A DNA stretch of 52,230 nucleotides from Ureaplasma sp. Hg2. GTDB taxonomy: Bacteria; Bacillota_I; Bacilli_A; Mycoplasmatales; Mycoplasmoidaceae. The DNA lies in the NCBI GenBank assembly GCA_021378525.1, contig JAACJW010000005.1, forward strand, positions 1-52,230, read 5' to 3'. The position numbers and the translations under genes were made by a program. This document shows, one piece after another, positions 1 to 52,230 of this stretch (within the stretch, counting starts at the first letter, position 1; each line of letters begins with the position of its first letter). The notes beneath the pieces are model-generated. The model was not told where the DNA came from. It ran no database searches and saw only the letters and a list, made by a program, of their open reading frames with translations.

Positions 1-1
1 A

Positions 2-127
2 CGCGTTGCTAAAAAAATAGAAGAGTTAATAATAATTTATTTAGATTTATGAATGATTACTCCTAATTATAATGCTTGAGCTCATTACTTTATCAACCGC
101 TGGCTTATGTTGATATTTAAACTTTAA
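2..127 (+). CDS. C-terminal fragment of an unidentified protein (partial)
   Basis: A frame open from the window edge runs 41 codons to TAA at 125-127, with TGA read as Trp. The peptide is rich in Ile, Leu, Trp and aromatic residues. No family is recognised and the start lies outside the window. A 10-bp inverted repeat overlaps the stop codon, as at other gene ends here. It may be chance read-through of AT-rich spacer DNA. Confidence 0.3.
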
Positions 128-160
128 AAAATTAGCAATATAGAGCGTTATTTTAAAGTT
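120..160. terminator. Inverted repeat, possible weak terminator
   Basis: A 10-bp perfect inverted repeat (AACTTTAAAA at 120-129, TTTTAAAGTT at 151-160) with a 21-nt loop overlaps the stop of the partial upstream frame. No T-run follows, so terminator function is uncertain. Confidence 0.25.
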
Positions 161-209
161 GATTAACTAAGATTTAAAAGAATAATCTACCCTTATTTTT
201 CATATTCAA

Positions 210-238
210 TTGACGGATTTAAAACTATTATATATAAT
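210..238 (+). promoter_or_regulatory. Promoter of rpsB (sigma-A type)
   Basis: TTGACG at 210-215 and a perfect TATAAT at 233-238 are separated by 17 bp. This is the best -35/-10 match in the window. A second TATAAT at 250-255 lacks a clear -35. The predicted start near 245 leaves a leader of about 50 nt before rpsB. Confidence 0.75.
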
Positions 239-294
239 AATTGCGCTATTATAATAATGTAATAGAAATAATATAGAAAGGTGGATTCCAATAA

Positions 295-1491
295 ATGGAA
301 AAATCGGCAACTCAAAAAGTTGAATCAGTATCAACAGAAGATACTGCAAAAGCTAAAAGTAGTAGTTCAGAACGAACTTATGACAGCCCTCGTAAAAGTT
401 ATGATAACAATCGAAGTTATGATAATAACCGAGGTTATGACAACAACCGATCTAATCGATATGACAATCGATCTGATCGATCTGAAAGACGTTATGAAAA
501 GACTATATCACCGGCTGAATACGTTCAGTCTAAGGCCAACGCTAATTCAACTAATAAAAAACTAAAACAATTAGTAAGTGTTTCAAAATTAATGGAGGCA
601 GGTGCTCACATCGGGCTACCTCCAAAACGTTGAAACCCTAAAATGAAACCATATATTCATGCACGTCGTTCAAACAATCACGTCATTGATATTTTAAAAT
701 CATTAGTGTTCTTAAACAGAGCACATGCATTCTTACAAGAATTAACTAAAACTGGAGGACGAGTCCTAATCGTAGGTACAAAAGGTCGTTTAGTGAAAGA
801 ATTAATCGAAGAAGAAGCAAAGCGAACTCAATCGTACTACATCACACAAAGATGATTAGGGGGAACTTTAACAAACTTTAAGAACATTAGTAAATCAGTT
901 AAAAAACTAAATGATAATATTCAATTAGAACAAACTGGCGAAATTGAAAAGTATACTAAAAAAGAACAAATCAAAATCACTCGTGAAACCGAAAAGTTAA
1001 ACAAGTTCTATGGTGGGATTCGTACAATGCGAAAACTTCCACAAGCAATTATCGTGTTAGACCCAGTTAATGATGTTAACGCTATTCTAGAAGCTAAAAA
1101 ATTAGATATTCCAGTAATCGCATTAGCAAACACTAACGCAGATCCAACCAACATTGACTTCATTGTTCCAGTTAACAATCATTCAATTCGTTCAATCATT
1201 TTAATTTTAGGTATCCTTTGTGATGCGATTACTGAAGTTCGTGGTGAACCAACTAAAATTGTAGGTAAGAAAGATGATGAAATCATCCTTCCAGAACCAG
1301 CACCAAAACGTCCCCAATACGGTGGCGGATACAGAAAATTCAATCGTTATAATACTAAGTATAATCCTAACGATCGAGGCGCTGGCGCTGGCAAAAGACC
1401 TTACGTTAAACGTGAATACAACAACAAACCAAATACTGATGCTAGACCAAGCACAGCAAGTGCAACATCAAAACCTGAAACAAAAGCTTAG
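295..1491 (+). CDS. rpsB: 30S ribosomal protein S2 with N- and C-terminal extensions
   Basis: S2 is a structural protein of the small ribosomal subunit. The S2 core starts near residue 90 with the S/KLMEAGAHIG block and runs to about residue 317 (AITEVRGE). TGA at 631-633 encodes the Trp of RWNPKMKPYI. The protein is 398 residues, against about 240-260 for a typical S2. The extra length is an N-terminal region (1-89) with YDNNR repeats at residues 36-40, 42-46 and 48-52, and a C-terminal region (about 318-398) rich in Gly, Tyr, Asn, Arg and Lys. Both look disordered and basic. The start is set by AAAGGTGG just upstream. The usual partner tsf does not follow; a hairpin and then adhE do. Confidence 0.95.
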
Positions 1492-1515
1492 TTTTTAGTT
1501 GTAATAAATAATAAG

Positions 1516-1562
1516 AAATATCATTCCTCAAAAGATTTAACCTAGAAGATGATATTTTTTTT
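1516..1562 (+). terminator. Terminator of rpsB
   Basis: A 9-bp perfect stem (AAATATCAT at 1516-1524, ATGATATTT at 1549-1557) with a 24-nt loop runs into a T-run. The long loop weakens the call, but the position 25 nt after the rpsB stop supports it. Confidence 0.6.
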
Positions 1563-1702
1563 AATATTTATATGGATATTAACGCTATATCTAAGGTTTT
1601 AAATAAGGTTATTAGATATTGTTATTTGCATATCAAAATGACTTTTGGTCAAAAAACATATTTACACATGTACATTAAGTGAATAATTTTGGTGCAACAT
1701 GT

Positions 1703-1730
1703 TTGCAAGTTTCAAAAAAAAGTGTATAAT
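1703..1730 (+). promoter_or_regulatory. Promoter of adhE
   Basis: TTGCAA at 1703-1708 and TATAAT at 1725-1730 are 16 bp apart, about 35 nt before the adhE start. The 140 bases upstream carry no other gene. A short TGAC/GTCA inverted repeat (around 1640-1652) is too small to call an operator. Confidence 0.6.
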
Positions 1731-1764
1731 TAGGTTGAATTTTAAATCAAGGAGGATGAAATTA

Positions 1765-4377
1765 ATGGCAAATATTGAAAAAATTGTAAATGAAGTAAGA
1801 AAAGCACAAGAAGTTTTCGCAACATTTAGTCAAGAACAAGTCGATAAAATTTTCTATCACGCAGCAAAGGCAGCTAACGATCAAAGAATCGTGTTAGCTA
1901 AAATGGCAGTAAGTGAAACCAAAATGGGAATCGTCGAAGATAAAATCTTGAAAAACCACGTTGCTTCTGAATATATCTACAATAAATATCGTTACACACA
2001 AACTGTTGGAGTGTTCGATGAAGATTTAGGCTTAGGTTATGAAGAATTATATGCACCGATGGGGGTAATTGGAGCGGTTATTCCGACTACGAACCCAACA
2101 TCAACTGCTATCTTTAAGACATTGATATCATTAAAAACAAGAAACGGAATAATTATCTCACCGCATCCACGTGCAAGAAAATGTACAATCGAAGCGGCAA
2201 GAGTTGTTCTAGATGCAGCTGTAGCAGCTGGAGCACCAAAAGGAATCATTGCATGATTACCTGATGATGCAACTATAGACGACACTGGCGCACTAATGGG
2301 CGCTGTTGATATGATTTTAGCAACAGGTGGACCCGGCTTAGTAAAAGCTGCTTATTCATCTGGAAAACCAGCAATTGGTGTTGGCGCTGGAAACTGTCCT
2401 GCAATCATTGATTCAAGTGCAGATATTCCAATGGCTGTCGCATCGATCACTCAATCAAATACATTTGATAATGGTGTGGTTTGTGCAACTGAAAACTCAG
2501 TTATTGTAATTGCAGATATTTATGATGAATTTGTAGCAGAAGTTGAAAGACAATCAAGTCTTGTTGTAACTGCTAAAAAAGACGTTGCAGCAATTGAAGC
2601 TAAAATGTTTAGAGAAAATAAGTTTGGTGTTTTAAACCCCGAAATTGTTGGACAAACTCCGCAAAACTTAGCTAAGATATTTGGTATCAAAGTTGACTCA
2701 TCAGTAAAAATGATGTTTGTTGAAGCTAAAGGTACTACTTATAAAGATGCGTTAGCACATGAAAAATTATCTACCTTTGTATCTTTATATAAAGCTAAAT
2801 CATTTGATCAAGCATTAGAAATGCAAACTGAATTATTATTGCTAGGCCCAGGCCATACAGCTTCATTATTCTGCGATGAATTTGCTTCAACTGATAAAAT
2901 TAATAAATTTAAAGAATCAGCAAAAGCTTCTCGATTAATAGTTAACTCACCAGCTTCATTAGGTGGTGTTGGAGATATTTATAACTTCCATTTAGCGCCA
3001 TCATTCACATTAGGTTGTGGAACTTGAGGTGGTAACTCAATTAGTGGGAACATCGGACCGATGAATCTATTGAACACAAAGACGTTAGCTAAAAGGAGAG
3101 AAAATATGCTATGAATGAGAATCCCTGACCGGGTATATTACAAATTTGGATGTATTTCAATTGCGTTTGATGACTTCAAACAAGCTGGAATGAAAAAAGC
3201 ATTTGTTGTTAGTGATGCAATGATTTGATCATTATATGGTAAAAAAATTACAAAAATCCTAGATGGAATTGGAATGCAATACGAAGTGTTCGCTGAAGTA
3301 TTACCTAACCCAACGTTAGAAAATACAATGCAAGGAACAAGAAGAATTGATGCTTTCAAACCAGATTTAATTATCGCCGTTGGTGGTGGTTCAGCATTAG
3401 ATGCTGCTAAAATGATGTGATTGTTTTATGAAGAACCAACAGCTAACTTTGCTGACTTAGCATTACGTTTCGCTGATATTAGAAAAAGAATTGTAAGATT
3501 CCCAGAAATGGGTAAAAAAGCTAAATTAGCTTGTATCCCAACAACTGCTGGGACTGGTTCAGAAGTAACTCCATTTGCAGTTATTACTGATGAAAAAACT
3601 CATATTAAATATCCTTTAGCTGATTATGCTTTAACACCAAATTATGCAATCGTCGATTCAGAATTAATGTTAAGTTTACCAAAAGGAATGACCGCAGCAA
3701 CTGGAGCAGATGCTTTAACTCATGCGATCGAATCTTATGTTTCAGTTTTAGCAACAGAATTTACTGAAGCTAATTCATTGAAGGCAATTGAACTTGTTTT
3801 TAAATATTTAAAACGTGCTGTTGAAAACGGTACGACTGATAAAGATGCACGTGAAGGAATGGCTCATGCATCAACAATTGCAGGACTAGCATTTAGTAAT
3901 GCTTTCTTAGGAATTTCCCATTCATTAAGCCATAAAGTTGGTGGACATCACGGAGTTATCCATGGTATGGCTAACGCAATCTATCTACCTTATACTATCG
4001 CTTACAATGCTGAAAAAGGCGTTCGTGAAAAACAAATGTATTTCCCACAATATAAAACTCATAACGTGGCTGAAAGATATGCTGAAATCGCTGACTGACT
4101 ACATTTGGGTGGTAAAACATCTGAAGATAAAGTTGATCGTTTAATTAAAACTTTACAAGATTTATTTAAATCAATTAACCTTCCATTATCAACTAAAGCA
4201 TACGGCGTTGATTCTAAAAAATTCTATGCAACATTAGATGCAATGAGTGAAGAAGCGTTCGATGACCAATGTACTGGTGCTAACCCACGTTACCCTAGTA
4301 TTGAAGCGATGAAAACAATGTATACTGCAGCTCATGAAGGAACACCTATTAAGAAATTAGCTAAAACTTCAAAATAA
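1765..4377 (+). CDS. adhE: Bifunctional acetaldehyde-CoA/alcohol dehydrogenase AdhE
   Basis: AdhE reduces acetyl-CoA to acetaldehyde and then ethanol, oxidising two NADH; it normally assembles into cytoplasmic spirosomes. Both domains are present. The N-terminal aldehyde dehydrogenase half has its catalytic Cys at residue 240 (VCATENSV). The C-terminal iron-dependent alcohol dehydrogenase half has GGGSALDAAK, TTAGTGSEVTPF and the metal-binding HSLSHKVGGHHGVIHG. Length is 870 residues, close to the E. coli enzyme. The start at 1765 has an ideal AAGGAGG site; an upstream in-frame ATG at 1699 lies inside the promoter. It heads an apparent operon with the hydrolase and focA and works with pyruvate formate-lyase to recycle NADH. 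Confidence 0.96.
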
Positions 4378-5024
4378 TGACAGTAATAAAAAATCTTAAA
4401 AGTAATATTGTCATGTTCAACCATGATGCTATGGGTAACAATAGTTATCTAATAACACAAGGTGATAAAGCGTTTTTAATTGACCCCAGCTGAAATGATG
4501 CATCAATTAATACCTGATTAAAAAAACATGATATACTATTATGCGGAATCTTAATGACCCACGGTCATTTCGATCATATTGGTAACGCTTTCGCTCTGGC
4601 GAAGCAGCACCAATGTAAGGTTTATGTTTATGAAAAGGAGCGCCATACTTTATTGGAGGATAATTTATCTAAATTAGCCAATCAACCAATTGAAGTTAAC
4701 GCTACCGATGTAGAAACCTTTGACGGTAATTTATTTACCGCCAATGGTTTTCTATTTAAGGTGACCCATTTTCCTGGACATACGCCTGGCACTATTTGTA
4801 TTCAATACGATGATGTCATCTTTACTGGCGACCATATCTTTACTGATTCCATTGGACGAAGTGATTTTAGTCATAGTAATCATCAAGACATGATGCAGAG
4901 TCTTGCTAAGTTTTTTAAAACTTACCAGGATGATGAATTATTAATTTGTCCGGGACATGGCGATATTGGATTATGAGGGGATGTTAAAAAAAACAATCCG
5001 CTTTTAAAGAAAGGAAATTTTTAA
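4377..5024 (+). CDS. Metallo-beta-lactamase-fold hydrolase (glyoxalase II-like)
   Basis: A 215-residue cytoplasmic protein of the MBL/glyoxalase II superfamily. The binuclear metal site is visible as THGHFDH (H62, H64, D66, H67), followed by HFPGHTPG, GDHIFTD and CPGHGD. The substrate cannot be read from the sequence; hydrolysis of a glutathione-type or other thioester is typical of the family. Its ATG shares the A of the adhE stop (TAATG), and its own stop shares an A with the focA start in the same way. The three genes are therefore probably translationally coupled. An internal ATG at 4413 is possible but would lose part of the first strand. Confidence 0.85.
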
Positions 5025-5980
5025 TGACTTCAAAAATATCATTTAAAATGAATAAGAGTTTAAACAACGGTCTTGATTTCGCCGTTGCTAAGTCAAAATA
5101 TACATACCCCAGAAAAATTATTTTTTCAATCATGGGTGGAATGTTTATCGCTTTCGGTTACATGGCATATCATATTATCCATGCACAAAGTATTGCGAAT
5201 GGGGGAAGCGAAAGCGTTCTAGCATTGTTAGGAGCAGCAGCTATCTTCCCGACGGGAATCTTAATGTGTTTGTTTTTAGGTGGGAACCTATTTACTTCTA
5301 ACGCCTTGGTTTTCATGGCATCAGCCAAAAAGAAAATCTCTTGATGGCTGTTTGCTGAGGATTTATTAATCACTTGAATCTTTAATTTTATCGGTTCAAT
5401 GTTAATGGTCTTAATCGGTTGAGGGGCGATCTATTTAGGTGCTCCTATGCACGCAACAGCCGGAGGTAATGTATCTGATTATTATGGAATGAGTGCGCGT
5501 CAATACGAAGCGTTTAAATTGGCTAATGGGAAAATCGACTTAGGTTGATGACAAACCATCCTTAGCGGGATTCTTTGTAATTTGATTGTAGCTGGTTCAG
5601 TTTTCATGTTTACCATCGTTGATAATAAACTAATCGGAACCATTGTTGTTTGATTTATGATTGCTTTATTTGTAATCGGTGGTTTCCAACATATCGTTGC
5701 TAACATGTATGCTGAACCATTAGGTGTTATCATCGGGATCCAACATCATGTGCCAGCTGGAGCTTTTAAAGGTTGAGAAGGTCAAGCCGAGGTCGGTAAG
5801 ATGTTCTATAACTCATTGTTGCCAACAACAGTCGGAAACTTAATCGGCGGGATTTCAATCCCAGCAGTTTATCTATTAGCTGAAACTAAAATTGCCGGTG
5901 GTAAAACTGGCACAACAGTTATTACAACCTCTGATGTTAACACTGAAGATAAAGAATGTTGTTTAACAGAAAACAAATAA
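5024..5980 (+). CDS. focA: Formate/nitrite transporter family channel (FocA-like)
   Basis: A six-helix pentameric channel of the FNT family that moves formate (or related small anions) across the membrane. Family signatures are GGNLFTSNALVF and GGFQHIVANMYAEPLG; the latter holds the conserved pore His at residue 223. Length is 318 residues, slightly long. The tail after the last helix is hydrophilic and carries a vicinal Cys pair (KECCLTEN). The start overlaps the upstream stop as TAATG and has AAAGGAAA upstream. Placement between adhE and pflB matches export or re-import of formate from pyruvate formate-lyase. Confidence 0.92.
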
Positions 5981-5990
5981 TTAATATTTG

Positions 5991-6025
5991 AATAATGCAC
6001 CTTTTAATGGGAGCATTATTTTTTT
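5991..6025 (+). terminator. Terminator after focA
   Basis: An 8-bp stem (AATAATGC at 5991-5998, GCATTATT at 6013-6020) ends in a T-run, directly after the focA stop. It closes the adhE operon. Confidence 0.85.
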
Positions 6026-6097
6026 ATAGTAAATCATATTATTTCCTTAATTTTTAAATAAGCGTATAAATAAAGGGAATACAACAAGGAGCATAAA

Positions 6098-6313
6098 ATG
6101 ACACAAGACGAACAATTATACACAATGCTAAAATCCAAAGGATTCAAAGGTAAAGAATTAGAAAAAGAATTTCAAGCTTTAAAATCGCAAGGGATTACGC
6201 TTGATCAAATCGTTAAGGAATTTGTTAAGAAAGCAGACGCTGACACGACAAGTATTAATGATGTTAATTGCGATGGCGGACGCTGTACCGCTGTTAAATT
6301 AACCAGCAATTAG
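6098..6313 (+). CDS. Small uncharacterised protein with a C-terminal Cys pair
   Basis: A 71-residue protein of unknown function. It has AAGGAG 7 nt before the ATG and its own strong terminator, so it is very likely real and expressed on its own. The first 48 residues are charged and probably helical (KGKELEKEFQALKSQG). The tail holds NCDGGRC, a CX4C pair that could bind metal or form a redox disulfide. It sits between focA and the pflB core, so a role in formate or PFL physiology is a guess from position only. No homologue is recognised. Confidence 0.75.
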   Translation: MTQDEQLYTMLKSKGFKGKELEKEFQALKSQGITLDQIVKEFVKKADADTTSINDVNCDGGRCTAVKLTSN

Positions 6314-6333
6314 CTAAAATCTAAACAACAAGA

Positions 6334-6365
6334 GAACATGTATCGACTGATACGTGTTCTTTTTT
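6334..6365 (+). terminator. Terminator after the small Cys protein
   Basis: An 11-bp stem with one G-U pair (GAACATGTATC at 6334-6344, GATACGTGTTC at 6349-6359) and a 4-nt loop is followed by TTTTTT. Confidence 0.92.
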
Positions 6366-6436
6366 AACGTTAATAATTGATATTTTTTAATACAAAACTG
6401 TTGATAGTTTTATTTATAAATCGTTATTTCCATTTT

Positions 6437-6466
6437 TACAATTAAAAGTGATACAATTAAAAGTGA
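6437..6466 (+). repeat. Perfect tandem 15-bp repeat in the pflB promoter region
   Basis: TACAATTAAAAGTGA occurs twice head to tail, at 6437-6451 and 6452-6466, ending 23 bp before pflB. Each copy contains TACAAT, a good -10 hexamer, so the repeat may be a duplicated core promoter or a paired regulator site. Confidence 0.8.
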
Positions 6467-6489
6467 ATTTTATAAAAAGGAGAAGAATA

Positions 6490-8592
6490 ATGGCAAAATC
6501 AAATTATAAATTTAAAGAGTGAGCGGGCTTTGTTGATGGCGATTGATCAAAAGAAATTGATGTTAGAAATTTCATCAACCGAAATTATCGACCGTACCTA
6601 GATGGTGATGAATTCCTAGCGGGACCAACCAAAGCTACGACAACACTTTGAGCTAAAGTTATGAAATTAACTGAAGAAGAAAAAGAACGAGGCGGCGTAT
6701 GAGATATGGATCAACGTGTATCAGCGATTGATATTTATGCACCTGGCTATATTGATGAAAAATTAGAAAAAATTGTAGGGGTTCAAACTGACCAACCGTT
6801 TAAACGTGCTTACATGCCAATCGGCGGCCTTAGAATGGCTCAAATGGCAGCTAAAGCTTATGGTTTTAAAACAGACCCTGAGGTTGATAAAATTTACACT
6901 TCATACCGTAAATCTCATAACCAAGGAGTATTCGATGCTTATACAGAAGAAATGCGATTAGCACGACGTAGTCACATTATGACTGGATTACCAGATACTT
7001 ATGGACGAGGCCGAATCATCGGGGATTACCGAAGAATCGCTTTATATGGAATGGATTATTTAATTAAAGAAAAAATTGAAAGCCGTGAAATATTAGGAAA
7101 AACAATGGTTGACGATGTAATTCGTTTACGTGAAGAAGTTAGCGACCAAGTTGCTGCAATGAAAAAAATTGTTAAAATGGGTTTAAGCTACGGTTGCGAT
7201 CTTAGTCAACCAGCTAAGAACGCTAAAGAAGCAATCCAATGATTGTACTTTGGATACTTAGCAGCAATCCGTGAACAAAACGGGGCAGCAATGTCAATCG
7301 GGCGAACTTCAACTTTCTTAGATATTTATATTGAAAGAGATTTAAAAAATAAAGTTATCACCGAAAGTGAAGCGCAAGAATTAATGGATCATTACGTAAT
7401 GAAATTACGAATTGTTAAATTTATGCGTCCTGCTGAATATAACGAATTATTCTCAGGCGACCCCGTATGAGCAACTGAATGTATTGGTGGAATGGGAATT
7501 GATGGACGTCCATTGGTAACTAAAAACTCATTTAGAGTTATCCACTCATTATCTAACATGGGTCCAGCACCAGAACCAAATTTAACGATTTTATGATCAA
7601 CTTATTTACCAGCTAAATTTAAAAATTTCTGTGCTAAATATTCAATCATGTTCTCTTCAATGCAATATGAATCAGATGATTTAATGCGTGTTACACATGG
7701 TGATGATTACACTATCGCTTGTTGTGTTTCACCAATGAAAGTCGGAAAACAAATGCAATTCTTTGGAGCGCGTTGTAATCTTGCAAAAGCGTTACTATAC
7801 TCTATTAGTGGTGGTTATGATGAAATGCATCCAGAATATCGTCTAGGTCCAAAATTTGGTGATTTACCAAGAAACAAACCATTAGACTATAAAGAAGTGT
7901 TAGAACGTTTTGAAGGCGAATTAGTTTGATTAGCTGAATTATATGTAAACACTTTAAATGTAATTCACTACATGCATGATAAATATTATTATGAAGCATC
8001 TGAAATGGCTTTTTATGACTTACATGCTTACCGATTCTTTGCAACTGGAATCGCTGGTTTAAGCGTTGCTGCTGATTCACTTTCAGCAATCAAGTACGCT
8101 AAAGTAACTCCAATCTGAGATGGCAAAGTAACAAAAGACTTTAAAATCGAAGGGGACTATCCTAAATTTGGTAATGATGATGATCGTGTTGATGACATCG
8201 CTGCTTACCTTATTAAATTCTTTATGAATGAAATTCGTAAACATCACACATACCGTAATTCAGAAGCGACAATGTCAGTTTTAACAATTACAAGTAATGT
8301 AGTTTATGGAAAAGCAACTGGTACGACACCAGATGGAAGAAAATCTGGAATGCCATTCGCACCAGGTGCTAACCCAATGCACGGACGAGATTCTAATGGA
8401 GCTGTTGCTAGTTTAGCATCAGTTGCTAAGATGCCGTTCAAACATGCAGCAGATGGAATTTCAAATACTTTCTCAATCATTCCTAACGCATTAGGAAAAG
8501 GTGATGACTTCGTTATTATCCCTGGTGGAGAATTAGATCTTGCAGCTGTTGAAAGAGCTCAAAAAGCACACAAGAAAAATAATAAAAAATAA
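6490..8592 (+). CDS. pflB: Pyruvate formate-lyase core, lacking the glycyl radical domain
   Basis: PFL converts pyruvate and CoA to acetyl-CoA and formate by a radical mechanism. This protein carries the 10-stranded barrel with the catalytic Cys pair at 411-412 (IACCVSPM), matching E. coli C418/C419, and [14 protein letters not shown]. Homology to full-length PFL holds up to NALGKGDD near residue 673. Then come 27 unrelated residues ending in a Lys/Asn-rich tail and TAA. The C-terminal part with the RVSGYA glycyl radical loop is absent, giving 700 residues against about 750-760. That missing part is encoded separately at 9396-9641. A terminator right after the stop rules out simple read-through. 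The start has AAAAAGGAG. Confidence 0.95.
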
Positions 8593-8610
8593 TTTTATTA
8601 ATATCTAAAA

Positions 8611-8643
8611 AACTAACTTGTCCAAACCAAGTTAGTTTTTTTT
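8611..8643 (+). terminator. Terminator after the pflB core
   Basis: A 10-bp perfect stem (AACTAACTTG at 8611-8620, CAAGTTAGTT at 8628-8637) with a 7-nt loop is followed by a T-run. It separates the pflB core transcript from the regulator and the glycyl radical domain. Confidence 0.93.
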
Positions 8644-8765
8644 ATTGCCTTTATCCAATAAAAAATATTTATATTATTATGTTAGAAAGTTTAAAATTTA
8701 AGTGATATTTAATGTAATATATAAGTATATAGAAAAGCATAATTATTGGAAAGAGGTGCGTGTCC

Positions 8766-9308
8766 GTGAGTAAATCAAGTTATAAAAATAAAATTATTAA
8801 TGAAATTAATTCCAACTTAGATAGTGATAAAATAAAAGAAATGAAAAAAGCCTTCGAGGAAGGATGCTATCTTGATCAAATTTTTCTAACTCAAAGAGCA
8901 GTTAATAAATTATTAGATTATAAATTATCAGACGAATTTGCAATGATTGGGACAACACCCAAACAAGCAATTTTAATTAAAATCATCCATGATCATAAAA
9001 GATTAACTAATGATGAATTATCAAAAGCAACAAACGTTGTTTGTTCAACCATTACTAGAACCCTAGATAAAATGGCAAAAGACAATGTTATCCAAAGAAG
9101 TAAAGAGGGTAAAAACAGCTTTGCTAGCTTAACTGCGCGTGGCGAAGATATTTATAGTAAAATAAAAGAAATCGAACATCGTATTGAAACTTGAATCATT
9201 GATGTGGTTGGCAAAACAACCCTTGATGAATATTTAAATTTACTAAAAGACGTAGAAGATAAAATATATAAAAATTTACGTAAGTTTTATTCTGAAGATT
9301 CTAAATAA
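8766..9308 (+). CDS. MarR-family winged-helix transcriptional regulator
   Basis: A 180-residue cytoplasmic DNA-binding protein. The central part has a MarR-type winged helix: TTPKQAILIKII, then helix-turn-helix LTNDELSKATNVVCSTITRTLDKM, then the wing KEGKNSFASLTARGEDI. Two Cys residues (one near the N-terminus, one in the recognition region, NVVCST) could sense oxidants, as in some MarR proteins, but this is inference. The GTG start at 8766 is preferred because AAGAGGTG lies 7 nt upstream; an in-frame GTG at 8760 is too close to that site. It lies between the two halves of PFL, so it is a good candidate for controlling them, possibly through the tandem repeat upstream of pflB. Confidence 0.88.
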
Positions 9309-9333
9309 AAACAATCGTAACCGAATGCATATT

Positions 9334-9364
9334 TTTACACCTTTTATAAAAAAAGATATATAAT
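9334..9364 (+). promoter_or_regulatory. Possible promoter of the glycyl radical domain gene
   Basis: TTTACA at 9334-9339 and TATAAT at 9359-9364 are 19 bp apart, a little wide. They lie 32 bp before the gene. An alternative -10 is TATAAA at 9345-9350. Confidence 0.45.
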
Positions 9365-9395
9365 AATATTGAAATCTATAAAAAGGAGAATTATT

Positions 9396-9641
9396 ATGGA
9401 ACACCCAAGCAAAAATCAAGAACAAAATCTTGTATCTATGATGGACGGATATTTCACAGAAGGTGCGCAACATCTAAACGTTAATGTTTTCAAAAGAGAA
9501 ACATTAGTAGATGCTCAAAACCACCCTGAAAAATACCCACAACTAACAGTTAGAGTATCAGGTTACGCAGTTAACTTTGTTAAACTAACTAAAGAACAAC
9601 AAGACGACGTTATTGCTAGAACATTTCACAAAAAAATGTAA
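9396..9641 (+). CDS. Free-standing glycyl radical domain (GrcA/YfiD-like), second part of PFL
   Basis: An 81-residue protein that matches the last part of [13 protein letters not shown], then [10 protein letters not shown], then the glycyl radical loop [11 protein letters not shown] with the radical-bearing Gly at residue 56, ending TRTF-like ARTFHKKM. It begins where the pflB core loses homology. In E. coli the similar GrcA is a spare part that rescues oxygen-cleaved PFL. Here the core has no such domain, so this protein should be an obligatory subunit. The start is set by AAAAGGAG; an upstream in-frame TTG-initiated frame at 9369 is disfavoured. The activase gene follows 66 bp later. Confidence 0.95.
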
Positions 9642-9656
9642 TAACAATTAATGTTA

Positions 9657-9689
9657 AACAAAAGGCTAACCATTTGGTTAGCTTTTGTT
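9657..9689 (+). terminator. Hairpin after the glycyl radical domain gene
   Basis: A stem of 15 pairs with one bulged G (left arm 9657-9672, right arm 9675-9689) lies between the glycyl radical domain and the activase gene. The right arm ends TTTTGTT with no further T-run, so termination is probably partial or the hairpin acts as a 3'-end stabiliser. Confidence 0.7.
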
Positions 9690-9707
9690 AATGCCATGGA
9701 GAAGAAA

Positions 9708-10454
9708 ATGAAAAAAGAAGAAATTAAAGTACCGTATTTCAACGTTGAAACTTTCGGTGCTGTTGATGGTCCAGGAGTAAGACTAGTATTGTTTACGCAA
9801 GGGTGTCCCCTTCGATGCAAATATTGTCATAATCCTGAATCCTGAGAATTTAAAAAAGAAGAGTTAATTTCAGCTGATGAAGTTATTGAATTGTTTAGTA
9901 AGAATCAACCGTACTATAAAAACGGGGGAATAACTATTTCAGGCGGCGAACCAACTGCTCACCTTGATTTTTTAATTGACTTAGCAACAAAAACAAAAGC
10001 AAAGGGGATTCATTTAACGATCGATACAGCAGCTTATTATTTTTGTGAACCTTACCTTGAAAAATTTGAGCAACTGATTCAACTTGTTGATTTATGATTA
10101 ATTGATATTAAACATATTAATAATGTAAAGTATCAACTTGTTACTGGTAGTAAAAGACAACACGAATTAAAATTAATCAAACACTTAGAACAAGAACATA
10201 AGAACTATTGAGTTCGACAAGTCTTAGTTCCGGGATTAACTGATGATCTTAAGGACATAACTGAATTAGCCCATTTTATTAAAGATCTTAAATATATGGT
10301 TAAATTTGAAGTCTTACCTTACCATACGTTAGCTTTACCGAAGTATGAAAACTTAGGTTTAAAATATCCTTTAAAGGGTGTTGAAGCAGCGACTAATGAG
10401 CAGGTTGAAAAAGCAATGGTTGTTATTAGAGCTATTGTAAATAAGAAATTATAA
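9708..10454 (+). CDS. pflA: Pyruvate formate-lyase activating enzyme (radical SAM)
   Basis: This enzyme uses S-adenosylmethionine and a [4Fe-4S] cluster to place the radical on the PFL glycine. The cluster motif CX3CX2C is at C33, C37 and C40 (CPLRCKYC), followed by HNPESW, and the SAM-binding TISGGEP is near residue 70. Length is 248 residues, normal for the family. The ATG at 9708 follows GGAGAAG; an earlier in-frame ATG at 9651 lies inside the hairpin and has no ribosome site. Here its target is the separate 81-residue protein encoded just upstream. Confidence 0.95.
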
Positions 10455-10456
10455 AA

Positions 10457-10490
10457 CAAAAAGGAACTATCGCGCGATAGTTCCTTTTTG
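10457..10490. terminator. Bidirectional terminator between pflA and pta
   Basis: A perfect 34-bp palindrome with A5 and T5 arms lies between two convergent genes and can terminate transcription from both sides. Confidence 0.95.
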
Positions 10491-10520
10491 TATCCTATAT
10501 GATAATCAGATAAACTTGTT

Positions 10521-11516
10521 TTAAACGATTAAACACATGTCGGCAAGTGTTTGTGCAGCAGTGATATATGCGGTCGCTATAATATCCTCTGTGGTTGCTC
10601 CACGGCTTAAATCATTTACTGGTTTGTCTAAACCTAGTAGCACTGGACCGATTGCACTATAGCCACCTAAACGTTGAGCTATTTTATAACCAATGTTTCC
10701 AGCATCTAAATTAGGGAAGATGAAAGTTGTTGCATGATCATCTCACTTAACCTTAGGTGCTTTTTTAGCACGAACGGCATTAACATAAGCAGCGTCAAAT
10801 TGCATATCTCCAAAAATTTTAGTTGTTTTTGAAATTTTTTCATTTTGTAATAATTGATGAGCTTCACGAACTTTATCGGGACTTTCACCAATTCCACTAC
10901 CAGCAGTTGAATAAGTTAATAAAGCAGTATTTGTATTTTTACAGCCAAGAACTAGTTTTTGGAACGCTAAAGTATTTTTGGTAATGTTGACTAATTGAAT
11001 AGCTGTTGGGTTTAAATTTAAAGCACAATCAGCGAAGATTAAAACTTCATTCCCTTTTTCTAATATAAAGGCACTACTAACTAATTTAGCACAATGGCTC
11101 GTTTTAATAATTTGTAGCGCTGGTTTTAAAGTATCTTTAGTGGTATATTCAATTCCACAAACTTCACCATCTACTTCATCCATTTTTACCATTAGACTAG
11201 CTAAGTAATTAGGTTGTTGAACGATTTTCTTAGCATCATCAATGGTCATCCCTTTTGCTTTTCTTAAATCATATAATTTATCAGCATACTTTGTTAAATC
11301 CATTTCATCAATCACTAAGTATGAAACATTTTTGAAATCATGGGGGATTTCTTTTTTAGTCCGAAATAAAACTAATGGTTCAATTATTCCTCCAACTTTT
11401 AGAAATTGGCTCGCTTCAATAACTGAAGCATTTCAACCTTCAGGTAAAACTATTTTAGGTCGTGCTTTTGATTCGACTAACTTTTGTTTAAGGCGGTTAA
11501 CTATAATACTTTCCAT
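10521..11516 (-). CDS. pta: Phosphate acetyltransferase
   Basis: Pta converts acetyl-CoA and phosphate to acetyl phosphate and CoA, the step before ATP formation by acetate kinase. The 331-residue length matches the short form lacking N-terminal regulatory domains. Recognisable blocks include KIVLPEG near the start, YLVIDEMD, ADCALNLNP, YSTAGSGIGES and the C-terminal FPNLDAGNIGYKIAQRLGGYSAIGPVLLGLDKPVNDLSRG. TGA encodes Trp at two sites. GAAAGGAA precedes the ATG at 11516. It stands alone; ackA is not in the window. It links the PFL product acetyl-CoA to energy conservation. Confidence 0.94.
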
Positions 11517-11621
11517 AATAAATTCCTTTCATTATTTTTTAAATATTTTCGATAATAGATTATAATATCTATATTATTCTACTATCATTTAAAATAATCG
11601 GGGAAAATAAGGGGCACGAAA

Positions 11622-12035
11622 ATGAAAAATGCAATATTTGCTGGGACGTTCGATCCGATTCACGAGGGACATATTGATATTATTAGAAGAGCAGCCAAAC
11701 TCTTTGATAATTTATATGTCGCTATTTCCATTAATGATATGAAAGAATCTAGCCCACTTGAGGCAAGATTAAAACATGTTCGAAATGAAGTCGCGACATT
11801 ACAATTAGACAATGTTAAGGTTGTTATAAACAACGGTTTAACAATTAACGCTGCCAAAGCATATGATTGTCATTTCTTGGTGCGATCGATTCGTAATGCT
11901 AATGATGCGATTTACGAATTAGATATGGCGCATCAAAATGATTTATTAGCAAATGGAATTGAGACAATTCTTTTCATTAGTGATTTAGAATTTAGTTCAG
12001 TTAGTTCAACAAATGTCCGTGAAATTAAAAAATAA
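11622..12035 (+). CDS. coaD: Pantetheine-phosphate adenylyltransferase
   Basis: CoaD joins AMP to 4'-phosphopantetheine, the fourth step of CoA synthesis. The nucleotidyltransferase signature GTFDPIHEGH is at the start and the second ATP-binding block SSVSSTNVRE is at the C-terminus. Length is 137 residues, about 20 shorter than usual, with the family's C-terminal helix trimmed. The gene lies alone, divergent from pta, and ends in a strong hairpin. Confidence 0.93.
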   Translation: MKNAIFAGTFDPIHEGHIDIIRRAAKLFDNLYVAISINDMKESSPLEARLKHVRNEVATLQLDNVKVVINNGLTINAAKAYDCHFLVRSIRNANDAIYELDMAHQNDLLANGIETILFISDLEFSSVSSTNVREIKK

Positions 12036-12073
12036 AAAACGAATCTTCCTGGGTAGGAAAATTCGTTTTTTTA
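12035..12073. terminator. Bidirectional terminator between coaD and the lipoprotein gene
   Basis: AAAAACGAAT at 12035-12044 pairs with ATTCGTTTTT at 12061-12070, and an inner TTCCT/AGGAA stem closes the loop. T-runs on both strands suit the two convergent genes. Confidence 0.93.
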
Positions 12074-12078
12074 TATTC

Positions 12079-12828
12079 TTATTTTTTTGGATTAATAATT
12101 TTAAATCCAGTTAATGTAAAAGTATTTAATGTTACGGTTGCTCCCGACACATCACTACTATCGCTTGTAAGGTACGTTAAACCCGTAACTACGATAGTTC
12201 CTTTAGTGTCATCAGCTTTTAATTGCATCCCACTTGTATCTAGAACTGATATTTTATTTTGGTAAGAATCCCTTGCAAGAATCCAACCAATGCCAAGGCC
12301 TGAGCCAATGCTGTTTTTATCGCCATCTTGTGCTCATGTTAATTTTTTCAATGCAGCAACATCACTAGCTTTTACTACTTCACTATTTGTTGCTTGTTCG
12401 ATTGTTGGAATTTTATAAGCTTTTGCCGATCCTTTAAATTGATCGAAAAGAAGAACTTGAACGCCAGTTGCTTTATCACTATTAATATAGTATGTTATTG
12501 TAATAGAAACTCATTGGTTAGCTTTGTCTGAAGTTGATGAAGTCAACTTCATTTCAGTTATGTGGTCATAACTTTTGGGATCTTTTAAATAACTTTTAAC
12601 ATAAGATTTTTGCTTGCCTAAATTATCCTTAGCATCGGTGAATTTTGAAGTAAATTCGCTTGATTCAATTCCAACGGTTTTAGTAGTGTCGATTGGTAAA
12701 ACAGGCGATTTGTAAGTATCGACAGTTGTTGATGATGAACTACAACTTGTTGCTATTAAAGGAACGGCAATAACCCCAACTGCTAATGCTGAACCGACTG
12801 CTAATTTACGGAATAATTTTTGTTTCAT
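12079..12828 (-). CDS. Mycoplasma-type lipoprotein, function unknown
   Basis: A 249-residue predicted surface lipoprotein. It has a basic N-terminus (MKQKLFRK), a hydrophobic stretch and a lipobox-like LIATSC with Cys at residue 29, followed by a Ser-rich linker (SSSSTT). The mature part is soluble-looking, rich in Thr, Ser, Asp and Lys, with no recognised domain. AAGGAG precedes the ATG at 12828; an in-frame ATG at 12852 lies upstream of that site. The gene has its own leader with a 16-bp palindrome. It belongs to no visible operon. Confidence 0.88.
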
Positions 12829-12880
12829 GAATGTCTCCTTAAAGTTTCTCAAGTTAATCAGATAACGTCGAAATTAAGAC

Positions 12881-12896
12881 GTTAAGTTAACTTAAC
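12881..12896. promoter_or_regulatory. 16-bp perfect palindrome, possible operator
   Basis: GTTAAGTTAACTTAAC is a perfect palindrome just downstream of the probable -10 box of the lipoprotein gene, so a protein bound there could block its transcription. No regulator can be assigned. Confidence 0.4.
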
Positions 12897-13147
12897 TAAA
12901 ATATTATAGCAAATAATTTTAAATATCAAAATTATTTTTAAATTGAGTAGGCTAAATTAAATTTATTATTATTATAAAAAGAACCTTAAATCGTGAATTA
13001 ATTGCTTATAAAATCTATAAATAACTTCAATGTTTTTATAATTGTCATTATTTTTTATTGGAATAAAGGGTTCTTTATAATACTAAAAATTGAAGGTTTG
13101 AAAGCTATTTATACAAGAAGCAAAAAGCTAAATTAAAATTCCCCTTT

Positions 13148-13173
13148 AAATCTAATAATTCTCATGTTAAAAT
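13148..13173 (+). promoter_or_regulatory. Extended -10 promoter of the first YfcC transporter gene
   Basis: TGTTAAAAT (13165-13173) is an extended -10 element (TGN plus TAAAAT). The upstream block beginning AAATCTAATAATT at 13148 recurs before the second transporter gene (15824) with the same spacing. Confidence 0.55.
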
Positions 13174-13204
13174 TATTATTGATTAAAAAAAGGAGTTGAT
13201 AAGT

Positions 13205-14818
13205 TTGGAAGAAAATATTCAAGATACGGATGTTGATAATAAGGGAACGGTAAAAACTACTGACCCGGATTTAAAAGCAGCCAAATTGAACGTTAGTTGC
13301 CCATCCAAGGGCATAGGAGGTAATTTCCTAAAATTTGGAAAGAAAAACAAGAAGACTAATAAAAAACCAATGCCTAGTGCATACATTATTTTAATAGCTG
13401 TAATTATGGTTGTGGTGATTGCTACATGAATTGGTTCATGAGTTGACACGGCAATCAAACCGAGTGGGGTTTTAGATGTATTCTGAGCACCGGTTGAAGG
13501 TTTCGTTGAACAAGCGCCATTAATAGTTTTCTTATTATGTATCGGGGGAATGTTACAAGTTGTAACTGACTCTCGTGCATTGGAAGCGGGATTAGGTGGC
13601 CTAATCAAACGGTTCCATGGTAAAGAAGTATGATTGATTCCGATCCTAATGACATTGTTTTCATTAGGTGGAGCGATCTATGGAATGTGTGAAGAAACAA
13701 TTCCATTTTACTTTATTATCTTACCGGTTATTCTAGCCGGTGGGTTTGATGCGGTAACCGGAATGTTAATTATTATGTTCGGTGCCGGGTTCGGGACCGC
13801 CGCTAGTATTATTAACCCATTCGTAGTTAACATGGCAGTTGATGCTGCTAACGGTGGTGGAGCAGGCGTTATCGCCTCAACAACCGGTGGGATTGTATGA
13901 AGAATTGTTGCTTATGTTGTTTTTGTTGGATTAGCAATCTCATTTGTAACCTGATATGGAATGCGTGTAAAACGTAATCCAAAAAGATCAGTGGTTTATG
14001 ATTCAAGAGTTGCGATCGCGAAAGAATTTAGCTTTGATCACAGTTCAGTGCCACCATTAACTGGTAAACGGAAAACAATATTATATCTGTTTGCCATGGT
14101 TTTTGTGGTTATGATTGCCTCAATTATTACGTGAGGATCATTAAGTCCAATGATGGGTGACGGTTTAAGTAACTTTGATGGTTGATTTAAATCAATCTTC
14201 CCATATGTGACAGCACAATTACCAGCAATTGGTGATTGATACTTAATCGGAATGGCTTTCTTATTCTTTATTGCATCTGTTTTAGTTGCTTTATTAGATT
14301 GAAAAAGCGAAACTGTTTATCGTGAATCATTCTTTAATGGTTCCAAAGATTTCTTAGGTGTGTGTTTCATTATCGCTGTTTCCAAGGGAATTAGTGTAAT
14401 CTTAACTGCATCTCATATGGATACTGAAATTATCGCTGGTTTATCAACGATGATTAAAGGAGCCGGTGGCATCGGTACGATGATGATCCTATTTGTAGTT
14501 TTCATTGTATTGTCCATTCTGATTCCATCAACCAGTGGATTAGCAAATGCTTCATTTGGAATCATTGGCCCAAGTTTGGTTGCTGGTGGAATGACTGTTT
14601 CTGGTGGGATTGCCGCCTTTAGTTTTGCGAGTGGTTTAGTGAACATGTTCTCTCCAACTGCAGCATTATTCATGGCTGGTTTAGCAATCTGTAAAGTTGA
14701 TTTAGTTAAGTATTATAAAGCGGCATGACCATTATTAGCTGCCATGACAGTTGCCATGATTATCTTATTAATCGTTGGTGGGGCATTAGGCACTAGCGGT
14801 CTTAGCCCAATTTTCTAG
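13205..14818 (+). CDS. YfcC-family membrane transporter, copy 1
   Basis: A 537-residue polytopic membrane protein of the YfcC/DcuC-like family (PF03606-type), whose members are proposed C4-dicarboxylate or amino-acid transporters; the substrate is not known. A hydrophilic N-terminus of about 55 residues precedes the first helix. Conserved-looking loops include EETIPFYFIILPVILAGGFD, FGTAASIINPFVVNMA and IPSTSGLANASFGIIGP. The start is TTG at 13205, after AGGAGTTGAT, which pairs with an extended 16S 3' end; the earlier TTG at 13196 lies inside that site. The close paralogue at 15878 has the same start. An M20 amidohydrolase downstream suggests uptake of acylated amino acids or peptides. Confidence 0.88.
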
Positions 14819-14829
14819 GAGGAATTTAA

Positions 14830-15690
14830 ATGACAAATAAAAAAGTAGATAAAGTTGTTGACCCAACATTAACTCCCGTCAATCCTCTAAAAGAAGATGC
14901 GGGTGCAAAAGTTGTTGAAGAGATAAAAGTTGAAGATAAGCCACAAGAACATTTAGATGAATTGATTGAAGAACCAAAACCTGAAATCAAACCAGTTCCT
15001 GGCTTTAATAAAAAATTATCATTTAACTTAGATGAGAAAAAAGCGCGCTATATTAGTTTGAGTATCTTTTTGCTTGTGTTAATTATGGCTGTTGTCGGAC
15101 TTGTGTTTGGTGGCTATGCAATGGGTGACCCAATTGGTTTGTTCATGCTTGGTTCAACATTGAATGGAAGTAGTGGCGACATTACTAATGCACAATCTTT
15201 AATTGACCAAATTAACGCGGGTATTCCATTAGGTCCAACCGCTGCTCAAGCAACAACTATTAGCGATAGCATTAAAGCCATCCAAGGCGCTTTAAGTATT
15301 GATTTAAGTAGTTATGTTACTAATAGTGGGATCGCTGTTGCAGGCGTAGCGTTTGGTGCATTTAGCATCATAACCCTAATCTTGTTATGCTTTAGAAAGT
15401 ACGGATTTGGTACAAAAAAGGGAACTATCTTAATTCCTGTATCACTAACAATGGGATTATTAGCTTTAATTCTAGGTATTGTTGGAGGTTCGCCTTATAT
15501 ATCAGATACATATTCAAACGCAGCGACTAACTATTATAGTGAAGTTTATGCACAACTTAATGGAGCAATTGCAGGTTTGAAGGGCGATATGACCAACCCA
15601 ACAGGCTTTGCTAAAGACATTGAGAAATTAGCTGCTCAAATTAAGCATATTCAAGATGCTACAAGCGGTATAATTGCAGGTTTAGCTTAA
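14830..15690 (+). CDS. Uncharacterised membrane protein between the two YfcC genes
   Basis: A 286-residue protein with no recognised family. Residues 1-70 are hydrophilic with Lys, Glu and Pro repeats (EEPKPEIKPVPG). Predicted helices lie near 76-98, 167-187 and 200-221, separated by loops rich in small residues. It begins 11 bp after the upstream transporter stop with TAGGAGGAA, so the two are one transcript, and a terminator follows. It may be an accessory subunit of that transporter, but only the position supports this. No counterpart accompanies the second transporter copy. Confidence 0.8.
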   Translation: MTNKKVDKVVDPTLTPVNPLKEDAGAKVVEEIKVEDKPQEHLDELIEEPKPEIKPVPGFNKKLSFNLDEKKARYISLSIFLLVLIMAVVGLVFGGYAMGDPIGLFMLGSTLNGSSGDITNAQSLIDQINAGIPLGPTAAQATTISDSIKAIQGALSIDLSSYVTNSGIAVAGVAFGAFSIITLILLCFRKYGFGTKKGTILIPVSLTMGLLALILGIVGGSPYISDTYSNAATNYYSEVYAQLNGAIAGLKGDMTNPTGFAKDIEKLAAQIKHIQDATSGIIAGLA

Positions 15691-15704
15691 AAATAATTTA
15701 GATC

Positions 15705-15738
15705 AAAAAATATGAGTTCTTACGAGCTCATATTTTTT
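15705..15738 (+). terminator. Terminator after the YfcC/membrane protein pair
   Basis: A 12-bp perfect stem (AAAAAATATGAG at 15705-15716, CTCATATTTTTT at 15727-15738) ending in T6. Confidence 0.93.
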
Positions 15739-15823
15739 CGTATAAACAATACTTTTTTAATATTACTAAACCGTTATACACAACCATTTAGTAATATTTA
15801 TCATCATTGTAACATTACTATTA

Positions 15824-15849
15824 AAATCCAATAATTGCTATGTTAAAAT
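15824..15849 (+). promoter_or_regulatory. Extended -10 promoter of the second YfcC transporter gene
   Basis: TGTTAAAAT at 15841-15849 with the upstream AAATCCAATAATT block at 15824 copies the arrangement before the first transporter. The -35 is poor, as expected for an extended -10 promoter. Confidence 0.55.
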
Positions 15850-15877
15850 TATATTTGATTTAGAGGGGGTGACAAAT

Positions 15878-17479
15878 TTGACTGAAAACATACAAGACAC
15901 AGATAGTGCTAAAGTAACATCTTTGGAAATTACTGACCCTGATTTAAAAGCAGCCAAATTAAATATTGACTCCCCACGAACGGGCAAGCGAACATTTGCT
16001 AACAAAAATAATAATATTTCCAAAAGATCGATACCAAGTGCGTACATAATTTTATTAGCCGTTATTATGGCTGTTGTTATTGCAACTTGAATTGGCTCGT
16101 GAGTTGATAAAGAAATCAAGCCAAGCGGTGTTTTAGATGTATTTTGAGCACCAATTGAAGGTTTCGTTGAACAAGCGCCTTTAGTTGTTTTCTTGCTTAG
16201 TATCGGTGGCATGCTACAAGTTGTAAATGACTCGCGTGCCTTGGAAGCAGGGATGGGCGGTTTAATTAAACGGTTCCATGGTAAGGAAGTATGATTGATT
16301 CCAATCCTAATGATATTATTTTCATTAGGTGGAACAGTTTATGGAATGTATGAAGAAACGATTCCTTTTTATTTTATTATCTTACCGGTTATTTTAGCTA
16401 GTGGCTTTGATGCTGTGACGGGGATGTTGATTATCATGTTTGGCGCTGCGTTCGGTAAGGCTGCTAGCATTATTAATCCATTCGTGGTTAATATGGCAGT
16501 CGATGCAGCCAACGGCGCTGCGGGGGATGTTATTGCTTCAACAACCAGTGGAATTGTATGAAGAATTGTTGCTTATTTTGTATTTGTTGGTTTATCAATT
16601 TCATTTGTAACCTGATATGGAATGCGGGTGAAACGTAACCCTAAAAAATCAGTCGTTTATGATTCACGAGTGGCGATTGCAAAAAAATTTAGTTTTGATC
16701 ACAGTTCAATACCACCATTAACTAGCAAACGGAAGAGCGTATTATGATTGTTTGGAATGGTTTTTGTTGTCATGATTATTACAATGATTTCCTGGGGATC
16801 ATTAAGTCCGATAATGGGTCAAGGGTTAGAAAATTTTGATGGTTGATTTAAATCGATCTTCCCATATGTAACAGCCCAATTGCCACCAATTGGTGATTGA
16901 TACTTAATCGGAATGGCCTTTCTATTCTTTGTTGCATCTATTTTAGTTGCCTTATTAGATTGAAAAAGCGAAACTGTTTATCGTGAATCTTTTTTCCATG
17001 GGGCCAAAGCTTTCTTAGGTGTTTGTTTTATTATCGCGGTTTCAAAAGGGGTTAGTGTAATCTTACATGAGTCCCATATGGATACTGAAATCATCGCTGG
17101 TTTAGTAACGGTGATTCAGGGTGCCGGTGGCATCGGCACAATGATGGTTCTTTTTGCAGTGTTCTTTTTATTAGCCTTTTTAATTCCATCAACTAGTGGT
17201 TTGGCGAACGCTTCCTTTGGAATCATTGGTCCAAGTTTAGCGACCGCTGGAATGAGTGTTTCGAGTGGCATTGCCGCTTTCAGTTTTGCGAGTGGTTTGG
17301 TGTGCGTGATTTCCCCAACCGCAGCTTTATTTATGGCCGGTTTAGCAGTCTGTAAAGTTGATTTAATTAAATATTATAAAGCAGCTTGACCATTATTAAT
17401 TGCAATGGCTGTGGTGATGATTATCTTGTTAGTCATTGGCGGGTCATTAAACACATCTGGAATTAACCCCATTTTTTAA
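15878..17479 (+). CDS. YfcC-family membrane transporter, copy 2
   Basis: A 533-residue paralogue of the protein at 13205, very similar over the whole membrane part (for example KRFHGKEVWLIPILM and YRESFF). The variable parts are the hydrophilic N-terminus and a few loop residues, e.g. GAGFGTAASIINP in copy 1 and GAAFGKAASIINP here, where Lys replaces Thr. Such changes could alter substrate choice. The start is TTG at 15878 after AGGGGGTGAC, an extended Shine-Dalgarno. It is followed 201 bp later by the M20 amidohydrolase, with no clear terminator between them. Confidence 0.88.
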
Positions 17480-17680
17480 GTTGATGCCAATAATTTCTTT
17501 TATTGGAATTTATAAAATATTAATATTTTCAGTTGAAATGAATTGTTTATTGGATAAATATTATGATTAATTTGATTATATAGATAAGTTAATAATAATA
17601 TTTTTAAATAATTCAAAGTTTCCTTTAAATAAGGAATATAATTAATTTATACAAGAATTATTCATAGAAGGGATTTTAAA

Positions 17681-18886
17681 ATGACAACATTCGAACAAAT
17701 TAAAAAAGAAGCTAAAGCAAACCTTAAAGAAGTGATTGCTCACCGCCGTTTTTTTCATACACATCCAGAACTTGGATTCCATGAAGTAGAAACTGCAGCT
17801 TACATCCGTAAGGAGCTAGATAAACTAGGAATCAAATACAAAACAGGAAAACCTAAAAGCGATATTCAATATGCTACATATGGTGAAATCAAAGGAGACC
17901 ATCCAGGTAAAACAGTTTTATTAAGAGCTGATATTGATGCGCTTCCAATTAAAGAAGAAACAGGATTATCTTTTGCTAGTGATAGCGGTAGAATGCACGC
18001 TTGTGGACATGATGCTCATGGTTCTACATTATTAGGTGTTTTAAAAATGTTTATGAAAATGAAAGATCAAATTCATGGAACAGTACGTTTCTTATTTCAA
18101 CCAGCAGAAGAAGGACCTGATTTAGGTGGTGGAATCCAATGTGTTGAACAAGGGATGACCAAAGGCATTGATGCAGCTTATGCACTTCACGTTTTTGCAC
18201 AAGGTGACGAAAACAAAGTTTACTTATCAACCGGACCAATGACAGCTCACTTTGTTGACTGAAAATTAATCGTTAAAGGACAAAGCGGTCACGCTTCAAC
18301 TCCCCACTTAACAAAAGATCCAATTAATATGGGAACAATGATTGTGCAAGCTTTCAATTCAATTGTTTCACGATTAACCGACCCAACTGAAATGTTAGTT
18401 GTTACAACATCAATGTTTCATGGTGGAACAGCAAATAATCAAATTCCCCAAACTGTCGAATTAGAAGGAACTGTAAGAACTTATAACTATCAATTAAGTG
18501 ATGATGTAAAAGTTATGATGGAAGATATCATTAAAGGAATTACTAGTATGTATCATGCAGACTACGAATTTACTTTCTTAAAAGGATATCCACCATGTAT
18601 TAATAATGCAGAATTAGCTCAAGGCGTTATTGACGACTTTAAAGAAAAACTAGGCGATGATAAAGTTATCGTTATGGAAAAAGGTGAACTTGGCGCTGAA
18701 GACTTCGGTTGAATTAGTGAAGTTGTACCATCAGTTTACTTTAAAATTGGAATCCATCGAGAAGGTACGAAATGATGTTCTCACCATGCTTGTGATTTTG
18801 TTTACGATGAAAATGTATTGGAATTAACTCAAGTAACATTAGCTGAAGCAGCAATTAATTATTTGAATTCAAATAAACCAGCATAA
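17681..18886 (+). CDS. M20-family amidohydrolase (aminoacylase/hippurate hydrolase-like)
   Basis: A 401-residue cytoplasmic zinc hydrolase of the M20D type, which removes acyl or similar groups from N-acyl amino acids. Motifs: HRRFFHTHPELGFHE at the start, LLRADIDALP, the metal-binding MHACGHDAHGSTLLG, QPAEEGP, and GELGAEDFGW near the end. TGA encodes Trp twice within conserved blocks. AGAAGGGA precedes the ATG. A 12-bp terminator follows. The location after two YfcC transporters suggests that an imported acyl amino acid is cleaved here. The exact substrate is not known. Confidence 0.93.
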
Positions 18887-18916
18887 GTTAAATAATTAAG
18901 ATTATTTTAACTGACC

Positions 18917-18954
18917 AATAAAACAAGCGACTCTCTTTGGGGTTGCTTGTTTTT
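18917..18954 (+). terminator. Terminator after the M20 amidohydrolase
   Basis: A stem of 12 pairs with one G-U (left arm 18920-18931, right arm ending at 18953) followed by TTTT. Confidence 0.9.
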
Positions 18955-18970
18955 AATTCTCTAAGTTAAT

Positions 18971-19002
18971 AAAAAAATATCTTGTCATAAACAAGATATT
19001 TT
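18971..19002 (-). terminator. Terminator of the minus-strand ABC operon
   Basis: AAAATATCTTGT at 18974-18985 pairs with ACAAGATATTTT at 18991-19002 around a 5-nt loop. On the minus strand it ends in a T-run (complement of A7 at 18971-18977), just past the ATPase stop. Confidence 0.92.
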
Positions 19003-19030
19003 AATTAGTGATAATTTCCTACATTTGAAA

Positions 19031-20149
19031 TTATTTCATTGTATGAACTGAACCTAGTTTTACATACTTACGATAAATCGTTTCAAGACTAGGATAATAA
19101 CGATTAAAACGATTAATCTCTAGCTTATTTCTAATAAGATCTAAAATACGTTGTGATTCTTTTTTATCTTTAAAGATTGCTAAGAATCCTGACTCATTAT
19201 CATTTGCTGAATATGCTATATTATTAGCTTGCAAGATTATTTCTAATTGCTTGTTATCGTCACAAATAATATCAAATTCAATAGGAGTGTTAAGGTGATT
19301 GGTGTTTAAGATTCCATTATAAACAATTTTACCACCATCAAGAATTGTCGCATTGGTAGCATATTTATCTAACTCAGCCAAAATATGACTAGAGATAAAG
19401 ATTGATTTACCTTGTTTTTGAAGTTCTTTTAAACTGTCGAAGAAATCGATTCTTGCTTTTGGATCAAGGTTTGCTGCGGGTTCATCCATGATTAATAGTT
19501 GGGGGTCGTGAACTAAAGCTTGTGCTAACAATACTTTCTTCTTTTGACCAGAACTAAAGGTGTTAGGTGACTTCTTTGCTAATTTTTCCATTCCCAAATT
19601 TATTAAAGTTTGATTGGCAAATTTTATTGCATCCTCTTTTTTAACACCAGAAACTTTAGCCATTCCAACTAAATAATCACGGGTTGTAATTCCATCGGGG
19701 AATCGTGCGGTTTCTGGAATATATCCAATAATTTTTTTTGCTTCTCGCGAATGGTTAATATGATTTCTAATATAAACCTTTCCTTGATAAGCAGCGTAAG
19801 CTCCAACGATTGATTTGATAGTTGTTGTTTTACCTGCGCCATTCGCTCCAATAAAGGCGTGAAATTCACCTGGCATAACTTTAAAGCTAATATCATCAAC
19901 TGCTGGTTTCGCATTTCTTTTATATTGCTTCGTTAGTCTAATGACTTCTAATAAAGCTGTTGGATCAGATTCTGGCAAATTTAAAATGCTATCCTTTTGA
20001 TGGATTGGTTTTAAATATAAACTTAGTTTTTCTCAACGTAATTTCCAAGCTGCTTTATTATTATTTTTAAATGCTTCATAATCAATACCTTGCAGTTGGT
20101 CAAAGGGTAAGTATGTTTTGTTATTTATTAAATTGTTTGTTGTTCTCAT
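19031..20149 (-). CDS. ABC transporter ATP-binding protein
   Basis: A 372-residue ATPase of an ABC-2 type exporter. The motifs are Walker A GANGAGKTT, signature FSSGQKKKV and Walker B LLIMDEPAANLDP, followed by ISSHILAELDKYA. The first 60 residues before the ABC domain are an extra hydrophilic part containing two Trp (one TGA). The start at 20149 gives 7 nt from AAGGGGGT; an ATG at 20155 is in frame but too close to it. Seven bases or fewer separate the region from the permease stop, so both are co-translated. The substrate is unknown. Confidence 0.9.
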
Positions 20150-20162
20150 TTTCATTACCCCC

Positions 20163-21725
20163 TTACGCAAAGTCTCTCTTAGAATAAGCAACAACTGAAA
20201 GCGAAAGCATTAATAGTGAAATTATAATTCATACAATAATAATGGTCGTTGTGGATACGGCGGGTTTTAAACTAACCGTTCTAAAAGTTGCTAATGTTTT
20301 TGACGAGTTTAAATTGAACATCGGAGTAAGAATGGTATTTAGGTTATCAGATCCAATTTGAAAGGCGTCATGATAAGGCGATGTTATTACATCCTTAACT
20401 GTTGTAGTATCTAACATTTCAAATAATATTTTTTCATCAGGATTATTGTAATCAAAATCAATATTTGGTTCACTAAAGTGTTCTGCAATATTTAATAATA
20501 TTGCATTATATTGTTTTAAGATGTTATTAAAAATTTTATCAGTTAAATTTGTTGCTTCGTTATTTGTTAATTCACTCACCATTTCATCTAAATAATTTTG
20601 GATTATTTCGTGAGATGTAATTTTTGGATTTTTAGTAACTGCATTATTAATTTTTTTATTAATATTTTGATAAGTAGTTTCATTGACTGTCAAATTATTA
20701 AGTTCATCAATAGTAGCGCCATAATTTACAGATTTATTAATCTCTGGGAAGGTCATATTACTATTCTTACTATTACTCAAAGCATACGTTCCATTAACTG
20801 GTGCAGCAATATTATTAACTGTAAAATTTTCAAAATCTGTTGCACCTTTATCGCCAAAATCTAATAAATAAGGTAGATTCATAAATTGCATTGTCATAAT
20901 TGTCGTTGGGATATCTTCAGGCATTTTACCCAAACCATATAATGATGATAATTGGTAAGCAACATCAACATTAACGTATGTATGATAAATCGATTTATGA
21001 TAATCATTGTTTCAAGTGGTTTGAACGTCATCGCCTGGCTTAACAATACCTGTTAAATAAGCGCCATCGAACGAACCAATTTCGTCGTTATCAAAACCAA
21101 CTAAAGTATTTGTGCTAATTGCTAATGAGTCATCTTTCATATATGCCATCGGTGTTTTACTTGTAAATGACACAAGTGCTGAAATAATCATTAAGATAAA
21201 AGCTAATCCAACAGAGATTAAGATGGTTCCTAATTTCTTAATATAGATTGAACAGATAATTGCAATTGATCCAAATAACAAACTAATGATTAGGGTTGAA
21301 ACAATCACGCCCCCAAAAATAGATACCCCGTTATTTGTCGTTGACAACGGATTAACCAGGCTAAATAAACTTACTAGTCCAGCGATTAAAGCAATCAAAA
21401 CGATTGATGCAATAAAGATAAAAAATTTACTTACTAAGATTTCACCCCGTGTAATTGGTTTACTGATAATTAAAATTTCAGTGCCATCATCAATGTTCGT
21501 TCGAAATAATTGGATGGCGATAACCGCTGCATCAGCTGCAGCGAAGATCATTAGATAAACAGTCATGCTTGTGTTTGACATGATGTCTAGTGGCCCTACT
21601 TTTGCCATGTAGGGAATTATTGAACTCATTATAAATGCAACGAATCAATAAATAATTGTCATGATATAAATTGATGGTTTTCGTAACATCAATTGGGTCA
21701 TGAACTTAGTATATTCTATATTCAT
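20163..21725 (-). CDS. ABC transporter permease (ABC-2 type)
   Basis: A 520-residue membrane protein, the partner of the ATPase that follows. The first half has about six hydrophobic segments and a loop typical of ABC-2 permeases (RTNIDDGTEILIISKPITRGEILVSKF is split by short breaks here only in description; key part IDDGTEILIISKP). Then comes an extracellular domain of roughly 270 residues, rich in Asn and Thr, and a last helix near the C-terminus. AGAGGA precedes the ATG at 21725. An exporter of this form may handle a surface component, but nothing in the sequence says which. Confidence 0.85.
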
Positions 21726-21828
21726 ATGTTCCTCTTTTTATAGATTTGAAAATAAGCAAAATCATTTGCTTTTGTATTATGATACAGTTAAAACTGCCTA
21801 AATGTAAAATTTAGCATGCTTAGTTTTT

Positions 21829-22200
21829 TTATATGCGTAAGTAAAAAATAGCCGGTGCAATAGTATTGCCATTAATGAATGAATGATTAAAGTGTTTATC
21901 TTTAATAAACTTTAGTTTTAGAATTACTTTAAAAAAGCGGCGCGCTAGTTGAGTGATCACGACGTTAATTAAAGATTGGGCGGACGCCTTAATTTCTTTA
22001 TTAATGCTAAAATAACAAAAATGGGCAAAGACATGAAGTAAAATGATGATTCCAAGAACTGAACAAGCAGCGTCATTAACATATAGTTTATAATCTAAAT
22101 TATTTACTTTAATGACACAATAAATATGAATGCAATTAATAATTAATAATATCAACAAAGATATTTTGCACGAAGTTTTTCGTGATATTAGTTTTTTGAT
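21829..22200 (-). CDS. Small membrane protein, possible ATC start
   Basis: About 123 residues with two predicted helices (ISLLILLIINCIHIYCVI and CSVLGIIILLHVFAHFCYF) and a basic C-terminal part (ARRFFKVILKLKFIKDK). No family is recognised. No ATG, GTG or TTG sits at the right distance from the only ribosome site (AGGGGGT, complement of 22207-22213). ATC at 22200 is 6 nt away and gives a basic N-terminus before helix 1. In-frame TTG codons at 22161 and 22158 are further away. A minus-strand TATAAT (complement of 22233-22238) lies upstream. It precedes the ABC operon but has its own spacing of about 100 bp. Confidence 0.6.
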   Translation of the reverse strand: MKKLISRKTSCKISLLILLIINCIHIYCVIKVNNLDYKLYVNDAACSVLGIIILLHVFAHFCYFSINKEIKASAQSLINVVITQLARRFFKVILKLKFIKDKHFNHSFINGNTIAPAIFYLRI

Positions 22201-22212
22201 AACGCTACCCCC

Positions 22213-22551
22213 TTTTCTCTAATTATTTAAGTATTATACATTAAGATAGCAATTTTAATATTAAATATGATTAATAATAGAAATATTTAAATAGTGATAT
22301 CTTAAAACAAACTATTTTGGGTTATGCCGTGCATCAATAAGATGTATTTGATGATGGTTATTATTTTTTAAACTTATATATTTATTTTAGCCATTTCCTA
22401 GCGAGCTAACAATATTTAGGAGATAGTTAAATCTTTTGCTGTAGGATTCATCTAATGGGCTCTAATTCAATCACATCTTTACAGCAACGCATTATTTCGT
22501 GGGTGTTAAATACAATGTGTAGTATAATTAATATTATTATAGGGGTAGCAT
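22213..22551. other. Divergent intergenic region, 339 bp
   Basis: It carries the promoter of the small minus-strand membrane protein gene (TATAAT complement at 22233-22238) and the -10 box TATAAT at 22523-22528 for the plus-strand surface protein. No hairpin with a T-run and no known riboswitch or tRNA is visible. A 34-codon frame at 22455-22559 lacks a ribosome site and is not called. Confidence 0.5.
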
Positions 22552-24513
22552 ATGCATAAAATTAAAATCACTAAATTATCGGGTGCTGTTTTATCTACTT
22601 TGTTAATCGGTGGAACAATAGCAGCGATTTTATTTAATGCTAATTATTTAATCCCTCAAACCGCGACTAAAGAAGACACATCTATTAATTCGTTAGACAC
22701 AATATCAGATAGCACAACACTTTACAATTTTGCTCAAACACAATCTACTTCGATTGATAATAATGATGGAAAAACAACAGAAAATTACGACATTACTAAC
22801 CACATGCAAGATGTTTTGAGTTTTAAATATGACAAAAATCTTTATTATGCTATGTGTAATAGCAATGGTGATTTAATTTTATATAATAGTGATTTTAATG
22901 AGATTAATGAATTTTTATTAAATGATCTAATTTATTCAACGACTTCTCATGAAGAAGCAAAACCAAAATTAATCGAAGATGTTATTCCTTCTAGTGATGG
23001 TCATTATTTATATATTGCTGTCTTATTTAGCGATGCCACTGTGAATGAAAGAGGCGATGTAATTTATAAGATGAATGTGGGCAGTAATCACGGAATCTCA
23101 CAAAAACTATATACGATGGATTGAGGGCATTCAACATATGCTTTGGGAATTATCCCGGCAACGGCGGGCGATCTTTTAATTTGATTTGATGAAGTTTTAG
23201 CTACCAATAATAATGTTTCAGCATGAAATACTCCTAGTGATTTAGACTATACAATTATAAATGCAGCTGATGGAACAAAAAAATCACGGTCTTCTATCAA
23301 ATCTGGAGCTTTAATTAATGAGGGTTATAACCCCGGAGCTATAATGCAAGACATTTACATCGTGGGACTTGGTAAAGATAGTTTAGGCGTAGAAAGATAT
23401 CAATTATATTCTTACCTTAGATCAAGAGATACTTTAACATATGTTGATCAGTCATGAACTAATGGTGCCGTTTTCAAGTTAGATAGTAACAATAAAATCG
23501 TGCTCGATAACACAAAAAACACAACGCACAATAGCACCGATATGCATGCTTCCAATAAAACAACTTATCAAAACGTTGATGCTGGTTTTATCACGAACCA
23601 ATATGTAGCTAAAGAGGAGAAACCCGCCGCTATTGCAACTTCACTTTATAGTTGGGGTGGTAAGGACACAAACGTCTATCTAACTACTAATGAGTCGGAT
23701 TCTATCAGAATTGATCAAGATCCAACAAAAATCACAAATAATGGTGAAGCAATCTATGAAAACGATATTTCTTTGGACGGTACCGTTGAATATTGATTGA
23801 GTAACACAAATGCCCAAACTACAACAAAACAAGAAAATAAAGTTGCTAATAGCGGGGGTTATAATATTTCATTAACTAATAGTATTGATCGAAAATTTTA
23901 TTTACCACAAACAAACTCAACGATTGCAGCTTTTAGTTGGGCAGATGTAGATAAAAAAAAGATGCTACTTTTTGATAGTAATAATATGGTTAGTCAATTT
24001 GATACAACTACCAAATCTTTTTCCCTAAAAAAAGGCATCGCATACATTTCAAATGATTATTTGGCTTCAGCTTCTGCAGATCCTTCTATTAAAGCAATCC
24101 TTAAGAAGAGCCCAAGTCAAATTACCGACAAAGACCTTCAAAAATTAGTTCAGCAAAAAGTTACTGCCCCTTCAAAAATTACAATTGAAAGAATCCCGGA
24201 CAACGATACCGGGACATTGAAAATTGATGTAACAATTTCAAATTCAGGTGGGACATCGTTTCACGATATGCATACTTTTACTGGGTTTCGCAAGGGAGCT
24301 GTGGCACTAGATTACACTGTAATATATATTATTGCTGGATCAATTGGTGGTGCGATACTATTGTTCTTAATAATTTCAATTTCGGTTTATAAAGTTAAAA
24401 AGAAAACAACAACTAGAAGAGGCAAGAAACAAAAACAACCAAAAATGGCAAAACAACCAAAAATGCCGAAACAACATAAAGTTAAAAAGAAGGCCTCAAA
24501 GCGACGAAGATAA
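22552..24513 (+). CDS. Large surface protein with C-terminal anchor and basic tail, function unknown
   Basis: A 653-residue protein with no recognised domain. Residues about 10-32 are hydrophobic (signal or anchor). An ectodomain of about 550 residues follows, rich in Asn, Thr, Asp and Ser, with repeated short segments of the form YLYIAVLF and DLLIWF that suggest beta-propeller-like strands (inference). Near the C-terminus is a single helix (VIYIIAGSIGGAILLFLIISISV), then a cytoplasmic tail with KQPKMAKQPKMPKQHK repeats and a KRRR end. TTG/TGA Trp usage is normal for the region. GGGGTAG lies before the ATG. It forms a pair in architecture with the protein at 25184. Confidence 0.8.
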
Positions 24514-24623
24514 TTTTTAAATAACGTAAATTAATATTAACTGGCGAACCTAACTATTGCAAAGTTTCAAATCTAATAGAAATTATAATTGTGTTAAAAT
24601 TATGTTACAAAGAGGTATTAATT

Positions 24624-25046
24624 ATGACAAAAGAAATATTTGCAGAAGCTGTTTTAAAATTCAATTTTGATTTCACTAAACCCAAAGCTAACATTGATTT
24701 AAATGACATGGAAAATGCATTAGGAATTTTAAAACTTGAACTTAACGCACAAATTGAATTACTTCAAGAACAAAAGGAAGTTAATGATCAACAAGTTAAA
24801 ATTGATCGTTACAAAGGATTTTTGACAACTACAACCGATTTACTTAAGAAGGCAACGCATGATTGTCATTGTTTTCTTTTAACCAAAAATAAAAAAGTAA
24901 AAAAAGCAACTTTGGTTTATCAAGAATATTTAACTATTCAAAAAAACGTCGATGATTTTAGTGCAACACTAGAGCAACCAAATAAAATTAACGAATGAAA
25001 ACTAGATATTTTGAAAACTTATAAGTTAGCACAAAATAATAAATAA
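24624..25046 (+). CDS. Small soluble coiled-coil protein, function unknown
   Basis: A 140-residue cytoplasmic protein, highly charged and probably all helical (LGILKLELNAQIELLQEQKE has heptad spacing of Leu/Ile). It contains HDCHC in the middle, a possible metal ligand set. AAAGAGGT lies 7 nt before the ATG at 24624; an upstream frame from 24591 has no site. An extended -10 TGTTAAAAT at 24592-24600 lies close upstream and a terminator follows, so it is a single-gene unit. Its position between two surface proteins gives no clear function. Confidence 0.75.
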
Positions 25047-25066
25047 GCTATCTTAAAAATATAATT

Positions 25067-25095
25067 ATGGAACCAAATTTTGGTTCCATTTTTTT
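25067..25095 (+). terminator. Terminator after the coiled-coil protein gene
   Basis: ATGGAACCAAA at 25067-25077 pairs with TTTGGTTCCAT at 25079-25089 (effective loop 3-5 nt), followed by a run of T. Confidence 0.93.
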
Positions 25096-25183
25096 ACTTT
25101 ATGATTATTTTAAAGCCTCATTAAATATTTAATTTAAGATTTACAACAAAAATTTATTTAGAAAATAGTGGAGGTGAAAAAAT

Positions 25184-27319
25184 ATGTTTAAACATAAAAA
25201 ACAAATTATCATGCTAAGTTTGATGGCTGGTTGTTCATTTGGATTCATTGGATTTTATACCCAAAACACAAACCAGGGTTTATCTAACGAAATATTTTCA
25301 ACAACCACTAAAGTAGACGATATGGATTATAAACCGTTGTTTGAGAACCCCTATTTGATGGATGACACATCCAGTTTAAATAATGGTAATATTCCAATCC
25401 AATATGCTAAGTTTCCTACTACCGGTCCAGATCAAAACGTAAGTTTGGCTGATATGCAAAAGAATTCAGAAAGTGATAATTTATGATGAACCATGAGTTA
25501 TCCCGTCGTCATTAATCATAGTGATTGAAGTAACCTGTTCGATTCAGATTTAATAAGTGTCGGCAGTGGATTAATCGATGATGAATTGATTTATAACGAT
25601 TCTTATGGATTAAAATACAATATTGATATGGATTATAATAGTGAAGATGATATTACATTTCAATATCAAATCCCCAATGTCTGATATCGTGGAGTCGATG
25701 TAGAAACCATTACCAAAACTAAAATTATTGGTTACACATATAGTGATCAATGTTTTGATAAATATTGTATGAAAAATCATTATTATACAGACCATGGAGC
25801 ATTTCATGTTAGAACTCCGATTTGAAGAGATTATAACGAATATATTTCCCATTACTATGCAAGCGGAATAATCGGTTTATCCATTGACGATTCATTCAAT
25901 ACGTTCATTAATGCTAATATTTTAAACCAAGATATGATGAACTGGAATAATCTAATTAAAATCGATGAAGTGAATAGCGGTACTTTTTTAAAAGGGAATA
26001 TTTTAAATTTAGAAATTAATAATGAATATTTAAAAGCGCTAATGATTGAATGTTATAATAATGCTTATTTACAATCATTTTATAATATGGGCTTTAAAAA
26101 TGGCTGAGAATATTATGACATGATGAATGTGCTTAATGCCTTAAAAAACTTTGAAATAGTTGATCCCAATTACTTGATCTATAAAACATTTAATCATGAT
26201 TATAGTAAAGTTGTAATTCACGAAAATCAAAAAATAGATTATTATATTAACTTATTAAATAGTCATCAACCTATCAATGTCGATAATTTAAAACCAATTT
26301 TATTTCATGATTTAACAAATCAATATGATTTAAAAGGCGATGATATTTATTTATTCTACAAATTAAAAAATTGATTAGAAAATCCCGATGGGGAAATAAC
26401 TTTTAAAATGAACTATACAATTGATGACGCTACTAGTGATATTACTTTTAATTTATCAGAGCTTGTTAATGGATTAGTTGAAATCAACGCTGGGGTTAGT
26501 AGCGAAATCACTATTAATTCAATTATGCTTAATAGCCCAAATAATTTAATTAAGGACTTTAACATTGGAGTTTATGATGCTAAACCGCATAGTCTAAATG
26601 AACCGTATTGTTATAAATTTGGGCACGACTATAATCAATGATTCAATTTTTATCAACCAACATCAATTGTGACTAATGAGCACCAATTAACTTATCAAGA
26701 AGCAAATGCCAAATATAATAATACCTTATTAGCAAATAGCGACAATCATTTATGGGATTTAAATCACGGTAAAGCTACAGGCGGAACACTTCTGAATGAT
26801 TTAGATGTTGTCGATAACATTAACATCAAAGTATATAATAGTGTCGGAGAAGTTAAAACTCGTACGACTTACATTGATGATAAATATACAGATTTTACCT
26901 TTAAAGGTTTTAAACCTTTAATCAATTTTAGAATCCTTTTTCCTAAAATAGATTATCTAAATATTCTTGATGATTTAAATAACAAAGTTTATTTCATTAC
27001 AAATTATGTCGATTGTATTGATCATCATGTCGCCAACCCGATTGTAAAAACCAATTTGTATCAAGAAGAGGTAGGACAAGTTGTTGAAGATATCACTTTT
27101 GATTACAATGCCTCGAGTGAATCCTTGCAAGCGAAAATGTCTATTGCTCCTAGCTATGATTTAAACGATTATTTATTTACCATTAATTTGGCGGCGCCCT
27201 TAAAAGGTGCGGCAAATTACTGAGAGTATATTGTAATTGCGATTTCCATATTAATGGTAGTTGGAATGATAGTTATAGGTGGTTTGTATTATTACAAAAA
27301 ACGAAAACAACGATCCTAG
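25184..27319 (+). CDS. Large surface protein with C-terminal anchor, function unknown
   Basis: A 711-residue protein with a short basic start (MFKHKK), a hydrophobic stretch containing SLMAGC (a near-lipobox, Cys at 17), and a long ectodomain rich in Asp, Asn, Tyr and Ile. A single helix near the C-terminus (EYIVIAISILMVVGMIVIGG) is followed by YYYKKRKQRS. The layout matches that of the protein at 22552: N-terminal hydrophobic segment, large ectodomain, one helix, short basic tail. No known domain was recognised. The ribosome site is strong (GGAGGTGA). Seven or more TGA codons encode Trp. A sorting or adhesion role is possible but unproven. Confidence 0.8.
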
Positions 27320-27490
27320 TTATTGTAATTAAATTTTCATTAATAGTATTTTTTCACTTAATAAATGTTAAGTCGATTGAATACTATTTTAGTTAAATTT
27401 AAAATAATAATATTTTAGTTGGTAAATATTTTTTTATATATTATAATAATATACTATAATTATTTATATCTCTATTGTAAAGGACGTAAC

Positions 27491-28063
27491 ATGGCAAATA
27501 TAGACTCACGTATTGAAAAGGTATTGATTACTGAAACTGAACTAAAACAAGGAATTAAACTTGCTGCAGATTGAGTGAATCACGAATACCGTAATAAAAA
27601 ACCAATAATCGTTGGTATTTTAAAAGGGTGTATCCCTTTTATCGGGCAATTGGTGCCGCAATTAACAATTGACCATCGAATGGATTTTATGGCTGTTAGC
27701 AGCTTTAAAGGGCAAACTCATGCAACCGGGCAACCAGAAATTATCACTGATATGCTTTTTGATATTGAAGGCCAAGATATTCTTTTGGTCGAAGATATTG
27801 TTGATACTGCCAGAACAATCAAACAAGTGATTGAAATGTTACGTAAGCGTAACCCGAAGAGTATCAAACTATTAACGCTACTTGACAAAAAAGAAGGACG
27901 TAGGGTAGAATTAGAAGCTGACTTTGCCTGCTTTAATATCCCGTTGGTTTTTATAGTTGGGTTTGGTCTTGACTACCAAGAGATTATGCGAAACTTTCCA
28001 TATATTGGGGTTTTAAAAGAAGAGGTTTATTTAAACCCCGATAAGAAGGATACTGATAAATAA
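27491..28063 (+). CDS. hpt: Hypoxanthine phosphoribosyltransferase
   Basis: Hpt converts hypoxanthine or guanine with PRPP to IMP or GMP, a salvage reaction important in mollicutes. The PRPP-binding motif VEDIVDTARTI is at about residues 99-109; the usual Gly of DTG is Ala here. PIIVGILKGCIPF and FIVGFGLDYQE are the other family blocks. Length is 190 residues. AAAGGACG precedes the ATG. The stop is one base before the ftsH start, and the order hpt-ftsH is common in Firmicutes and their relatives. Confidence 0.94.
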
Positions 28064-28064
28064 T

Positions 28065-30401
28065 ATGAATTTCATAAAAAAATGGGCATTTAACAAATTT
28101 GCTGCTAATGAAGCGGTTGACGATAAAGCGACCACTACAAGTAGTAATGATTTGTCACAACCGGCGTCAAAATCAGCTAAAGCAAAAAAAGTTAATGATG
28201 GCGCAACTAAATCAAACAAAGATGGTGGAACTAAACCAAGTAATGATTTACGATCGGACGAAAGTAAGGAAATATCAAAAAAGAAAGTTAAAAAATTAAT
28301 AACTGTTTTTGTTATTTTAGCAGTTATAGCAGCTATCGTTGGGGTTATTATCTATTATGCAACATTACCTTCTTCAAGATATGTTAAAGTTGATCACATC
28401 AGCGTGGAAAATAAAGACGGTCATACGTACATCGATGTTTATGATAGTCCTGAGGCTACTACGTATTTTATGATTGATACCCAAGATCAAGCTCAAGCAT
28501 ATTGAGAAGTTTCGGGTGTAGATAGTCAAATCAGAGTAACCGCTGATCCAATAAATGGCGGAGCAATAACCTTTAATATGACACTTAATCCGTTGCACGC
28601 AATGGATGAAGGAGGCGTAGCAATCGCTTATGGAATCGGTTCAAGTTGAGTTGCATATAGTTCAAACGCAAAAGCTGGGGCAGAGTACACCAGTAATGTT
28701 GGTGCGAGCACCGACCAAGGTATGCTTTCAGATTTTATGAACTGAGGTAACAAAACATACAACAACGTTACAACTCCAGCTGCACCATTTGATTGATTTA
28801 GTTTAATTGCTTTATTATTCCCAGTGTTGATGATTATTGTAATGGTTATCCTATGAAGAAAAATGTACAAATCACAAGCCGGCGGAGGCGCTGATTCAGT
28901 CTTTGGAATGGGTAAATCGCAAGCTAAAATGGCTAAATCAAATGTTAAGTTTAGTGATGTTGCAGGAATCCAAGAGGAAAAAGAAGAATTAATTGAAATT
29001 GTTGATTATCTAAAGCAACCAGAAAAATATACTATTATGGGTGCAAGAACTCCTAAGGGTGTTCTTCTATATGGTCCACCAGGAACTGGTAAAACATTAC
29101 TAGCTCGTGCAGTAGCAGGTGAAGCTGGCGTACCATTCTTCCAAATATCAGGTTCTGCATTTGAAGATATGTTGGTCGGAGTTGGGGCTAAGCGAGTTCG
29201 AGATTTATTTCAAAAAGCACGAAAAGCATCGCCGGCAATTATCTTTATTGATGAAATTGATTCAGTTGCATCAAAACGTGGTAAAAACGACATAATGGGC
29301 GGCGGAGGCGGCGTCCAAGATCAAACCATTAACCAATTGTTGGCAGAAATGGATGGGTTTGATACTTCAACCGGAATTGTCGTAATGGCAGCTACTAACC
29401 GTTTGGACGTATTAGATGAAGCGGTTTTACGACCAGGACGTTTTGATCGAAGAATTCAAGTTACACTACCAGATATTAAAGAACGTTTAGCAATTCTAGA
29501 AATTCATAGTCGAAATAAAAATTTATCATCAAAAGTTAACTTAGGTGATATTTCAAGAAGAACACCAGGATTTAGTGGGGCACAATTAGAAAACGTTTTA
29601 AATGAAGCGACACTATTGGCTGTGCGTCGCGATAGTACGTCAATTAGTATGGGCGATATCGATGAAGCAATTGACCGTGTTATCGCAGGACCTGCAAAGC
29701 ATAGTCGTGTAATAACTCCTGAAGAGAAAAAACAAATTGCTTACCATGAAGCAGGACATGCATTAGTTGGATTACACACCAAAGGTGCAGACGTGGTTCA
29801 AAAGATTACGATTATCCCACGAGGACAAGCTGCAGGATACACATTACAAACTCCTGAAAAACAAGAATTACAAATTCAAAAGAAATCAGATTTATTAGGA
29901 ATGGTTCGGGCTGCTTTAGGTGGACGAGGTTCTGAAGAAATGGTTTATGGACCTGATGCAGTTTCGACTGGCGCTAGCAATGACCTTTTCAAGGTGACAA
30001 ACATTGTTCGTGCAATGGTTATGCAACTGGGTATGAGTCCGTTAGGGATGACCCAATTTGTACCGAGCGAAGGAGCGATAAACCCTTATTCGCAAAAATT
30101 GTATTCTGAACAAACAGCATTAGCAATTGATAAAGAAATCGATTCAATTATTTCAATTGAATATAAAAAAGCGATGACCATTCTTAAAAGTAACCGTAAA
30201 GAATTAGATTTAATTGTAGAAACATTATTGTTACTTGAAACAATTGTTAAACCACAAATTGATTACATTCATAAAAACTTAAAATTGCCTGAAGAAGCAA
30301 TTGAAGCCAAAGAACAAATTATTGCTGATAAAAAAGCAAAAGCTGAAGCTGATAAAAATGAAGCTGAAGTAAGTGATTCTACAACGGCTAATCCTTCATA
30401 G
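28065..30401 (+). CDS. ftsH: ATP-dependent zinc metalloprotease FtsH with long N-terminal extension
   Basis: FtsH is a membrane-anchored AAA+ protease that degrades damaged or regulated membrane and cytoplasmic proteins. Motifs: Walker A GPPGTGKT at 337-344, Walker [10 protein letters not shown], second-region-of-homology [21 protein letters not shown], and zinc site HEAGH at 561-565. Two membrane helices lie near residues 78-98 and 246-265, with an extracellular domain between. The total of 778 residues is long because about 75 hydrophilic, Lys/Ser/Asp-rich residues precede the first helix, where most FtsH proteins start within 5-10 residues of it. The ribosome site (AAGAAGGA) lies in the end of hpt. 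Confidence 0.96.
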
Positions 30402-30420
30402 GATTTAAATATAAAGATAT

Positions 30421-30449
30421 AAGTTTTAATCGCTAGATTAAAACTTTTT
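30421..30449 (+). terminator. Terminator after ftsH
   Basis: AAGTTTTAAT at 30421-30430 pairs with ATTAAAACTT at 30437-30446 around a 6-nt loop, followed by TTT. Confidence 0.9.
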
Positions 30450-30517
30450 CTTACCTAAATCCATCAATCATAGTAAAATATAAATATATTTAAAAACACA
30501 GTTAAGGAGTGTCTACC

Positions 30518-30820
30518 ATGAATATAAAAAACATAGATATTAAAACCGCGCTTAAATTGAATGATAAAAACCACATTTTAATAGACGTTAGAGCAATGGA
30601 AAACTTTAAAGTGGGAACTATCCCTAATGCGATAAATATTCCAGTTGGAGAAGTGCTAATTAAATCTAAGGATTTAGATCAAACAAAAAAATATTATCTT
30701 TTTTGCAATTCCGGACATAAGTCGCAAATTGCTACGAATATTTTGACTCAAAATGGATTTGAGGCCTATAACATCGTTGGTGGCTACACTACATACCTAG
30801 AATATCAGAAAACTAAATAG
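30518..30820 (+). CDS. Rhodanese-like domain protein
   Basis: A single-domain rhodanese of 100 residues, a sulfurtransferase that carries a persulfide on its active Cys. The catalytic loop is FCNSGHKS (Cys near residue 64), with LIDVRAMENFKVGTIPNAINIP before it and GYTTYLEY at the end. The ATG at 30518 lies 8 nt after AAGGAG; a GTG at 30509 lies inside that site. It is followed 9 bp later by serS. A role in sulfur transfer, for example to tRNA or Fe-S proteins, is typical, but the acceptor is unknown. Confidence 0.9.
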   Translation: MNIKNIDIKTALKLNDKNHILIDVRAMENFKVGTIPNAINIPVGEVLIKSKDLDQTKKYYLFCNSGHKSQIATNILTQNGFEAYNIVGGYTTYLEYQKTK

Positions 30821-30829
30821 GAGAAGGAT

Positions 30830-32107
<1,278 letters not shown>

Positions 32108-32111
32108 TTAT

Positions 32112-32771
32112 ATGAAGGGTTATTTTATAAGTTTCGAGGGTCCTGATGGATGTGGAAAAACATCAATAGTAAAAGAGTTAATTTCTAAATTAGAAGTTAA
32201 TTTTAGTAAAGTTAACTTTGTTATGACGCGCGAACCGGGCGGCAATAATAACGTAATTGCTGAAGATATTAGAAACATTGTTTTAAATAAAATGGATTAT
32301 CAAATTGTACCTCGGGCTGAAGCTTTATTATTTGCAGCGAGTCGAGCACAACATGTTGATGACTTTATTTTACCGCACCTTAATAAAGGTGATGTTGTCC
32401 TTTGCGACCGTTTTATTGACTCATCATTAATTTATCAGGGGATTGGTAGAAAATTAGGATTTGAAAAGGTTCTTGAAATTAATGAATTTGCAACTAAAAA
32501 AACCTATCCCGATTTAACTATTTTATTATTAGTTAAACCCGAAGTTGGGTTGCAACGAATTCAAAAAGATAAAAAACGGGAAATTAATCGCTTGGATGAA
32601 GCGAAGTTACATTTTCACCAAGAAAATTATGAAGGTTATTTAACATTGGCTAAAACATATCCTAAACGAATTATTGAGGTTGACGCTAATGGAAGTTTTG
32701 AAAAAGTATTGAACGATACATATTTAGTAGTTGTAAAAAAGTTAAATGAATGGTTTAAAGCTCATGAATAG
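32112..32771 (+). CDS. tmk: Thymidylate kinase
   Basis: Tmk phosphorylates dTMP to dTDP with ATP. The P-loop FEGPDGCGKTS is at the start, followed by the DR motif TREPGG and CDRFIDSSLIYQG. Length is 219 residues. It begins 4 bp after serS and its end overlaps the holB start by 8 bp, the usual tmk-holB arrangement in Firmicutes and mollicutes. Confidence 0.95.
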   Translation: MKGYFISFEGPDGCGKTSIVKELISKLEVNFSKVNFVMTREPGGNNNVIAEDIRNIVLNKMDYQIVPRAEALLFAASRAQHVDDFILPHLNKGDVVLCDRFIDSSLIYQGIGRKLGFEKVLEINEFATKKTYPDLTILLLVKPEVGLQRIQKDKKREINRLDEAKLHFHQENYEGYLTLAKTYPKRIIEVDANGSFEKVLNDTYLVVVKKLNEWFKAHE

Positions 32772-33588
32772 TTTAATTAGTAATTTTAAAAACAAGAATC
32801 ATTTTCCTCATTCTGTATTATTGATTGAAACAAAAATTAGTAACACAGCACAATTCATTAATGATTATCTTAAGGCGTTATTATGTGATAATAATCCATC
32901 TTGTGGCACTTGTAAATGATGTCAAAAAATAGAACAACACAATTATTATGATTTAATTATTTGTGATGGGTCATATAGTACAATTAAAAAGGAAGCTATC
33001 CTTTCCATCCAGAACCAGTTTAACCGGCCGGCATTGGAGCAAAAGGGAATTAAAATATATCTTATCAAAAACGTTGAGAACACCTCTAAGCAAGCCGTTA
33101 ATTCATTATTAAAGTTTTTAGAGGAACCACCACCTAACACTTATGCTATCTTAACAACTAAAAATGAAGGGGCGATTGTTAGCACGATTACAAGCCGATG
33201 TCAAAAATTGCGCCTTCCATCAAATACAATTGCATTTGAAAAATTAATGCAAGCATATCAAATTGACGCTAGTAAAAGTAATATTTTAAAACAGTTATTT
33301 TATAACATCGATAATATCATTCCTTTTATTGAAAGCGGTTTAATGGATACCATTAATAAATTAGGCACTGAAATGATAAGCGCTAACAATGATATTCAAC
33401 TTATGAAATCAAATTTAAATGATTTCAAAAAATTATCATATTTTGAAATCCAACAATTATTACATTGAATTATTTGTTTACTAGAACATTGAAATTCACA
33501 GCAATTCCTTGAATTGGCTGAAAATACCAAACACAATCCTAACAAGGTTATGTTGTTTAATCAAATTATGCAAGCCATCCAGGCTTAA
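32764..33588 (+). CDS. holB: DNA polymerase III delta' subunit
   Basis: Delta' is part of the clamp loader that places the sliding clamp on DNA. The zinc module is CX5CX2CX2C (CGTCKWC is its second half), followed by QAVNSLLKFLEEPPPNTYAIL and ITSRCQKLRLP, the classic delta'/tau block. No intact P-loop is seen, as in other delta' subunits. Length is 274 residues. It overlaps tmk by 8 bp, so translation is probably coupled, and is followed by mnmE 10 bp later. Confidence 0.93.
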
Positions 33589-33598
33589 GGAGATCATC

Positions 33599-34933
33599 AT
33601 GGAAACTATCGTCGCATTAGCTACCAGCCCAATGAATTGTGCAATCCACATCATTCGTGTTTCAGGTTTTGACACCTACTATATTTTAAATGCGATTATT
33701 GATAAGCCAATCGTAAAAAAAGGCTACCAGATTAGTCGTCGCACTATCATTGATGGCCATCAAATTATTGATGATGTATTGATTAGTAAATTTGTTAATC
33801 CTAAATCTTATACCGGTGAAGACCTGGTTGAAATTAATTGTCATGGCGGACTAGTAGTAGCTAATCAAATTATTAAACTACTAATTAAACATGGTGCAGT
33901 TTTAGCGATGCCCGGCGAATTTAGTAAAAGAAGTTTTTTGAATAACAAGATTGATTTGAATCAAGTTGAATCAATTGATAATTTGATCCATGCTAAAAAC
34001 GAATTAGCAACAAAAGGGGCAATCACCGGGGTAATGGGTTCAGTTTCTCATGATTTAGAGGAATTACACAATCAATTATTTAATATTATTGCTGCCATTG
34101 AAATTAACATCGATTATCCTGAATATGATGATGTCCCAACAATGGATATAACAAAAATAAAACTAGCAATTCAATGATTAATTAATAAAACCACTAAAAT
34201 GGTTGAACAATCAAAGATCTTTCAACCAATCAACAATGGAATAAAACTTGCCATTGTCGGCAAACCAAATGTTGGTAAGTCTTCCTTATTAAATGCGCTA
34301 ATTAAACAAGATAAAGCAATTGTTAGTAATATCGCAGGCACAACCCGAGATGTGGTTGAAGCGTCGATTAATATTAATAATATAACCTTACAAATCCTTG
34401 ATACTGCCGGTTTAAGGGAAAGCAAAGATAAGATTGAAAAAATGGGAATATCTAAAACTAAAGAAATTATTAGAAATGCGGATTTGGTACTATATTTACT
34501 TGATGGTTCCAGCAAGCTAGATAGTTTGGATAAAGCAAATATTAAATTAATCAAAGATAAACCTCATTTCATTGTGGTTAATAAAAAAGATTTATTAAAT
34601 AAAACTCACAAAACTAATGATAAACACATTTATATTAGCGCCAAACATAATCAAGTCAGTGATCTTGTTAAAGCAATCGAAAACCAATTTATGGTGAATA
34701 AATTTAACAAAATTGATTTTCACATCCTGCAATCAACCCGCCAAATTGGTTTGATGTCAAATGTTGTTGAACTTTTAACATCAAGCCTATATGATATAAA
34801 TCACATGATTCCGATTGATATGGTAATTACTAAACTAGAAGTAGCGAACATTAGAATTAATGAAATTTTAGGTGTTGGTGCAAACTACGATATTTTAGAT
34901 GAGTTATTTAGTAAATTTTGTTTAGGAAAGTAA
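33599..34933 (+). CDS. mnmE: tRNA uridine-5-carboxymethylaminomethyl modification GTPase MnmE
   Basis: MnmE, with MnmG, modifies U34 in certain tRNAs. The N-terminal folate-binding domain starts METIVALATSP. The GTPase domain has the P-loop GKPNVGKSS, the AGTTRD switch, DTAGLRES and NKKD. The C-terminal FCLGK carries the Cys of the family. Length is 444 residues. The ATG at 33599 is chosen because AAGGAG at 33587-33592 precedes it and the protein begins with the conserved sequence; the frame open from 33509 has no support. Confidence 0.96.
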
Positions 34934-34937
34934 TATT

Positions 34938-35747
34938 ATGCAATATAAAATTATCGACACCCATAGTCACATCAATTGTGAACCGTTACTAGCAGAGGCT
35001 GATGTCATTATTGAACACTGTTTAGCTGAATCAATTTGTTTAAATGTCGTTGGAACTAATTATGAGAATAGTGTAATCGCTATTGAACAGGCAAAAAAAT
35101 ATCCTAATGTTTTTGCAATCGTGGGGATACATCCCTGCGACGTTAATGAAAATAGTCAAGAAACAATTGATAAGTTAGATCAACTAATTAAAGATAACCT
35201 TAACTATATTGTTGCGATTGGTGAAATCGGTTTAGATTATCATTATCAACCAATGCCGTCTAAAGAAATACAAAAGAAATATTTTTTAGCACAAATTAAA
35301 TTAGCTGAAAAATATAGCCTTCCAATTGAATGTCATATTCGGGATGCTCATGATGATGCGGTTGAATTACTAAGAATTCACAGTCCTAAATTTAAAGGTG
35401 TTATTCATTGTTTTGAAGACGAACCGAAATATGTACCGCTCTATTTAGAACTTGGCTACTACATTAGTGTTTCAGGAATAGTTACCTTTAAAAAAGCAAT
35501 CCGTTTAAATGAGGCATTAGCTTTAATTAAACTAGATAAGCTGCTAACTGAAACCGACGGTCCGTGATTGGCTCCTGTACCGCATCGCGGTCAGACTAAT
35601 TATCCTTACTATGTAAAGCATGTAAATAATTATATTGCCAATCGTTTAATGCTTGACCTTGATAAATTAGAAAATCAACTAATTTTGAACGCGCACAAGG
35701 TTTTTCAATACGATAAAAAATCCCAAAACATTAAGTCTAAAAAATAG
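34938..35747 (+). CDS. tatD: TatD-family metal-dependent deoxyribonuclease
   Basis: TatD proteins are cytoplasmic metal-dependent hydrolases with DNase activity. Metal ligands: DTHSHIN (HxH), GEIGLDYHY, ECHIRDAHDD, VIHCF and ETDGPWLAPVPHRGQTN, where the usual TDSPYL is replaced by TDGPWL. Length is 269 residues. It starts 4 bp after mnmE and ends the housekeeping cluster. A stem-loop follows. Confidence 0.94.
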
Positions 35748-35773
35748 GTATTTTAAAAAACACTTATATTTAT

Positions 35774-35832
35774 AAATCACGAAATATTAATTATAATTTA
35801 ACGTTTCTTTTTGCTATTTCGTGATTTTTAAA
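35774..35832 (+). terminator. Long-loop inverted repeat between tatD and the large permease gene
   Basis: AAATCACGAAAT at 35774-35785 and ATTTCGTGATTT at 35816-35827 are perfect complements around a 30-nt loop, followed by TTTTT-like DNA. This may terminate the tatD transcript. Its right arm overlaps the promoter of the next gene, so it could also be an operator. Confidence 0.55.
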
Positions 35833-35838
35833 TATAAT
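35811..35838 (+). promoter_or_regulatory. Promoter giving a probably leaderless permease mRNA
   Basis: TTGCTA at 35811-35816 and TATAAT at 35833-35838 are 16 bp apart. The ATG at 35845 begins 6 bp after the -10, about where transcription should start. No Shine-Dalgarno sequence is present between them. Confidence 0.6.
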
Positions 35839-35844
35839 TATTCT

Positions 35845-38800
35845 ATGTTAAATTTAATTAAAGAAATCTTAAGATCAATGAAACGTAATGTTTTAGCAGT
35901 TGTCAGTTTAATTTTACTGATTTTTATGGCAGCATTTTTGTTCACAAATATCAATGATACGACCGGTAATTTAAACCGTTCGTATACTAGTTTAGTAAAT
36001 AATGGCAACCTTCATGACTTAACGGTTGATGAAATGATGCCAGACGGTGAACTTGATTTTAGTCACTATTACTCTGGTGCTTCAAATAATTTGAATTCCA
36101 CGACGAAATATATATCAAAGTCGGATAGTGATTACTCCTTCAGCATTAAGCAAACTGCTATAGCTTCAATTAAATATACTATAACCGATGATGGGCAAGA
36201 TATTATGCTTTCATCGAAGACGCCGTTTATAGTCCAAATGGAACAAAAGCATGGTCGGCATCCAATAAAAACTGATGTTACAATAGATTTTTCAAATCCA
36301 ACTAAAAACACCCAATGAATAATAGACACCTTAAATTCACCAGCTAATATTAATGTTGATGGTCAATACGGTCTAGACATGGATATGTACTTGGACCAAC
36401 ATAACTTGCCAACCACTTATGATTATTCACAAATTTCTAAATGGCAGGACCATATAAATAAAGATGGAACGTTCACTTACAATAATTTATTGACAGAATC
36501 ACTTATGTATAGTTCTAAATCACCGCAACCAGCTAATACCACAAACGACTGATTACTTGTTAATGACTGAACCCATATTAAAACGTCCGGTAAGTATCAA
36601 TCTTTTTATATTGAAAATTGAAATAATGGTGATTACACTAAATATTTTCAAAATACACTTTCATCAATTCCAATGGGAACTTTTTTATCTTCTGAAACAA
36701 ATGCTGAAGATATTTTAAATAAAATAATTGTTAATAATTTTGATGAAATGGATAGCGAAATGGATAAAGTTGTTGGCAAAGATAATTGAAGACATTATGA
36801 AGCTTTAGATATGACTACCGCTAAAGATCATAATCTATATAAGATGATCAAAACCTCCAACCAAGATCAAGTTGATAAAATTGATTTATACGCTGGCGAA
36901 AGATTAGATAATCCAAAAGATTTAAATCTTTTTTCAGTTACTCTTCAAGACATCATTGATCATCCTAATAATTACACTACAAAAGTCAATATCAAAAATA
37001 TTAAAAATGTAATGGACACTTTTGAATTTTTTGCAAAAGCTTCCAACCAAACAACTAAATCAAAAGATTACACCAATGCATTTAATGAATTGCTATCACC
37101 TACCATAACGCCGACCCAATGAAAGACTGATATCAAGAAAATAAGTGGTAGTGGTTCAAAAGGCGGAGCATATATTGAAAATAAGGAATATAAACTAATT
37201 GTTACTTACGATTCAATAGATAATATTATGGCATCCGATTATTCTTCATTTAGTACTATTTTATCTCCAGGGTTTGCGAAGGCAAATAATAAGGTCCCAC
37301 TTAGCCCAACTGTGTGGAATGAACATCAATCGGACACTCAGGATGATTTTAATAACTGAATTACAAATTTATCAAAAAATAACCCAGAAAATGTCGTTGA
37401 TGTCGGAGGATCTAAATATATCGTTTTAGGTATAGGTTTAACACCAGATTTTATGTATCCTATCTTTAATGCTCAATATTTAATGCCGGACACAACAACT
37501 CAGGCATTGCTATATGTAAATGACAATGGATTTAACAACATCCATGATGCACAACGTTCAGCGAGTATAGAACAATATATTGTGGCTAAAACAAAATCAG
37601 GGGTTTCATTGCAAAGCACATTAGACCAAATTAATGATTGAAGTGCTATTCATATGAATTGGCCTAGTAATATTAATGCGGCACATGGCGCTAAAGATAT
37701 GACTAATAAATTAAATGTATCTGCTGGGAGAGTTTCCTTTTTAGGCTCTCTATTGGGAGGCATTAATATCGTTTCAACATTCTTGATTTCTTTTGTAATT
37801 ATTTTGTCATTAATTGTAGGATCGATTATCATTAGAAAATTTATTACTTCTAATCGCATTAGTATTGCAATTATGAAAGCAAATGGTTATCGAAGTCGTG
37901 ATATTACTAAAGCTTTAATGATTATTCCTGTTTTAATAACTGTATTAGGTGGTATTCCAGGATACTTTCTTGGTAATTTAGCCCAAACCGGAACAATTAT
38001 GTTGTTTAGTGATTTTTGGACGGTGCCAACAGATGTTATATCATTTTCGTGGGTGGCATTCCTAGTGGTGCTAATTGTTCCGTGGATCATCTTTAGTCTT
38101 ATTATTCTAGCTTCAACGTTTTACACATTACGTGGAACCATCAGTGAATTGATGAAAGAAGGTAGTGATGTAAAACCTAACATCTTAAGTAATGCAGCTA
38201 AAAAAGCTGTTAATAAATTAGGCGTCATGACTAAACTAAGGACTTCGTTAGCATTCCATTCAACTTGGAAATTAACCCTCTTGATGGTTATGAGCGCGGC
38301 CGCAATCTCCAGTATTACCTTCAGTGTCTCGACGCAATCGCAGTTTAGTAATAGTCGAGATAAATCATTCGAGGGCAAGAATTACGAATTCATGATGAAT
38401 TTATATAGCCCCACTATTGAAGGTGGTCAATATATTGGGATGCCGTTTGAAGATTTTGGTAAATCAATTGATGGTGTGCCAAATACAGATAAATATGTGG
38501 CAAAACCGCCTAATGTTCCATGGGACCAATGAAAAGATAAGGATCAACAATGAGACTATATAAATACGTCGGTTAATGGAGGATTTAGAAAAGACCCTTC
38601 TTTTGTTACCAATTACAAACCGTCAACCTTAGGTAATTATAATAGTATGAGCTTTCCTTCCATGACTGATTTGCCTAATATGTCTTCAGATCCTGAAATG
38701 TTAAAATATAAGGTTCAATCTAAAACGGCCTATGATCATAAATTAGGAATAGGAGCTAAAAATTCTAACGCTTGACAAATTGCGGTAGCGATGATGCCGG

Positions 38801-40320
38801 ATGGTCAAAAGCAAATTGCAGAGCAATCTTTTAGCGATTTTATGAGTTACGTATATGACAACAACTTACCTTTAAAGAAGTTCATTATTAAGAATGGCAC
38901 TGAGGAAAATCCCAAATGGGATTTTAAGGAAAAGGATATAAATAATACATTGTTTTTGAACGAGGAATTCGTTGGCGATGTTATTAAGGCTTATCAAGAC
39001 GAAGGGTGTAATACAACCGATTTCAAATTAGGGTATGACATTGTGCCGATTGAGTCAACTGATGAAACATATACTTATTTGCAAGGTAGTGTTGATAGTA
39101 TTAATGGAAAGAAAAACTCTAAAGGGTCAACAATAACTGTAAATGGTATTAAAACCCAAGATGACAAACATCAATCTAGAGTCAAATTATATGATACAAA
39201 CAATAAATATTTAAACGATGAATTGAATCAAACTTTAAAAAATAATGTTTATCCAATTATTCCTAATGCTTTTGCGGCCCAAAATTATAATCTTCATATT
39301 GGTGATAAAATTATTGTTAATGCCGATAACAACGCTTATCGTAATCAAACGAACGATGCAATGAAAAAAGATTTTGATAGCCATAAAAAGGCAGTGTTTA
39401 AAGTTATTGATATAACCGCAACATATTATGATAACGAATTTTATGCGAACCAAAACGATATTAACAAAGCATTGGGTTATGACGATCCGAACTTTGAGAA
39501 TCGGAATGCATTAGGTGTTAGCGCGACTAACGCTAAAGGCCTTTCTAATTCAATCGGTAATATTCCATTCAACGGAATCATCACACCTGAAAATCCTAAA
39601 AACAGTGTTCCCTATACATTATATAATGGTCTATCATTGTACTCACCATCTGGTTTATATCCAGCAACTGATAAATGAGACCAAACCGCTGCGAAAAAAA
39701 TGTTTATGTCAGGAAACAAAACAGCTAATAATTCCTCAGCGGTAATGGATTATATTAGTGGTGCAACCGGGATTGCTTTAAAAGGGAAAAAAATGGATGA
39801 AAAAGCTGAGAATTTATATAAATCAATTGTTAAAATATATGGAAGTTCACCATTAGTTACAACGATTTCTAATGTAAACAACAAAGGAATAACGTTAAAC
39901 ACCTTCAATCAACTAACAAGTACAACTGAAAAAATTTCAAGTATTGTGATTGGAATTATCATTCCCATTTCGTTTTTAATGGTATTGCTAATTGCATCGA
40001 TGTTAATTAGTGATGCAAGAAAACTAGTTGCCATGTTGAAGTCTCTAGGCTTTAGTGACCGAGAAGCAGCGTCGATATTCCTATCTATAGATTTACCAGT
40101 ATTTGTTCTGGGATTGTTGATTTCACTACCATTTATTTATGTCATAAGTTTAATATTTAGCACAGTCGTATTTAATTTTGCGAATATATTATTAAGTGGT
40201 ACAATATCATGGTTAGGATACGGTATAGCAGCCGCATCAATGATTGTTATCTTCTATTTAACATATTTATTTAGTAAATTATCGATCAAAAATATGAACT
40301 TAGTTCAAGAATTAAAATAA
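35845..40320 (+). CDS. Very large ABC transporter permease (FtsX-like, MG468-type)
   Basis: A 1491-residue membrane protein. It has an N-terminal helix (about 18-37), a first extracellular domain of about 590 residues, a block of three helices near residues 640-770 (FLISFVIILSLIVGSIIIRKF, then TVLGGIPGYFLG), another helix near 813-830 starting a second large ectodomain, and three helices near the C-terminus (SIVIGIIIPISFLMVLLIASM; VFVLGLLISLPFIYVI). This is the two-FtsX-domain layout. The similar M. genitalium protein MG468 pairs with ATPase MG467. About 17 TGA codons encode Trp, and TGG is also used. The ATPase gene follows 11 bp later. The likely job is coupling ATP use to lipoprotein or substrate export. 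Confidence 0.88.
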
Positions 40321-40331
40321 GGAGCATTATT

Positions 40332-41597
40332 ATGGCTAAAGTAGACAAGAAAGATTTATCAATTAAAGCACAACCTAAAACTGAAGTTGTCGATCAAAAG
40401 ATCGATAGTGAAATTAGTCCTGTGATTGTTCAATTAAAGGAAAACGAATCCATTAGTAAAGATGCAAATGACAAACCGAGCAAAAAGAGTTTGTTAAATA
40501 AGGCACAACCCAAATCTAAAAACGTTAAAGATGATGAAGTAATTGCTGATAATAACGCCGAGTTAAAAGAACGTGACGTTAAAAGTGAAAACAAGTATAA
40601 CGAATTACGGGCTGAAACTAAAGAAAAAGCTGAACGACTAAGTGAGCTTGAAGCAAGGCTGGCAGAAAATGTTAAGAAAACTCCAAAGGATAAAAACAAT
40701 CTAACTGAAGTTGAAAAAGCAGAACAAGCTAAAATGTTAGCTTTAAAAGTAGAACGTGATAAAGCGAAAGCTGAATTTAAAACTCTTAATCACGCTCAAA
40801 AGAAAGCGACTAAAGAACGAGTTAAAGTTGTAAAAAAATTGAATGCTGCTCACCAAGGCCCAAAAGATGTAGTGATGCACGAAGGCAATGTAATTGAATT
40901 AAAGAATGTTGTTAAATATTATTCAAATGGATACTTAGTTAACAAGATCATCAAAGGAATTGATTTAGATATTGCTCATGGTGAATTCATCGTTATCTTA
41001 GGCCCTTCAGGTTCAGGTAAAACTACTTTAATGAATATTATAAGTGGTTTAGACCGTGCGAGCGAAGGACAAACAAGTGTATGCGGTAAAAACTTAATTA
41101 ACTTAACTAATAACGAGTTAACAAGATTTAGACGTCAACATGTTGGATATATCTTTCAACAATATGGTTTGTTACCCAATCTAACAGTTAAAGAAAACGT
41201 TGAAATTGGTAGTTACTTACAAAAAGATAAATCAAAAAAATTGGATGTTACTGAAATTTTAGAATCAGTTGACATGGTTGAACATATTAATAAGTTCCCT
41301 CATGAATTATCAGGTGGTCAACAACAACGAGTTTCAATTGCGCGAGCTTTTGCTAAGAACCCAACAATCCTATTTGGTGATGAACCAACTGGCGCGATTG
41401 ATGAAGAAATGTCTAAAATGGTTTTAGAACAATTTGTTCAAATCAATAAAAAGTTTAAAACAACTGTTGTTATGGTAACTCATAATCCAATCTTTGCTGA
41501 TCTAGGGACTTGTGTTATTAAGGTTAAAGATGGTCAAATTAATGAATTAATTAGAGATCAGAAACCAAAACCAGTGCGCGATTTAAACTGACAATAA
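40332..41597 (+). CDS. ABC transporter ATPase with charged N-terminal extension (MG467-type)
   Basis: A 421-residue LolD/MacB-like ATPase partner of the permease before it. The ABC domain starts near residue 187: Walker A GPSGSGKTT, Q-loop IFQQYGLLP, signature LSGGQQQRV, Walker B ILFGDEPTGAID and the MVTHNP His switch. The first about 185 residues are a Lys/Glu/Ala-rich region, largely coiled coil (for example EKAEQAKMLALKVERDKAKAE is the core of one helix, listed here in part: EKAEQAKML), absent from most relatives. AAGGAGC precedes the ATG. The stop follows a Trp (TGA) and Gln codon at 41589-41594. Confidence 0.93.
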
Positions 41598-41603
41598 AAT
41601 ATT

Positions 41604-41633
41604 AATTTCACTAATTTGTTAGTGAAATTTTTA
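41604..41633 (+). terminator. Terminator after the ABC ATPase gene
   Basis: AATTTCACTAA at 41604-41614 pairs with TTAGTGAAATT at 41619-41629 (loop 4 nt), followed by TTT. Confidence 0.93.
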
Positions 41634-41768
41634 TTGATAAATTTAATTATTTTTCATTAATTTTTCATTAAATTAATAAATAAGCAATTTTTGATATAAA
41701 ATATATTATAATTTATAGGTTACTATATATAGTAGTATCTAATTTTTTTATTTAGAAGGGTGATAAAT

Positions 41769-44621
41769 TTGAAATTATTACATCGTATAAGTCCGAGAAA
41801 TCGTATCTTGGACCACGCCAGCTCGATTGCTGATGAAGTAATCGCACTTGAAGCGCCTTATAGCAAACTAACTGATCAGGAATTGAGAGACAAAACTGAT
41901 GATTTTATCATACGTTTAGATAACAATGCAACACTAGATGATATCATCGCTGAAGCTTTTGCAACCGTTCGAGAAATGATTTACCGAACCTTTAAGCAAA
42001 AGGCTTTCCGAGTTCAATTGATCGGGGCGGCAGTTGCCCATTTTGGTGATTTTGCTGAAATGATGACAGGGGAAGGTAAAACCTTAACCTTGTTATTAGT
42101 ATCATACTTGGATAGTTTGCTTAAAAAGGGTGTTCACATCGTTACTGTTAATGAATATTTAGTACAACGTGATGCTGAGTATTCAGCTAAAGCATTAAAT
42201 CGCTTAGGTGTTTCAGTTGGTTATATCACTAGTGCGATGAGTAATAGTGAAAAACAAAGTATGTACAATTGTGACATTACTTATGCACCAAACTCTGAAA
42301 TTGGGTTTGATTATTTACGTGACAACATGGCACGTAACATTCATGATAAAGTTCAACGGGGGCTTCATTTTGCAATCGTCGATGAAGGTGATTCAATTTT
42401 AATTGATGAAGCGAGAACGCCACTAATTATTAGTGGACAACCAAAAAATGATGTTTCCTTATATATGAAGGTTGATCGTTTTATTGCTAAGCTAGACGAA
42501 GATGATTATCTAGTAGATCCTGAAAGTAATAGTATTACTTTAAGTGATTATGGAGTTGATAAAGCACAAGAATACTTTGAAGTAAATAACATCTATGATA
42601 TTGAAAATTCAGATATAGTTCATAAGATGGTGAATGCTTTAAGAGCACATTATGTTTTTGAAAACGGAAAAGAATACATTGTTAAACAAGATAAGAATGG
42701 TCAAGATATAATTGCTTTAGTCGATCAATTTACTGGCCGGGTTTTAGAAGGTCGAAGTTATAACGCTGGTTTGCAACAAGCGATCCAAGTTAAAGAACGG
42801 GTTAAGATTGACCCTGAAAATATCACTGTGGCAACAATTACTTATCAATCGTTATTCCGTCAGTATAATAAGTTGTCTGCCGTATCGGGGACAGCTTTAA
42901 CTGAAAGTGAAGAATTCATGAGTATTTATAATATGGTGGTAGTGCCGATTCCAACAAACCGTCCATTGATTCGTCAAGATCACCCAGATTATATTTTTGG
43001 TGATAAAAAAACTAAATGAAAATATGTAATTGCTGATATTATCAGACGTCATAAAACAGGTCAACCAATTTTGGTTGGGACCGCATCTGTTGATGACTCT
43101 GAAGTTTTACATCAATTATTACTTAAAGTTGAAGTACCACACGAAGTTTTAAATGCGAAGAATCATGCTCGTGAAGCTGAAATTATTGCTAAAGCTGGTG
43201 AAGTTGGTTCGATTACAATTGCGACCAATATGGCTGGTCGAGGGACCGATATTAAATTAGGCAAAGGTGTTATTGATGCCGGTGGTTTATTTGTTTTAGG
43301 AACCGAACGTCATGAATCAAGAAGAATTGATAATCAATTGCGTGGTCGTTCAGGACGACAAGGCGACATTGGGGAATCGCGTTTCTTCATTAGTTTACAA
43401 GATAGTTTATTCAAACGATTTGCAACCGATAAATTTGATAAAGCCCAATCTAAATTAGGCGACGATTATATCGATTTACGTTTCTTTGGGCGTTTGTTAA
43501 ACAACACGCAAAAAAAAGTTGAAGGAATCAACTTTGACGTTCGTAAAAATTTGATTGATTACGATCATGTTTTAAGTAGTCAAAGAGAATTGATTTATAA
43601 ACAACGAGATCAAATTTTAAAAGCAAAGAACCTAGTTCCACTAGTTAAAAACATGGCTAAACACGTCGTCACTGATGTGGTTGATTTGTTCCGTGATAAG
43701 GATAACTCAGATATTATTAATATTGATAAATTGGTTGAAAGTTTAAATGAAAAAATATTCTTGGAGCCAATTGCAACAACAGCAACGTTAGATAGACATA
43801 AACCTGATCAAGTTAAAAAAACTTTAACTAAATTGATGGAAGATTGAATTCAATCAAAGGCCGAAGAATTAACTGTTCCTGTTATCAATCCAATGTTACG
43901 TGATATTCTGATTCGCAACATTGATGAATCATGAACGCAACATTTAGATAATGTTATGAAATTGCGTGAAGGTGTAAACTTGCGAGCTTATGAACAAAAA
44001 TCACCATTAAACATTTATGTTAATGATGCCGACCGAATGTTTAATAACTTAAAGAATAATACCGCTCATAAAACAATCGTTATTTTTGGTCGCATGAACA
44101 ACATGCAACAACAATCACGGCGTGGCCCACAAGGTGAACCAACCATTCAAGTTATTAATGGCGATCAAAACGCTCCAACATTTGAATTATCAACTTCAGC
44201 TAACAAAGCACCAGTTATTATCAATGGACAGCAAGAAGCGACTCCTAAGGGTAAAATTAACATTGCTTTACTTAATCATGTGCCAATGCCAAAGATATCA
44301 TTATTAGATGATCATATTGAAAATAAGCCATTATTACCGAAGGCTAAAAAGAGTTCAGCTACAAAAGTTAAAATTCCAACTAAAAAACCTGTAGCAACCA
44401 AAAGATTAGATGTCCTTAATGGAAAAGCGGCTAGCCAATCAGTTGAAAATAAAACAGCTTCTAAAAAAGCAGTGGCTAAGAAAACGACTGCAGCTAAAAC
44501 TACTACTAAAAAGTTAGTAGCTAAAAAAGCGGCAACCACTAAAACAAAACCGACTAAAAAATTAACTACAACCAAATTAGATGTTGCAAAACCGGCAACT
44601 AAAAAAAGCGATGACAACTAA
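41769..44621 (+). CDS. secA: Preprotein translocase ATPase SecA with histone-H1-like tail
   Basis: SecA drives secreted proteins through SecYEG with ATP. Core motifs are Walker A MMTGEGKT (98-105), IGFDYLRDNM, VDEGDSILIDEARTPL (Gly replaces the usual Val) and ATNMAGRGTDIKLG with QLRGRSGRQGD. The 950-residue length is partly a tail: from about residue 858 it is nearly all Lys, Ala and Thr (KKAVAKKTTAAKTTTKK-like), like histone H1. The usual zinc-binding CxC..CH end is absent. The start is TTG at 41769, placed 6 nt after AAGGGTGAT, an extended Shine-Dalgarno; GTG at 41760 lies within that site. An A7 tract lies 14 nt before the stop. Confidence 0.95.
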
Positions 44622-44674
44622 ATCAGTAATTGCTGAAAAGTCAGAAGTAGCTAAAAAATAAAATATACAAATAA

Positions 44675-44729
44675 AAAGCAACCATTAATGAAATTCCGAT
44701 AATCAGGAAAATTCACTAATGGTTGCTTT
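44675..44729. terminator. Terminator between secA and the SRP RNA gene
   Basis: AAAGCAACCATTA at 44675-44687 and TAATGGTTGCTTT at 44717-44729 form a 13-bp perfect stem with further pairing inside. On the minus strand TTTTTAT follows, so it mainly ends the SRP RNA; it may also stop secA transcripts. Confidence 0.9.
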
Positions 44730-44739
44730 GTAATTTTAA

Positions 44740-44824
44740 ATAGTGCCACCACACATAAAGGGCATATGCTTAGTGCTGCTCCATTTCTGACCTGACACGA
44801 TTCGCTACTCAATATTGCGATGAC
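44740..44824 (-). ncRNA. ffs: Small signal recognition particle RNA (4.5S-type)
   Basis: The minus strand holds GTCAGGTCAGAAATGGAGCA followed by GCAC, matching the conserved domain IV loop of bacterial SRP RNA (GTCAGGTC...GGAGCAGC). The 5' end GUCAUCGC (complement of 44817-44824) pairs over eight positions, with G-U pairs, with GUGGUGGC (complement of 44745-44752), closing a hairpin of about 85 nt. A minus-strand TATAAT sits 7 bp upstream of that 5' end, and a strong terminator follows. The RNA joins Ffh to bring membrane proteins to the translocon. It lies next to secA, transcribed toward it. Ends are estimated to within a few bases. Confidence 0.9.
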
Positions 44825-44830
44825 ATAATT

Positions 44831-44836
44831 ATTATA
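44831..44836 (-). promoter_or_regulatory. -10 box of the SRP RNA gene
   Basis: A minus-strand TATAAT ends 7 bp before the predicted 5' end of the RNA at 44824. No good -35 is seen at 16-18 bp. Confidence 0.6.
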
Positions 44837-44951
44837 TATAATTTTTTTTACATATTATAAAAAAACCACAATTATTTTTAGTATGTATAATATTTATAGT
44901 ATTATAAAAGAGTAAATTATAGCTTTGCTATATTAGTTTGAAAGGTAAATT

Positions 44952-45956
44952 ATGAAAGAAAATTATATTATTTTTGGATTAAGCGCAGGACAACACATTG
45001 CCAAGGAAATCGCTCGTCTTAAAGAAGTCGAATTGGGTAAAATTAAAATATCTAAATTTGCTGATGGTGAAATCCTAGTTAGTTCAGAACAATCAATTAG
45101 AGGAATGGATGTTGTTTTAGTTCAACCAACATGTTCGCCAGTTAATGATAACTTAATGGAACTACTGATTGCTATTGACGCGATGCGTCGTGCATCAGCT
45201 GCAAGCATCAACGTTGTTATCCCTTATTTTGGTTATGCAAGACAAGACCGTAAATCTAAGGGACGCGAACCAGTGACATGCCGTTTAGTGGCTGATTTAT
45301 TACAAACAGCAGGTGCTACAAGAGTTATCACAATGGATATCCACAGTGATCAAACCCAAGGGTTTTTTAAAATACCTTTTGATTCATTTCGAGCAACATG
45401 ACTTTTATTAGAAGCAATTTTAGAAAAACATACAATTGATGATTTGACAGTTGTTTCCCCAGATTATGGTGGCGTTAAACGAGCTCGATCAATGGCGCAA
45501 CATTTAAATGCCCCATTGGCAATCGTCGATAAAAGACGACCGCGTCCTAATGAAGTTGAGGTTAGTAATATTTTAGGAGATGTTAATGGTCGTGAATGTC
45601 TTTTGATTGATGACATGATTGATACTGGCGGGACAATTTTAGCAGCATCTAAATTATTAAAAAGTAAGGGTGCAAAATCTGTTACCATCATGGCGACACA
45701 TGCTTTATTTAATGGCAATGCAATTGCTAACATTACCAAAGCGATTGAAGACGGTGTGCTTCATGATATTTTCGTTACCGATACAATTCCACAAGTTCCT
45801 AATCCCAACATTAACGTTGTAAGTGTTGCCCCTTTCTTTGCTGATAGCATTGATATCTATACTAAAAATCGTGGTTCAGTTAGCAAACTATATGCTAAAT
45901 ATTCTGAACGTACATTATTAAAGAATAAAAAATATGGCAACAAAAAAAACGATTAG
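44952..45956 (+). CDS. prs: Ribose-phosphate pyrophosphokinase
   Basis: Prs makes PRPP from ribose 5-phosphate and ATP; PRPP feeds hpt and the pyrimidine pathway encoded in this window. Motifs: PYFGYARQDRKSKGREPVT (catalytic loop), the divalent-metal site MDIHSDQTQGFF, and the PRPP loop LLIDDMIDTGGTI. Length is 334 residues. One TGA (45399-45401) encodes Trp within RATW. GAAAGG lies just before the ATG. The rnmV gene overlaps its end by 23 bp in another frame. Confidence 0.96.
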
Positions 45957-46464
45957 TGAAATCGTAGTTGTTGAAGGTAAAACCGATAGCGTTAAACTAC
46001 AACATCTATTTAATGTTGATACCATTATTACCAATGGTTCAGCGATTAACAAAGAAACGATAAGTTTGATTAAACAATTAGCGCTAGGCCGTGGTGTCAT
46101 TCTTTTTTTAGATCCAGACGGACCTGGTGAAAAGATTCGTAAAACAATTACTAATGCAGTGAGCGAAACAAAACAATGTTTTTTAAAAAAATCAGACATG
46201 ATTAAAAGTAAACACAAAATTGGTGTAGCTGAAGCCAAAGACGAAGCTATCATCAACGCTTTTGAGAATATTGTTACTTTCAAAAAACAAATTACGTCAA
46301 CACTTTCATGAGAAGATTATTTAAAGATAAATCTTAACACGCGAGAAAAGCGTAAGCTTTTAACTAAGCAATTACATATTAGCGAAGCTAATCATAAACA
46401 ATTATTTAAGCGATTAAACATGTTGTCATTAGATTATGCTGCAATCAAGAAGTTGGTATCATAA
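45934..46464 (+). CDS. rnmV: Ribonuclease M5 (TOPRIM domain)
   Basis: RNase M5 trims the 5S rRNA precursor. The TOPRIM fold is shown by VVVEGKTDSVKLQ with the catalytic Glu and by LFLDPDGPGEKIRKTI with the DxD metal site. Length is 176 residues, normal for the family. It starts inside the 3' end of prs, a 23-bp overlap, and its TAA is directly followed by the ATG of rsmI with no gap. TGA (46309-46311) encodes Trp. Confidence 0.92.
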
Positions 46465-47307
46465 ATGAAATTATATGAACATGAAATTATTTTACAAGTA
46501 GTAGCAACCCCGATTGGGAATCTGCAAGAAATTAGTCAACGTGCTAAAGATGCTTTCGTTAAGGCAGAAGTTATCTTATGTGAAGATACGAGAACAACTG
46601 GTAAATTATTAAAATTATTGGAAATCGAACATCATGCTAAATTAATTAGTTATCATAAATTTAATGAAACTAAAAAATTAGATAGTATCATTGAAGTGAT
46701 TAAATCAAAGCAAACAGTTCTAGTAAGTGATGCTGGTTATCCAACGATTAGTGACCCCGGTTATTTACTGATTAAAGCATGTTATGAGAATGAGATTGGC
46801 GTTGAAGTAATCAATGGGCCATCAGCGATGATGCACGCTCTAGTAGCAAGCGGGATTGACACCAAAGCATTTTTATTCATTGGATTTTTAGATCATCTTA
46901 AAACAAAACGAATCAAACAATTAAAGATTTATCAAAATATTACGATGCCCCTTGTGATTTACGAGGCAGTCCACCGAATTAATGATACGCTAGATGACAT
47001 TAAGACCACATATGGAAACCGTTTTGTTGTTGTGGCTCGCGAATTAAGCAAGCAGAATGAAACAATCTATCGTGGCTACTTAGATGATTATGAAGAAATT
47101 ACAGCCAAGGGTGAATTCGTGGTTATTATTGCACCGCAACTTAAGGTTCCAACTGATTTAAAAATTGAAGCAGCTGTTGAAGAGGTCAAAGTCTTGATGG
47201 ACTACAACATGCGTTGTAAGGATGCTTGCAAGTACGTGGGGCATCGTTCAAAGTACGATCCTAAAACACTTTATGAAGTTATTAATAAAATTTCAGATAA
47301 AAAATAA
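46465..47307 (+). CDS. rsmI: 16S rRNA (cytidine1402-2'-O)-methyltransferase RsmI
   Basis: RsmI methylates C1402 of 16S rRNA using S-adenosylmethionine; it is a tetrapyrrole-methylase-fold enzyme. Motifs: VATPIGNLQEISQRA, CEDTRTTGKLL, VSDAGYPTISDPG and NGPSAMMHALVASG. Length is 280 residues. It follows rnmV without a gap, which points to co-translation. The pyrimidine promoter starts 18 bp after its stop, so transcription from rsmI may also run into the leader. Confidence 0.95.
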   Translation: MKLYEHEIILQVVATPIGNLQEISQRAKDAFVKAEVILCEDTRTTGKLLKLLEIEHHAKLISYHKFNETKKLDSIIEVIKSKQTVLVSDAGYPTISDPGYLLIKACYENEIGVEVINGPSAMMHALVASGIDTKAFLFIGFLDHLKTKRIKQLKIYQNITMPLVIYEAVHRINDTLDDIKTTYGNRFVVVARELSKQNETIYRGYLDDYEEITAKGEFVVIIAPQLKVPTDLKIEAAVEEVKVLMDYNMRCKDACKYVGHRSKYDPKTLYEVINKISDKK

Positions 47308-47324
47308 TATTTTGTAGAATTGGC

Positions 47325-47352
47325 TTGATGATAAAATATTTCAATTTATAAT
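47325..47352 (+). promoter_or_regulatory. Promoter of the pyrimidine operon
   Basis: TTGATG at 47325-47330 and TATAAT at 47347-47352 are 16 bp apart. Predicted start near 47359, giving a leader of about 190 nt before pyrB. A 9-bp AT hairpin (47372-47380 with 47387-47395) lies just after it. Confidence 0.65.
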
Positions 47353-47414
47353 AAAGGAGATTGCATTATTGTTATTAATAATGTATTATTAATAAAACAC
47401 AATAGGAGGATATT

Positions 47415-47507
47415 ATGGCACATAAGCAAGCTTGTAACCCTAATTCTTTAAATAAAGTAAGACCGCTTACTTTTATTGGCGTTTTTGATTTTTATTATTT
47501 AGGTTAA
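47415..47507 (+). CDS. Leader peptide of the pyr operon (PyrL-like)
   Basis: A 30-codon frame with a perfect AGGAGG at 47404-47409, 5 nt before ATG. It encodes MAHKQACNPNSLNKV then RPLTFIGVFDFYYLG. The 3' half is U-rich: 23 of 35 bases at 47466-47500 are T. Its TAA at 47505-47507 falls inside the left arm of an intrinsic terminator that ends 19 nt before pyrB. This is the layout of the E. coli pyrBI leader, where a ribosome close behind a UTP-starved, paused polymerase blocks the hairpin. The peptide itself is not similar to E. coli PyrL. An amino-acid attenuator reading Phe/Tyr codons is the alternative. Confidence 0.75.
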   Translation: MAHKQACNPNSLNKVRPLTFIGVFDFYYLG

Positions 47508-47530
47508 ACATTCGTGTTTAACCTTTTTTT
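47501..47530 (+). terminator. Attenuator terminator upstream of pyrB
   Basis: AGGTTAAAC at 47501-47509 pairs with GTTTAACCT at 47516-47524 around a 6-nt loop, followed by T7. It sits between the leader peptide and pyrB, so it must be read through to express the operon. The leader stop codon overlaps its left arm. Confidence 0.93.
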
Positions 47531-47548
47531 ATTGCAAAGGAGATCATT

Positions 47549-48490
47549 ATGAAGCAATTCAATAAAAATATCGTTAGCATTAACGATATGAGCAAGGAAG
47601 ATATCGTTTATCTTTTAGATTTAGCACAACGGCTAGATAAATTAGATAACAAGCATACTTTGTTGACCGATAAGGTAATTAGTAGTTTGTTCTTTGAACC
47701 ATCAACGAGAACACGCTTATCATTTGCATCAGCAGCAAATAAGCTAGGCGCAAGGGTGATAGGTTTTGATAACCCCGATGGAAGCAGTTTAAAAAAAGGT
47801 GAATCCTTAATCGATACTTTAAAAATGGCTGAAGTTTATAGTGATTTAATAGTGATGCGACATAGTGTCGATGGAGCAGCCCGCCTTGGAGCTGAGAATG
47901 TTAGTTGTGCTTTCTTGAATGCCGGCGACGGATCGAACCAACACCCAAGTCAAACATTATTAGATCTATATACCATCAAAGATGAATTAGGAACACTTGA
48001 AAATATTGAAATTGCTTTTGTAGGTGATTTAAAATACGGGCGAACCGTTCATTCACTAACAGCAGCCCTTAAAATGTTTAACGCTAAAATTCATTTTGTA
48101 GCACCACCTAATTTACAAATCCAAGATTCTATTTTAAGAAAATTAGATGAAGCTAAAATTAAATATGAATTAAGCGATAATTTAGAACCAATCATCAACA
48201 AGGTCGATGTCATTTATATGACGAGAATTCAACGTGAAAGATTCGCCGACGGCGATGATTATGAAAAGGTTAAAGGTTGTTATATACTTAACAAAGATTT
48301 GTTAATGAAACAAAAGCCAAAGAAGAATATGATTATTTTACATCCTTTACCAAGGGTCGGAGAGATTAGTACTGATGTCGATGAATTACCATACGCTAAA
48401 TATTTTCAACAAGCAGCTAATGGCGTGCCAGTTAGACAAGCAATGATTATGGCAACATTGAATTTAACGAAACGGATTGGAGACAAATAA
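47549..48490 (+). CDS. pyrB: Aspartate carbamoyltransferase catalytic subunit
   Basis: PyrB joins carbamoyl phosphate and aspartate, the first committed pyrimidine step. Carbamoyl-phosphate site FFEPSTRTRLSF, then KKGESLIDTLKM, HPSQTLLDLYTI, and the aspartate-binding LHPLPRVGEI. Length is 313 residues. Its similarity and the partner pyrI point to the class B, E. coli-like holoenzyme (two catalytic trimers, three regulatory dimers). AAAGGAG precedes the ATG. The stop shares an A with the pyrI start (TAATG). Confidence 0.96.
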   Translation: MKQFNKNIVSINDMSKEDIVYLLDLAQRLDKLDNKHTLLTDKVISSLFFEPSTRTRLSFASAANKLGARVIGFDNPDGSSLKKGESLIDTLKMAEVYSDLIVMRHSVDGAARLGAENVSCAFLNAGDGSNQHPSQTLLDLYTIKDELGTLENIEIAFVGDLKYGRTVHSLTAALKMFNAKIHFVAPPNLQIQDSILRKLDEAKIKYELSDNLEPIINKVDVIYMTRIQRERFADGDDYEKVKGCYILNKDLLMKQKPKKNMIILHPLPRVGEISTDVDELPYAKYFQQAANGVPVRQAMIMATLNLTKRIGDK

Positions 48491-48948
48491 TGAATTTAAA
48501 AGTAACGTCGATTAAAGATGGAGTTGTGATTGACCACATTCCTAATGATGATGTATTTAAGGTTTATAACATCCTTCACTTACAAAAACAAAAACATCCA
48601 TTAACAATGGCCCTAAATTTGCATTCTAAGACAATGCCTCATAAAGGTATGATTAAGATTGAATCAAAACATTTGTCGAAAAACGAACTTATGAAGATAG
48701 CATTAATTGCACCAGGGGTAACAGTTAATCTAATTGCAAATGAAAAAGTTTCTGAAAAACTACATTTAATAATCCCTAAAACTGTTATTAATACACTATT
48801 GTGTAATAACAGTAAATGTATCAGTAATTTCGAACGAGACATCAACACTAATTTTACAATTAGTGTTTATCAAAAATTTCATTATGCCAAATGTTTTTAT
48901 TGTGAAAAAGAGTATCTATTAAAGGAATTATCATTACATGAAAATTAA
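48490..48948 (+). CDS. pyrI: Aspartate carbamoyltransferase regulatory subunit
   Basis: PyrI binds ATP or CTP/UTP and transmits feedback control to PyrB. The N-terminal nucleotide-binding half is followed by a zinc module with CNNSKC and CFYC, the expected CX4C...CX2C. Length is 152 residues, matching the family. It begins on the last base of the pyrB stop. PyrI is known mainly from enterobacteria, archaea and some clostridia or Bacteroidetes and is not usual in mollicutes, so this protein is notable. It gives allosteric control in addition to the leader. Confidence 0.94.
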   Translation: MNLKVTSIKDGVVIDHIPNDDVFKVYNILHLQKQKHPLTMALNLHSKTMPHKGMIKIESKHLSKNELMKIALIAPGVTVNLIANEKVSEKLHLIIPKTVINTLLCNNSKCISNFERDINTNFTISVYQKFHYAKCFYCEKEYLLKELSLHEN

Positions 48949-49711
48949 AATGAATTATGGTGAAGCGTTAGTTATTGAAAATGAAACGATAGCAGATAAT
49001 TATTATTTATTAAAATTACAATTAGATAGTGACCATCAGGTTTTACCCGGCCAGTTCTATATGATTTATAGTAATGATCAAGCAAAATTGTTGGGCAGAC
49101 CGCTAAGTGTATATGATTATCAAGCAAAAAAACGAATTATAAGCTTCTATTTTGAGAAAGTTGGCAGCGGAACAAAGGATATAGCACAATATCGACCAGG
49201 TTCATTAATTAAGTTGCTAGGACCGCTAGGTAATGGGTTTAACGCCCCTACCAACCGTAACATCCTGATGGTTGGTGGCGGCATTGGAATGGCACCATTT
49301 TATTACTATTACCAAAAATACCAACAACAAAACAGCATTATAGCAATGTTTGGTGGAAGAGATAAAAACGCGTTAACTATAAGTAAAAAGTTTAATTTTA
49401 CCACTATGCTATATAGTGACGATGGTAGTGTCGGGACTTCTGGCTTAATAACTCAAGATTTAGCTATGATGATTAAGAACCGAAAAATCGACTTAGTACT
49501 TGGGTGTGGTAACATGGCGATGCTCCAAGCGCTAATGAAAATATGCGACGAATTAGATGTTGATTGCTATATCTCAGCAGAAAACCGCTTTGCTTGTGGA
49601 GTGGGGGCCTGTGATGGGTGCTCAATTAAGGGAAAACACGAAATGCTTCGTGTTTGTAAGGAAGGCCCGATATTTAATATGAAAGATTTGGTAATAACTA
49701 ATGAAAAATAA
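48938..49711 (+). CDS. pyrK: Dihydroorotate dehydrogenase electron transfer subunit
   Basis: PyrK carries FAD and a [2Fe-2S] cluster and moves electrons from dihydroorotate dehydrogenase to NAD+. The FAD-binding RPLSVYD, NAD-binding VGGGIGMAPFYYY and the cluster motif CGVGACDGC with a later Cys (MLRVC) are all visible. Length is 257 residues. It overlaps pyrI by 11 bp and pyrD by 11 bp. Its presence means PyrD is the class 1B, NAD-linked type, suitable for anaerobic life. Confidence 0.94.
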   Translation: MKIKMNYGEALVIENETIADNYYLLKLQLDSDHQVLPGQFYMIYSNDQAKLLGRPLSVYDYQAKKRIISFYFEKVGSGTKDIAQYRPGSLIKLLGPLGNGFNAPTNRNILMVGGGIGMAPFYYYYQKYQQQNSIIAMFGGRDKNALTISKKFNFTTMLYSDDGSVGTSGLITQDLAMMIKNRKIDLVLGCGNMAMLQALMKICDELDVDCYISAENRFACGVGACDGCSIKGKHEMLRVCKEGPIFNMKDLVITNEK

Positions 49712-50666
49712 TTTAACGACGAAGTTTAATAAAATTCCTTTTTCATCGCCCTTACTTAACGCTTCGGGATGCTTTGGTGATTGTTTTGAATATGTTGATA
49801 TTTTTGATCCTAATCACTTGGGTGCGATTATTACTAAGGGAATCACTTTACATGCAAGAAATGGTAATGGCGGCGTTCGTGTTGCTGAAGTAAACAGCGG
49901 AATGATTAACTCAGTTGGTTTAGAAAACGAAGGAATTGATCAATTTATTAATAAGACACTTAAGGAAATGGACGGCAAACTTACTAGTCCACTTATTATT
50001 AATATTAGCGGTAGTAAATTAGAAGATTATGTTGCTTGTGTTAAAAAAGTAGAAGAATGTAAAAAGATTGCAGCAATTGAATTGAATATTTCATGTCCCA
50101 ATGTTAAAGAAGGTGGCATGGCTTTTGGCGCTGATCCCAAGACTGCAGCAACGATAACTGCAGCGATTAGAAAGATAACAACGAAACCACTAATTGTTAA
50201 ATTAACGCCAAATGTTACTGATATAGTAGCGATTGCTTTAGCAGTAGAGCAAGCGGGAGCGGACGCTATTAGTTTGATTAACACAGTATTAGCGATGAAA
50301 ATCGATATTAAGAAACAAGCACCATTATTAGGTAATATTACTGGTGGTTTAAGTGGGCCAGCAATTAAGCCAATCGCGATTAGAATGATTTATCAAACTA
50401 GTCAAAAAATTAGTATTCCTGTTTTTGGAATCGGAGGTTGTCGTAATTATGAGGATGCCTTAGAATTTATGATGGCTGGCGCTTCATTTGTTGAAGTCGG
50501 AACCGCGATGTTTAATAACCCCAATGTAATGTTAGAAATTACATCAGGATTATCACAATATTGTCAAAAGCATAATATTGCTAATGTAAGTGAATTAGTT
50601 GGTTTAGCTCACAATGATAATGGCTTGGCTTACCGTGAAAGGATGAAACAACATGAATCTAAATAA
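49701..50666 (+). CDS. pyrD: Dihydroorotate dehydrogenase, class 1B catalytic subunit
   Basis: PyrD oxidises dihydroorotate to orotate on FMN. Signature parts are LLNASGCFGD, the active-site NISCPNVKEGGMAFG with the class 1 Cys, KLTPNVTDI, and GGLSGPAIKP with FGIGGCRNYEDALEFMMAGA. Length is 321 residues. It overlaps pyrK by 11 bp and pyrF by 14 bp. It pairs with PyrK to use NAD+ as electron acceptor. Confidence 0.95.
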   Translation: MKNNLTTKFNKIPFSSPLLNASGCFGDCFEYVDIFDPNHLGAIITKGITLHARNGNGGVRVAEVNSGMINSVGLENEGIDQFINKTLKEMDGKLTSPLIINISGSKLEDYVACVKKVEECKKIAAIELNISCPNVKEGGMAFGADPKTAATITAAIRKITTKPLIVKLTPNVTDIVAIALAVEQAGADAISLINTVLAMKIDIKKQAPLLGNITGGLSGPAIKPIAIRMIYQTSQKISIPVFGIGGCRNYEDALEFMMAGASFVEVGTAMFNNPNVMLEITSGLSQYCQKHNIANVSELVGLAHNDNGLAYRERMKQHESK

Positions 50667-51357
50667 AGTTATTGTTGCACTAGATTATGATAATGAAATT
50701 AGTGCCCTTCAATTAGTTGATCTTCTAGATAAGAAAATTGAAATTTATAAAGTAGGTTTAGAATTATTTTTAAATACCGGTGGTAAAATTATCGACTCAC
50801 TACAAAAACGTAACAAGAAAATATTTTTAGATTTAAAATTTCATGATATTCCAAATACCGTTTTACAAGCATGTCAATTTGCTTTTAAACAAGATGTAAT
50901 GTTTGTTGACGTGCATATTGCTGGTGGAACTAAGATGATGCAACAAATTGTCGCATTAAGAAATAAATTAAATAGTAAAACTAAAATCATTGGAATCACA
51001 GTTCTAACTAGTTTTGATGAAAAAGGACTTCAAGAAGTTTTTGATAACAAAACAACAATTTTAGAAAATACTGAAAGATTAGCTAAATTAGCTTTTCAAG
51101 CAAAAATGGACGGAGTTGTTTGTTCGGCTTTTGAAGCGACCGACATTAAAAGCAATACAAATGCTAAATTTATTACAATTTGTCCCGGGATTCGCTTAGT
51201 AAACAATCACAACGATGATCAAGTGAGAGTGATGACGCCACTTCAAGCGAGCCAACATCATGCTGATTATCTTGTGATTGGCCGTCCCATCAACAAAGCT
51301 AAAGATCCGCTACTTGTAGTAAAACAAATTGAACAAGAGCTTAACCATGAAAATTAA
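50653..51357 (+). CDS. pyrF: Orotidine-5'-phosphate decarboxylase
   Basis: PyrF decarboxylates OMP to UMP, the last step. The catalytic DLKFHDIPNT motif and the phosphate-binding loop VIGRPINKAKDP are present, with ALDY at the start. Length is 234 residues. It overlaps pyrD by 14 bp and pyrC by 11 bp. The pyrE step between PyrD and PyrF is not seen in this window and may follow pyrC. Confidence 0.95.
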   Translation: MNLNKVIVALDYDNEISALQLVDLLDKKIEIYKVGLELFLNTGGKIIDSLQKRNKKIFLDLKFHDIPNTVLQACQFAFKQDVMFVDVHIAGGTKMMQQIVALRNKLNSKTKIIGITVLTSFDEKGLQEVFDNKTTILENTERLAKLAFQAKMDGVVCSAFEATDIKSNTNAKFITICPGIRLVNNHNDDQVRVMTPLQASQHHADYLVIGRPINKAKDPLLVVKQIEQELNHEN

Positions 51358-52230
51358 ATTAATAAATGGGGTTGATGTTAATTTACTACCAATCAATATT
51401 TTAATTGAAGATACTAAAATAATTGATGTTTCACAAGACTTGATATTAACTAAAACAGATAAAACAATTGATCTTGAAAATCATTTAGTAATGCCGGGTA
51501 TCATCGATTGTCACACTCATATGCGAGACCGTTTATTGAGTTATAAAGAAGATTATACCACCGGTTCAAAAGCTTGTGCCCACGGTGGTATAACCACCTT
51601 CATTGATATGCCTAACACTAAACCATATACAATTACAAATGACGAACTAAAGATAAAAAAGTTTGCAGCCAAAGCCTTATCAATTGTTAATTTCGGTTTT
51701 TATTTTGGTTCAACAGATGAAGCAGAATTAGCTGAAATTAAATTAGCTTCAACCAAAACGCTTGCAACTAAAATTTTTATGAACGATTCGACTGGCAAAA
51801 TGAAAATCACGGATTTAGGTCGCCTTCAAAAAATCATTGATAATTCCCAACGGGTTTTGTTTCATGCTTCCGGCGATGTGATTGATTCAATTTTCAAATG
51901 TAAAATTGATAAAAGTAAATTATTATATTTTTGTCATGTTGCCAACCAGAATGATTTTGATAAAATAAATGATTATAAAAATCAAGGTTACCATATCGTG
52001 ATGGAGGTGACACCACATCATTTATTATTAAATAAAGCAATGATGGATGATCCAATAAACGAGAAGCTACTACAGGTCAAGCCGCCATTAGCCACATCAA
52101 AAGATAACGAATTTTTAATTGCGAAATTAAATGAGGGATTGATTGATACAATCGGAACTGATCATGCCCCGCATTTATTAAAAGAAAAGCAAACAGCAAT
52201 CACTTATGGTTTTCCCGGTGTTGAAACTTC
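51347..52230 (+). CDS. pyrC: Dihydroorotase (partial, runs off the window)
   Basis: PyrC closes carbamoyl aspartate to dihydroorotate. The visible 294 codons hold the metal motif DCHTHMRDR, MPNTKP, the histidines in VLFHAS, CHVAN and EVTPHHLLL, and GTDHAPH, all typical of the amidohydrolase-fold dihydroorotase. The frame is still open at the window edge. It overlaps pyrF by 11 bp. AAGAGC lies before the ATG. Confidence 0.93.
   Translation, partial: MKIKLINGVDVNLLPINILIEDTKIIDVSQDLILTKTDKTIDLENHLVMPGIIDCHTHMRDRLLSYKEDYTTGSKACAHGGITTFIDMPNTKPYTITNDELKIKKFAAKALSIVNFGFYFGSTDEAELAEIKLASTKTLATKIFMNDSTGKMKITDLGRLQKIIDNSQRVLFHASGDVIDSIFKCKIDKSKLLYFCHVANQNDFDKINDYKNQGYHIVMEVTPHHLLLNKAMMDDPINEKLLQVKPPLATSKDNEFLIAKLNEGLIDTIGTDHAPHLLKEKQTAITYGFPGVET

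Follow-up and report, generated by a model that had tools for sequence, protein, structure and literature searches.

The best studied attenuator of the pyrBI type is that of Escherichia coli. Translation of its leader suppresses the terminator when low UTP slows the polymerase (Roland et al. 1988, cited in PMC4824070 and PMC5021804). The E. coli pyrE attenuator (rph-pyrE) follows the same UTP logic with a U-rich tract, with translation ending at the attenuator, either ahead of its hairpin or within it. Bacilli usually control their pyr genes by PyrR attenuation; mollicutes, whose ancestors use PyrR, are regarded as poor in regulation.

The window, i.e. the whole stretch of DNA that was analysed (contig G000:C42, 52,230 nucleotides), belongs to a mollicute genome and was read with genetic code 4, since SecA and other proteins require TGA to be read as tryptophan. 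The region upstream of its pyrB probably attenuates transcription of the pyr operon in a translation-coupled way, as in E. coli pyrBI; no transcript, ribosome or reporter data exist for it. Both loci precede a pyrB operon, have a leader frame with a good Shine-Dalgarno sequence that starts about 135 bases upstream, carry a pyrimidine-rich tract just before the hairpin and place the terminator within translated reach. With the same detector the E. coli leader starts at -138 with the hairpin at -50 to -30, and the window leader starts at -134 with the hairpin at -48 to -25, the hairpin thus ending 25 bases (window) versus 30 bases (E. coli) before pyrB. The window leader stops in the left arm, whereas that of E. 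coli runs to 3 bases before pyrB; the window stem is A/U-rich and weaker (-9.9 versus -15.4 kcal/mol), and the leader peptides are unrelated. In where translation ends the window leader resembles the pyrE attenuator, which differs in that its translated frame is the full gene rph and not a leader of 30 codons. With PyrR attenuation in Bacilli (RF00515) the locus shares a terminator in a pyr operon leader of Firmicutes-derived bacteria, but neither pyrR nor the PyrR RNA element was found. With the trp and his leader-peptide attenuators it shares a small translated frame and a terminator, but it has no single regulatory codon run or strong antiterminator, and the operon makes pyrimidines.

Leader architecture upstream of pyrB

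Features are collected in Table 1, where sister genome denotes the only other genome of the genus. The layout is shown at base level: the leader stop codon (TAA, 47505-47507) sits within the left arm of the terminator, the stem of which (47501-47510 paired with 47515-47524) consists of an A-U pair plus 9 bp and closes a UUCG loop at -9.9 kcal/mol, and the T7 run occupies 47524-47530. Only 18 bases separate this run from the pyrB ATG at 47549, so that no promoter fits between them and pyr transcripts have to cross the terminator. With its stop within the left arm and its frame kept in the sister genome, the leader would bring a ribosome onto the hairpin, as an attenuator of the pyrBI type requires.

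Table 1. Coordinates of the leader, promoter candidates and pyr genes in the window
Feature	Position	Strand	Evidence
Promoter candidate of the earlier note, farther upstream, TTGATG-16-TATAAT	47325-47352	+	in sequence; -35 not conserved in sister genome
Conserved sigma-70-type promoter candidate, TTGCAT-17-TATTAT	47361-47389	+	aligned in both genus genomes as TTGCRT-17-TATTAT; start site not mapped
Shine-Dalgarno sequence of the leader frame, AGGAGG	47404-47409	+	sequence; sister genome has AGGAG at the same place
Leader frame, 30 codons, ATG at 47415, peptide MAHKQACNPNSLNKVRPLTFIGVFDFYYLG	47415-47507	+	sequence; equal length in sister genome, no indel
U-rich tract, 23 T in 35 bases, proposed UTP-dependent slow zone	47471-47505	+	sequence count; conservation in sister genome
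Intrinsic terminator (putative attenuator), 10-bp stem, UUCG loop, T7	47501-47530	+	sequence, folding, shuffles; stem and loop identical in sister genome, with T8
pyrB, aspartate carbamoyltransferase catalytic chain	47549-48490	+	TIGR00670, 359.6 bits (cut-off 236.95)
pyrI, aspartate carbamoyltransferase regulatory chain	48490-48948	+	TIGR00240, 138.6 bits, just below cut-off (148.55)
pyrK, pyrD, pyrF and pyrC, remainder of the operon, pyrC cut by the contig end	48938-52230	+	gene assignment

An earlier note, made from the sequence alone, had described a promoter, an AGGAGG-led frame of 30 codons, a U-rich tract with 23 T in 35 bases, a stop codon in the left arm of a 9-bp terminator with T7, and then pyrB. 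Frame, tract, stop position, T-run and gene order held at base level; the stem is given here as 10 bp (the A-U pair plus the 9 bp). The promoter held in part, as it exists in the sequence but its -35 cannot be clearly matched in the sister genome; the candidate that is conserved by alignment is the second one in Table 1, which directly precedes the leader frame. Two adjoining palindromes (TTATTAATAA, 47372-47395) overlap this promoter, and the sister genome retains only the second of them; an operator formed by the palindromes at this position (TTATTAATAAT) was rejected, as only one copy is kept there.

A very unlikely alternative is that the hairpin is an ordinary rsmI terminator, or a leaky one, and that the small frame is unrelated or due to chance. 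In its favour, rsmI ends at 47307 without a close terminator of its own. Against it, the 18 bases leave no promoter room, so that pyr transcripts pass the terminator, the interval from rsmI to the leader holds two promoter candidates, and frame, Shine-Dalgarno sequence and terminator are conserved.

The downstream genes follow in the order pyrB, pyrI, pyrK, pyrD, pyrF and pyrC (within 47549-52228), and the sister operon goes on into an orotate phosphoribosyltransferase-like frame (pyrE by sequence reading). PyrI is rare in mollicutes: within the order 5 of 320 genomes gave a match, none above the model cut-off and one very weak. Elsewhere in the window a small bacterial SRP RNA was identified (44738-44828, minus strand; Rfam RF00169).

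Conservation in the genus and chance expectation

Comparison within the genus rests on two genomes only, both MAG-like (79 and 85% complete). The sister genome (G001), which we take to be Ureaplasma sp. Hg1 (JAACJV010000006.1; leader sequence identical), encodes a PyrB 88% identical to that of the window and the leader MVCKQTYNPSTLDKVRVVNFVGVFDFYYLG, which differs at 11 of 30 residues with equal frame length. From 47481 to 47524, comprising tract and terminator, 44/44 bases are identical, versus 47/66 for the frame's head (Fisher P = 2e-5). Over leader codons 1-22, 19 of 66 bases are changed, with dN 0.31 and dS 0.62 versus dN 0.07 and dS 2.01 for pyrB. The last 8 codons are invariant in both protein and DNA; for the tail of the leader, the lack of codon changes departs only modestly from expectation (P about 0.04). 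These two genomes thus keep the length of the frame, the U tract, the stop-in-stem arrangement and the hairpin, and the first two thirds of the peptide only loosely. The small frame, U tract, stop position and terminator, which the earlier note had proposed to compare in relatives, are all conserved in the only genome of the same genus. When the leader DNA was compared with 320 genomes of the order, real matches came only from the window and the sister genome, all others being low-complexity noise, and two family members with pyrBI (G008 and G021) have no such leader upstream of pyrB.

Chance expectation was estimated for each element. A T content of 23 in 35 is reached by only 0.04% of plus-strand and 0.14% of minus-strand 35-mers of the window; an equally good terminator arose in 12 of 2000 dinucleotide shuffles of 47401-47540; and the leader frame stays open in 12% of shuffles of its own interior. 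The architecture (frame, terminator and downstream gene) was searched for on both strands of 482 kb, made up of the window, the sister contig and further contigs of the window genome, to which 200 kb from a spiroplasma-type genome and 20 kb from a family member were added. Three matches were obtained, all of them pyrB leaders (window, sister genome and one spiroplasma-type genome).

PyrR and leaders of the same kind in other lineages

The earlier note had held that a pyrR gene with a PyrR-binding loop in the leader would refute its reading; both were searched for and neither was found. In the window genome the best match to the PyrR models (33.7 bits, cut-off 138) lies at 27.5-27.9 kb of the window and was rejected as it is Hpt, and no PyrR above cut-off was present in the sister genome. 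No Rfam match to the PyrR RNA element was obtained in the leader even at E up to 1, and the element was not found in either genome of the genus as assembled. As a positive control, the same Rfam search does detect it in two genomes of the order (G235 and G236) that carry PyrR. The absence is shown for the two assemblies and remains provisional for the gene, because both genomes are incomplete.

That Gram-positive relatives usually use PyrR, as had also been stated, held only in part: within the order PyrR exceeds the cut-off in 7 of 320 genomes, versus 43 of 320 in which the PyrB model matched at E <= 1e-60 (41 above cut-off). None of the seven PyrR-bearing genomes is among the eight with the leader device described below, a separation that may be due to chance as the numbers are small. 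In Bacilli outside the order, terminators upstream of pyrB are common (28 pyrB loci). In one such locus (L128, Bacilli genome G367) the pyrB leader has a 20-codon frame with a Shine-Dalgarno sequence and 22 T in the 45 bases before the terminator, together with a PyrR element.

Antitermination controlled by a protein or an RNA structure (PyrR-like or a riboswitch) is very unlikely. It is favoured by the usual role of PyrR in Bacilli and by its presence in the 7 genomes of the order. Against it, PyrR was found in neither genome of the genus, no Rfam match was seen at the above E-value, pairing of left arm and U tract is weak and local, and upstream structures differ between the two genomes. An antiterminator was likewise rejected, the left arm pairing only weakly with the U tract and no strong conserved competitor being present.

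The regions upstream of pyrB were read in all 43 PyrB-matching genomes of the order. A leader frame ending in a terminator was found in both genomes of the window genus, in five genomes of g44 (G191, G193, G195, G200 and G201) and in G234; in these eight genomes 21-27 of the 45 bases preceding the terminator are T. The g44 genomes are called spiroplasma-type by inference because they carry spiralin repeats. All 5 spiroplasma-type genomes that bear pyrB have a leader of 42-53 codons running into the terminator (T 23-27 of 45); the sequences of these leaders have diverged, AAGGTGA precedes the ATG, and the promoter resembles TTTACA/TTGACA...TATTAT. The device is not unique; the earlier note had known of no similar one in Mollicutes. 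Covariation of the stem in the spiroplasma-type set is weak (one double change, matched by 109 of 500 shuffles) and was dropped as proof, there being too few changes.

The next best match to the window PyrB (58%) lies in a Spirochaetes MAG (L010; 25% G+C) and pointed to a spirochaete genus inferred to be Brachyspira-like. In that genus a strong terminator and a leader that is open into the hairpin were present within about 200 bases upstream in 24 of 24 pyrB loci (L156-L179), with leaders of 31-64 codons and 20-27 T in 45 bases. After shuffling, a leader would be expected to stay open at a mean frequency of 0.10; the odds were not multiplied out, since the genomes are related and do not count as independent. 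Leaders occur in all three registers with respect to the right arm of the hairpin, with compensating indels (L169 versus L170, minus 4 and plus 1), and as frames stay open in all registers, arrival of the ribosome is conserved and not the peptide. Since PyrR is present in 22 of 26 genomes of this genus, the device does not need the absence of PyrR. The spirochaete PyrB at L010:2944-4068 ends in a short zinc-binding segment that resembles PyrI (CTNSKCITNFE...CYYC), which by sequence reading makes it a partial PyrB-PyrI fusion.

These data bear on two further alternatives. In the first, a nascent peptide of the TnaC kind ending in GVFDFYYLG would respond to a metabolite by stalling the ribosome on the stop codon, which would keep the terminator open. 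This would suit the invariance of the last 8 codons in two genomes and the common LF(S/Y)PxxF(K/I)TYL near the hairpin of spiroplasma-type leaders. It is nevertheless very unlikely, as no motif is common between lineages, the spirochaete species differ in frame and therefore in the peptide encoded near the hairpin, and the invariant stretches coincide with the U tract and the hairpin arm. In the second, less improbable but still unlikely, the attenuator is coupled to translation without sensing UTP, so that the operon would track general translation or initiation efficiency and the U-rich codons would reflect an AT-rich genome. Layout and conservation fit this equally well and the genome is AT-rich, but the tract is in the extreme plus-strand fraction of the window given above, T makes up 20-27 of 45 bases in every lineage with the device, and only pyrB leaders were recovered from the 482 kb.

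The PyrB tree groups the window genus with the spirochaete PyrBs as their sister (support 0.93), on a branch shared with E. coli, and places the spiroplasma-type PyrBs on a distant branch (pairwise identity 35-40%); from these placements, two separate PyrB lineages carry the device. The simplest readings, both inferred, are a pyrB transfer between spirochaetes and the window genus and an independent origin in the spiroplasma-type genomes. The PyrB of G234 (L084, genus g49) nests inside those of g44, the other g49 genomes having PyrR and a different PyrB; the nesting suggests a transfer of pyrB together with its leader. Recurrence before pyrB elsewhere is shown, and because the arrangement is found in the sister genome, in spiroplasma-type genomes and in a spirochaete genus, the device gives the impression of a regulatory solution that has recurred, not of a pattern due to chance.

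Proposed mechanism and its meaning

In the pyrBI-type reading, which is supported by the computational checks, transcription would start before the 30-codon leader and would have to traverse the terminator to reach pyrB. With ample UTP the polymerase would move fast through the U-rich tract, the ribosome would be left behind, and the hairpin would form and stop transcription. With low UTP the polymerase would be slow in the U tract, and the leading ribosome would catch up and reach the stop codon in the left arm; there it would block the hairpin, and pyrBIKDFC would be transcribed. A ribosome that holds the stop codon in its A site would span the left arm together with the loop. Translation of the leader, termination and masking by the ribosome are inferred, as is the response to UTP, which is likely to be the signal but remains unproven.

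Such a mechanism depends on the ribosome keeping close to the polymerase. In Mycoplasma pneumoniae, imaging has shown RNA polymerase and ribosome in coupled complexes (O'Reilly et al. 2020, reviewed in PMC7858274). A short distance from stop codon to terminator has been taken to indicate that transcription is uncoupled (PMC7858274, after Johnson et al. 2020). Of 43 gene-end terminators sampled from the window genome, 16 begin <=12 bases past the stop codon, which by that measure would count against coupling there.

The mechanism is already known in kind; as far as the literature searched shows, what is new lies in the host groups, in the layout with the stop codon in the stem and in the use of several registers by the leaders. 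No description of such a leader in Spiroplasma, Mycoplasma or Brachyspira was found in that literature, subscription journals being mostly uncovered.

A bolder reading, which could as readily prove wrong as right, is that UTP sensing by leader translation before pyrB is recurrent on two distant PyrB branches (the window genus plus the spirochaete genus, and the spiroplasma-type genomes), replaces PyrR in some mollicutes, keeps only the arrival of the ribosome at the hairpin, and shows tight coupling in wall-less Firmicutes-derived bacteria, unlike Bacillus subtilis. The spirochaete leaders in three registers make it directly testable that the position of the ribosome matters and the peptide does not. 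Coupling has been imaged in M. pneumoniae and is largely absent in B. subtilis; a pyr switch operated by the ribosome in a mollicute would be a natural, built-in reporter of transcription-translation coupling.
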